The notes under the pieces are model-generated. The model saw only the letters and a program-made list of their open reading frames with translations. It did not search any database and had not been told where the DNA came from. A stretch of DNA of 64,000 bases from Hirudinaria manillensis (Eukaryota; Annelida; Clitellata; Hirudinida; Hirudinidae), in contig CM067533.1 of the NCBI GenBank assembly GCA_034509925.1, positions 3,486,535 to 3,550,534 of the forward strand. The letters run 5' to 3'. Shown one piece after another: positions 1 through 64,000 of this stretch. The position numbers and the translations under genes were made by a program. The stretch's first letter is position 1, and each line of letters starts with the position of its first letter.

Positions 1-63
1 CCAAAAGCCTCCTCTGGTCAGCACCAACAACAACTTTCAGCAACAACAACAACAACAACAAAC

Positions 64-1345
64 CCTCTTTGTGAGTGGAACTTCGATTGGAACGGGAACC
101 ACCCCGGCCGTCAGACAACCATAAAATGCCCCGATGAAAGAAATAGGTTCATTGTTCGGGTACACGAGAGCTACCTGCACATCGAGCACGGGTTTAAATG
201 CACGGCATTGATAACAAATTATTTATAACCTTATAAATAATAAAGCAAATATGTAATGATATTTTACGATATAATGAATTATTTCTAATTATTTAAGTAA
301 TAAATAAAATACATAATTGCAATAACTGATAATATCTTTTCCAGCCAAAGATCATATCAATTTAGATAATAAATAAATACATAAATAAATAAATATTTAA
401 TTAAATAAATATTTAAATAAATTAATTAAATAAAGGGAATGAGGAAAACTGACTCTGTCTCCAGGCTTAACAGCACCATCGCCTTTGGAGCCGACCTTAT
501 GGAGGAGGTTGTAAGCTATCTTCTGTGCTCGTGTTAACAACTTGCCTGGATTTTAAAACACATTTCTGACCATCAATATGCATCATAATCTGTATAATAC
601 ATACTCTTAATACTAATACCACTTGTTATAAATAATACTAATACCACTCAATACAAATAATACCAATACCATATAATACCACTCAATACAAATAATATTA
701 ATGCCACTCAATACAAATAACATATTGGGTAACCATAGGTAATCAATATTCATAAATATTTAAATTTTCCTACCAGTCAAACATAAACAATTATATATAA
801 AAAAAAGCTTTCAATGGGAGCTTATTAATAGCAAAATTTAATGTAAGCCCAGTAATAGCAGCCAATAATCACCATAGTCATCAGGTGCACATATTGTTTG
901 TAGAATCGCAATCATAATCATAATTACAATCACAATCATAATCACAATCACAATCACAATCATAATCACAATCTCGTGCCAATGCATTACTCAGGTGTGA
1001 GTAATTGAAACAAAAAAACTCCACGTAAAAAGTGAAGTAAACCAATGGTGAAAAATTGGACAAACTGCATTTTGAGTTTTGAGTGCAGTGAAACTGGAGA
1101 AGCCATTTGGAAACACAAAGCAAGAAGCAAAGCTGATGACGGACAAAGAAATCTTTAGAAAGATTTGAAGGGGGATGTAGTAGTGGTGATGATAGTGATG
1201 CTGGTTATGATGATGATGACGACGATGATGGTGGTGATGATGATGATGTCATAAGATGAAGTCATTGACAATAAAGTTTGCAATTAAAAGAGCAATTAAT
1301 CAATCAAAATAATGGCATAAAGTTAGATTATGATAATAGTAGATT

Positions 1346-1420
<75 letters not shown>

Positions 1421-2163
1421 GTTTTCACTTAGAAAAGAAAATTTATGCTGATTTTCAACTCTGCAAAGTAATAAAGGAGATGCAAAGCAACAACAAATGG
1501 GCCACATCCACACATCCACCCATTACAACAACAACAACAACAACAACAACAAAAACAAAAGAAGACAAAGAAAGTAAACAATGGCTTACCATAGAGGAGG
1601 GAAATTGATGGCTTTCCATTCTGATCGAGAACCGTGGCCACCGATGCCTTGTAGGAGCCGGAACCGTAACGTTGAACTGCCGCCTCGAGGTTTCTCGGGA
1701 GGCCTGACGGGATCTAAAGAATACAAAGCAATACAATAAAAGAATACAAAGCCATACAATAATGAATACAAAGCAATACAATAAAAGAATACAAAGCAAT
1801 ACAATACAATATGTCACAATAACAGGTAATAATGCCTGCAAAATGATATAATCAATAATAGTTATTAATGGTCATTAATAGATTATAAATTAGTTACATA
1901 TTAATAGTTATTAAATGGGCACAGCTGATGATGTATTAAGCAGGTTATTAAAACCTGCATCACATTTTTCATTATCATCCATCATTATCAAATCATTGAA
2001 TAAAGATTTATTAAATACACATTTTTCTATTGGACAAGACATTTATGTACAGCTGTGTTTGTTTATAAACAATTTTGCTTCATCATTTCAGGCTGCCTGT
2101 GACTTTAAACTGTCTTTAACCAGAGGCATCCGTAAGAGTTGATATAAAGAAAAATGTTGCATG

Positions 2164-2197
<34 letters not shown>

Positions 2198-2227
2198 TAA
2201 ATTGAAAAATACTGCTACTACTATCAC

Positions 2228-2263
<36 letters not shown>

Positions 2264-5200
2264 TAGTAATAAAATATATAGTAACAATTAATAAATATTC
2301 TGCTTGGCCAATATTGAATAATTAAAGATGTTAATCAATTGTCAGATGCTATCGCCTGATGCTGATATTGTCGATCTGTCCATCGGGGAACAAAGAAAAT
2401 TATTGAGGTCTCCAAAGAATGAGAGTTAAATTTAGGAACATGAGAAGCTTCGAACATCTTTTGAATGCAGCTGTTTCATTCAAAGCCAACACGAGACATC
2501 AACCAATCAAATCGATCCCTCCTTTTCAATTCTTCTCTCACATTCAGCTCATCATGCACAAGTCATTCGAGAGGTTTTCAAATTTTTCTCACAAAACACC
2601 CCGACAGCCAACAAAAAAAAAACCATCTCTCACATGCAAGTAGTTCACGTACGTCACGTACTTAATGGACGCGCACTCACGCACGCACGCACACGAGCAC
2701 TCACGCACACGAGCGACAAACGTTCCCTTCAGATAAGATAAAGAGCGATTGACGTCTGAATCATTTCATATAAAAATAACTGTGTCGCCATGACATGACG
2801 TCACCCTGCATTCAGGTCCTCAGTAATTGAATTATCCATGACGAGGAAGGAGTTTCAGTCGCTTCCACCATCACTGTCATCATCATCATCATCGTCGTCG
2901 TCATCATCATCATCATCGTCGTCATCATCATCATCGTCGTCGCCGTCGTCATCATCATAACCATCACCTTTTTAAATTGAGATCCAATAAAATAGCTAGG
3001 AGGTCGGTGGATTAGCTTTGACTGTTATGATTAAACATTGCATTTTAAATGAACAATGGACGTTCACTCATATAACTGACATCATCAGGTCTTTGAGATG
3101 ATGGCAGGTTCTAACATCTATCATCTATCTATCCATCCATCCATCCATCCATCCATCCATCCATCCATCCATCCATCCATCCATCCATCCATCCATCCAT
3201 CCATCCATCCATCTATCTTCCATTGTCATAGAAGACATGTTCATCAAATCCATTCTCAACTCTGTAGGCTTAAAAGCTTAGTTGTGTGGAACATTAACAT
3301 AAAGAAGAGGTTACTTAACTAAACTAATGACCACTTTTACTTTAAGCAGTCATGGCCTGACAATTATCAAATAGGACTGCATGCATCGAAGCATTCAAAA
3401 CTTAATGGCACGGTCAATTTATTTTTATTCTTTATCCAGTGTCAAGGTCATTCCATAGATGGTTGCTTGATGTGTGAATGTCCTCTTGTTGAAAAGAATT
3501 GCATTTGGATATTATTAAAATATTGACAAGAAGCATTTACAGAACAGGGTCATCTTCTGTGATTAGTCATTAAATAAAAGATTATGAGAGAGAGTGAGAA
3601 AGAGAGAGAGAGATAATGTCTTCCTAACACCATCTGGATAACATTATTACAAATTGTTATACGCGATATCATATTATTGCACATTATACGATGAGCACGT
3701 TCCAATAACAAACAATTAACGAGGTTAAACGACACAATACAAAATAATAAACAGAAAACAAATGTAAATCCAAACTTTGCTTACAATGAGTTGCTCTCCT
3801 GTGGCAGGAGAGATGAGGCTGCCCTCTGGCTTTGGAGCACTGGGATCCACGACAGGCACTGGATCATGGAATCATAACATATTAGGTCATCCAATCGTAA
3901 CATATTAGGTCATCCAATCATAAATATTATGATTAGACTATCCATTGCTCAGACTATAATTGAATGCAACGAGATCCCAACAAAACAAGACTCACTTTCA
4001 AGTACGCTATCTTCTTCATCCACAAAATACTCTCGCAGAGGTTTGCGTTTTGGTCGCTGGTAGGAGAATGTTGGAAGGATTTTTGTGAGGACTTAAAAGA
4101 GTGGTTTTGTGGAAATGACAAGCAGTTACCTTCAGTGTATTTAGAAGTTGCTGTATTTTGGCAGACACCTTACCCTGTTTTGCAACTGAAATAAATGCAA
4201 TAGCATTTGTTGACACAAGTTTAGAAACCAATCTAAAATGCCTTCATCAAAACAGTTGATATTTTTTATCAAATTAGATTCAAGTATCACAATGCAAGCG
4301 GTTGATGCAAAGACACAAAAACACTTTCATACAAGTCAGGCCAAAACTTATTCAAAATGAAGTGTTGCCAGCATCTGGGATGTAAACATAAACTGAAGAG
4401 AGTTCATATGCTTATGCATAATTTCAAAAAGGTAAACGACATCCAAGGACCTAAACAAACAGGTTCACGGACAATGACACGAACAAGAACACGCTCTCTC
4501 GCACGTACATAAAGGCACACGAACACATTCACACTCTTCTGCTTCTCCTTCCTGCAATCAAAGACGGAATGCTATGCGACTTGAATATCTCGAACGCTGA
4601 TAAAGAGAAATCTTGCAGATCTTCTGCTAGTATCGAACCTAATGGGACACCAATTTAATTCACAAGATGTTTCAAATAGACTCTCCTAAATAAGAATAAT
4701 TCTCAAGTGTCCAGACAGCTTTTTAGCTTTTTAGAAACTGTCATCACTTTTGAATAGCCTGCAATACTTGATTTTATCCTTTAAAAAAATCTAATGCTCC
4801 ATGAATTGTCCATTGCACATGATGACCTTTCAGATATGATAACATTTTGACAAAGACTCTTAATCACGAGAAGACTGTTTATTTGCCAGAAATACGAGGC
4901 TTTCGATAGGAGGAGCACGATAAGTTCGTTTATAAACTCACCGCTGTCGGTGTCCGACACTATGCTCTGCCCCGACATCCTGACGGACTGAGCGTGCGAA
5001 GCGTTGTATCTGTTGTTCACCCGATCCGCATTCCCTCCGGTGTTGCTGGTCAGGTCCGGAGGCTGGGATGCACTTTGACCTGCGATACCAATTTGACCTT
5101 AACGACCTGCCGGCATCGATTCGAGGCGCTACATACCCTGTCCATAAATTTGTACAACATCAGCAAGTGCACTTCCTGGCTGGCCATCTGAAACAAATGG

Positions 5201-6890
5201 CGGTCGGTGGTCTTTATGCGGTATTTAACTGAATTTCAACATTCAGTGCCAGCTAACGTAAGTTTAGTTTGCCAGCAGAAATAACGTGCAACATTTAAAA
5301 TTCTTAAGATTAAAGTTGGGAAAAAAAAACAACTCATTGCAAACTGAAAGTGCTTCAACTGTTCAGATTAAATTTAATACCAGGTATTAAGTCCAGTAAT
5401 AATTTTTTAATGATTTAATAATGATTTTAATGATTTATATGACTATTTTGAGGCTTCTTAATATTGTGACTTTTTTTAAAAAATAGTAAATATTGATCTC
5501 TGCCTTCATGAAGATTGATATCATTTTGTTATTGATGTCTCATCTACTATTAATAATGATAACAATAACAATTAGGTTCTAAGTTTGACCAAGGCTTGTA
5601 TGTTGGTTGAATGAATGCTAAGGATAATAACAACAGGCGTTATGTGTTCAATACCCAGCCTGCTAGGATAGGGTTTCTAAGCAAAAGACAATTGATTAGG
5701 AAGTGCCTTTGCTTCTTGTGGGGATACACAAAGCAATTTGAATATGTAGAAACAACAACAACAATGATAATGTTAACAAACAAACAAAGAGAAAACTGAC
5801 ATTGTGGTCGGGACTTCTGAATGACGTCGACGTCTGCTCTGCTTCCTCCTTGAGGGTTGTTGACGTTCTGGTATATGATGTTTCCCTTTGCCAACTTTCC
5901 CGCGTTCGCAGAAGAAATTTCGGATTGATCGACGTTCTGGCGACGAGCCTGCAGGAGACCGCCGTGTCGAGCCGGCAAATGTTCCCTGGACGAGTCCTCA
6001 TCCATGACGCTGTCGTCGTCAGAAGAGGAATCTGAGGATATCGATAACATGCTTAAGGGCTATTGAATTGAATCGCTATAGAATTATTTGTAATTACAAT
6101 ACAGCTATTGTCGTGACATCTCATAATGACGGTTGTAATAAGAACTATTGTTCTATTGCAACGACCTGTGGTATGTTCTCTCCTTTGAACGGGCTGCGGA
6201 TGGTAAACGGCAGACGTTCTTTTAGACGGCATCGGAGCCATCGATTGCTTTTTGTTCATTGCAAGAGCCTGCATCACTGCTTCCTTCCTGATTTCTTTAC
6301 GTGACATTACAAGATATCAGAGAATTTAATAAAAACAATACAAAAATGACAAATCAACTCAACCAGAGTGGTATCTGTTGTCGACCCTAGTGAGCTTTCG
6401 TTGGGCTTTTCTCTGAGCTGCAGTTGAAGGGCTAGGGTGAATTGGGGGAACTAAAAAAGAAACTATCACAACATTGAAGTGATGTGCTCCAAGAGACTAT
6501 GTCTTAATGAAGATGTTGCAAGTGACAAGCTAGGTGACACAACATTAAAAGCTAAATCATAAAATGCATGATTATTAAGCTCTTTGGAATTAACCAACCT
6601 GGTCTCTGGTTTGATGTATAGGGGGCTAAAAGTTTCATTCTTTTCTTTTCATATCCTTGCTGCGTAATGTCACCTTAAGTAACACACTAGTAAGTAAAGC
6701 AGTCTTCGCCAAAAAGGCGAGTTTAATTTAAAAGGACTCAAACGCAAGGTGTCGAAAAGAGTGCAGAAATGCCATTATCGTAGCTGTTTCAGGTTTAAAA
6801 TAATAAATCACCTTCTGATAATTCTAAATCCAGTTCGGCCAACTTGGCGATGACATCGGAGGGAAGGTTGAGATTGTCTATGTCAGCCAT
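64..6890 (-). CDS. DIP2: Disco-interacting protein 2 (DIP2), N-terminal 13 exons, continues past left edge
   Basis: DIP2 proteins carry an N-terminal DMAP1-binding domain followed by two adenylate-forming (fatty acyl-AMP-ligase-like) domains and act in lipid metabolism and neuronal growth (family knowledge). On the minus strand I joined these exons, all phase-consistent with AG/GT borders: 6812-6890, 6599-6673, 6364-6450, 6166-6294, 5801-6031, 5137-5187, 4942-5079, 4130-4185, 3996-4056, 3785-3858, 1590-1713, 454-545 and 64-174 (last donor approximate). They total about 436 of roughly 1570 expected residues. The start is the ATG at 6890 ([13 protein letters not shown]). Diagnostic stretches are [13 protein letters not shown] (DMAP1-binding domain), [40 protein letters not shown] and [10 protein letters not shown]. 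Exon 5 is Ser/Asp-rich and probably disordered. The remaining two thirds lie left of base 1. Identification is firm; paralog type cannot be assigned. Confidence 0.93.
454..1713 (-). other. DIP2: DIP2 exons 11-12, start of first adenylate-forming domain
   Basis: Exon 1590-1713 encodes [23 protein letters not shown]. Exon 454-545 encodes [14 protein letters not shown] and KPGDR. They align with the start of the first AMP-binding-like domain of DIP2 (TYGKLWSRSLKLAY..KPGDRVALV in known members). Both splice phases agree. The intron between them contains TAA and CAA microsatellites. Confidence 0.85.
1349..1420. repeat. (TAA)n microsatellite in a DIP2 intron
   Basis: About 24 uninterrupted TAA units, lying in the intron between DIP2 exons 11 and 12. 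Two shorter TAA arrays lie at about 2164-2194 and 2229-2262 in the next intron. Confidence 0.95.
1717..1812. repeat. Short tandem repeat, about 24-26 bp unit, four copies
   Basis: The motif GAATACAAAGCAATACAATA recurs four times with small changes immediately upstream (in gene sense) of DIP2 exon 11, next to its splice acceptor at 1714-1715. Confidence 0.85.
3125..3213. repeat. (ATCC)n tetranucleotide microsatellite
   Basis: More than 20 CCAT units, almost perfect. It creates a spurious HPSI-repeat ORF on the plus strand. It lies in a DIP2 intron. Confidence 0.95.
5630..5725 (+). repeat. Possible tRNA-derived SINE fragment in DIP2 intron 5
   Basis: The stretch GTGTTCAATACCCAGCCTGC resembles a tRNA B-box (GTTCAANNCC). 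It and the next 70 bases resemble the element at about 37355-37540 (shared GATTAGGAAGTGC / AATTAAGAAGTGC and GTGGGGAT). The copy is degraded, and I see no convincing A-box or tail. Confidence 0.4.
6364..6890 (-). other. DIP2: DIP2 exons 1-3 encoding the DMAP1-binding domain
   Basis: These three exons (6812-6890, 6599-6673, 6364-6450) are joined by phase-1 introns. They encode the acidic, Leu-rich opening helix ([10 protein letters not shown]), the GDITQ/GYEKKR core and a basic [11 protein letters not shown] segment. The order and spacing match the N-terminus of animal DIP2. The middle exon is only 75 nt and sits in no long ORF; it was found by reading the intron for the GYEKKR motif. Confidence 0.9.
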
Positions 6891-7500
6891 TATCAAGGAG
6901 CTGATCTTTTAAACTTTTTTAACAAATGGTGTACACAAATAAATTTACAAAAAATGATTTAGAACAACAGGGCATCAGAAGCATTTGTATATGCAATAAT
7001 CAATACGCAAGCAAAAAACGTTAGCATCCCAATGCGAATAAAAATCCTAACACATAAATAAATACGAGACGATGTGCAACTTGTCAAAAGACAACGAATT
7101 ACCATTTTTAATTTTTTCTCAAACTAACTAATGGATTTAATTAATACATTTAACAAATAAATTAGTAGACCAGAATATTCATTTATTTGGAAACATCTTC
7201 ATCACAAGCATGTCTGCGTTCTTCATTATGGTGGGTCTGAAATGTCGAAAGGGACGCAATGCATATGTTGACGAGAAGGCTTAAAGGAAACCACAAATGC
7301 AACTCTGAATGTCTAAATATTAAACCTAAAATCTTGATTTCAGAGCTGACGATTCTTTGGAACAGCTGGAAATAGCGGATCTGGAAAGGAGGGCTTTTTG
7401 TTAACTTTTCAAAACGCCACTCAAATTTAGCTTTCAGCAGTGAAGAGCGGAATGGTGTGCAAACTTCTACGAAAGAAGAATGAGGATCTACCATCGAGGC
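6891..7500. other. DIP2 upstream region, no gene seen
   Basis: This AT-rich stretch lies upstream of the DIP2 start codon and presumably holds its promoter and 5' UTR. I found no clear TATA box or other ordered signal. ORFs here are short and unrelated to known proteins. Confidence 0.4.
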
Positions 7501-8280
7501 AGAAAAGAAATTATTTCATCTGGAAACGAAAAAACTGGATCTGTCAAAACAAGAGATGAAGATGCAGAGAATTAAAAGATTTCTACCAAAAGAGAGAAAA
7601 TGTAGGCGCCAAAATAGATTACGGTTGAGGCACAAGAGGAAGTCATTGAGGATAGACTCGAGAAAGAAGGTAAAAGTACTACAAATCCATGAGATCACTT
7701 TAATGATAAGGACCACGTGGTTTTCGAAGAAAAACCCTGGCCTACAAAGATTCTTCAGTACATTTGGAAAGGCCGCTATCTGGTGGACTTGGTAAATCCT
7801 AACAGAACCCAAAGTCATTAGGAAAATTTTACGATTCAGCCAACAAAGTGGACAGTGTTTAAATAAAAATGGTAAAGAGAAAGATACCGGAAAAGTCCGA
7901 TGACAAGGGCAAGAAAAACAAAGGAAAGAAACATGATCCAACATACATTGCTTATGGGTTCACAATTAGGAGGCTTTGGTGGTGACCAATCTGTATCTGC
8001 ATTGTCTACAAACACTGTCCAATGAAGCAATGAAACTTTACAAGTCGAAGCGTCATTTGACAACAATGCATTCAGAAGTAGCCAGGAAGTCAAATGATTA
8101 TTTGAGAAAATATTTTACTTAAAGCAAAGAGGAAAAGTGACGCCAAATGAAAATGAGGAAGCTCTTCTTCTGAATTGTATGTCACAAGCCTGAAAATGAA
8201 TTGTAGTAGCATTGAGAAAAGCACGATACAAGAAACCTCAAATAAGTGCTGAAGCCTAGAATGGCTGTAGCCAGACAGTT
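7500..8280 (+). pseudogene. Decayed BED-type zinc finger / hAT transposase-like remnant
   Basis: Several frames of the plus strand carry pieces resembling the N-terminus of ZBED5/SCAND3/FAM200-type proteins, which derive from hAT transposases. A Lys-rich run ending KHDPTYIAYGFT (about 7869-7962) is followed, after a frame change, by CLQTLSNEAMKLYKSKRHL (about 8013-8069). That matches the second half of a BED finger (C..LSN.AMK..KLKRHL..H). A further piece, VALRKARYKKP (about 8203-8235), resembles the following transposase segment. Frameshifts and stops (for example at 8190) show it is dead. The part before 7860 is Lys/Arg-rich and only tentatively included. Confidence 0.6.
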
Positions 8281-8389
8281 TCTGAGAGCTGCAGTTGGTT
8301 AGCGATACGAGTATACGTTGTTATCCGGCAAGACGGTCAACATTTTGTTGCTCTAAGTGGCCACATGTACATAAAGCATTTTCTGCTGT

Positions 8390-9715
8390 CACTGCGATGG
8401 AAACGAAGTACAGAGGAAGATCGAGCATTGAATTCCTCCCTACGCATCAATCAGCCTACCGTCAACATCACTCCATCGATACCGCCGTTCTCCGCGTCTT
8501 CTCGGATCTCCTCCGCGGGGGCCTGCGAAGTGTCGCTGCTCGTCCTCCTCGACCTTTCGGCCGCCTTCGACACTGTCGATCACGACATACTCCTCCAACG
8601 ACTTGAGAAGTCTTTCGGCTTCGTGGACTGCGTCCTTGAGTGGTTCCGGTCTTACCTCGCCGATCGTTCCTTCTGCGTCGGCCATGGTAAAATCGCGTCG
8701 CCCAACGCCCTGACAACCTGCGGTGTCCCCCAAGGCTCCGTCCTTGGCCCGCTCCTTTTCTCTATGTACACAGCGGAATTTGAAAGCATCATCCACTCTC
8801 ACGAACTCCTCTGTCACATGTATGCCAACGACATACAAGTCTACGGTCACTGTAAACCCAACCATACCGAGGCCCTCTCTTCCAGGATGTCCCTATTTGT
8901 GAGGGCCATCAGCGACTGGATGTTCAGCAGCCGTCTGCAACTGAACAGCAGCAAAACTGAGGTGATATGGAATTCCTCGCCCAAACGCGCCTCGGTGCTT
9001 CCTTCCAGCCCGGTCTCCATCTGTTCTGATGTAATCTACCCCGTACTTTCCGTCCGCAACCTGGGGATCTGGCTGGACTCAGACTGCTCCATGAGCACAC
9101 ACATCACAATATCTCCCTTTGTTGCTTTGCGTCCCTCAGGAAGATTCGCAGCATCGCCTCTCCTCTCTTCTTCGAGGTCAGGAAGAGCATCGTCACAGCC
9201 CTGTTTTTCTCGAGGATTGATTATGGAAATGCTACGCTTGCGGGTCTCCCGTCCTGTCGCCTGGAGTATATGCGGAGAGTTATCAATATGGCAGCCATGC
9301 TCATCTTCAGCAAGAGGAAGTACGACCATGTGTCGCCACTCCTTTACGAGCTTCACTGGTTGCGCATTCACCAGCGCATCGACTATAAGATCGCCACGCT
9401 GGTCTTCAAATCGCTCCTGGGCTGCTCACCGTCCTACCTGCCATTCACCCGAAATGCACATCTCCAGGGCAGAAGCGGCCTCAGGTCCACATCCAGAGGC
9501 TCCCTCTTTTGTCCTTACGCCAATCGCGCTACTCTCGACGGCAGGTCCATCGACGTCGTTGGCCCGAGGACATGGAACAGATTAGATCCCGCAGTGACGA
9601 CCTCAGACCCAGCCGGCTTCCACTCCGCCCTGAAGATCTTCCTCTTCAGGGAGTCACCCTCACTCCCCTCAGTGGCCTTGAAGTCCACCGGACATACGCC
9701 ACTCTAACGAACCGA
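8390..9715 (+). mobile_element. 5'-truncated LINE (CR1/L2-like group) reverse transcriptase fragment
   Basis: The reverse transcriptase starts mid-domain: FLPTHQSAYR precedes LLVLLDLSAAFDTVDHDIL, GVPQGSVLGPLLF and HMYANDIQVYG, where YAND replaces the usual YADD. These are motifs of the CR1/L2/jockey groups. Frame changes at about 8510 and 9130 break the ORF. The C-terminal part is read from 9140 to 9707, ends in a TAA, and shows the usual VVGPRTWNRL signature. The element ends directly in an ATT array at 9716, as L2-like elements do. It is 5'-truncated and inactive. Confidence 0.88.
8530..9707 (+). pseudogene. LINE reverse transcriptase ORF, frameshifted and truncated
   Basis: This is the coding remnant of the LINE above. 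One open stretch (8530-9120) carries the palm motifs LSAAFDTVDH, PQGSVLGPLLF and YANDIQVYG. After a frameshift near 9130 the C-terminal part continues (FFSRIDYGNATLAGLP, then the segment up to TAA at 9705-9707). The endonuclease, ORF1 and N-terminal third are missing. Its GC content is far above the surroundings, as expected for a transposed copy. Confidence 0.8.
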
Positions 9716-11154
<1,439 letters not shown>

Positions 11155-11172
<18 letters not shown>

Positions 11173-11311
11173 TTCAGTTCATTAAAGTGGCGTATGTCCG
11201 GTGGACTTCAAGGCCACTGAGGGGATGAGGATGACTTTCCCTGAAGAGGAAGGTCTTCAGGGCGGAGTGGAAACCGGCTGGGTCTGAGGTCGTCACTGCG
11301 GGATCTAGTCT
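11155..11311 (-). mobile_element. 3' end of the same LINE family, inverted orientation
   Basis: The minus strand of about 11185-11311 matches the last ~130 bp of the LINE at 9585-9712 (ATCCCGCAGTGACGACCTCA, GGCCTTGAAGTCCACCGGAC) with few changes. It likewise ends in an ATT run (11157-11173). It is a second, severely 5'-truncated insertion facing the first. Confidence 0.9.
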
Positions 11312-11908
11312 ATTCAATTATTTATTACATTTAATTTGTAAATATGGTTTGGTTTACGTCGGATTGCCGAAAGCCTCTAGGGTTAGGGTTAGGTGAAATG
11401 GGATGCACATTTCTGGTTGGAAAATTGGCCGTTACGAAATAATGTTGGTTGACATGCACTATATCCATCAAACAAACTTTATTTGGTATTTGAATGCAGA
11501 AATATAGTCATTGATCATCAGCATTCCATTATTTAAATAGCCTCACAAAGTTTCCTTTTCTGGTGGACAGTTTAGAATAGAGAGTAACAGAAATGGTACC
11601 CCAACCCACCCCTAACTTATTTCTCTGAGTTTCTATAATCCATCTCAATCCCATTGCAAGAGTCTCCTTAGTCTTGACCATCTTCGTTATGATCAAGACT
11701 ATAAACTACATCATCATCATCAAGAGTCTCCATCCCAACCTATTTAAACTTTAGACTCCATATAAAAAATATGTTATGCACTTTTAAAATAAAAGTTTTT
11801 GTAAGCTGTCTTCATTTCTTTGAAAATACGTCTTCTAAAAAAATTAATATTTTGTTGATATTATTAAGCGCACGGTAAATCCACAAAAGTAAACCTACAG
11901 TTCAATAT
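11312..11908. other. Spacer upstream of p190 RhoGAP, nothing recognised
   Basis: AT-rich sequence. A short telomere-like run (GGGTTAGGGTTAGG, about 11381-11394) is present but too short to mean much. Confidence 0.4.
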
Positions 11909-12100
11909 TCATATTAGCTGGGGTTGTTGTTTTGTGTTGGGTCTGTTATATTGTTTTCCTGTTGTAAGGCGTTGAGTTTTCTTTAAAAACTTTGGAAGCG
12001 CCTCACATTGATCTTTTTGTTGAAATTCTTCATTGCTTTTTACGTGATAAATCCGTACCAGCTTGTTTCGTATTGTGTCTAAGCAACGTGCTTCAACCAT
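11909..12100 (-). CDS. Possible small ORF, 63 aa, divergent from p190 RhoGAP
   Basis: A 63-codon ORF on the minus strand starts 166 bp from the p190 RhoGAP start codon, head to head. The predicted product is basic and hydrophilic, without low complexity, signal peptide or membrane segment, and I do not recognise it. The position would suit a bidirectional promoter. It could equally be a chance ORF or the first exon of something longer. Confidence 0.3.
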   Translation of the reverse strand: MVEARCLDTIRNKLVRIYHVKSNEEFQQKDQCEALPKFLKKTQRLTTGKQYNRPNTKQQPQLI

Positions 12101-12266
12101 GATAGAACTTTGACCAAGCCTTTAATAAAAAATAAATGTATTAGAGAAATAAGATTAAGGTATTTGTTTAAGTCGAACGAATTCTTATGATTAATTCCAT
12201 AACAAATATGCAGCGTTAGAATCGTTAAAAATATCCGGACTCAGAGAACCGGGTTACTTTATTGCG

Positions 12267-13410
12267 ATGGCAAAAAAAACTGAAAAAACCTACAACATTT
12301 CTGTGGTTGGACTTTCTGGAACCGAAAAAGAAAAAGGGTCGTGTGGAGTTGGGAAATCATGTCTCATAAATCGCTTCATGAGACCGTACGCCGATGATTA
12401 CTATACTGACCACATATCAGTTCTTAGTCAAAGTGATTTTGCTGGAAGAGTTGTCAACAACGATCACTTTTTGTATTGGGGCGACGTTAATAAGAGTGAA
12501 GACGGAGTGGACTGCAACTTTCATGTGATTGAACAAACAGAATTTGTGGATGACTCCTCTTTCCAGTCATTCAGAATTGGAAAAACGGATCCATATTATA
12601 AGAGATGTGCCATGTGCAAGTTACAGTCTGCTGAAAAACTTGCTTACATTTCTAAAGACCAGCTGGGTAATTTTTTCAGTGTTTGAAATTTTTAAGCAAA
12701 TTGGTTCATCAATCTTTAGGCTTTGATAATGTCCTTTTAAAGATTACTTTGACTTAGAATAAGATTTTTTTAATATAATATTTGGCTTATCAATGAAACC
12801 TACATCAATCAAATGGTACAAATGATGATCTTTCATTTGTTTCCAATATGGAGCCAATTTATCTCTTTCAGGTCTGGAACATGAATTCGAACAAAAATTT
12901 ATGCCCGAGGGTAAATTTTCAGTCGACGGATTTTTGTGCGTTTTTGACGTCAGCAGAATTGCCAATCGGTCCATAGAGCTTCAGGTTGAGCACACATTCT
13001 ACATTCTTTCTCAACTCATCAAAACAAAGAAGCCAATTGTTATTGCAACAACAAAAAACGATGAATCCCATAAACCGTTTGTGACAGAAATCGAAAGGTT
13101 TGTTTCTAGGTTGTTATTTGTTACTGGTTTTTATTTATTTACCAGTAATGCTTGATTGAGCAGGTTGGTTCAAAAGAAGGAACTGAAAGAAAAGGGGACA
13201 ATTTTAATTATAGAGACTTCTGCACATGAAAATGTTAATGTGGACTCTGCTTTTTTTGCTGTTGCTCATGCCATCGATAAAGCTTCCTCCCGACTCAAGA
13301 ACAAAATACCCAGTTATGCTGATGCTGCCAAATTGGTCAGAGAGCACAAAGAAACTGTCAGGAGGGGCTTCATGTCCCTCTTGAGGAGCCATGTGGCCAA
13401 TGATTACAGA
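12267..13410 (+). other. ARHGAP35/ARHGAP5-like: p190 RhoGAP exons 1-3: N-terminal GTPase-like domain
   Basis: Residues 1-291. The opening [20 protein letters not shown], then [32 protein letters not shown] and [11 protein letters not shown] follow vertebrate p190 closely, including the P-loop Lys-Ser and an NKxD-like TKND. In vertebrate p190 this domain binds GTP very tightly and is treated as a pseudo-GTPase; the same is inferred here. Confidence 0.93.
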
Positions 13411-16400
13411 GTAACTGTTGATTTTTGACATTTCCAACAAATAGCTTTGAATTGACATAAGTTGTTTACGTTTCAGGCTCTTTGGATCATCAGCCAACGA
13501 CATTTGCAATCCTATCCCGAATTCATGCAGTTCATTCAACTCTTCGGTACTGACAAAGCTGGCAAGACCTTCAAATGTTACCTGAAAGACATCAGGGAGG
13601 AGTACTTGAGGAAAAAGGAGAGCTGGTACTTGCAACAACTTCAAATCTCTCTGAGGGAAATCCTTCCAGACCTTGATGCTATTGGTGATAGGTGAGTTAT
13701 CCTGCTATGTTTTATGATCGTGTCTGTTTAGGATTGCAATTGTTTATGAAATGGAGCCAAACCAGGAATACAATGACTCATTATTTTTGTTATTACTAGT
13801 TTTTTCTTTTGGATATTTTTAGACATTTGATAGATTTATTTAGACTATAACAGACATTATTAAAACTTACAAAATTATATTACTTTTTTTCTGAGCTTCA
13901 ATGAGTTTCAATGGATTTAGGTTCTGAGACTGAACAAACTGCTAACATGAAATTAGATAAGAATAGGTAAATAACAGGAAAGTAGCAAGCTGTTACTTAG
14001 CAAAGTGATTAATAAGCGAAGCATTTCAATCCATGAGAAATGGCCGACACCTGTTTATCTTCATGGTGCAGAGTTCATTGCAGTGGTGTGAACGGCATGC
14101 TTGGAAATAATGCGCTCGGAATGCATCATCAGATTTCCTGGTGAATGTAGGCTAAAGGTGCACTATTGTAATTATGATTACAATGTAAAGAACAGTTTAT
14201 TAATACCATTATAGGCAATTGGAACCATGCATTACATAGTGTATTCATCTTCTTCCTGGACTCCAAGATGGGCTGAGATGGGAATAATGTTAAGAATGTT
14301 GTAATATTTAGGGAAATAGATCTTAATTTCCTTTATTGGTCTAATTGTGAAGATTCTTGCTAGAGCAATGTGGTTTCTTCTGTTAATAGTTTTATTAGTT
14401 TGCCAAGTCCTTCGAGATATATTTTACTTATTATCAATTGATTTTTATCAAATGAGAATTCAATTCAATTGTAAATTTGAATGTCCAAATGTCAGTTTTA
14501 TAAAAGAATATTCTAAATATCCGATTATTATTATTAATTATTTTATCGTTTGCGAGCTATTAACAAATAAACGCAGCATTACGTGGACATTTGCAACGAA
14601 TGGAATCCAGAGAATCCATTCCTATCATCACTGAAATGGTCTGCTCCTGTAGTTATTAATATTCATTGTTTATACAATTGGAACTGATGTTGGCCAGATG
14701 TTAAAGCACGTGTTAAGGAGCCCATCTCTGGGACTTTCCTTCCTTCGTAACAACAGCGTCAGTCGACATTGTCTGTGGATTGATTATTAATTTAATTAAT
14801 TGATAAAATTTATTAATAACAACGAGAATAAAAATATTAATAAAAAATTAATAAACAAAATTAATTATTAATTTTTATTTATTAGTTGTAATTATCGGTG
14901 GCATTAATAATGTCAGACTGGTATCTATTAAGGCATGCATTGGCATTAGTTGTTTCAACGTCTTTTAATGTTGCCTTGAATATTTTTGTTTTTGTTCAGT
15001 TATAATTTTAAATAAATTCAAACATTATGTTGTTGCTTCTTTTAAGTTATCACTAAAAATATATAATTTCCAAATCACTGGAAACCTTTTCTGACTTTGT
15101 TTAATGACATTTAGCTTTAGTTTTACATTTTAAGTTAGCTCAGATGTTTTTGTTTCTATTTAATATGATGGCCTTCAACACCACTACTCTCACTGGCAAG
15201 AGCATTTTTTTTTGGAAGGGGAAGATGAAATGCACTTTCAATGCTCTGCATGAAGTTCTTAAATGTATTAATTACATTTTCACGGCCACCAAAAACTTAA
15301 GAACATCTTTTTAAAATGTTTGTGTCATTGACATTTAAGGTTTTCCTAATTATTGACATGCATTATTGACATCTTAATTAATAGCTGTGCATTGTTTTAC
15401 ATTAATTATTTTCAATGTCTGCATCTGGTCTGTCTCAGTGCATTGCTCGAATGAGTTTTTTTTGGTTTGGCAAGGCCATTTGTTTTCATTTACAGTCATT
15501 TGCTAAACTCTGGGTATGAAGGCTGGGTATGAAAGTTATAGCTAAGCAAACAAAATAATTACTGGTGCTTGCCAAGGGCAATTCATTTATTTATTTATTC
15601 ATTTATTTCAGTTATTTAAAAGAAATAATAAAGAACTATAATATTACAAAACATAATGCCAGATTTTTATTGAAAATAGAAACGAACAAATGCAAAGAAA
15701 TTTTTCATTACAATTATAAATTGAATAAATATTGGTTTTGCTTCGAGTCTTGTTTGATAATCTGCATTGTCAATATTGATCATCCATTACATTTGTACGG
15801 GTATCGGTGCAAGTGGGGTGGTGATGAACCGGTGGTAACAAAATATTAAGCTTTAAATGATGATAGTTATCATTTAAATTATAATAAATTATAATTTTAA
15901 AAAAATATAATTTATTTAAAGAGGAAGTCTTGCACAATACGTTAATCCTAACCCGATTTGGTCTGCAGGAGTTGGTATGCAATGCTGATGTGGTTGCAAA
16001 GGCAGGACTTCTTCTCGGACTACTTCGTGGTTCCTCCGCCCGAACAAACGTGGAAGGACGAGTCTCTCCTCGACTCCGGAGACGACAGACTCCCTTGGGA
16101 CCTCGTGCAAACCAACGAAGCGGAACTCATTTACAGGAATCACTTGAACGTCCTGAGGGCCGAGAGAAGGCGACTAGAGTGAGTTGTCGGCAATTATAAA
16201 TAGCAGTCGAGACGGCCCTTTAAATAGAATTTATGTTAATTACGCAATAATTATGTTAATACACCATATAGTTAATACACCACGATTAGTGGCAATAATT
16301 AGTTGCAAGTGGTTAAATTCATTCCTGTGATCTGAGGAAGATTTAGGTGGCAAATGCCTTCAATAAGCAGAAATAATGTTTTATAAATATTAATATCTAT

Positions 16401-16808
16401 CAGAAGCCTGAATAGATTAATGTTTTTCTTACATATAAAAATTAACAATAACAATATAAACAATAATAACAACAATAACATAATATTAATTGATCTTCTA
16501 TCTCCAATGCCTTATTATATAGCAGAGTAATTAAGAATACAACAGATACCCTTCTATTTGCATCCTTCCTCCCGCGGCAGATTCAAGAACCAGTTTCTGT
16601 CGCTGTTGGAGGAGAATCAGCAAGTGACGCCCGGCAAACCTCTGACCGACGTTTCCATCCAATTCCTGGGCAGGGAATGCTACTCCAGTCTTCCCGAGAG
16701 GGACAGGCAGGAGATTTACGACGAGTTCCAGAAGTCGCTCAAGGTAGTTGTCGGCTTCGCTTCCGTCGACAGTAGAAACTTTGAATGCCAGAGTGGCTTG
16801 ACCAACCA

Positions 16809-16851
<43 letters not shown>

Positions 16852-18896
16852 ATTAATTTTCAAACTTTAAGTTTCAACCTACATGCAAAGACTACTCTAG
16901 GTCATAGCAATATCATTGTCAATGACACGAATGCATCAAAATTTCAACAATTTCTGCATCATCCGGTGTCTCTTTTTAATTTCTTCATTTGAAAGAAATC
17001 TAAATTCTCAGACCTAAACTACAGGCATTTGCATGATCCTCACTGTCATCATCATCATCATCATCATCATGATCCTCACTGTCATCATCATCGTCGTCGT
17101 CGTCAGTTGATGCTTTGATGAATTTTGTTGCTCGGATGATGCAAATGCACAAAACAACTCCAAAAAGAACATTGTTTTCCAGCAGACATTGAAAATGAAA
17201 ATGAAAGTAAAAATTCTTCATTTCGAGATTCAAAATAAATTCGAAGGACCTCGCGAAGGAAGGAAAAGCATTCGTTAATAAAAAGAGTGCTGGAAGGCTT
17301 TTTAATGCACTGGATGGGAAATACCTCTTTTGAATAATTACTGTGTTGCTGATGCAAATGAAATTTGGAATTTAAAGATTAATAAATGGAAATTATTAAT
17401 GATTAAGAAATAAAAGAAATAAAAATAAATAATAATATAAAATAAATAATAATATAAAAGTTGTTTTTGGCAGTTCATATTAAATGCTCTTTATTTGAGA
17501 GTCGTCCTCTTAAATTTATTGATTTGTTTCATTAAATTTCAATTATTTGAGATTAAATTGATCTTTTACTATTTAATTAATTAATTAAGTTGTGATTCAT
17601 GCTTTTATTATGAATCAATAATAATAATTTACCACGTATCACTCCAACCATGGCAAAGTATTTCGTTGTCACTTCAAGAACATCTTGTCTTTCGCAACAT
17701 TAATGTCAATCGTTCAGTCAATCGTTTTAGCCTTCAAGAGCTTGTAATTTATGGATCAGAAGAATAATTTTAAAATCAATATTTATGACCATAAAATTAT
17801 AATTTATTTTCTGTTACAAACAACATCCCCTTCACTCCTATCATTTGATTTCATTCTTTTATGTAAGTGCCTCGCTAGTATCTCGTGCAGTAGCAATTGT
17901 TTATTAGAGATTTTATTAATGTTTATTATTGTTTATTTTGTTCTTTTAACAGAAAATTAATTTAATAAAACTTATTCCATTTAATCTATATTTATAATAA
18001 TATAAATTAATTCATTATTATTTTTTTTATTGATTGTATTATTATTGTTATTATTAGTAATAAAAAATATATAATTAATTTTAATAATAATTGTATTATT
18101 ATTATTGTTAATGTTATTCTTACTCATTGCAGGAAAAGGCGAGGCAGGACTTCCAGGAATTGTTGTTTGAAAATGCGGAGTTGTTTGCGAGGTTTGAGAG
18201 AGGTTCTGTTCAAAATGAGGACATCAAGGAGGTCTCTGAGAAGCTGCAGAATGAGTTCAGGTGAGGAGTGTGGGTTTGTGTGCATGTGCGTGTGTGTTTG
18301 GTGGGTTGTATGTGTACGTGTTTGTGTGTGAGTGTGTGTGCATGTTACGACAGTAGTTTTAACCCATGAACCACCGATTTTTATTATGCCATTTTGCAAA
18401 GTTGGCAAAACATTGTTGAAAAGCCAAAATAAATTAAGGAAATGGCAAATGTAGAGACAATATTACTAACAACATTATTACATTATCATGTTGTTACCCT
18501 GTTGGGGTTCAGCAGACACTTAATGGCTTAAGGTTGTGATTGGCATTGCAGTGCATTGTGATGCATTCTAATGCATTGTGATGCATTGTAATGCATTGTT
18601 GGCTTCATTCTTTAAACATTTAACATTTACAATATTACAATATTTACACACATAAAACAGCTGGCATGTGACTTTGGCATTCAAGGGTATACATTTGTAG
18701 ACACACGTATGGTTTGTTTGTGTATCACACGAATGGATGTGTTGTTGTGTTGCAACAAAATGTTGAAAGCATTGGAGATGTTGCAGATTATTATCTGAAT
18801 GAAACGACTGGTCGTGTGGATGGTTGTGATATATTCACTGGATTTAAATTAAAACACAATTGCTTAGAATAGTAAATTGCTATTTAATAATGCAAC

Positions 18897-18946
<50 letters not shown>

Positions 18947-19195
18947 AGAGTTAATTGTTTTAATTAATTATTTATTTATTCGTTAACTTATTCACGCAGG
19001 TACAAGAACATGTCGAGAATGGATGACGAGAGGAAGAGCATGCTGTTGAGTCATTTTGGTTTCATCCAACACTCGTCCAAGGAAAGCTGCCCCTTCAGGG
19101 ATTCGTGCGCGGAGGTTGCCGTCGGCAACCTGCTGAGCAGGATACAACCTAGGTACGTTCATGGCTTATGGAATAATAATAATAATATGGATTAC

Positions 19196-19241
<46 letters not shown>

Positions 19242-22200
19242 GATTGATATCAATCACTGTAGTTATTGTCATTGATAATTAAACTGATAAAAGTTTATCT
19301 GATAAAATCATTGTATTTTGATTCTAAAATGGAGTTGGTGTGGAAATTGCATTTTTACTTATGGACGTATCTAATTGATTAACAATATTATCATCTAAGT
19401 GATTTACAATATTATCATCTAATTGATTAACAATATTATCATCTAATTGATATAATTACTAATAATATATAATTATTGTTGATTAAATCCAGTTATTGTG
19501 AAACATTTCAAATGCATTTCATTCAGGGATCAGGGTTGGATGAACGTGAACCTGTTGGACGGAAGTTCCGACGTGGAGAGGTTGCACCTCGCGGTCATCA
19601 GCGAACACGCCTTGGCTCTTCAACTTCAGCAGGAAATCATGGTGAGTTTCACTTTCGCTCTCTCGACACTCTTTGCAGCCGGTCGTTCTAGTTTTTCCAT
19701 TTATTTAAAAAATAGAATTAAGTTGAGAAAAAATATGTTTAACTGATACAAATCTGCAAATCTTGTGTTGTGATTACAAAAGAATTTCATAACTCTTGAC
19801 TCGTTTGTCAGTAATGAAACAATTCACCGAGTGCATTAATAATTCGCCTAATTCAGAATCAGTCTGTTGGTGGTCTGAGTGTGATTGACGGAGAACAGGT
19901 ATTCATCGACCTGGTGGTTTTTCCAATCAACTCTGGCAACATTCAGACCTTCTCTGGTCAGCCCCAAGGTATAGCATGATTCTTGATTCTATGTACATAT
20001 AAAACGTAGATTTATTATTAATATTATTTAATTAATATTAATTAATTATTTATTAATATTTGCATTGTTTCATGTTATTGCATTGCTTTGTGTTGCTATG
20101 TTACTAAAGTAATTATAAAATGATTATGTAATGCTTGCATAATAACCTTATTACTTGTGATGTCCTCAATTTGTAAACTCAATTGGTAATGGAATCAGTA
20201 GAAGTGAGACTCCACTGCATTGCAATTTACACAGCAGAGTATGCGACTTTGTATACCTCGAGTTGTATGCCACGTCTTCTCATTCATTTGAAACAAAAAT
20301 TTTACTGTGGATTCTTTCGTGCCCGTAATCCGGGGTCCTTTCGTGCCTACAATCCAGGGTTCTTTTGTGCCTACAACTCTCTCGCGTCGCTGATGTGCAT
20401 CGAGAGGAACCTCAACCAACTGCTCGGCTCGCGTTCGAATCCCGGAGTCGAAAGTCTGTCTTTCGTGGTGATCCTCGGTCACAACGTCACAATCAACGAG
20501 CAGGAACTCACTCAACTGAGGGAGCAAGGACAGGCACTGGCCAACAGGTCGGCAAGTTTATGTTGTTGCGTTGCTAATGTTGTCGAGCATTTGTTGTTGT
20601 GCATTTATTGTTGTCGTGCATTTGTTTTGATGCCATTTTGCAAAAGTATACAAATTTTGAACTGGAATTTTGAATTTTAATTTTAACACCTCGATCTAAC
20701 TCTGGATTTTTTGCACATATTTATCCTCTGCTATGATTAATAGCTTCATGGATTTAGACGTTAAGGTCTTTGGACGGGCAATTGCGATTGCCTGCAAAAA
20801 AAAAATGGCGATGAATGCAACATTCTGCTCATACAAAACATCTCTCTCTTGTTTGCATCTTAACTTTCTAATTGTTCCATTCCAACTGATAATAGTAGGG
20901 TTATAATAGTCATTGTAATAATAATAATAATAACAATAATAATTATTATAATAGTCATTATAATAATAATAATAATAATATTTTTTGGACATGCATTTTT
21001 AACTCCACTTATTCTCCCAATTGATCAGTTTTTCTTTTTTTTTATTAATTTACTCCTAAATAAATTATTATTCTGTTAAATTGCATTAATTATGACGTTG
21101 CCTTTTGCTTTTCAGAAACGTAAACCAATTCCTCTGAACCAACATAATTTTATTTGATTTCTAATCTTTTTAAATATCTTATTTGTCACCTCATCATGTT
21201 TTTATGCGTTTTGTTGACCACGGGTCCTCGTGCGAACCTTTGAACTTTGAACTCGTTAAAGGTTGAACTGCCATTTCGTGGACATCCCCTCGAGTATGAT
21301 GGTCGGTTCTTCTCGTTTCTTCTACAAGGACCAAGTGGGACTCGCCCTGCACACCATGGTTGCCCTCCTCAAACACAAGGCAAACTTGGGAAGTTCCTGG
21401 CAATTGTCGACCAACTTGAAATCAGAATTAAGGTTCGTTCGTCCGTTTGCCCGACCTGGGGTCGTCTGAGCCGACTTAGTTCGATTTTATTTTTTATTTT
21501 ATTTCTAGTCTTTTAATGTTGCAACATTTTATTCGTTATCTCGTTATTAATTCGTTATCTCGTTATTAATTCGTTATCTCGTTTGTGAATGCTTTTCCTA
21601 TCTTCATCGTCTATGTAAGTCGGGTTAAAAATTGCAGATAACTTTTGATTTCTCCTTTATTATGCAGCTATTATATATTTTAAATATTATATATATATAT
21701 TATATAATATTATTATATATATTATTATATATATTACATAATATATTTTTTATTATATATTTGAAATATTTGAAAACTTAGTTATTGATTCGTTACGGAC
21801 ACGTTGTTGGCATCAGAATACTCATGTGCTTCATGTGCGGAGATCCTTTCAAGATCAGCCTGCCCCTCTCCCCTCTGCTGAATCACAGGATGTGTCAGGT
21901 GACCCACCACGACGGCCAATCGCTGAGTCTGGTTGCCTACTTGGAGGAGAGGAAGCACAAGATCGAGGTCGTTTGTTCCTCGTACCACGAGGCCTCGAAA
22001 CTTCTTTCCACGATCTTCCACGGTCGGATCCTCGTTTACAGCACGCACAGGATCGCGTCGTTGTCGAATCTCAAGTAATGTAACATGGATTGTTTATATG
22101 ATACAACATGATATAGCATAATGTAACAGAACATAATATAGCATTATATAACACAACATAATGTAGCATATTATTTATGTAACACAACATAACATAATAC

Positions 22201-25200
22201 AACACAACACGATGTAGCACATGTTATACCATATTATAACATCCACGTCATAGTATTACGAGTCCTACTCCATAACAAACATGTTTCCTTCACTCCAACA
22301 ACAACAACAACTGAAACTTTTAAAATCAATTCCAAGGGCTTTCGCATCAAAAGCAAGGAACATCCCGACGATGATCCTCGCAGTTTCGGAGGCAAATGGG
22401 ACGCCCACGTCACTAGACCAGCGCAGCATCATCCACATGCACCTCTTCAACGAGGGAAACATTTTTGCTTCCAGCACCAACTCCATCTTTTTCATGACGG
22501 CTCCGAACTTTGAACAACAAAGTTTGTTTTGTTTGGTGGCAACCTTTATTTATTTATTTGATGTTTAATGTCTTGTTTATTAATAGCAGGTTAATCTTTT
22601 ACTTATTATTCATATTACTTATATATTAATAATGATATTTTAATATATTTAAATATATTTTGAAGTAATTGACATTCACAACCTAAACCAACCACCCATT
22701 AAACATAATTTGTTTTTATTCTTTTTAAATTTCCACCTGGTTTTACAAAAATTCATCGCCACTTTTCAGTCGGGACGTACACTCCTTTCTTTAAAATCTG
22801 CTCGGATCGCAAGTCCTCGACCGAGCAGTCGTACGACTCCAACTGCTCCGTCAGCGACAAAATGAAGAATCGTCCACCGGCAGCTCTGCCCTGTCGCTAC
22901 GCGACCCTCGACGCCAGAAGCGAGGCCAGCAGCAGGTAGCCCTCGGACGACCTTTGAACTCGCGATCGTAAAGTTCGGACGTCTTTTCTTTCTCGAAACG
23001 TCGTTTACTTCTTTTCCCCAGCGCCGAGGAATCCGACCCGTCGTCCGGTAACTATAGAAACGGGGACGGGTTCGACACCTCCGTGGACCTTTCTGGCGCT
23101 TACCCGGCAGACGACGTTTACAGCGAAATCGCTTCCAATGACACCATGCAACTCATCCAACCTTTTAAGTTCTCAGAAACTTCAAAGAAGAATCGTTCCA
23201 CTACAAGTTTGAATTTCAACGTTCAATGATTCATCATCACCATCATCATCATCATTAGCATATTAGTGATTATAGTAGAATATAATTGAAATGTTATGGC
23301 ATCGTGATACTCTATTTTTAAATATTTTATTGTCAGATTTGTTTAAATTCTCAATCATTATTGTTATGTTATAATGTTATGTTAATAAATATAACGTACT
23401 TGTAGCTATTGCAAGTTCAATGCAACAACTCCTTTCAGATCAACTGGCAATTAATTAGTGCATTAAATAATTCTGAAATTAAAGCATTGAATTTGATCTT
23501 ATTTATTTATTTTATTTATTTATATATTTATAATTTATTCAATTGAGACGTGCATTGTTTCTCAACAACAACAACAAATATTTTTATCTGAATACTCTTT
23601 ATATGATGTCAACAAATGTTATCATCATCATCACCATCACCACCATCGTCATCATCATCATCAATCAGGTCATTCCACTGAAGGGAAGAAGAGGTACACA
23701 TTTTCAAAACTCCTTAAAAATAAGGTAAATAATGCTTTTTTTTTCTTTATTTGATTCATTAAATGTTGGAAAATAAATTTATTTCCAATGAATTATTATT
23801 ATTATGAATCCATTATTCAATTTAATATATTTAATTATATACTATTGTATGCTTCTCCCGCCAACGAGAGAAAATGCAAAGTCAAAACAGACAAAGTTTT
23901 AAAAAAACCACTTTTAATGATCTGATATTTTAATGATAAAAATATTGCATCCTTTAGAATGGCAACCGAATGAGCTGCTTAAAACACAACCCAAAAACTC
24001 ACATAAATTGATTTTAAACAAAAAACAAAACAAATTCAAACTTAAAAGGAATTAATGAATGCATGAAGAATAAATAAACGAAAGCACAACATTTACAACA
24101 ACTACGACTCAAACGTTCCTTGACTTTCCTTGCAACAAATTCAGACTCCAGTTGTAAACGCGAAGCAGAAAAATCCCGTTAACTCTGAGGCTCCCCTGGC
24201 GACACCCGAACTGGTCGACATCGCAGAATATGCGCAACCGGCAGTCAGTAACTTCGAAATACCTTTTAAATTATTCGATATTATAATTCGACGCATTAAT
24301 ATTAATTAAGATTTATTATTATTAATTAATTGATCGATCTGCTTCCATGTTTGGAGATCGCATTTTAAACTACGTGCGACAAAAAAAAACAATGTTCCGA
24401 AGTATGATTTGTTTACTCGAAATTTTTTATTGGAATCAACAGATGGCAGTGGTAAGCAAGTGTCGAACCGTTTTGGTGTTTTAACAGCTCGCCTAACAGA
24501 TGATCATCATCTTCTGCATCTTTTAATATGTTTTAATTATGTTTTTAATATGTTAATCACGTTATTAATATGTTAATTATGTTCTTAATATGTTAATTAT
24601 GTTCTTCTCGAGTCTTATTCGTTGTTGTCACAGATTTCATTGTTCGTTCGTTTGTCTAGTTTTGACTTTAGTTTATCATTTCTTGATAGGATGTTTATAG
24701 TACGACGTCTGTTTAAGTACTTGAGTAATTATTCATTTAATTTTTTAATTTATTTATTCATTTATTTATTCGTGCCTGTTCCTAAGTTGATTTGACTCTC
24801 GTGTTGCATGTTCGACATCATCTTCGTTTCATCACGTTGTCAGTCGTTGCCATGAGCAACTTTCCATAAGTCCATCCAAACGACTAATTTAGGACTTCCT
24901 GGAGAGAAGAGGTCATCAGAACTCCTTGTACGCCTCCGTGGTCGGAGCACTTCCACACGGGAAACTCCAGAGGATCAGGGTCCCTGCTTCGAGTTTGCAT
25001 CCGTTAAATGCATTAAATTTTTAAAAAAGAAAAATTATTAGTTAAATTATTAATTTATAAGGGAAGTAAACTTATTAGGGATTTAAATTATAAATTTTTT
25101 ATTTAGATTTATTATTTTATTTATTAGATTTAAATTATTACTTTATTATTTAGATTTATTATTAAATTAATAATTTGAATAATTTTAAATTTTTAAGTAA

Positions 25201-26041
25201 TTTAAATTAAAAAAAATAACGAACTCACTCGACAGACGAGGTCGGCAGTTCCCTGGAAAGTTTCTCGAGGGTCGACCCGACCTACTTGAACGTCGCGGCC
25301 GTCGAAGACGTGAACGAACGAAGGACGAATGAAAAACTTGTGGTGAAGTCAAGGTCCTTTGAGGGTTCCATAACTTCCAAAGATGGTTTGACAAGTTGAT
25401 TATATTCATTTTTAACAATAATTTACATAATTTATTAATGATATAATAATGATATTATTAATAATAATACAATAATATTATAATGCTTAATTTAATAATT
25501 TAAAGATACATAACTCAATCAATTTGGGGGGTTATAGCCATGCTGTCGTGACTTCCAAATTGATAATTAGAATCACAAAGGTGTTACCATTGCAAAGATT
25601 ACTAGGTTACCATTAAAGAGTGGCCATGTATTTTTACAAAGTCTTATGTGGTTTCTTTCCATTTGTTAATGTTGTTGTTGTTGTTCAGCTTTTATTGTTT
25701 AGTCGTAGCCAACACAATTACAAATGCAAAACATAATTAAAATGAACCTTTAAAATTAAAATGACCATTTAAAATTCAAATGAACCTTTAAAATTTAAAT
25801 GAGCCTTTAAAATTCAAACGACCCTTTAAAAATTCCCGAACAAGACGAAGACTTCTGCACGACCGAAGAAAGCGACGACGAAGTTCTGGTCATCCTCGGA
25901 GGACCGCGAAAGTTGAGGAGGAAAATCTTTCAATTCAAACCCCAGGAAAGTCAACCTTCGAATGTGGAACTGCTGTCGGATGATTTCGAGAAGGTTCCAT
26001 TCTCGTTGCTGTATAAATTTCACAGTGCTATATAAATGACA

Positions 26042-26077
<36 letters not shown>

Positions 26078-26182
26078 CATTATTATTATTATTACCTAGT
26101 CTGCTGTTGGACGATTTCGATATATAAATGCTATATATATGCATTTATATGCTATATAAATGACATATTATTATTATTATTA

Positions 26183-26216
<34 letters not shown>

Positions 26217-26796
26217 CATTATTATTATTATTATTATCGTTATTATTACCTAGTCTGCTGTTGGACGACTTCGAGAAGGTTCCGTTCTCGTTATCACTTG
26301 ACGAGGCGTTGAGTCGTTCGTTATGAAATCTTAACTAATTATAGAATTTGTGGAGTTAATATAAAATTAATTATTGTATTTATTGATTTATTTTAAACAA
26401 ATTAAATTAGATAAATAAATTATTATTATATTCATTGATTTATTTCATCTTATTATTTTGTATTTTTTTCTTTAAAGTCGACGAAACTTGAAAAGGAATC
26501 CGAGGGAGGTCCTTGGAAGTGGAAGAACCTAATTGGTCTCAACAACAACAACAATAATAACAACAACACATCGAAAAGCTCAAAATCAACCAAACAGCCT
26601 TCGACGTTCGGTAGGGAACTTGGAACTTATTCTTTTTTTTTTAAACAATTTTATTGTTTAATTTAATTTAATGTGATTTAATTGTGTTAAAAATTGAATA
26701 ATCATTGGATTGGTGTCACTCCTATTTTTAATATCACATTTTTCTTAGTGATTCTGAATGTTTCTTAACATCCTGCAATGGTTGCTCGGGTTCAGC

Positions 26797-26829
<33 letters not shown>

Positions 26830-28408
26830 TTCTTTGTTTTTATTCTATTTCAAACTCAATGGCTTTCACAGAAAGAACAACATTGATAAGTGTTGATACT
26901 ATCTGTTTATAGTCATGTGGTTTACATGTGCCACACATGCGATGAACTAGCATTCGTCAATGCTCGTATAAATATAAGCATAAGCAGGTCCAAACTAGTG
27001 TTTGTATGTCCTAACAGTGAACACAAAATACACGTTGCAGGGAAATCAAAGAAGGAAAAGAAAGCTTTGGAGGACTTGTGTCAGTCGGAGGAGAATCTAG
27101 TGCCGTTGTTTGTCGAGAAATGTTTGCATTTCATCGAGTTGCACGGAGCCACCTGCGAAGGCATTTACAGGGTCTCAGGAAACAAGGCCCACGTCAACGA
27201 ACTCCTGGCAAAGTTTGAAGAAGGTTTGTTGTACTTGGATTTGTTGAAACAGATGATCTCTGTATGTATCTTTGCAAGTGATTCGATTGATGTTTAAAAA
27301 AGATCTGCAATTGGATTGATTTACTTGTGCCTATTAAATGTATCCATGTAGTGTCCATGTGGCCATGGAAATGAGATAATATGCAATTTATTATTAAATA
27401 AGAACAATGCAAATTGAATGTTATCTTTAAACATCTAATTAAAATATTTTAAAAATTTAATTTAAAAGATTTTAAAATATCTATTTAAAAGATCCGACCT
27501 TGGACTTTCTCGAACTCAATCTGCCCGTCAATCTCGTGGCCACTGCTTTGAAATCCTTCCTTCAAGATCTGCCGGTTCCCGTGATTCCCCAGGAGTTCTA
27601 CGGACCGATAAAAGCCGCAATAAGTGAGCTTCCTTTCAAACTTTACTTCTGAACGAACGAACTAAAGATGGCGGCCAGCGATGAAGTTGCGTGTTTTTTC
27701 CCCAAAAGGTTACAACAACAACAAAGCCGATCAGTTGAACATGATTAGAGGCATATTGCTTGATCTTCCAAAGGTCAATCACGTGGTACTCAAGTGCATT
27801 ACTCAGCACATAGAGAGGTTGGAACAATTAGAGGAAATCTAATTATATTTATTATTCTTTATATTTATATTTAGAATTAATAATTATGTTTAGAATTAAT
27901 AGATTAATTATATTAATATATAATTTTTATAACTAAATATAGGAATCTGATTGCATTTAGCTCACCATTACTAATTTAAGTAATTATATTAATATGGAGG
28001 GAAATAAGAATTCTCATAATTGTTTATTCTCCATAATATGTTGTTTCTGTTTCACTCCATTTTTGTTGTTTGTCTGAGACTCTATTACAAAATAAGTGTA
28101 AGTGGTCATCAGATGATCCTTCATTGTGTTTAGAAAAATAAATAAACAAAATAAAAAATAAATAAATAAATAAATAAATAATATTCAACAAATGGCTACT
28201 AAACATGTCGATGACACGCAGGATGTCTCGTCACAAGAGCGAAACCTCGATGGACGTTCGTAACCTTTCCATCTGTTGGTGGCCGACCCTCATGAGACCC
28301 GAGGTCACGACCCTGGACACCCTGCCTCTCGTCTCGAAGCCCCTAGAGGAATTTTTATTCCTCCTCATCGAGAATTCTTCCTTCCTTTTCCCCGTGACGG
28401 GTTCGTGA
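12267..28408 (+). CDS. ARHGAP35/ARHGAP5-like: p190 RhoGAP (ARHGAP35/ARHGAP5 ortholog), complete
   Basis: This GTPase-activating protein switches off Rho at the membrane and cytoskeleton. Twenty-six coding exons join with matching phases to 1467 residues, close to the ~1500 of vertebrate p190: 12267-12666, 12872-13097, 13164-13410, 13477-13691, 15969-16178, 16581-16743, 18133-18260, 19000-19152, 19527-19641, 19857-19968, 20358-20547, 21262-21432, 21817-22074, 22337-22521, 22770-22935, 23022-23206, 23669-23724, 24145-24243, 24893-24979, 25241-25385, 25845-25993, 26478-26610, 27041-27223, 27492-27623, 27709-27817, 28222-28408. Order: N-terminal GTPase-like domain (1-~255, P-loop GSCGVGKS at 24-31), FF-repeat region (~260-580), pseudo-GTPase region (~590-925), a divergent Ser-rich linker with Tyr sites, and C-terminal RhoGAP (~1265-1467) with arginine finger GIYRVSGNK. 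Start: first ATG, matching the family N-terminus. Exons 17-22 are least certain (weak donors, poorly conserved linker). Confidence 0.95.
18538..18600. repeat. 10-bp tandem repeat (TGATGCATTG-like)
   Basis: About six imperfect copies of a TGCATTGTGA unit inside a p190 intron. Confidence 0.75.
18898..18945. repeat. (TTA)n microsatellite in a p190 intron
   Basis: An uninterrupted array of about 16 units. A similar TAA array lies at 19195-19242 in the next intron, and a shorter one at about 16810-16850. Confidence 0.95.
19381..19452. repeat. About 25-bp tandem repeat, three copies
   Basis: AACAATATTATCATCTAATT recurs three times with single changes in the intron before p190 exon 9. Confidence 0.85.
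20308..20380 (+). repeat. Three tandem 24-bp copies spanning a splice acceptor
   Basis: TTCTTTCGTGCCCGTAATCC, TCCTTTCGTGCCTACAATCC and TTCTTTTGTGCCTACAACTC are successive 24-bp units. The junction of the second and third supplies the AG (20356-20357) that begins p190 exon 11. The first two are intronic, decayed duplicates of the exon start. Confidence 0.85.
22085..22220. repeat. Degenerate TAACACAACATAATGTAGCA repeat
   Basis: Several imperfect copies of a ~20-bp unit in the intron after p190 exon 13. Confidence 0.6.
25736..25833. repeat. About 20-bp tandem repeat, five copies
   Basis: The unit AAATGAACCTTTAAAATT is repeated five times with drift, ending 11 bp before the acceptor of p190 exon 21. 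Confidence 0.8.
25966..26330 (+). repeat. Exon-end segment of p190 present three times between ATT arrays
   Basis: The end of exon 21 (GATGATTTCGAGAAGGTTCC) recurs with changes at about 26110-26122 and 26266-26284. The copies are separated by GCTATATAAATGACAT followed by ATT arrays (26042-26097 and 26166-26247). The GCTATATAAATGACAT plus ATT tail is the usual 3' end of L2-mobilised SINEs. Copies two and three lack the splice context to be exons. Confidence 0.8.
26478..26610 (+). other. ARHGAP35/ARHGAP5-like: p190 exon 22 with in-frame poly-Asn
   Basis: This exon encodes the basic [11 protein letters not shown] segment followed by a run of nine Asn from CAA/AAT-type triplets and a Ser/Lys tail. 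The poly-Asn lies in the linker before the RhoGAP domain and probably arose by microsatellite expansion within coding sequence. Confidence 0.75.
27041..28408 (+). other. ARHGAP35/ARHGAP5-like: p190 RhoGAP exons 23-26: RhoGAP catalytic domain and C-terminus
   Basis: Residues ~1265-1467. [22 protein letters not shown] (catalytic Arg), [26 protein letters not shown] and [13 protein letters not shown] are the ordered RhoGAP motifs. The TGA stop is at 28406-28408. The tail after the domain is much shorter than in vertebrates and lacks their Pro-rich extension. Confidence 0.93.
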
Positions 28409-30399
28409 TCCGCGGAACAAAAAGAAATCGAACGACCTTTTAATTTGTACAGGAATTTGAATTTATTTTCGAGGCTTATTTTTGTTTTTTCTGCTGCATT
28501 TGAAATTTTTGTTTTTCGTCTTTGTTTTTTTTATTTTTTTTTATTGCGAATCAAGTTGCACGACTCGCACGCACGAGCGCTCGTGCGTCGAAGGCGGCCG
28601 AGAACCGCTCGACGGTACTGCAAAAGATTTTCTAGAATCGGGCTCGCGTAGCGTAGTTTGATATTTGCAAGCATCGAATAGCAATACGTTCGTACATGCA
28701 ATCGGACGGCTCTGCCGGCGCCGTCTCGGAGATTCTGGAGTTTCGTCCTCCTCTCGGTTTTGTTGGAGTTATTGTCACGACTGCTGCTGTCACCACTGCT
28801 GTTGCGGCCGATGCTGTTTGTTTGTTGTTGAGATGCAGGCCTTTGTAACAATAAGATGGTTGCATTGCAAGATTCTAGTCTTAAATTTATGGAGATTTTT
28901 GTTGTTGTTGTTGTTGCTTCTTTTGGGTTTCTTGGTTTCTCTACATTTATTTTAAATCTTAAAAATATAAACATTTTTTTTTTCTTTAAAATTCAAAAAT
29001 GGAATATAAATTTAAATTGTGTCTGAAATTCATGAACGTATTTTGGCAGCATCCGTTTCGATGGGACCGGATGCCGGATATTCCAAAGTATTTGCCGAGT
29101 ATTAGAAATCACTGCCTGTTTGTGGTGTCTGCATTTCTTGTTAGTTTGCATCAAACTATGTCGATTTTTTGTTGTGAGTTATGTCCAAAGTAGATTATTT
29201 TTGGTTCGTTTTTGATAACTTCACCATTCAGTTTAGTTGGTGAGCATTTTAGATTAGCCTTAAAATAGAAGGAGTGACTCTCGAACAATCAAACTTGTAC
29301 ATGCCTAACAACTTTGATTTAGTTACGAGGTTGAACTTCATGTGGAAAGACTTCTCTATAAAAATGCTACCCAATTTATACTATTTTTAAAAGTGCATTT
29401 AATTGAATTCAAATAATAAACAATTGTTACGTTCAGAGTTGTTTGTCTTTAATGCAACAGGGTGGAGTGCTTCAAAGGCGCTAACGGAATGGGAGGAATA
29501 GTTTCACGTGGAAGCAATCCTCGTAATTAGACTTTGGCTTATCAGCTAACTATGTGGTTATGAGCCGATTTCTTAAATCCAATTTCCGATCTAACAAATC
29601 TTTAGTAATCCATCTGACCCTGCCTATCATAAAATGGCGAAATAAACCGGATGGAGTGCCATGCTGCGGATACCTTTTAAGCAGGCAACCTATGCGGAGA
29701 ACACGCTGGGGTTTTTTTTCTGTAGAGGTCTTATTCCTTTTTAAAGTAGACAAATTGTTTGCGCTCTATTCCTCTTTTCATCAGATCGAACAATGAAAAC
29801 CTTGTAAATATATTGAATATATTGAGCATAGCATTGTATTTAAGCAGGGACATAATTTGGAAGGGGACAAGGGAGATAACGTCTCCAAGTGGTTATGTTT
29901 CCCCTGTGAATAGCTGTGGTCCTCTGACGGCGAGAACAAGAATAAGGTGATCGGAATGTCTGAGAGTTGGTTTGCCTCACTTGGAAAAAGCTGAAATAGC
30001 GTCCCTGTACTTAAGGAAATTCAAGTCCATAGCAAATTGAATCGCATTAGTTATAAAAACCAATTAATGTCTTAAAAAGACAGTGATTTCGAAAGACGCG
30101 ACCGGAATTTATAGAAGTTCCTTTTAATATTTTCATAAATTAAAAGCTAATGTTCGAGAACAATGAATAAACACGGCACTCCGAGTGCACACCTTTGAAC
30201 AGCTTTTGTTGGCTCGTACAGACGAAGGGAAATCAATAGCGTTCCTCTCTGCTTCAGTAGCTTTGAGGTTGGCGCTCGTTATTTTGTAACATCTGAGTCG
30301 AGATGCGGTGCAAGATGGAGAACATCACTGCAAAAAGCAATTAAGCAACATTTGATTTTTTTATTTTTTATTTTTATTTGATCCGAGACATCGGTTAGG
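28409..30399. other. p190 3' flank and spacer
   Basis: The first part is probably p190 3' UTR. A GC-rich patch at about 28555-28660 contains a perfect 20-bp palindrome. The rest (28870-30399) gives only short ORFs on both strands that I cannot connect to any family. A somewhat GC-richer stretch at 29540-29980 remains unexplained. Confidence 0.4.
28569..28588. repeat. Perfect 20-bp GC-rich palindrome
   Basis: ACGCACGAGCGCTCGTGCGT reads the same on both strands and can form a strong hairpin. It lies about 160 bp after the p190 stop codon in otherwise AT-rich sequence. Confidence 0.9.
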
Positions 30400-31231
30400 A
30401 TGCGTTCACGAACGTTCGTCAATCTAATTATGGCTTTTGGAGTCACGGAGTACTTTACTTCAGCAACGATGGATTCGAACAACGAGTTTTTGGCGTCAAA
30501 ATTTGTTCTTCTCGACTTGCCGGAGAATATGGACACCAGTCGTGCGCAATATCTGGTCATAAGATCAAATTACAAGGTGGTTATTTCTAGCTAGGATTAT
30601 TACTTTGTGAAATAATAATAATATCAATAATAATGATAATAATAATAAAGCTGGCATTTTTTTCAGGGTTCAGTTGAATTTGTTCCATCAGAAAAAATGA
30701 AAATAGAAGTAAATGTAACTGCACCATCAGTGCAGGATTTGGCTAAAGTTTGGTTCAACTTCACAGAATACCAAGGATCATTACTCTTTCACTTGGTTTG
30801 AAAGAATGAATTCTTTTTGTTAATCGATTATTAATAATTGTTGATTAAAATTAATTTTAATTGTTATTGTGAGCATTGATGGTGATGTGTACAATGGTAT
30901 TGTAATAGAAATGATTGTTATAAAGTAATAGTTATTATTGACATTTATAGTTATATTAGTGTCCTTAATTATTAGGACTGGTGAGTTTTATCAATCACAT
31001 GTTGTTAAAGACCTGGCATACTTTTGGAAACTGTTAAATTTCAATTTCGAAATGGTTAATGTGTTTTATTGCAGTTCCATGTGGACCCTCCTCCTGATTC
31101 TTTGTTGATTTATTATGTCGGTCTGTTCATCGCTGCCATGAGTTTCATCTCTTTCCTGAGTTCCATCATCTACGTCTGCTGGTGGCGAATGTGCAGGAAA
31201 CCTGATGAAGACGACAAAACACCTTGTCCTG
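30400..31231 (+). other. Exons 1-3: short ectodomain and first transmembrane segment
   Basis: Residues 1-154. The N-terminus (MRSRTFVNLIMAFGVTEYF) is only weakly signal-peptide-like. NVTAPS and NFTE are N-glycosylation sites. Exon 3 carries the strongly hydrophobic LIYYVGLFIAAMSFISFLSS, ending in WWRMCRK, a stop-transfer-like basic end. Confidence 0.8.
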
Positions 31232-34200
31232 GTGAGTGCAACTACGCAGTGGAGTGTTGCAGCTATTCATTCACGATGTTAACTCAAGCAGCTTATTAAT
31301 GAAATTGTGAAATCAAATATCTGTGGTGCTTGGTTTGCTAATCTGTTTCTTAATTGGTGTAAAACATGGTTGTAGAGAAAGTGATCAGTCACTTTGATAC
31401 AATCATAGAACAACAAATCGGTTTGTATGGTCCAACAAATAAAAATGAGACGCAATACGAAACAAAATGGTAAAATGTTTTTACGGTTTATTTATATCTC
31501 ATCCAATTGCCTTCATCTTTTTATCATTTTCTTTCTTAATTCTTCCATTCATTTTAGCATAAATGGTTGTATAAGTGCCAGTATGATGATGATGATGATG
31601 ATTATGATGGTTATGGCAATGGTTATGGCATTAATTAATCTTGTTATTTAAATTCATTGTATTAACTTAATTAATCTTCAAAATACTGCTCTACAATAAG
31701 ATTCCTCACAAGCACCCTTACTTGATGGACACATTCCTTCACATTCTGGACAGAGTAGTTTGGTCAGTATTTGTCAAATTCATTATCTTCATTCAATTTT
31801 TTCAAAACGTCTGGCTATTATTTTTTCATAAACTAAGTTCCAATTGATAAATTTTAAAATATAACCTCCTGCCGCTAAGAAAGACATGACGAGAGATATC
31901 CAAATATCCGTTTAGCAATCCCAAAACAAAGCCAAAAAGCGCATCATGAAGAATCCCCAGCACCAGGTCCAAACAGACGAGTCATGCGTCTCCAGCGAGG
32001 ATGACCTCAATGAAACTCTCCCCAAGAAAACACCTGCACCTCCGAAGCCGCTTCATCGAAGAGATAAATTTGAAATGGAGTCCCTTCAAGGTAATAGTTG
32101 TTTTTTTTTGTTTTTCTTGTTTTTAATTTGCTTTTAATCTATTAATGAGATGGTGATGTGTAATTTCAATAAATTATATTTTTATTCAATATATTTTTTA
32201 TTTAATTGCTGAGAAGGATGATCTTTGTGGCAAGAAGGTTGGCTGAATGTTTATCAGTTCCATGGATTATCAGTCTTTATGTGTCATATTTGAAACCCTG
32301 CCTGCAGTGCCAGGGAGTCCCCTTTAGTAGGGGTTGCTATATAAATGACTGTCCAATGAGAGGTGTCTCTGTACTTTATTAAGATACATAAGGAACACTA
32401 AAGATATAAAGATTGGCTAAATACATTTACAATGTGATGCAACAAGGAAGATTTTTGTTCATTTGAATTTTATGCAAAAAGATACTTAAATACAACTCCA
32501 GGATATTATTGAAAATATTTTGTGAAATTTTATAATTTCAAAGCTATTCCTGACCTTAAGGAATATAAAGTTGAAATAAACTAAAATAGAATTATATCAA
32601 AATTGAAATAAATTGTAATAGACTTTGCATGATGGCAATAATGTATTGTAAATAATAAAAAATATTAATAGCAAACAATTTATCTATAAAATATTTGTTA
32701 TTCAGAGATTTTTTTTTATGCTTACATATACTGGCAAATATTACTTTTTTCACCAAAACATGCAAGACACGATGCAATCACCTTAAATGTTGTCAGAAAC
32801 TTTCTCCTCGCTGCCTGTCCCCCTGGCAACCCCGATGAGCGATTCTTCTGTCCAATCGGTTTCTTGCATCCTCGTGGAGGGTATGGATCCACCTTCGTGT
32901 TCCAAAAAGGGAGGACAGTACATTAGACTTGCTGGGGCTGAAAAGAGGTATTAACAATTAGCTCCAGTTTCAATTTCATGCAACTGACTGATTTTTAAAG
33001 TGCCTTGTACATCCCTGAGAATGTGCTCAGCTGATACCTATTTGTATAAGACCTTGGGTGTCAAATGCAACTCACAAAGGCTCATTCAATATCACCTCAA
33101 TATCACTTCAATTTGATATCAGTTCAATATCACTTCACTTTGATATCAGTTCAATATCACTTCACTTTGATATCAGTTCAATATCTTAGGCTTCAATTGG
33201 TTTTTAGTTCATTAAAAAATAGAGTCCAATATATCCAAAAATAACCCCAGGGTTTTACTTGTAGAAAATTGAAGTCTGTATTGTATTGGCTTTGTCCATC
33301 AATTGGCCCAAATTGATTTCCAATGTCACATGACAATGTCACAATTTCGATGTCACACGAACTCGATTGCATTTAAAACAAAAGATACGACGTGGACGAC
33401 AAAGGCGGAAGTTTGAGGCAGAGGAGAGACACCTCGGGACACGGTGACATACCCGACGTGGTTCGGACGAAAGGAGGAACGTTGAGGGGCAACATGTCCT
33501 CCTTGATGGAGGGCTGCTCGCAGTACGTCACGCTGACCGGGCCGGACGTCGATCCGACCGTGGACTCCGTGGATTTCAGATCGTTGAGGAAATGCGTCAA
33601 TCCAGGTGATGGGAATGATCGAGATTATGTCCATTGTTTCCTGTTATGATTTCCATTGGTAAACGTATATGTTAAATTAATGATCTTTAAAAGGTAAACT
33701 ATTGTTGCTTTTATTGAAATGTTTTTCTTTTTATTTAATTAAGTTTAATATTATTTTTTTTTGTACATCAGTTTTCAAGTAAGACTTATCTAATCTATCA
33801 TCTCAAATTTAATTTTAGACAAATTTATTATTAATTATTAATTTATTAATTAATTGATAAAATATTAATTGTTACTTTTAATGGAAATCATTATCATCAT
33901 GGAGTTACATGCAGGTAAACAGGGGGATTCGGTCACAAAACACGAGCGACCGACCGTGACTTTTGCTCCGACGTCTCCTAAGAAATCGGACAATTTTGAC
34001 TCTTTTGGGAGGCCGAGGACTGCCGTCGAAGACGTCCGATATGCTACGATCGCAAGTTCGCAATGTTTTTTTTTTAGTAGGTTTTTCCAAAAACTGAACA
34101 AATTTAAATGATCTTATTTAATAGGATGTTAAATGGTTATTTTTAATGGAAAGACTTATTTGTTTCAATAATGGGATTGCTGTGTTGAGAATGAAGTCTA

Positions 34201-36973
34201 TAGGAATTCTTAAAAGTTCGCATCACTGCCGAAGTGTCCTTAACGACCTCGGGTTATGACGAGGGATGGCCTTGCCACGAATGAAAGTAAAAGGATTTTA
34301 GTGTCGCATTCACAACCTGAGTCGTTCGCACTACCGCAAAGTGCCCCGGTGACCACTCTAAAACAGTGCTATATAAATTGTCTAAAAATACTAAATCAAT
34401 GTGGCCATGTTGAGATGGTGCTATACAAAGTGGTCTACAAAAAGCTATATAACAGTCCAAGAATCTCCAATGACTTCCCACCAGGTGGCGCCAGGAGCAA
34501 GGACTCGTCGTTCGCGAGGAGGACGAAGCAGCAGGGGACGACGATCCTCGCCGAGGGCGGGGGAACCGGGGGGTTCGGCCACCACTTCTCGCCGTCGAGC
34601 AGCAGCACCGACAGGAGTTCGGACAGCGGTCGCATGACAGACGAGGCGTACGGCACCCTGGGGAGCACCGTGTCGAACAGCACGACGAGCACTGGCAGCG
34701 ACAGCAGCGGAAGTGTCGTCACCGTCATTGCTGCAGACGTCGACGTGGCTTCGAGGAGAGCCGGTAGCGGGAGGTGTGCAGCGTTGAGTTGTTTCTCCTG
34801 CATCAATTATGTTAATGTAAATAATAATAATAGTAATGATAATAATAGTTGATTTGTTAATAATTAGTAGTTGTAATATTAATATCAGTAATATGCTTTT
34901 TGTTCCCATATCTCAGGTGTTTGTTTATATTCAACAAAACACTTTTAAACTTAATTAAAATTAAAGTCTTGAGTGTTTTTTTTTGCTTTTTTTGTTTGTA
35001 TGAACTTTTGTTCATCAAAAGGTTTTACGTATTCATCCGCGAGCGTCTAAATTTAGGTCGCAGGGTGGAATGAAGACGGTGATGTCCGGGTCGGGCAAAG
35101 AACATTCCGGAACTCTTCCCGTGCAGAAGAAGGAGGATCGACCGACGGTCAGGTTCAGCAACCAGGCATCGACTGCTCCCAAGTAGTGAGTGTCCTTGCT
35201 CGATGATGTTGCGGGGTTGATGCAATTAATATTAATTTATGTTAATTATGTTGTATCTGATAATTAATTATGCTGTCGTTTTCATCTTTTTATCTGCACT
35301 GATGTTGATAATGATGACGATGGTGATGGTGGTAAATTATCGTCATATTAATGCGCATTTCTTTCTGTAAATGTGTAGCCTCAACACGAGCATCCTCTTC
35401 ATTGTGCCGATGTTCGCTTGTTCGTGCTACGCCCTGCACTTCGTGAACTCCACGCGAGTCCACCTCGTCGTCCACGTGCCGCACGGCTTCCTCAAGTACC
35501 GACCCGAACTTTTCGTAAAGAAGGAACATCAGGTCAAGGTCACCAACCACTTCAGGGCCGATGCTCTCCAGGTGGACGTATATGGTTGGTAGGTGTGATG
35601 TGTGCGTGTGAAGTACATACTTGGTATGCATGTATGCATATATATATATATATATATATTTGTATGAGATGCTTTCGTTTCATTGGCTCTGGATGCTAGG
35701 CTGGAGTCTTTGCATTAAGCATAAATTAATATTATTAATATTAATATTAATGTTAATGTTAATTGTTCTTGGTCATGTTATCATCGTACTTCTTATGTAA
35801 GTGACTTAAATGGCTAATTTCATTTAATTTATATATTAATTAATTAATTTCATTTAATTTATATATTAATTAATTAATTTCATTTAATTTATATATTAAT
35901 TAATTAATTGACTCAAAGACGTCGAAGATGCTTCTTTGGCGACGTCTCACGACAAATGCGAGAAGACGAACTGCGCGCAGTCGTGCGACCCTCTCACGGG
36001 GGGCTGCATTTGCAAGAGAGGATACCGATTGGTCGACGGGCACAAGTGCGAAGGTCGTTTCTAATTTTTAGATTGTGTTTATATTTTTACTTTTGCCGGA
36101 CTCGAACTTGATTTTCAGATGTCAACGAGTGCTTGATGTTGGAGCCTGTTTGTCATAAAAATGCAAACTGCAAGAATTTGGAAGGAAAGTTTTCTTGCGA
36201 GTGTTCAAAAGGATTCTTCGGAGATGGATTCAATTGCCAGGGTGGGTCGTTGGGTTTATTGTGCGTGCGTGCATGTGTGCGTGTGTTGGTCTAAACATTT
36301 AAGAAGCACTCTCTTCAACATTGCTCGCCTCCAGGTTGCTTCAATAGACTATGGAGTCCTCCTGAGTGCATCTCTTTAATGACAATTGAAATTGTTTTCT
36401 TTAAAATATTTGCAAAGTAATTATTATTATTTATTTATTTATCTATTAACTTTTTTTGTTTAATTTATATTTGTTTATGTTTATTTTCTTTATTATTGTC
36501 TTCACTTGTTGCAGCCTGCAGTGCTCCATGTCCCAATGGAACGTTCGAAGCAAGCCCGTGCACTGAGACTCATCCAAAAGTTTGCAAGGGTTGGAAATTC
36601 TGCTTATCGAATTAAGAATTATTTTTACGAAATAGGAATTATTTTTATAAAATAAGGTTTAATTAATTAATAAATCAGAAATGAGGGTTAGGGTTATGAA
36701 CCTCTAGAGGTTTTTTTACCTTTAACTTTATACCTGATGTAATGAAATGTTGACTCACTTGCAGAATGCACGGGTCAATGTTCAGACAAATACTTTGTCA
36801 GTGCCATCTGCACCCCTGCACACGACACTCTGTGCACAAGTAAGACATGTGTGACACTGTTTCCAATAGCATTGTCACCGTTGTTGTTGTTGGCAATATT
36901 TTCTTTTTAACGATAACTTCAATAATAGTAACACTAATTTTATTAATAACAACAATCATTATAATCATCATCA

Positions 36974-37008
<35 letters not shown>

Positions 37009-39091
37009 TATTTCCTCAGAATGCAGGGATAATTGCAGCCACACAGAGTATGAGTACACACCTTGTGCCGGTCCACAAAATCGCCGCTGCAAAGGTAAAC
37101 AACGACATTTATGACATAAGCAGTCGACATAGTTCTGTGAGCCAATCACAGGAAGGGTCGCGAAAAACAATCGTTGACCTCGTTAATTCTTTCTCTTCGA
37201 CGCAGACATAAGTTCGTTGCCGAAGCCCGTCGTGTCGAACAACATCCTGTACGAGGACTTGAAGGAGGTGAGGCAGGTGGTGTCGCACAACACGCAACAC
37301 GTGGCGGAGGGTCACATGGAACAAGTCTTTCCTCTCAGAAGAAGTGAGTCTCGTGGTGCACGGGTGGCCTAACTGCTTGGCCTAACTGGTAGCATTGCAG
37401 GGTGCCGTTTTTAATGGCAACTGTTGTGTTCAAAACCCAACCTGCACTGCTTGGGATTCCAGGGTCTGCAAAATGCTGATCAATTAAGAAGTGCTTGTAG
37501 TGGGGATTTTTAAGGCATTCAACAGTTCAACCAAAATACAAAAGTCTCTTTGCTGATGACTTGAATCAGTCCAACTCCTCCTAATATCGAAGTTTTACTT
37601 TTTAATCAATTTTTTTTTCTTTGAATCTTTATTCAAGGCTCGGGTTTCACCGTGAAGGTGACTTTCATAGAAACGAACATGGCTCCATTGTTCAGGGCTG
37701 TTGACCATTCAAAGGCCAACGACAACGAGGCTCTCAGAGACGACATGAAAGCTTTCCTCGAGTACTGTCCGTACCCGGTCCCGGAGAAGTACAACCTCAC
37801 CCTCATCCTTCACGAGGTGATCCTTGGCGATTGTGATTATGATGTTGGTGGTGGTGGTGGTGATGATGATTACGATGATTGATGATTGCTGAGAATGTTT
37901 TGTGACTGCTTTGAAAGGAGAGTTTGTGGCTTTGGAATGAACTGGTTTGACCTCTGAAATATTGTTTATAGCTAAATTCCAGGAAAAATGGATTTGGTTT
38001 CCGTAAAATATTTTAACTCCAATAGAGATATTTATGCATGTACTAGTGTTTATATAGCACAGAAGTATTTATAGTCTACTACAGTCTGTTCATCAAAGGT
38101 TCTTACAATAGAAGCACTTATAAAATAATAATCTCATCGACTTCAATAGAGAACATGAATCAAAAGACTTATCAAAATCATCATCATCACCATAGTCATC
38201 GTCGTCATCATCATCATCATAAAATTTAAGGGGGTGACCAGTAAAGCCCAGTACCACACTTGTGACTTGGACGAGGAAGCCAATAATAACAACAACAATA
38301 ATAAGAAGAAGAAGAAGAAAAAGAAACGAAAGAAGAGGTCGACGGGTTCAAATTTTGACGACATGGAAACGTGCGAAGGGGACGTAGGATACTTCCTCGA
38401 CCCCAAGGAACCCTGCAAGACGTACATGACCAGCGGTCGACTGCCGGACTTGAACTCGAGAGGTTCGAGCGTCCTTTGCGTCAAATCAGCTCGGATGACG
38501 GACCGCTTCGGCATCAGCGGCAAGTTCGACGAAGTCTCGACCTCCTTTCTGGACATCAACTCCACGTCGGTTTTTTAATTTTAAATGATTATTGGATTAT
38601 TTTGCAGTAATTCTTTAATCGGTAATTACTTATTATTACGAATTTAAATCTTGATAAATCAGAGAATACCTGAAACACAAGGCCATATTTGACATCATGT
38701 ACTAGAAGTTAGGCGATGGTATTATAATCACGCCACGTGGCAATGGCCGAACTATGACTCGGTCGAGCATTTGATTGGTCGTTGACTCGACAGCTGTGCG
38801 AGCAGACGCACGAAGTGCGACGAGTGCCTGAAGAACTGCGCTCGCAAGATGCAGAGCTACGTGGGCAGCCATCGGTGCAACATAACGGCAGACGACGCGG
38901 ACAACGGGGAATCCCCGCGACTCCAGTACTGTTACAGTTGCTGCAACAAGCAGGACTGTTCCAAGGACTGTGAGGTCTATTACGACAGGGACTGTCCTCA
39001 GATGAGGTTCGTGTCGTGTCCTTTCATAGAGTCGTTAGGTTATTTGCCAGGGTTGGGAAGCGAGAAGAATTATTGTTATTATTTATTGATA

Positions 39092-39124
<33 letters not shown>

Positions 39125-42100
39125 GTTATTATTACTTAGTATCATTTCATCAACTAACTGACCAAGGTTCCAAACCATGCCAGCAATTCCAGAGTAAAAT
39201 CATTTGAACTTTGACCTTCAACGAACCAGGTGCATCACGGGCAACATGGCAGAATTCGTTTTGAATCCCATCTTTGCATCTGACGATCCGACGTTCACCT
39301 GCCACATCGAACCGGTTCCCGATTACACCATTTACGACATCAGTTACGAAGTCTTGTACTTCAAGGAAGGTTTCGGGGAGAAGGTTGTCAACGACAGGGT
39401 TTTGAAGGCCGTTAGGAAATATTCAAAGTCGGACGGACATCCTTACAAGGCAGAAGCAGTGTAAATCATTTCGTTGTTTCTGTTTTTAATTCATGTTGTT
39501 GGCCGAATCTAACATTTTGACATCCTTACTGAGTAATTTGATGTATTGCTTTTGAGATTCAATCCATGTCTTTCAATCCAACTCTTATCTTACATAGAAA
39601 TTCTTTTGAATTTGAGTTAAGATGTTAAATTTGAAAATTGATTTTAAAGCATTGCTTAAGAGAATTATCTGATTGCTTATTGGTTGGTCAATGATGTAAT
39701 TTATTAAAATTAGTTTAATTTCTAAATTATTTTTGTGACGTTTTCAGGCACAACTTTCTGAAGATCGAATTCGGATCAGAAATTTCGAGCAGACCCGACT
39801 TGATTCAGAGGAACATTCAGTCGAAGACCTTCAAAGCAGGTTTCTATCAAAGCAAAGGTCCCGACCTCGGAGAGGGGACCATCTCCATGAGGACGCTTCT
39901 CGTCCGACCGAAGCATCCGTTTGGCATCAACAGGAAGACGTGGAGTTAGGATTTGTTGTTGTTGTTGTCGTTGTTTATTATATAGTTGTGTTTACTTGTT
40001 TTTAAGCTGATTTGTTTCTGCTGATCAAATAAGCTTTTAACGAATAATTTAAGAATTTACAATAAAAACATCGATTATTGATTGTTTCCAATAACATGTT
40101 ACGTAATCTTTAGAGATTGATTAAAAACACACAATTAATTGCTTAATTCTATGTTTTTAAAGCACACATATTAAATTAGATTAAACTTTTATAAAAAAAA
40201 ACTAAATTATTAAAGTAATATTTATATTTTTAAAAAAAGGCATTTTTCTAGAAAAAAAACAAACTACATTTTTTTCAGAACAGAAGAGTTGCGATTCTGA
40301 AGTGATGTCCGAGTTCACGTACGCCTCCGGCATCGGTCGAGGATCGCACGTGGATTCGTTCAGAATCGAGAACCAATTGGACGTCTTTCAACTCCAGGAC
40401 GGAATGTATCGACTTTACAACAAGACGCCTTCGGCTCAGCCTTTCATTCTGCTCAAGGTGATCCCGAATGCCGATCGTTTAATTTGATTCTTAATTATTC
40501 GTGTCTACTTAATTATTCATGTCTACTTAATTATTCATGACTTCTGCTTGTGAATGACGAGGGCAGTTTCTCGGTCGAATAGGTTGCTTTCGTCGGTTGT
40601 TCATCAGACCTTCGCATCTCGGTGCACAAATTACATTATCACGTACAACATCACTAAACAAATTTTGTTATTATTCAAAACGTTCTTGAATTTACAACTT
40701 TCTGATGCACCAGATTGCATCAGCTTGTTACCGCGGATCGTCGTTATGAAAGATGTCTGTCGCCATTGAAAAGTTTATTGATAAAAAAGTCGACCGACAC
40801 GAGATGAATTAAGGCCGTTGCTCGGACAGATTCCAAAAGAGGAGTCCATTTTGAGCGCAGTTTACGACCCGACGACAGTCAAGGACGACCAGACTTTGAA
40901 GGCGGATCTCGTCAGGAAGGAGAAGGAATGGAACCTCTTCGTCGCCGGGGAACTCCTCAAGTGCCCGGGTTTGGCCGGAAGCATTGATTTAATTTGCATT
41001 AAATTCGATTTACATTAATTTATTATTTATTATAAATTAATTATAATATTATGATTTTTATATATTTATTATTATAAATTATAATTAATTTATTATTATT
41101 ATATAATTTATTATATTTGACAGAATAATTCAATTTAAATTTAATTTGTTCAAATGATTTCAATCCTGTCATTAAGTGCAACTCAGAAACACCAATTCAG
41201 CTTCTTCTGATGTTCATGTTTGTTGATAACATCACAGTACATGACTGACCGATATGCAGAGTTGTTTTTTTTTTACATGTTTTGAAAATCACTTCAAATT
41301 TTTATTTTTATTTTTTATTAAATAGTTTTAATTCATTCTATTCGTTGAAAAACTATGCTCACAAGTACCATTCAATAATCGGCACCACCATCATCGTCGT
41401 CATCACCACCATATCGTCATCATCATCAACCTTCACAGGTTGGTTGCACATCAGCGTCAGGGATCCCCTGCATCCCCTGGTGAACCTGTTCGACCTCGAC
41501 GTCGGAGTGTCGTGCCCTTCGAACTTCAACTTCCTGTTTTCGATCCCCGTCGAGGGACCCGACGTTTTCAACAAAACGTTCCTCGTCGACGTTCGAGACT
41601 CGCACAGGACCATCAAGGTCACCGTCTTCAGACCCGCACCCATCCTGTCGGAGGAGGACATCGGTCTGTTGTTGATGATGATGATGTTGTTGCAGTGTGT
41701 TGTGTTTGCTCTTGTTTGTTCTCTGTTGATATTTTCTGTTGTGTACAGTAACACCTGCTTTTAGGGACAGCTAAATTTTGCACAGAAAAAATTGTCCCGT
41801 TTTTCAGATTTTTATGTTAAACTGAAGTAAATTTAATTCCTAGAAAAAAAAATGGTTCTAATGTTAGGTTTTACCCTTTCCATGGCTACCACAATTTTAA
41901 GGTTTTACTGTAAATTTAAATTCAAATTTCATTGTATTTATTGTTTAAATCCATAAATTACTTTTTATATATTTATTTTTAATCCATTTAAATTACTTTT
42001 TATATATTTATTTTTTAATCCATTTAAATTACTTTTTATATATTTATATTTATATTTTAATCCATTTAAATTACTTTTTATATATTTATATTTTTTAATC

Positions 42101-44445
42101 CATTTAAATTACTTTTTATATATTTATATTTTAATCCATTTAAATTACTTTTTATATATTTATTTTTTAATCCATTTAAATTACTTTTTATATATTTATA
42201 TTTTAATCCATTTAAATTACTTTTTATATATTTATATTTTAATACATTTAAATTACTTTTTATATATTTATTTTTTAATACATTTAAATTACTTTTTATA
42301 TATTTATATTTTAATCCATTTAAATTACTTTTTATATATTTATATTTTAATCCATTTAAATTACTTTTTATATATTTATATTTTAATCCATTTAAATTAC
42401 TTTTTATATATTTATATTTTAATCCATTTAAATTACTTTTTATATATTTATTTTTTAATCCATAAATTTGTACTTTTTTATATTCATTTAACATTGAATT
42501 ATTTTTTATTTTTCAGAATTTTTCCAATCAAATGGATCACTGAGTGAGTGGAGATTTATCAACTTAAAGTACAACTGCAGTTCTGTGTGCAGTTCTGTGG
42601 GCTATTAAATTATTAAATATTAATTATATTAATTATTAAATATTAAATAAATATTAATTATATTAATTATTAAATAAATATTAATTATATTAATTATAAA
42701 ATAATAAATAAATATTAATTATATTAATTATAAAATATTAAATAAATATTAATTATATTAATTATAAAATATTAAATTATTAAATATTAATTATATTAAT
42801 TATTAAATATTAATTATTAAATAAATATTAATTATAATAATAATAATTAAATTAATAAATAATTAAATAAGGTTTAACAGATATTCTAAATAGCTTTTAG
42901 TTCCAAGTGAAGAATATCCTTGAAGTGATTTTATGTAATATATAATATATATAATATGTATAATATATAATATATAATATGTATAATTTATAATATATAT
43001 AATATGTATAATTTATAATATATATAATATGTTTAATATATATAATATATATAATATGTATAATATATAATATATATAATATGTTTAATATATATAATAT
43101 GTTTAATATATATAATATTGTGATTTACACAATAATTACTACAATTTGAAAAGAATAATAACATCGTTAGTTAGTCAGAATTGTGTTGTGAAAAACATTG
43201 ATGATGACTTTCTTCTGGAAGAATGAGTCATCAGTCTACACTTATGAAGATTTCAATAGTTATGCTAAGGAATATAATTATGTTGTGATAATTATAATTA
43301 TGAATTATAATAAAAAAAAACCAGTAAAAACAAAAACATATCAATACAATCGGGCGTCGATTGAATAAAATTGTTCCTTAAGACCGACCCTATGAGTTTA
43401 TTTTGCTTGTTTTTACATCCATTTGTTTCATTGTGTTTGTGTTACATATGTTATTGTTTAATATTATTTATTATATTATATTATTTATTATTTTATATTA
43501 TTGTTACATTGTGTATGTAGTTGTTTGTTTAATACAGTTTTGGTACAATTTGGTTTAATTTACTTTTTGATTGCTTCTGTTCCTTTGGCAATTAAATAAA
43601 CTTAAATAAACTCACAAAAACTCAAAAGAAAAAAAATTTTGCCGTAAAATCATAAAACATATTAAAACAGGAAATCCTGCAAAATACGCGCTGAACCGAG
43701 AAAGTCCGATTCTGATCTTGACTCCTCCGATTGCCGTTTTGTGCGTCATCGTCGTCTGCCTCGTCGTCATCCTCTTCATCGGCGTCCTCACGGAATCGGG
43801 TCCGTCGATGCTCGACTAACGATTATTATTGATGTTTAAATTCTTTGAGTTTTATTGTAATATCACACATGCCAGTTTTCATCATGCGACCAAAACTTCT
43901 CTTGGCCATAATTTTCACAATATTTAATAATAATAATAATAATAATAACAATATTAATAATAATGATGATGACGACGACGACAGCGATGATGATATTAAT
44001 AATGTTTCACTACAGACAAGATGGATACCAGCGAGTTGAACTCTGAAAAAAAGGAATAATAATAATAATGATGATGATGATGATATTAATAACGTTTTTT
44101 TCACTGCAGACCAGATGGACACCAGCAAGTTGAACTCTGAAAAGATCGAACCCCAGCACTACTTGTTTGTCGTCTGCTATGTGACCTTCAAGACGACCTA
44201 CTCCGTCGTCATGACCTTCGCGGTCCTCGTCGTTCTCATCAAGCATTTCAACAAGTCAGCAGTCGTTCGTGTTCGCTTCCTTCGTTCGCCTCGAATTCAT
44301 TCGGACGACGTTTACGAGTCTCCTCAATGATTAACTAATTACCTAATTAGCCAACTGCTGGCTTAATAAATAAATCTCCAACTTAATCCACATTCTGATG
44401 TACATGTAATTATGAATTGAACTGAATCAATTGAATGATGGATTT

Positions 44446-44487
<42 letters not shown>

Positions 44488-45452
44488 CCGTTAGTTAATC
44501 AATAATTACCATGCGTAAATTTGGCATTGTTCTCGCTGCATGTTACTCATTATAAATCTATTTTATACGATTTATAATAATAATAAGTAAATCAATTAAT
44601 TAATCTCCGAATTGATTCCATGCAGAGAATCCGTAGCGACCCTGACCCAATTCCCCCAGTTTGTGGAGACGGCAAGTCACGGTCAGAAGTTGGACATTTA
44701 CGACATCCACGGTTACGTCAAGAACGAGATCCGAAGGCAGAACGGGGTGGCCAATCGGACGAAGCATCTTTGCGAACTGAAACTGTTGGATCTTCAAAAC
44801 CAACTCGAAGACGTTCGTTCTACTGCGTCCTTGCGACCGTTTTGAATTTTGTTTTTTTTTTAAATTTCATTTCACGATTTAATTAATTCTAATAAATTAC
44901 AATTTAATTAATTAATTAATAATCGATTTAATTGATTGATAATTAATCGCAATTAAATTTAATTATCGACGACGGTTAATTATGTTATTAACTTCAAAAA
45001 CATTTACACTGTGAGAAAAATGTACTTTAACAATATTATTATGTTTTATATTGTACTGTTTATTATTATTATTATTATTATTGCTATTATTATTATTGTT
45101 GGTATTATTATTATTGTTATGTTAGCATTAACACCGATGCTTAAAAGTATTTATGGAGCGATCCGTTTGTTCAGGCCAAGCAGAGCATGAAGGTGCACAC
45201 GTACGACGACAAACAGGTGTCCAGGTTGGCACTCGAGTACACCAAGCTGGTGGTCCTCAACCTCACGAGGAGCATCAACAAGTTCAAGTCAGTGTCCGTC
45301 GTCGCGGTGACGGAGATGGTCGTGGAACCGTCGTTAACATTCGCATTTGGAATTCAGTCTCAACTTATTAATTGGATGTTATTGTAAACTTCCGAAGATG
45401 AATATTGGGATGAATTGCCTAACATTGCCTATGGACATTCATGGGAATTTCC

Positions 45453-45487
<35 letters not shown>

Positions 45488-46755
45488 TTAAAGGAGAATA
45501 ATTCTTACATAAAACTATTAGAATATTAGAATTATCCAAACCAATTAACCAAATAAGGTCTATGAATGACATTAGATATGGTTTGCAGCAGAATCGACTG
45601 TTAAAAACGGTGAAATCAGTTAACGAAATAAATAAGTTAATTAATTAATCAAATAACTATCGATCGAACGACGACTTGCAGGCAGGAGTTCACGGCTTAT
45701 GCCAACAAAGCGCTCGAAAAGTTGAAGAGGAGCATCGTGCAAACTTCGAGTGCCATCGAAAGCAGCAAGTGGATGGAAGGACCGAAGATCATCTACGAAA
45801 CCGTCAAAGCAAAAAGATCCGCCCTCGGACTCGACACGAAGCCCTTCCTGCAGTGGGCGGGAATTAAGCAGGAGGTCGACAGACTCGTGGCAGGTTTTGA
45901 TTGGTTGCTTAAAATGGCATGCAGGATGCTTGTCAGTCCATCAGTCCATCATTCTTTCTGTATAGAATCTTTCTATTAAACTTTTTGATTCGTTTATTTT
46001 CGACTCTTTCGAGATTCCCACGTGGGATTGAATTTTCAGATCTCTCCCTCAAGGATTTTCCGCTTCCAAACCTGACGGAATTCCTGAACATCGAGGTGCC
46101 GAAGACGAGCTCGAAGCCCGTCGAAATCCCGAGGGCCTCGGACGTGGTCTTGCCCAAGAACCAGTGGTATTACCAGCAGGACAAGAAGCAGACGCCCGTC
46201 GGACGAGAGGCGAACGAAGACTCCGAGCGCAAGCTCAAGTCCGGAAGGAGCAGGGCCAACGAGATGATCGGATTCGGCACGTTCCTCGTCATACTCGTCG
46301 TCATCGATTCTGTTTGGTTCGTGCACAGGGCTGCCAGGACGTACTACACCAGCAAGATGATCCTCCACGGCTGCCCTCTCTTCATTTCCTGCAAGGTTTT
46401 CCAGTCGGAAGAAGGTCGAACAATCGAATCGATTAACTGTTAAATCAATTAATTAAACTAATTGATTAAATCAATTAATTCATTTAATTATTTTAACTAT
46501 TATCTAATCAACACGATTTGTAATCGATAACAAACTGGTAACGATTTTTTGTCAGAAATGTCGGGTGACCAGAGGCAAGAGGCCACGAAGCCTTCAAAGT
46601 TGTGTTCGTGTTTCTATTTCATCAGGGACCTCAACTTTAAGGTTTGGTTCTGATTAACGTGTTCTCTCGATGCAACTTGTTATGGCACTTCTCGATATTT
46701 ATTACTGATCTCACTGTTACTATCACTCAAATTTTATTATTATTGTTGTTGTTGA

Positions 46756-46786
<31 letters not shown>

Positions 46787-48293
46787 GTTGTTGTTGTTGT
46801 TGTTATTGTTTAACCATTAATGAAAGTAATAACAACGGAGTAATGAATTTTCGTCATTTGATGACATCTTATGACGACGATGACGTCATCTTTGAAGCCA
46901 AAATTAACGAACGAGTTTCTCGCCGTCAGATCATGAGGACGGATTTTGTTCCAAAGATGGTCGCATCGGTGACCGTGGGGTGCGTTTTGTACGTGGGTCT
47001 GGCAGCTTCTGACAAACTGGTCACGGTGAAGACGCTCGCATCCATCGGATACTTCGACGCTTTGGTGATTTTTTTTTAGGAGTTGATTTAATTTTGATTT
47101 AATTCACTTATTCGTTCGTTTGTTCATTCATTCATCCATCCATCAGTAATAAATTAGTTCTAAATGAAGGTAAGGGATGATGAACAAACTTTCCAAATGC
47201 AAAATTCGGTTCACTTGCATAGGTGGCGCCCCTGGAAACGAGTTACAGGTTGGCCATAACGAGGGTGAAGATGAACGCGCACAGAATCAACAAGTTTGAG
47301 CTGCCGTTCTTCGAAGAACTTGTAAATGTTCGCTCGAAAAGGTACGTTTTTTTTTCTTGTTTTGATGTGCCGATTTTCCTTTCAAATATCTCGGAGCGAC
47401 GTGGTTGGGATGTCATATATTTGGGCATTATACAGGCATAGTATCAATTTGCAAACACCTGTATGTTCTCACGAAGTTATTGAAAATAGCAGATATTTTT
47501 AAAGTATATCTAAAAAAAAACCTAAAACCAACCACGTGTTGACGATTTCCTAACAACTAATTAATAAACATCAGGTACCAACTTCTGCTGGAGATGTACG
47601 CAGAAGTGCAGAGAAGCAGCGTCATGCTCAGGGACTCCGAGTACTGCATGTGGAAGAAGCTCTTGAAGCCCGAAGAGCAGTGCAACTGTTCGACCGTCGA
47701 GGTCAACAGACTCAACTTTGACGGCTGCGAACTGCCCCCGGTCACTCCCCTTCCTTACCACAAGTTCGTCCCGTGCGCCTGCGATCGTGCGTGCGCGCGT
47801 TCGCTTTTATAATCGACTTCGATAGAAGGTCGAGGTTAAAGTTCAAGTTCATTTTTTGTTGTCACCAATCAGGAGGGACTTTGGATCTCACAGGGAGAAA
47901 CTGAGCCACATGATCATCCCGTACATAGATGCGACCAGAGACATCGTCATGGATACGGGCCACCTCATTGCACTCTTTGTCGCAATATTGGCTCTAGTCG
48001 ATGCCCTGGGCAACGTCATATGGATTTACTTCAAGAGGTTCTTAAAAGATTAAGTTGTTACTTTTTTATTATTATTCAACTAATAAATAATTTATATTAA
48101 TTAATTAATTAAATTCTTGAGTGATTTTTGATGAATTCGTGAAGTGGATAGCGTCCTAATCCTGTCGTAAAAAAGTGTGTAGACGTATTGTGAAGCTTTT
48201 TGTTTGGTTTCATTCAGGTTCAACTTGTTGAGACTGAAACCCTTGTTTGAAATTGAACACATCCCAGTCGTTGAAGAGAACCAAAGGTCTTAA
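30400..48293 (+). CDS. Large multi-pass membrane protein with EGF and TNFR-like Cys-rich repeats, family not recognised
   Basis: Thirty-nine exons join with matching phases to 2052 residues: 30400-30576, 30667-30795, 31075-31231, 31701-31762, 31916-32090, 32797-32947, 33385-33605, 33915-34055, 34485-34773, 35057-35185, 35379-35584, 35919-36053, 36119-36241, 36515-36589, 36765-36839, 37020-37094, 37206-37343, 37638-37816, 38231-38565, 38794-39006, 39230-39460, 39748-39944, 40279-40457, 40567-40595, 40814-40968, 41439-41663, 42517-42543, 43671-43799, 44110-44254, 44626-44812, 45175-45287, 45682-45893, 46040-46414, 46556-46641, 46930-47064, 47223-47341, 47575-47763, 47873-48037, 48218-48293. About seven hydrophobic segments are visible (~112-138, 547-566, 1423-1446, 1470-1493, 1747-1767, 1835-1855, 2000-2021). 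Between the second and third lie two EGF modules, three TNFR-like repeats and a long Cys-containing ectodomain. I cannot name the family. The ATG at 30400 follows an in-frame stop, but an upstream exon is possible. Confidence 0.8.
32270..32400 (+). repeat. Possible SINE fragment
   Basis: GAAACCCTGCCTGCAGTGCC, a short hairpin (CCCCTTTAGTAGGGG) and GTTGCTATATAAATGACTG resemble, in order, a decayed B-box region and the tail motif seen at 26030 and 26160. No full element can be drawn. Confidence 0.4.
33100..33184. repeat. About 29-bp tandem repeat, three copies
   Basis: TTTGATATCAGTTCAATATC is repeated three times in the intron before exon 7 of the membrane-protein gene. Confidence 0.85.
35379..36241 (+). 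other. Exons 11-13: second hydrophobic segment and two EGF modules
   Basis: Residues 544-698. SILFIVPMFACSCYALHFV may be a membrane segment or a signal anchor. Exon 12 is an EGF-like module (C..NCAQSCDPLTGGCICKRGY). Exon 13 is a calcium-binding EGF module (DVNECLMLEPVCHKNANC, then CECSKGFFGDGFNC). Each occupies a single phase-1 symmetric exon. Confidence 0.85.
35817..35909. repeat. 31-bp tandem repeat, three near-identical copies
   Basis: Units starting TTTCATTTAATTTATATATT and ending in TTAATTAATTAA abut the splice acceptor of EGF exon 12. Confidence 0.9.
36515..37094 (+). other. Exons 14-16: three TNFR-like Cys-rich repeats, 75 nt each
   Basis: Each exon is exactly 75 nt, phase 1 on both sides, and encodes 25 residues with the pattern C..(C)PNGTF or C...Y....C.....TLC. 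The last reads YEYTPCAGPQNRRC. The spacing resembles TNF-receptor Cys repeats. Exon multiplication is the likely origin. Confidence 0.8.
37355..37540 (+). repeat. tRNA-derived SINE candidate
   Basis: TGGCCTAACTGGTAGCATTG fits a Pol III A-box. GTGTTCAAAACCCAACCTGC, about 45 bp later, fits a B-box. The downstream body resembles the fragment at 5630-5725. It sits in the intron between exons 17 and 18 of the membrane-protein gene. It is not a tRNA gene, as no acceptor stem can be drawn. Confidence 0.55.
40567..40595 (+). other. Inferred 29-nt microexon
   Basis: Without it, the exon at 40814-40968 is out of frame with the exon ending at 40457 in the reading that looks protein-like (LLGQIPKEESILS). 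The segment after GGCAG (AG at 40565-40566) and before GT at 40596 is 29 nt, has no stop, and restores the frame (FLGRIGCFR). This is a deduction from phase alone. Confidence 0.5.
41960..42475. repeat. 36-bp AT-rich minisatellite, about 14 copies
   Basis: The unit contains TTAATCCATTTAAATTACTT followed by TTTATATATTTAT. Units vary from about 34 to 40 bp. Because most units are multiples of three, the minus strand stays open for 138 codons (NGLKYKYIKSNL repeats), which is not a real protein. It fills the intron before the 27-nt exon at 42517. Confidence 0.95.
42920..43125. repeat. Degenerate ATAATATGTATAATATATA repeat
   Basis: A TA-rich array of imperfect copies in the intron before exon 28; 42600-42850 just before it is a second array of TTAATTATATTAATTATTAA units. 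Confidence 0.8.
43671..48293 (+). other. Exons 28-39: C-terminal multi-pass region
   Basis: Residues ~1410-2052 hold five hydrophobic segments: PIAVLCVIVVCLVVILFIGV, VVCYVTFKTTYSVVMTFAVL, GFGTFLVILVVIDSVWFV, MVASVTVGCVLYVGLA and LIALFVAILALVDALG. Two long polar loops lie between them, one with CNCSTVEVNRLNFDGC. The last exon ends in TAA at 48291-48293 with ATTAAA close behind. The pattern of paired membrane segments and two long loops recalls prominin or DC-STAMP proteins in topology only; I see no sequence match. Confidence 0.7.
44000..44060 (+). repeat. Decayed duplicate of an exon start (copy of 44100-44150)
   Basis: TTTCACTACAGACAAGATGG and the following 30 bp repeat the acceptor and start of exon 29 at 44103-44150 (CACTGCAGACCAGATGGACA). 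An ATT/ATG array lies between. The frame closes soon after, so this is a decoy, not an exon. Confidence 0.8.
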
Positions 48294-48961
48294 GAATTAA
48301 AGTCTTATAATACAATAAGAAGACTTTCTTGACCAAATTATCGCCAGAGATCATCATGTTTGAAATGTTTTGTATGCGAGTCTACCTACAACAATAATTA
48401 CGGATATTTTAATACTTTTATGTAAATAATGGAATATTCGGTGTCGCTCGTGGTGCGCATTTGTTACTGATTAAGGATTAGAGGACCAAAATCTGTGTCG
48501 ATCACGTAATAATACTCGGTGGTTCGTTGGATTTGTTGAAACTAATTCTGAGACTTAAAGTACCAGCTGTTGTTTTCATTCTTTTTGTTATGGGTTGACT
48601 CATTCCTCCCTCTTTGTCAAGATCGCTGCGTTGGTTCCAAAAATGGATTGAAATGAAAACAGGCGAAGCTGGTTGAACATCGAGTTTAGTCTTTTATTAG
48701 AAACAATCACAGAGTCGTTGAGAGCGGTTTAGGTTTGTTATTCGTTTGTCAAAGTTAAGATGTTCAATAACCCATTTTATTTCCAGAATTATACAACAAA
48801 TTATCCAAAAGTACTTATTTATAATGCTTTGTTTAGGTGTGTAGGTAGGGAGCGCAGATGTTGACCAATTCTAACGCCATAGTGTAAAAACTTCTTGGAA
48901 AAGCACAGGTTAGTTGGGAAATTCACGGCAATTTAAATCACAGGCTGGTATTTTGAAATAC
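48294..48961. other. Spacer after the membrane-protein gene
   Basis: Probably 3' UTR (ATTAAA at about 48296) and spacer. Nothing else was recognised. Confidence 0.4.
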
Positions 48962-49430
48962 TTCCAACATACGAGCCCGTCAACAAATTGCCCGGACTCA
49001 GGAAACCGCTTGCCGTAACTCAAAACGCAGCAGTTCCACTGAACCAAATTTAAAAATTAATACATCACACGAATCATGAAACTATCCTCTACAATTTCTA
49101 TTTTTTAAATTTTCTTGCAACTCCACCTATTTTGTTCATGAGGCCCAAAACACCTCGTTCTTCTGAGCCGGCAGAAATGACCATTGGTCTAGGTAAAAAT
49201 CGCTAGCCTGCGAAAATTGTAACTCAAATCTAAGCAGTTCAACTGAACAAATTTCAGAAATAAATATGTCAAATTATTTAAAAAACTATCCTCCATAATT
49301 TATAGTTTGAAATTTCCTGTAACTCCATTTATTAATTTCAGTTGACTCAAATAGTTTCAAATAGTTTAAATTTCAAATCTTAATATCCCGCGTATTGCGA
49401 AAGAAACTTTTCCTTTTTTCCACTGGGAAT
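48962..49430. repeat. Dispersed dimeric repeat, copy A
   Basis: It matches 54092-54602 in the same orientation at high identity. Each copy holds two related halves of roughly 190 bp. The first contains AACTCAAAACGCAGCAGTTC and the second AACTCAAATCTAAGCAGTTC, each followed by AAACTATCCTC and a CAACTCCA/TAACTCCA block. No ORF. Confidence 0.85.
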
Positions 49431-49596
49431 CTTGACTTTAACCATTTTTTCAAAACTATTCAAATCGGACAGGAGGGCATCGAGGACATCTTTTTGCTAT
49501 ATATAGTAGATATTGTCTGCTTTTGGTTTAAAACCATTAAAATCTAACAGATTTGAATCTATTTTAAAGTTGGTCCATATACATTTTTATGCTTAG

Positions 49597-49750
49597 TGTT
49601 GTAGGATTGTATGTATTTTTGGTTGCGTTCCCCGACGAGCAGATGTTTCCGTGTTTCCGGGTGTGAGTCGCATGTGTTTACGTTCGTACTGTGTCGTGCC
49701 GCGTTGATGTTAATAAACCGTTTAGATCTTGATATTCTGGAGTCATAACA
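49597..49750. mobile_element. Solo LTR, 154 bp, with 5-bp target duplication
   Basis: The segment starts TGTTGTAGGATTG and ends GGAGTCATAACA (TG..CA). It carries an AATAAA signal, is clearly richer in CG than its surroundings, and is flanked on both sides by CTTAG (49592-49596 and 49751-49755). This is the classic footprint of an LTR retrotransposon removed by LTR-LTR recombination. Orientation is inferred as plus from AATAAA. Confidence 0.75.
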
Positions 49751-49755
49751 CTTAG

Positions 49756-50470
49756 ACTAAAACATGCACTTTGAAAGACTTTGTAAGATCAAACTCAGTA
49801 ACTGACTTGAAACAGACTAGGTAATTAATTGACTCGTTGCACGACTTCTATTTTATTATGTCAATCCGCTGACCAAATGAAAAGCCAATATTGAAAATGA
49901 GCCTCAGTGAAGTGCTTTGCTTCATCTTCTTATTAGTGACCTTTTTCTATTGCCTAGTTATGGCATAATATAGTCTCTCTCGGCTTGCCTAGAAATAAAG
50001 TGAAATCAGTGACTAACTTGAAGCCTCATGTTTATTCAGACTTCTTTGGTAATACATGCTTAAACAATTAATAAAACACTTGCTTCACTAATTTCTTCTC
50101 CATTGAACACTTTAATTACATCACTGAACAAATACTCGTGGTCCTTTGGAAGGAACATGAAGGGACTATAACAAAAAACATTGACTATTTATTTGATATT
50201 TCACTATTTCACTGGGTAACTGGATAACAAATATTACATATAATATTAAAAAATAATATTACCATTTTTTTAATGCTGTATGAAACCACCATGGCAGACC
50301 TTTACTTTGTGATTTTTTAGTTAATACATCCATAACAAGGTCACGAAAGTATTTACTTATGAAATAACTTTTGAAATATATAAAACCAATTGGCATCTAC
50401 AGACAAGTTAATAAATTATAATTATAAATCGCATTAATTCAAAATATTGTTACAACTAATCCAAATAACT
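49756..50470. other. Spacer, nothing recognised
   Basis: AT-rich. It may include the 3' UTR of the minus-strand gene that ends at 50471. Confidence 0.4.
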
Positions 50471-53400
50471 TCAACGTCCAACCCTTAACAGCTCTTTACT
50501 CTTAGAAAAAGCTTCATACATTTTTGACAAAACATAAAAAGTCTTCAGAAATTGATCATAAAACAGAAATTTTTCAATACTAAAGTCACGTTTATCTTCA
50601 GAATTTAATTCTTCATTGTCTTTGGATGTAAGATGGCTATTTACATCATCCAAGCGTGTCGATATGTCGATATAAGGCTCCATGTCATTGCAATGGTACT
50701 TGTCAATGAGTCGCAGCTCATCATCTGAATATGCGTGATTGCAGACTTGCTAAAATTAGTCAGATTAATTATTCATATATTCATTATTATCCATTAACAA
50801 TACTTATTCAAACAATATTATATAAAGAGCCTTTGAAGTTTTCTTCTTTTTCTTTTACAATTATCAAGTCATTTACCTCAGCGAATCCACCAACAACTGA
50901 ATTGATTGGTACTAAAGTCGAATCTAAAAATTTCAGTGCATTTTCCTCATGATTCTGAAAATTATAATTTGTTGAATGATCCAATGAATCGATAAATTTA
51001 AACTTATATATATATCTGATTTTAGTTTTGTTGAACAAATAAAAGATTTAGCTTGTAATAAACGTTTATAATATTATGTAATGCATTTATGTGATGCACA
51101 TAAACAGTGATCATTGATGTCATTATAACTGATTTGAAAACATTCAGAAAACTACCAGTGGTTTTTCATGTGGTTTACTAAATATGGTCAGTAGCCCCTT
51201 TGCACGCTGGGATTTCTCAAGGGTAGTTTGAGCAGACGAGAAGTATCGATACATATACTCAACCTTGGTTGTCCAACGCTTACATTTGCCCACTAGTTTC
51301 AAGTAAGTTCTATCGTAGTTTATCCTCTTGAAGTAATTTTGAAAGAGTTCAGTGGTCCAGATTAAATGTAGTAAAATATAAACACAATGTATACCTCATT
51401 TAACTTTTCTATTGTTTGTATTTGAATCTTAACAAAATCATTCCTTGATTTGAATGCTTTTTTATCAAATATGATCTCACCTAAAATTACAGTTTGTTTT
51501 TATGTTACAGACATGAAACCTAACGAATGATGATGCAGGCGATTGTAAAGTATGGCATGTTCTACAAAATTTATTTGAATGATTATTAATTTCCATTTGT
51601 TACTTTGCTTGGATATCCATGCTAATATTCTTTTGACTTCAGGGTGTTTGGATTCCGGTATATTTCTCAAATTTAAGAGGTACAGGAGTTCATCTATCAC
51701 TAAACATGAATTATTCGTCTTAATGGCAAATGTTCAATTAATCCATATTTTAATTCTAAATTACTAATTATTTCTTACTATGGTTTCTCATCACCGGTCT
51801 TTCCAGCATTTTTCTGTCTTTATTTACGAACGCTTTACAGAATTTTAATGCCCGGTAAACGTTACGAGGAATTTTCTGTTTTGCCAAATCCTCTAGTATT
51901 CTGATGGAAAATATAAATTGTTTATTTTTAGTTTAAATACAAAAAAACTATTACTCTAAATTAATGACTCTAAACGATAATCATTATGAAAATCTTACAC
52001 ATTTAAAAGAGGTTCTTCCTCGAATTTATTAGATGGATGTTCAATCAACTGAAGTAAAAACACATCAACCACTCTGTATTTTTGTACAATTGTTGTTAAG
52101 CCCTGGAATAAAAATCTTATAAAATATTCTGTACGATGACCAAACTAGCCACTAATCACCTCGAGGACAGAAAGATTATCAATTACTATCATTATTATTA
52201 TTATTTAGTTTATGATTTAATAAAAATCATCTTTAATCAAAGTTTCTCAATACTAATGTGCCACAGATCCTTTGGCAGGTATAAGAATTAGAGGTTAATG
52301 CAGTGCCATAAAATTTTGAAGTAAGCTGTACATGATACATGCACTGTAATTATTTTTGTTGATCTGAATACAAGGAATATATATAGAATTCCCACATTTC
52401 TGCTGCTTCATCATTATTTGGCCATTTTTTTGTGCTAAATGAATTAATAGACAGACACTAAAACTGCACTTGGATGTTTATATTTCTTAAGCTTAACAAC
52501 AGTCCAATAACTACATTTATTAAGCATATTGTGATATTTGTTGGTTTCATCAAATATGGTTTCAAGGCATTGCTGTCACATGATAAGGGTAAAGAAACTC
52601 TGGCTCAATTTATCTATTATGCCACCCATCAGCATAAAGCAATGTAAGGCCAGCATTATGTTAAGTAATTGATCATTTTAGGAATTATCCGCTATAATAT
52701 AATGCAAATCGTAGTGACTTGCTCATACCATATAGTAGATATTTGTGAAGAATGGTCTAAAATACTTCTTGATTAAAAGGTTCAAAAAATCCTCTGATGC
52801 AGTACCTGATGAATCGAAAACGGGTTTGTATATTTTGTACATTTCGATATTCATGTGCAAAATTGAATTGTTAACTAACCGGAGGTGTCCATAGGAGGGA
52901 CGTCATCATATTCGTAGATGATGTCATCAATTTCAGAGAGACTTTCATCCGATAACCGAGGAAAATAAGGACTGCAATATTCAAAAGTTATATTTACAAG
53001 AGCTGTAGAACAAAACGGAGCCGTTGTTTTTTGTTATTAACGCATAATCATTTCTAGGATAATATTGTGGCAAATGCCAGAGTCCAAAGTAGTAGTCACG
53101 ACCTCAAATGTAGAGCGAATCGCCTCAATTCTTCCAAAGTTTCTGCAGTAAACTAAGTTAGATTGAAATGATATTTAAGCTGACAATTTCCATAAAACTG
53201 AAAATAAAAAATCCTACTTCGTCGATACCGCTGTCGTCTAGATCTCCTAATAACTCGAGCACAAATTTAGTTTCTTGAAAAATAATGATAAACAATATAA
53301 TTATTACCCAATGAATTATTAAGATGAATTTCAAGAATTTAATATTAATGCGATGTTGGTAAACAAATTTAAGTACTCAATTCATTTCCAATTGATGATG

Positions 53401-53635
53401 TATGCTTCTGTTTTTCTGAGAAACTTTGATCCTGAACTTCGTTTTCGCACGTCTGCGAAGAGTAGGCCGTTGCCATAACTTTAAAGCAGAATTCCACTAA
53501 AACTCTAATAATTTCCCTTTCCTGTTGTGGTATTAGCATAACATTTTGTTTAATAAAAGTTTCAGATTTAATGTTTTTAAAATAAGTTTTATAAGTAATA
53601 TTTGAATCATTAACATTATCAAAATAGAACATCAT
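50471..53635 (-). CDS. Probable multi-exon gene of unknown family
   Basis: A series of minus-strand exon-like segments with splice borders: 53377-53635 (MMFYFDNVNDSN start), about 53219-53267, 53035-53140, 52881-52971 (acidic, SDESLSEIDDIIYEYDD), 52735-52820 (DFLNLLIKKYFRPFF), 52010-52105, 51783-51905, 51612-51710 (MIDELLYLLNLRNIPESK), 51410-51483, 51190-51355 (YFKRINYDRTYLKL), 50877-50954 (FLDSTLVPINSVVGGFAE) and 50471-50751 (QVCNHAYSDDELRLIDKYH to the stop). The product would be mostly helical and hydrophilic, with no membrane segment. The last two exons join in phase. The phase between the second and third could not be reconciled, so an exon or border is wrong. I do not recognise the family. 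The sense of the exons and their protein-like composition support a real gene. Confidence 0.5.
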
Positions 53636-53639
53636 TCAT

Positions 53640-54091
53640 TATAATTTGATCACTAATGATTTGTTTAATTTAGATATAAGATTTTGTGTTATTCGTAAAA
53701 ATATATTCAGTGTTAGACATCGAGTTTCTATAATAAAAACGCAGGATGAAGAAATATTAAAAGAAATTAATTCTTTTAGATCTTAACCACTAGAAATTCC
53801 GCCTTTCACAATGACAACACCTGAGTGAATTAACCGAATATGAATTAATTCTGAAAAAAAACCATAAATATATTCAAATGGGACGATAATAAATACGACG
53901 ACGATCTTCGGTAGGCAATGCGTATTATCCAATAATTTGAGAATCCTGAAGTGACGACCAGTACTGTCTGATACGAATCGAGGAAAATCTACGAGGGGTT
54001 TGTATTCTTAGTCTCCAAGTACTTGGATATGTTTGTGAAAGATTGTCGGCCATGGGGATGTGGCGTTTGAGTTCGTGGAATGGTCCGTTGA
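53640..54091. other. Upstream region of the minus-strand gene
   Basis: Probable 5' flank of the gene ending at 50471. No promoter element or ORF is evident. Confidence 0.35.
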
Positions 54092-54602
54092 CTTCCATCA
54101 TACTAGCCCGTCAAAAAATTGCTTGAGCCCGGACCGCTTGCCGTAACTCAAAACGCAGCAGTTCCACTGAACCAAATTTAAAAATTAATACATCAAACGA
54201 ATCATGAAACTATCCTCTACAATTTGTATTTTTTAAATTTTCTTTCAAATCCACCTATTTTGTTCATGAGGACCAAAACACCCCGTTCTTATGAGCCGGC
54301 AGATATGACCATTGGTTAAAAGTCTAGGAAAAATCGCTAGCCTGCGAAAATTGTAACTCAAATATAAGCAGTTCAACTGAACCAATTTCAGAAATAAATA
54401 TGTCAAATGAATTAAAAAACTATCCTCTATAATTTATAGTTTGAAATTTCCTGTAACTCCATTTATTAATTTCATTTGACCCAAAATGTTTCTCCATTGG
54501 CTGATAACGGCCATTATTAAAATAGTTTAAATTTCAAATCTTAATATCCCGCGTATAAGTGACCATTGCGAGGGAAACTTTTCCTTTTTTCAACTTGGAA
54601 TC
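54092..54602. repeat. Dispersed dimeric repeat, copy B
   Basis: Direct-orientation partner of 48962-49430. It is about 40 bp longer because of small insertions, such as ATTGGCTGATAACGG near 54495. The halves align with each other as in copy A. Confidence 0.85.
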
Positions 54603-54779
54603 TCGAGACTTATTTTTTGAGTGATATATATTTCTATAATAAAAACTTTACTTTTTCTCAGATGTGGACATGCTTGTAATCTTCAGAGTTTTCATCGCAA
54701 TCACATAAACTTGGCACAAATGCTGCTTAAAAATAAATTTTCAACAATTGGAGGTTAACAAGTTTTATTTTACATGGTT

Positions 54780-55042
54780 ATTCAATTTCAATTTTATTTC
54801 CAGCCTCTATGATACCGACGTCATAAGCGCGGTATCTCAACAACTTAATCGCCGAACTTCACTCGGGTGAATTTGTCCAAATTTTGAACGTTGGTTCACA
54901 TTGAGTCACCATCTCCAATATCAATTGCGGGCCGGACGAAGCGTTTTTGTTTGATAGCTTAAATGTTGCTATCAACGAACAAACTCAAACTATGCCACTT
55001 TTGCTCGGTTCCGATGGTGGAATACTAGCGAGACTTGACTGT
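54780..55042. mobile_element. pogo/Tigger-like DNA transposon end (left)
   Basis: The minus strand reads CAGTCAAGTCTCGCTAGTAT from 55042, flanked by TA. This is the CAGTC..CTCGCTA form of pogo/Tigger terminal repeats. The same end occurs at 61985-62030. No transposase is seen and the inner boundary is a guess. Confidence 0.5.
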
Positions 55043-55083
55043 ACCTAGAATATTGTTAATTAATAATATATAAAAAGTTAATT

Positions 55084-55108
55084 TACACCGCCGAAAGCAA
55101 TAAAACTT
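55084..55108. repeat. 25-bp direct repeat, left flank of the retroelement block
   Basis: TACACCGCCGAAAGCAATAA plus CTT-ending bases is identical to 61674-61698. It sits exactly where the retroelement sequence begins, so it is read as a target-site duplication of the whole block. Confidence 0.75.
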
Positions 55109-57000
55109 TACCGGGTTCATGATGCGTTTCTCCACCCAAGCGTACACGACGAAATGGGTTCCTCTGCAGGTCGGGATAGCCATGGGGTGTGCGATTTCTC
55201 CGACCCTGTTCGTACTGGCGATGCAGATCCTACTGAAGGCAGTTGGGTCCGACATTCCAGAGGCGCACATTAGTGAGGGTGTGTACATGCCTCCAATAAA
55301 GGCATTCATCGACGACACCACCCTGATTATGAATAGGAAGCGAATCGTTCAGGAAACCCTGGACAAGCTGGACGACTTGCTAGGATGGTGTCGTATGGCC
55401 TTCAAACCTGCGAAGTCCAGGAGTCTCTCTTTGGTTAGAGGGAAAATTTGCAGGAACGCGTTCTTCGAGGTGGCGGGACAACGAATCCCCACAGTATCCG
55501 AGGAGCCTGTGAAGAGCCTAGGAAGGATGTTTGACGACTCGCTCACCGACAAGAGCATGAAGAACGCCATAGTCACGCAAACCAGTAAGGGGCTGCAAGC
55601 GATCGAGGCGGCGCCGCTCCAGGGTCGTTTCAAAGTGTGGCTTTTGCAGTTTGTGCTCCTGCCCAGACTCCTTTGGCCTTTGACCATCTATTGGTGTATC
55701 GGCGGTCGAGGGGTTAGAGAGGAAAATCAATCGGCACACCAGGACATGGTTGGGTTTACCTCCAGCATTGTCGTCGGTTGCCCTCTACAGCAGGAGCGCG
55801 AGCCACTTAGACTGCCACTTAGGTCCATCGTGGAGGAGTACAAACTCTCCAAAATCCGAACGCAGTGGATGCTCAATAACTCCGCGGACAACAGGATCCG
55901 TGAAGTTAATCCACTGCTCAGATCTGGAAAGAAGTTCCGAGCGCAGAAAGAGATCGGCGAGTCAGTAAATGTACTGATGTTCGAAGAAGTGAGAGGTCCT
56001 ATCCAGACAGACCGTCACGCAGTGGGATGGAACCACTTCCAAAAATGGTCCCAGTCCAGCTCATCGACTAGAGGTGCGATGATTGGCCAGGAGAGGAGGC
56101 GGAAAGAGGAACAAGATCGAGTCACAAAGGCCGTACAGTTAGCACAACAGGGTAAGTGGACAACTTGGGAGGATGTGATCCAACGGTCCCTTACCTGGAG
56201 CGATTTTTGGAAGTTGTCCCCGCTCCGGCTGGCCTTTGCGGTAAGATCGATTTATGATCAATTGCCTTCCAAGGACAATTTAAGGAGGTGGGGGTTAGTA
56301 GAAGACGCCAAGTGTAGACTCTGCGACGGAGCCGAGACACTGCATCATGTGCTCAGCAACTGCACATACGCCCTTGCCCATGGTCGGTATACGTGGCGAC
56401 ACAATCAGGTCCTTCGAGAAGTGTGTGAGGCCACCAAAGCAGCAGTAACCAGAGCAAACTCGCGCGCAATCTCCAAGCAGCGGAAGATTTACTTCCTGCG
56501 CGAGGGCCACGCACACCTCTGCAGAAAGCGATGTAAAACGCCAAGAAAGGACATCCTTGCGGAGGCAAACGATTGGACAGTCGCAGCCGACTTAGAAGGA
56601 ATGAGGCACTATCCCCAGGTGCTGATTGAGAGTGGCAAGAGGCCAGATATGGTGTTGATGTCACCGTCGTCAGATGCCATCATTTTGGTGGAGTTGACGG
56701 TCCCATGGGAGGACAGAATGCAATATAGCAATGCGCTGAAAGCGGAAAAGTATGCAGATCTGGCGGTGGACCTGGAAGCGAAAGGGTTCAGAGTTGACCT
56801 CTTCCCAATAGAAGTTGGCGCAAGGGGCATTCCTCACGAAAATAGGCCTATCTAGCCGAGAAAGAACGAAGACGATGACAAAGATGTCTGAAGCGGCGGA
56901 GGCAGCTTCGTTCTGGATCTGGCAAATGAGAGGTAAGGAAACATCTTCGGATGCCACAGCGAAAGGACCGGAGAAAGCCGCCGATCTCCGGTCAGAATAA
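55109..57000 (+). mobile_element. 5'-truncated R2/HERO-type retrotransposon, family 1
   Basis: A GC-rich ORF (55119-56855, then one frame change and 56826-57000) covers the later reverse transcriptase and the C-terminus. GIAMGCAISPTLFVLAMQ and AFIDDTTL (FIDD at the active site) come first, then TVSEEPVKSLGR. A CCHC knuckle (CRLCDGAETLHHVLSNC) and a restriction-like endonuclease (RPDMVLMSPS, IILVELTVPW) follow, as in R2/R4/HERO elements. The fingers and N-terminus are missing. It is a diverged relative of the minus-strand copy at 57807-61655. The frame change at about 56825 and the truncation make it inactive. Confidence 0.88.
55119..56855 (+). pseudogene. Reverse transcriptase / restriction-like endonuclease ORF (partial)
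   Basis: This 578-codon open stretch begins inside the palm domain at the motif matching NGFVMRFST of the minus copy. It ends early at 56855 because of a frame change. The remaining C-terminal tail (FLTKIGLSSRERTK) continues in the next frame to 57000. Domain order is palm, thumb, CCHC knuckle at about codon 417, and the PD-(D/E)xK-type nuclease at about codons 506-530. Confidence 0.85.
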
Positions 57001-57434
57001 ATCCACCGAAGCAATTCATCGCCCGAGAGGCGCGGAGCCGGTGACGGAAATGTCTGTTACCGCGTGCCGATGCAAAGAAAATTTAAAGCCCAAGTCGATA
57101 CTGTTGGGCGCAGGGATGACGGAAAGAAGGCCACTGAAAGTCGTAGGGGCTAGGTGGCGTCGCTTCAGCGACTGAGTGCAGCGACGAAAGAAGCCAACGA
57201 GAGCTTTCAGTAGTCGCTCCAGTCTGGCACGTGATGGCATAAAGAGGCCAATGAGAACCTTCCAAAGCCTAAGCTTTTGAGTCCGCACATGGAAACCGAC
57301 AGGGACATCCGGCTGATCACCGGATGCGGCCCACCCCCGGAGAACGTCAGGGGTTTCAAAGGGCCGAAACGTTCGAAGATGGGGGACCTTCTCTGAGGAT
57401 CCCTGTCGGAAAGCTCCGAGGAGGAGTTTCCAGC
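57001..57434 (+). mobile_element. 5' end of a second family-1 copy, abutting the 3' end of the first
   Basis: Directly after the stop of the plus-strand element comes sequence whose plus strand resembles the 5' end of the minus-strand element. It has a GGAGCC..GACGGAAATG start region and then RDIRLITGCGPPPENVRG against RDIRLINGCGPAPESVRI. It is thus the beginning of another copy in the same orientation, cut off by the TA array at 57435. Confidence 0.7.
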
Positions 57435-57457
57435 ATATATATATATATATATATATA
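57435..57457. repeat. (AT)n array where two 5'-end fragments meet
   Basis: A short uninterrupted AT run. Left of it a plus-oriented 5' fragment ends; right of it a minus-oriented 5' fragment ends. Confidence 0.9.
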
Positions 57458-57806
57458 TTGATAGAAACTCTTGAACGAGCGTTCTGACAGGGATCTTCAG
57501 AGGAATGGCCCCTTCTACGAGTGTTTCGGCCCTGAATCCTGACACTCTCGGGGGCTGGGCCGCATCCGTTGATCAAGCGGATGTCCCTGCCAGATACTTT
57601 CTTCCGATAACCAGACAACGACTTCCGACAAACAAACAATACTCGCACCGCCATTTTACGAAAAATTCCGCGAGGGCTCCGCCGTCCGAAAAACCGTCAA
57701 AGTAGCCATTACGGCACTTCTTATATCACTTTGGTGTGAATGCCGTCCGGGGTGTCTCTTTCCTGGTCTTACACTGGAGTCCCTGTTTTGGTGGAGTGGA
57801 CAGGGA
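57456..57806 (-). mobile_element. 351-bp 5'-end copy of family-2 element (downstream repeat)
   Basis: Identical to 61305-61655 except for one visible base (GACAGGGAT versus GACAAGGAT). In element sense it holds the 5' UTR and first ~66 codons. It lies right after the 3' end of the full-length minus copy, head to tail. Confidence 0.93.
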
Positions 57807-57831
57807 CGACTAGCCTCGCCGTGTCTGAGGC

Positions 57832-60800
57832 TTACCTTCGGTCCTTCGTTGTCCAGATCCAGTGAGAAGCCGATTCTGCGGACTCGGCTATTTTCTGGAC
57901 GAACTGTTTGGTTTGCCTGTTTGAAAGGCCTATCTTCCTGAGAAAGGCGTATGTAGACTTGCCTACCAGCCCTCTCGCTCCGACTTCTATTGGTAACACA
58001 CGGGCGCTATAACCTTTCCCCTCTAAATCCATCCTCAGCTCTTCATAACGGTCGCTCTTCAGAGCATTGCTGACATCAATTCGGTCCTCCCATGGGACCG
58101 TCAGCTCTACGATAATGACGGAATCGGTTGCTGCCGACGCCAGCACCAGATCAGGCCGCTTGCCGCTCTCTTGTAGCACCTGGTGGTAGTGCCTTTCTCC
58201 CTGCAGGTCTGCCGCAACTGTCCAGTCTTTGGCTGTGGACAGCAAGTCCCTCATTTGGGCCATGTTCCTTTTGCGGTGCTGTGTTGAGCCCTCTCTTAAG
58301 AAGTACATTCTTCTTGGTGCCGCGATTTCTCGGGCATTCGCCTGGGAGCATGCCGTCTTAGCCGCTTCGACCACGACCTGCAGGACTTGGTTATGTCGCC
58401 AAGTGTAGCGACCGTGAGCAAGGGCGTACGTGCATGATGAAAGCACGTGCCGGAGTGACTGTTCACCTCCGCAGAGCTCGCAGCTGGCGTCTTGAACCAT
58501 CCCCCACTTCTGTAAGTTGGACCCGGAAGGGAGCACGTCGTAGACCGACCTTATGAGGAATGCCAAGCGGAGGGGAGACTTTTTCCAAATGTCTTTCCAT
58601 GTGATGGCTCTTTGGATGACGTCTTCCCAGGTTGTCCACTGTCCTTGCTGGCTTTGCTGCACAGCCAGCGCAATCCTTTCGGTCTCCATCTCTCGCCTTC
58701 TCTCTTGGATTATCATGGCGGCTTTTGTCTGCACATTCGCTGTGGACCATCTTGTAAAATGGTTCCATCCGACTCCATGGCGGTCTACCTGCACGGGTCC
58801 TCTTTTCTCCTCGAAGGCTAGGATTGCCTCGGATTCCTCAATTTCTTCCTGGGCTCTGAATTTCCTTCCTGAGCGGAGTTGCGGCATGACGTCGCGGACC
58901 CTGCTGTCACTGGAGTTGTTGAGCGACCATTGAGTTCTGATTTTGCTAATTTTATATTCTTCAACGATGGATCTGAGGGGCAGCCTCAACCGTGTGCATC
59001 TGATGTACAGGGTGATCGACGATAGCGAAGGCAGCAACCCGAACCATTTCCTCGTACACCGATTTATTTTCCTTTCCATCTCTTCTACCGACTGCAGGCC
59101 TATTTAGTAGATGGTCAATGGCCACAGCAGTCTTGGTAGCAGGACGAACTGCAGGAGCCAGACTTTGAATCTGCCCCGTAGCGGCGATTCTGCAATCGCT
59201 CTCAGACCGTCGGTCATCCTACTGACAGTGGCTGCCTCCTGGTTTTTGTCGCGGAGGGACACGTCGAAAACTCTTCCCAAGCTCTTTACTGGCTCTTCTG
59301 AGACCGTCGGAATGTGTTGTCCTCCGGTGGTGAAGCACACGTTGCTGCGAACTCTCCCTCTTGTGAGAGAAAGACTCCGGGATTTTGCGGGCTTCAGAGC
59401 CATGCGACACCATTGGAGTAGATCATTGAGCTTGTCAAGGGCTCTTTGGACAATCTGCTGCCTGTTTAGAACGATGGTGGTGTCGTCCATGAAAACCTTT
59501 ACTGAAGGCATAAACACCCCTTTACCCAAACGCATCTCGGGGATCTCAGCTCCTACTGCATTTAGTACGACTTGAATGGCAAGCACAAACAGCGATGGAG
59601 AAATGGCACATCCCATGGCTATGCCGATCTGCAGAGGGATCCAACACGTGGTGCAAACTTTTGTGGAAAAACGCATCACGAAACCGTTGAAGTATTCCTT
59701 GAGTACCTCAATCACCGTTCCAGGAACATGGTGGATCTCTAACGCCTTCCAGAGGAGTTGATGGGGCACCGATCCATAGGCGTTGGCCAGGTCGAGCCAC
59801 ACGACGTGTAGACTGAGTTGGTTCCTTTTTGCGTTCTGGATCGCCTCCCATATCATTGCGGTGTGCTCAATGCACCCCGGCACACCTGGGATGCCTCCCT
59901 TTTGAACTGCTGTGTCGATGTACTTGTTTGTTATCATGAACGTAGTCAGCCTTGCCGCTAGACATGAGAAATAGATTTTCCCTTCGACATTCAACAACGA
60001 AATAGGCCTGAACTGGTTTATGTGCTTAGATTCCTTTTCTTTCGGAATGTACACACCTTCTGCTACTTTCCATTCGTTGTTGACTGTGGCATTGGCCCAG
60101 GTGGAAACTATTATTGTGTGGAGCAGCTTGAGCGTTCTTGGGCATCTCTTGTAAAGCAGATATGGGATCCCGTTGGGCCCGGGCGCGGAGCAGTTTCTTG
60201 CCTTCTTCACGACTCCCTTAACCTCCTCGATCGATGGAGCTGCCTCTTGAAATGGATGATCCGGGAAAGGTGCTTCCAGAATCTCAGTTCTCTGAGGAAG
60301 CGGTGTGCTGCGAAGAGCATCGGTGTACGTCTTGGTGAGGTGTGCTTCTAGCTCCGTCTTTGAAGCAACAAGAGTCCCTGATTTTGGTGGTTCGAGCAGT
60401 GACCTCCCGTAGCGATACGGATCTCTGAAAAATTCTTGTCTTGCTCGCCTTCTCTCGTACCTCTTTTGTCTCGCCCTTTCTACTTGACGGAGGGTGTTGA
60501 TTCTTCCTTTGACCTACTCCCACAGCACCATCAAACCGGCCTTTTCGGCCTCACCCGAACTCTTCCATCTGCTGCGAAGGACCCTTTTCTCGCGCTTCAA
60601 ATTTCGTAGCTCGATCTGCCGCCTGGATTCTTTGGGTTTTGTGGGGCGCTTGACTTCGACAGACCCGAACTTCTCTAGGCAGGAAGCGTAGATGAAATCG
60701 GAGAAGCTCTTCATAGTGCCTTCTCTTTTCATCACTCTCTTGAGGCCGGTTGCGAGATTGCCATCCAGTTCTTGCCACACTTTCATGTCTTTGCTTGGAG

Positions 60801-61503
60801 GAAATTTGATCCTTTGCCTGACTGGGTCTGATGCTGGAAGAGAGACTCGAACCAACTCGGGACTGTGGTGTGCCTCCTGCCCGGTGTCGTTCGGCGTTTT
60901 ATGTGTCGGCTCTTGCGCGACAGGACGCTGTCTCTCAATGCAACCCATTTTTGTCTGATGGATCTTCATTCCCTTCCTTGAAGCAAAAGATTTCCCGCAA
61001 ATATACCTGCTGCCTGGCGCGCCATTGTCCAGGGCAGTCCTAAAATCGGTGATTGTTATAACAGGCCGGTCGAAATCCGTAGGTCCAGTGATGGGTTCAT
61101 CATTCTCCCTCTCCTTTCGGTAGGAACCCTGAGGGCATATTTCAGTAGTCGTTGAGGTAGCAGAAGTGATTTGTCGCACCTGACTTGCTGGGCCATGGGC
61201 GACCTCGCCTTTCCGAGATGCCACCGGTCTTTCCCGGTCGTCACCGGTCTTTCCTGGTTGTCTCTCGGTCTTTTCCCGAGCGTCAAATGGCCAACGCCTT
61301 GGTGTATTGATAGAAACTCTTGAACGAGCGTTCTGACAAGGATCTTCAGAGGAATGGCCCCTTCTACGAGTGTTTCGGCCCTGAATCCTGACACTCTCGG
61401 GGGCTGGGCCGCATCCGTTGATCAAGCGGATGTCCCTGCCAGATACTTTCTTCCGATAACCAGACAACGACTTCCGACAAACAAACAATACTCGCACCGC
61501 CAT
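57832..61503 (-). pseudogene. Single retroelement ORF with two in-frame stops
   Basis: The three open stretches 60515-61503, 59105-60511 and 57832-59103 are in one frame, so the breaks are point stops rather than frameshifts. The second stop falls at a residue occupied by Trp in the plus-strand relative (LTIYW). I read this as recent inactivation. Stop-codon readthrough cannot be excluded from sequence alone. Confidence 0.8.
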
Positions 61504-61655
61504 TTTACGAAAAATTCCGCGAGGGCTCCGCCGTCCGAAAAACCGTCAAAGTAGCCATTACGGCACTTCTTATATCACTTTGGTGTGAATGCCGTCCGGG
61601 GTGTCTCTTTCCTGGTCTTACACTGGAGTCCCTGTTTTGGTGGAGTGGACAGGGA
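61305..61655 (-). repeat. 351-bp 5'-end copy (upstream repeat)
   Basis: The genuine 5' end of the full-length minus element. Its partner is at 57456-57806. Its outer edge joins the TA array at 61656. Confidence 0.93.
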
Positions 61656-61673
61656 TATATATATATATATATA
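61656..61673. repeat. (TA)n array at the 5' edge of the minus element
   Basis: A short TA run between the element 5' end and the right-hand 25-bp direct repeat. Confidence 0.9.
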
Positions 61674-61698
61674 TACACCGCCGAAAGCAATAAAACTT
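61674..61698. repeat. 25-bp direct repeat, right flank of the retroelement block
   Basis: Identical to 55084-55108. Together they bracket 6.6 kb of retroelement sequence. Confidence 0.75.
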
Positions 61699-62030
61699 GA
61701 CTACGGTGTATAAAGTAAAAAATGTTTCGAAAAAAAAGTTTGATTAGAGACCAAAAAATCCCTACAAATTTGTTAAGTTAAATTTACATTAAAATTTTAT
61801 AGCTCTCCTACAGATCCAATGGTGCTTTTAATCCGTGTTTCGTCTTTAAAAAAAAGCAATTGCCAATTGTGAGAGCTTTAGACTGAGCTTTTGGGTAACT
61901 TGAGAAAATAAAGCCGTTTGTATTTGATAAAATAAGGCCATTTTTACAAACCCTCGTTACTATGGCATCCTCGCTACTATGATACTTTTGCTCGGTCCCG
62001 AATGGTGGCATATTAGCGAGACTTGACTGA
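61699..62030. mobile_element. pogo/Tigger-like DNA transposon end (right)
   Basis: The minus strand from 62030 reads CAGTCAAGTCTCGCTAATAT. Two further TAGCGAGG/TAACGAGG-type motifs follow inside it (about 61950-61985), the subterminal pattern of pogo-like elements. It is non-coding and the inner boundary is uncertain. Confidence 0.5.
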
Positions 62031-62271
62031 ATATATATATTTTTTTATTTATTCGAGAACTCCGTTAAAGTCATGGCCAGGAAAACCCGGTGGAAAGTGT
62101 TTCTTCCTGCCCACTACGAAATAGATACGTGATGATCTTTAAATCTTGGACCATATTAAATCTCTACATTAATCATCTCAACTCAATATTTTTCAGACAA
62201 TTAATGATTGGGCTAAGAATCCATTTGAATTTACACTTAATTCTTAATCAAAGTAAAAAAAATTAAGATAT
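62031..62271. other. Spacer left of the LTR element
   Basis: AT-rich, nothing recognised. The opposite flank of the LTR element lies outside the window, so its target duplication cannot be checked. Confidence 0.4.
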
Positions 62272-62566
62272 TGTAATAACCCGGGGTCCTCAAACTAATT
62301 ATAGAAGGTCAGGTTTATTGAAAGTTGTCAGATGGCTTGGAAGATGCACGATGCTTCAAATGTCTAAGTCTTGAAATCTGCTGTTCTCTAATTCTCGCTC
62401 TACTTTCCGAGATAAATCCATTTGTCAAGGTACATAACCAAAGAGTCTGAATAGCACCAATTAATTCTCAAATTATATTGCCACTAAATTTAATTAATTA
62501 TTAAATTAATTAATCGGCAATATAATTTTAATTATTATTCAATTTATTGGATCTAGGGATCCAACA
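62272..62566 (-). mobile_element. 3' LTR (295 bp) of a pol-less LTR retrotransposon
   Basis: TGTAATAACCCGGGGTCCTC at 62272 recurs exactly at 63939. The other edge, ATCCAACA at 62566, is followed by a pyrimidine block. In element sense (minus) the LTR is TGTTGG..TTACA and contains AATAAA. Confidence 0.88.
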
Positions 62567-63856
62567 CTGCCCCCTCCTTAAATCTGTTCGTCCCGAACAG
62601 ACATCTATTCCCATTTTCATTTTTACTCTAGGAATAGGATCCGATCTTCCAACAATCTCATGGCTGCAAATCCCAGATCCATTTGCTTTGCCATCTTCTG
62701 GGATTTCTGCTTCCCCCCTTTTACTTCTGCGTCCCGCAAGTTTCAGTCGCGGAACATCGCCATTTCTATGCTCAACCTCCTGCTCCACCATGTCGCCAGA
62801 TCTCAGACTCTCTACAGGATCACCTGCTCCATTTTTCTTGCTAGGCACTCTCCCGAAATCCCGAGCACTCCCTTCTGTTATTTCCAATGGAGCCGAAACA
62901 TCAGCTGGTAAATCCATGGGCTGTTCTGTAGACTCCACTTGTTCCACCATCAACTTCGTGTGCTTCACTGGTAACTCAATGTCCTTCATCGGTGACTCCT
63001 CGGGCGGTACTAATAACTTCGCAGACTCTGTCGGGAAATCCATTGGCTGTTCTGTAGACTCTACTTGTTCCACCATCAAATCCGTGCGCTCCACCGGCAA
63101 CTCCACGTGACTCATCAGTAACTCCTCGGGCTGCACCAACAACTCCACATGATCCACCGGCAATCCCACAGGCTCCTCCGAAAGTTCCACTTGCTCCACT
63201 AAAACCTCCGTGAGCTCTCTGGGCCCTGCTGACGACTCGACCTGATCTGATAACTCTATGGGCGCCAACGTCGAGTTCTCTAAGTCTGCCATCACGCACA
63301 GAGTTTCTGGAGACACGCACGCACTGTGGTTGGATGTGCCTTCTAATGACTCCATCCCAATGCTGCCAGAAACGGTACTTGGAACATCAGAACTCTTCTC
63401 AGTAGAGTTTCCACCAGAAACCAAAGAGGCATCCTGACGCGGAATCGCTGTGTTTTCCAAATCGCCCCTAATAGTCCTCCTAGAGTTCTCTGCAAACTTT
63501 CTCCGCCACTTACTATATTCGGACTCGAATTCAAAAGAACCAACAGGACTCTTCTCGGTAGAGTTTTCACCCGAAACCAGCGAGACATCCTGACATGGAA
63601 TCGCTGTGTTTTCCAAATCACCCCTAATAGTCCTCCTCAACTCATCTACGGACTTTTTCATAAAATCAAGAAATTCTTCCATTTTTTTATGGGATGGATT
63701 CTCGAATTCGTATTCCTCTGGGTCATGGCCATTCTCTGTCAGCCATGTCCCAAGTCGCTCTCGTATCTCAGCTTTCGTGCCTTTCCAATCCAGGCCACGA
63801 TCTCTCAATTCTTGTCTCAATCGAGGCACGTACAATTCATCCAAGTACTTCGGCAT
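62528..63856 (-). CDS. SAP-domain Gag-like protein of the LTR element, 442 aa
   Basis: The only ORF of the element, starting 62 bp after its primer-binding site. Residues ~8-42 (VPRLRQELRDRGLDWKGTKA) form a SAP-type DNA-binding motif, seen at the start of Gag-like proteins in many invertebrate LTR elements. The rest is acidic and repetitive. TIRGDLENTAIP..QD..LVSG is present twice, and VEQVESTEQPMD twice within a Val-Glu-Leu-rich stretch. No zinc knuckle, protease, reverse transcriptase or integrase follows. The last ~13 codons lie inside the 3' LTR, so the stop is supplied by the LTR. The intact frame implies recent activity or selection. Confidence 0.75.
   Translation of the reverse strand: MPKYLDELYVPRLRQELRDRGLDWKGTKAEIRERLGTWLTENGHDPEEYEFENPSHKKMEEFLDFMKKSVDELRRTIRGDLENTAIPCQDVSLVSGENSTEKSPVGSFEFESEYSKWRRKFAENSRRTIRGDLENTAIPRQDASLVSGGNSTEKSSDVPSTVSGSIGMESLEGTSNHSACVSPETLCVMADLENSTLAPIELSDQVESSAGPRELTEVLVEQVELSEEPVGLPVDHVELLVQPEELLMSHVELPVERTDLMVEQVESTEQPMDFPTESAKLLVPPEESPMKDIELPVKHTKLMVEQVESTEQPMDLPADVSAPLEITEGSARDFGRVPSKKNGAGDPVESLRSGDMVEQEVEHRNGDVPRLKLAGRRSKRGEAEIPEDGKANGSGICSHEIVGRSDPIPRVKMKMGIDVCSGRTDLRRGQCWIPRSNKLNNN
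62567..62582 (-). other. Polypurine tract
   Basis: In element sense, AAGGAGGGGGCAG directly precedes the 3' LTR, as needed to prime plus-strand synthesis. It also overlaps the end of the ORF. Confidence 0.75.
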
Positions 63857-63918
63857 CCTTCACTTTTCAATTAAACAAGCTTCTACCTTAGTTACTTTTG
63901 GACACCCTTTAACTCTAA

Positions 63919-63937
63919 ATCCAACTCCTGACACCAA
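63919..63937 (-). other. Primer-binding site, tRNA-Leu type
   Basis: TGGTGTCAGGAGTTGGAT begins one base after the 5' LTR in element sense. It complements the 3' end common to Leu tRNAs with at most one or two mismatches. Confidence 0.75.
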
Positions 63938-63938
63938 T

Positions 63939-64000
63939 GTAATAACCCGGGGTCCTCAAACTAATTATAGAAGGTCAGGTTTATTGAAAGTTGTCAGATG
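63939..64000 (-). mobile_element. 5' LTR (partial, cut by window edge)
   Basis: The last 62 bp of the LTR in element sense are identical to 62272-62333. The rest lies beyond base 64000. Confidence 0.88.

Follow-up and report, generated by a model that had tools for sequence, protein, structure and literature searches.

Two families of putative R2-group LINEs in Hirudinaria manillensis usually end in a copy of their own 5' region

In two retrotransposon families of Hirudinaria manillensis, called A and B here, the copies are flanked on their 3' side by what appears to be a fragment of their own 5' end. This fragment is the usual 3' end of the element in both families. A copy of each family is present in the window, a stretch of 64,000 nucleotides of contig CM067533.1 (assembly GCA_034509925.1), in the coordinates of which all features are described. 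The arrangement is probably explained by A and B being R2-group LINEs in which the signal recognized by the reverse transcriptase (RT) lies near the 5' end of the unit, and in which synthesis starts internally on a multi-unit RNA.

The family A copy lies on the minus strand and comprises a complete repeat unit of 3,849 bp (57807-61655), the open reading frame of which is broken into open pieces at 61503-60514, 60210-59104 and 59079-57832. The stop codon (57832-57834) is followed by a short 3' UTR of about 25 bp (57807-57831) and then, as had been noticed in the preliminary description, by a second copy of the first 351 bp of the same unit. This 3'-terminal repeat, or tail (57456-57806), corresponds to unit positions 1-351 and resembles a pseudo-LTR. 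It is identical to the 5' copy of the repeat (61305-61655) at 350 of 351 positions. The two copies are spaced by 3,849 bp and contain a 300-nt block of 100% identity, which is far beyond chance. This copy had been called full-length, and a complete unit is indeed present, but its left end at 61655 is atypical as an element start. The 16-mer of this end occurs at 87 places in the genome, 85 of which have the G that stands two bases upstream at the junction (part of them were read directly). Of the two others, L078 on C6 had been taken for a second element start at position 1 and turned out to be a point-mutated junction. The other is the window copy itself, the left end of which coincides exactly with unit position 1; by eye, a hairpin has its base there, at the unit start.

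The family B copy (55109-57436, plus strand) is 5'-truncated inside the RT and, as described earlier, carries the 5' region of its own family directly after its 3' end, up to 57436. This 3'-terminal repeat (57001-57436) corresponds to the 5' region of the B unit, which measures 3,972 bp. Judged by an intact array copy, the B stop codon falls at about 56998-57000; the reading frame of the window copy itself ends earlier, at 56855. The 5' fragments of A and B do stop at one AT run (57437-57457). The run, which appears to be the insertion target of A, has its other half on the far side of A (61656-61675). On its outer sides the composite of A and B carries a direct repeat of 25 bp, TACACCGCCGAAAGCAATAAAACTT (55084-55108 and 61674-61698, plus strand, read by eye), the likely target site duplication of the B insertion. 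The TA runs on both sides of A and the 25-bp repeat fit a nested order, B first and then A. The meeting of the two families at this place is best read as a nested insertion of A into the TA run that follows B, and as lying outside the mechanism discussed below.

The same 3' ends are found across the host genome. With queries consisting of the ORF only, all 40 best-scoring A ORF ends, which belong to 33 insertions, are followed by the terminal repeat; at the expected distance past them, the unit start is present in 37 and the end of the tail in 32. For B, 17 ends were read from a search without the tail; in 16 of them the end point of the window copy recurs to within a few bases, and the remaining one is interrupted by another transposon. 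No copy without the 5' segment was met among these A ends. Furthermore, the 3' end falls at unit position 351-355 in 24 A copies and at most 3 bp from window position 57436 in 27 B copies, the window copies included, in front of different flanks; these loci came from queries containing the tail or its start. The stretches read at loci L080, L087, L088 and L107 showed no element sequence, and L082 is partly N. A TTAGG 20-mer occurs at 5 places in the genome and its reversed control at 3, which is not informative about the host. An assembly error is unlikely, because the junction is seen in many insertions with different flanks. The fragment is the normal 3' end and not, as had been thought, an isolated 5' end behind a 3' end. 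The genome-wide data support two proposals of the preliminary description, namely that the junction is built into the elements and that it resembles the pseudo-LTR of Penelope elements, which had been named first among the options.

Counted from the first in-frame ATG, the A 3' end (unit position 351, the ATG being at 153) is situated 199 nt and the B 3' end (...CCAGCAT) 113 nt inside the open frame. Both distances depend on the true start codon, as protein conservation between A and B is not clear in the part of the frame surrounding the 3' end. In B, a further ATG is present some 14 bp past the 3' end. Just upstream of the 3' end, A and B have in common an RNA domain, covarying and roughly 135 nt long, which is proposed to be recognized by the RT. 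It is located at 57463-57593 (3' copy) and 61312-61442 (5' copy) on the minus strand in A, and at 57296-57431 on the plus strand in B. The domain consists of a closing stem, a hairpin, a long arm and a terminal hairpin, and the long arm may contain a pseudoknot, possibly of helix 3 with helices 4/5. Of 740 cells, 97.8% are paired, compared to 27-52% when the partners are slid, and 6 of 37 pairs are altered on both sides, compared to 0-1 with slid partners. Four of these six pairs rest on one split, A versus B; of the other two, the first involves A, older A and B, and the second a single old copy. Extra pair types are fewer in the domain than in shuffles (500 of 500 shuffles reach the number). 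A first hand-made structure without helix 4 had 93.5% paired cells and 5 double-changed pairs. A ribozyme at the unit start was considered and rejected, Rfam giving no hammerhead or HDV-like match. In Rfam scans up to E = 5 and E = 2 no hammerhead, other ribozyme or circularising signal was found, and the matches obtained, all to models of miRNAs or sRNAs, do not come near the gathering scores of these models.

The proteins of A and B, as judged by sequence, are those of R2-group LINEs, with an RT, a zinc knuckle and an R2-like C-terminus in a single ORF. The RT domain of A (59104-60210, minus strand) matches RVT_1 of Pfam with an E value of 9.8e-24. Its solved relatives in the PDB are the R2 protein (1.8e-15), the RT chain 8c8j (1.9e-15) and LINE-1 ORF2 (4.1e-15); as the last follows R2 closely, the RT alone cannot separate R2 from other LINEs. 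Downstream of it (57832-59079, minus strand) are the zinc knuckle zf-RVT, present behind the RT in both families (Pfam, E 1.5e-07 each), and the R2-like C-terminal domain (KRPD...ELTVPWED). A profile of four A and B sequences matches two R2 proteins, including the C-terminal stretch RPDLVL...ELTVPWED, with an E value of 4.8e-06 for the whole sequence and 0.09 for the C-terminal stretch alone. The predicted C-terminus thus appears to be the PD-(D/E)XK endonuclease expected of an R2-group LINE. An AlphaFold model of the C-terminal 490 residues of A, made from four sequences, was too poor for use (pLDDT 44, pTM 0.29). A CxC-x12-H-x5-C motif, a candidate for the N-terminal zinc finger of R2-group LINEs, can be seen by eye, and the N-terminal piece has no Pfam match. 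Pfam gave no Myb match in the proteins scanned, no GIY-YIG endonuclease in the window proteins, and no integrase or RNase H, as an LTR retrotransposon would have, in the window copies of A and B. Both families presumably resemble the HERO clade and are probably HERO-like.

The left ends of A are found at unit positions 457, ~441, 440, 433, 368, ~352, 328, 317, 195, 100 and, in the window, 1; further ones fall within the upstream unit, at distances of ~32, 194, 245, 478, 782, 1,152 and 1,222 bp from the junction. They are scattered straight across the unit junction. Four of them at 433-457 had raised the idea of a common RNA 5' end, yet they fall on different bases. Of the 76 clusters of A unit starts, 9 contain two or more starts at a spacing of about 3,849 bp, and one of the 9 contains four. 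The B array on C2 has four tail copies at a spacing of 3,972 bp, inside a 25-bp duplication, and the B array on C4 consists of 680 bp and six full units (24,512 bp). One B array has an inverted piece at its left end. Direct repeats of at least 31 bp flank 3 of the 18 stretches of which both sides are visible (one inside a short tandem repeat), and in the others the flanking repeats measure 10 bp or less; the C2 array and the window composite have 25-bp duplications. The elements therefore show the pattern of target-primed insertion, a fixed 3' end with variable 5' truncation and, in part, target duplications.

It is possible to describe the likely course of insertion in some detail. The RT-recognition signal would be located close to the unit's 5' end and not, as is usual, in a 3' UTR. 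The protein would bind the RNA domain within an RNA spanning more than one unit and nick AT-rich DNA, which for A is often a TA-containing short tandem repeat, while B would have little specificity. Target-primed reverse transcription would then start internally, at the 3' edge of the RNA domain, and go back through the 5' UTR into the 3' UTR and ORF of the upstream unit until it stops. Because synthesis runs backwards from an internal start, new copies would be partial tandems, composed of a truncated unit, zero or more full units, and then positions 1-351. It follows from the truncated left units that more than one unit was present in the template, which might be a multimeric transcript or a circle, or might arise through successive strand transfers. 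For annotation, the 3' end of the element would have to be placed within the 5' part of the unit, and the whole ORF would be present only in copies longer than one unit. Only such copies could give rise to others, a proposal that has also been made for Penelope-like elements (PMC11167929). The arrays of both families contain uninterrupted frames (1,237 codons in the A array on C9 and 1,232 codons in B), which makes the mechanism testable in vitro. For gene-insertion tools based on R2 proteins, an enzyme with internal initiation and multi-unit DNA products would be of interest.

A linear, terminally redundant RNA, extending from unit position 1 to the second 351, might instead be copied with strand transfer as in LTR elements, the cDNA that arrives at the RNA 5' end using the redundant 351 nt to anneal to a second RNA at its 3' repeat, where synthesis continues. 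Such a process would give arrays with the seamless 3,849-bp spacing that is observed, and the window copy does stop exactly at position 1, the base of the hairpin. We consider it unlikely, as the left ends do not pile up at position 1 and are spread on both sides of it; 8 of the 9 multi-start clusters continue upstream of this position and 1 stops there.

Rolling-circle reverse transcription of a circular RNA of 3,849 nt, starting at 351 and making one or more turns, is likewise doubtful. It would agree with the lack of a single favoured start among the left ends and with the copy L086/L008, which is about one unit long and runs from ~352 (by eye) to 351. Without a circle, the 24.5 kb array would require either a very long RNA or an extension at a later time. 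The units are identical or nearly so within two arrays: on C2, three B units have 0 differences in 3,582 bp, and 0 in 2,078 bp when the fourth is included, and on C9 the A units differ by at most one substitution and at most one gap over 3,456 bp. This near-identity also fits later unequal crossing-over. Against a circle stand the absence of a ribozyme or circularising signal in the Rfam scans and the fact that a multimeric transcript of an array accounts for the same data without one. Its most definite form, in which a circular unit-length RNA, bound at a structured signal overlapping the ORF start, is used for target-primed synthesis of whole arrays (up to 24.5 kb) in a single insertion, is rather improbable.

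Unequal crossing-over can extend any array and would keep its units identical, and it may have lengthened some arrays. That it formed them all, the terminal repeat being incidental, is very improbable, as neither the terminal repeat of single, 5'-truncated, one-tail copies nor the truncation of leftmost units at differing places would be explained. Independent insertions that came to lie in a row at TA arrays are hardly credible as mimics of a systematic junction, and the same applies to an assembly error: A is often found in short tandem repeats, with two copies 11 bp apart on C5, but the junction occurs at all 40 best ORF ends with flanks that vary by locus and in two families with different targets, and separate tandem integrations, also suggested earlier, leave arrays truncated solely at the far left unexplained.

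For the RT, R2 of the 28S rDNA is one of the best relatives of solved structure, and for the C-terminus of A and B it is the only significant one. In both R2 and A/B the RNA signal beside the 3' end is structured. In R2 the recognition structure is contained in a 3' UTR, with which the copies terminate, and the copies occupy one rDNA site, whereas the flanks of A and B differ from copy to copy. The telomeric LINEs HeT-A, TART and TAHRE of Drosophila form head-to-tail arrays, in which the end of one element serves the next, and TART has repeats common to its 5' and 3' UTRs. A and B are similar to them in the head-to-tail arrays and differ in the endonuclease and in the origin of the arrays, which in the telomeric elements grow by successive end additions.

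According to the accessible text of PMC4640811, HERO includes many unspecific families and some microsatellite-specific ones; in target habits the former resemble B and the latter A, and R2-group features are common to all of them. Terminal repeats or multi-unit insertions of HERO are not described in the accessible parts of PMC4640811, PMC9004415, PMC10294476, PMC3636483 and PMC7650587. An R2-group LINE with either property was not found among the titles and abstract openings listed for the open-access literature, Repbase being outside the scope. Retrozymes, reported in the available sections of PMC7229834 and PMC4918200 to pass through circular RNA, are unlike A and B in being small, non-autonomous repeats with a hammerhead ribozyme.

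Penelope-like elements, PAc of Anolis (PMC11167929) and Pen of Adineta vaga (PMC3846280), likewise form partial tandems with a pseudo-LTR, as far as the accessible parts of these papers describe them. The copies of PAc end shortly inside the ORF, in a tail, with initiation 111-118 nt into the ORF (PMC11167929); counted from the first in-frame ATG, the corresponding distance is 199 nt for A and 113 nt for B. In these accounts AT-rich targets are common to Penelope-like elements and A/B, and the inverted left-end piece of one B array has its parallel there. By the same sources, PAc and other Penelope-like elements carry a hammerhead ribozyme, whereas Rfam gave none in A and B, and Penelope combines a telomerase-like RT with a GIY-YIG endonuclease, whereas A and B have RVT_1, zf-RVT and an R2-like C-terminus. 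The Penelope-type layout of A and B is a shared arrangement and not a sign of kinship. As the endonuclease of the R2-group LINEs is a different one, the closely similar footprint points either to convergence or to a mode of replication that is more widespread and perhaps ancient.

Two related R2-group LINE families, here called A and B, meet at one AT run in the window. On the minus strand, a full family A unit of 3,849 bp (61655-57807) is followed at 57806-57456 by the unit's own first 351 bp with one base different. On the plus strand, the family B copy, which is truncated at 55109, continues past its 3' end with the 5' region of its own family and ends at 57436. Both copies stop at the AT run (57437-57457) that separates them, as the preliminary description had it. 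Neither window copy has an uninterrupted frame. The B copy and an array unit of family B diverge by about 3%, and comparison of the A copy with other A units gives 16-50 substitutions over about 1,956 bp. Because a 25-bp direct repeat (55084-55108 and 61674-61698) bounds the whole composite and TA runs flank the A copy on both sides, the likeliest history is an insertion of A into the TA run behind B. Elsewhere in the window, a 63-bp perfect direct repeat (62272-62334 and 63938-64000, 1,666 bp apart) encloses a minus-strand SAP-domain ORF (62528-63856), and together these look like part of another repeat element. An RVT_1 fragment distinct from those of A and B lies at 8365-9585 (plus), and is followed (about 9600-10177, plus) by an extended simple repeat that would translate as poly-Ile/Leu.

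The terminal repeat, or tail, looks like a built-in feature of both families, as had been proposed. The searches covered the host genome (G000; 148 Mb, 23 contigs) and gave the best 40 or so copies each, so that old copies are under-sampled. Among loci found with queries containing the tail or its start, HSPs below 40 bp being dropped, all 24 A copies with a visible 3' end stop at unit position 351-355 (position 1 being the unit start), and all 27 such B copies stop within 3 bp of window position 57436; both counts include the window copy, and the DNA beyond differs. The searches were repeated with ORF-only queries to remove the bias of tail-containing ones. For family A, the best 40 matches are ORF ends in 33 insertions. 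The exact unit-start 16-mer stands at the expected distance from 37 of the 40, a tail end from at least 32 (the tail-end list holds 100 of 128 places, making this a lower bound), and one or both from all 40, the distance windows being 30 and 90-100 bp. Six of the eight ends lacking a listed tail end are inner array units, and one (L007) ends at 351. Of the best 40 matches for B, 16 fell in loci already known from the other searches, seven were inner array units and the remaining 17 were read individually. Sixteen of these 17 terminate at GGAGTTTCCAG(C/T)AT, then C, then locus-specific flanks; in the other (L097), the tail is broken by a sequence resembling the SAP-ORF element at 62.5-63.9 kb of the window. 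Eight further places were picked by a tail-end word and thus contain the tail end by construction: five are short copies starting inside the tail (L070, L071, L072, L074, L076) and three are older copies showing the unit-to-tail junction (L073, L075, L077). At the 3' end of L076, a short A copy, the last nine bases (CTATCAATTCTATCAATA) are repeated (near 404-430), as though reverse transcription had started again.

By our count, 14 of the 23 A 3' flanks displayed are clear short tandem repeats (TA, TATAA, TACA and TGGTA types), and the others are mostly AT-rich; B flanks are varied. TA follows TATCAA or TATTAA at A ends, except in L076 with its repeated end and in one inner-unit sequence variant, and may derive from the element or from the target. 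Direct repeats of at least 31 bp surround three of the 18 stretches with both sides visible, and those around the others are at most 10 bp. One pentanucleotide repeat (L014/L112, G000:C7 2286841-2286992) holds a head-to-head pair of A insertions about 150 bp apart, and at L033 (G000:C5 4979023-4982373) two A copies that differ in age share an orientation and are separated by 11 bp.

The A unit-start 16-mer occurs at 87 places in 76 clusters. Nine clusters have at least two unit starts at a spacing of about 3,849 bp: eight have two (one full unit plus tail) and one, on contig C9, has four (three full units plus tail). Of their left ends, that of the window copy is at position 1, seven extend into another unit upstream, by about 32, 194, 245, 478, 782, 1,152 and 1,222 bp, and the C9 array continues at least 1,500 bp upstream of its first start. 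Other A left ends are at unit positions 457, ~441, 440, 433, 368, ~352 (by eye), 328, 317, 195 and 100, with more occurring deeper in the unit body, and no single base is favoured by pile-up. Four of them (L108-L111) fall within 25 bp, at 433-457, all at different bases, reflecting either a preferred stop or chance. One A copy about one unit long (L086 with L008, G000:C11 2873233-2877099) runs from position ~352 to 351, carries an 18-bp insertion in its tail and sits in an ATATA repeat. The B arrays have a spacing of 3,972 bp. The array on C4 is 24,512 bp long and comprises 680 bp plus six full units. That on C2 has three full units and one partial unit, with four tail copies among them; it lies within a 25-bp duplication (C2:4048802 and 4065000), and its units are preceded by an inverted, tail-first B piece. 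At its start (L063/L079, G000:C2 ~4048825-4049852), this inverted piece follows a 69-bp plus-strand piece and has its tail end facing outward, as would be seen had priming at the tail signal occurred on both DNA ends; extension of both strands is reported for PAc, the Penelope-like element of Anolis. In the two arrays compared (B on C2, A on C9), the units show few or no differences from one another. Full units with a truncated one on their left would not be expected from crossing-over of a single full copy; the template for reverse transcription, whether one or a series, therefore covered more than one unit. After insertion, crossing-over may nevertheless have made the arrays longer.

A candidate RNA signal lies in the final ~135 nt of the tail, where A and B show sequence conservation. 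A hand-made structure of six helices, placed on 20 (11 A-type, 9 B) of the 35 distinct sequences found, pairs 97.8% of 740 cells, and six of its 37 pairs are changed on both sides, four of them by one split between A and B. When the 3' partners were slid by 1-3 columns, 27-52% paired, with 0-1 double-changed pairs. The observed double-changed pair count was reached by 4 of 500 shuffles and the covariation score by none; the number of further pair types, by contrast, was reached by all 500. RNAalifold unaided recovers the closing stem and the long arm, and single sequences fold only mildly better than their shuffles (z -2.0 and -1.8). Rfam scans for ribozymes showed none.

In array copies, a single open frame spans 1,237 codons in A and 1,232 in B, which gives about 1,220 amino acids from the first ATG, and Pfam finds RVT_1 and zf-RVT on the window pieces. 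The best matches of the RT to solved structures are R2 (1.8e-15), the RT chain 8c8j (1.9e-15) and LINE-1 ORF2 (4.1e-15). The C-terminal region, 66% identical between A and B, matches R2 by profile with E 4.8e-06 for the whole sequence and 0.09 for the endonuclease stretch alone. The families are likely members of HERO, judging by target habits and by their resemblance to HERO-like proteins. Those target habits are comparable to the ones given for HERO in PMC4640811. In the open-access literature searched, outside Repbase, no listed title or opening of an abstract described an R2-group LINE that carries terminal repeats or inserts as several units. Utopia-1 of Nasonia is described in PMC4640811 as 'occasionally inserted in tandem' in U2 genes, and these tandems may be separate insertions.

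Reverse transcription of A and B would start internally on a multi-unit RNA. Few long target duplications, uncertain start codons and a frame with little conservation between A and B around the 3' end count against this reading, as does a sample confined to the best-scoring copies of one genome; strand transfer and a circular RNA template are the less probable alternatives. Internal initiation is favoured because the A and B footprint is closely similar to that of Penelope-like elements. In PAc, reverse transcription begins at an internal point of the RNA, 111-118 nt into the ORF; the copies are partial tandems with pseudo-LTRs at AT-rich targets, and the authors propose a multi-unit mRNA (PMC11167929). 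The elements of PMC3846280 form partial tandems and inverted pseudo-LTRs, the pseudo-LTR holding the first 12 codons, or 22 with the tail. In A and B, the 3' end would likewise lie within the frame, at 199 and 113 nt, respectively, if translation starts at the first in-frame ATG.
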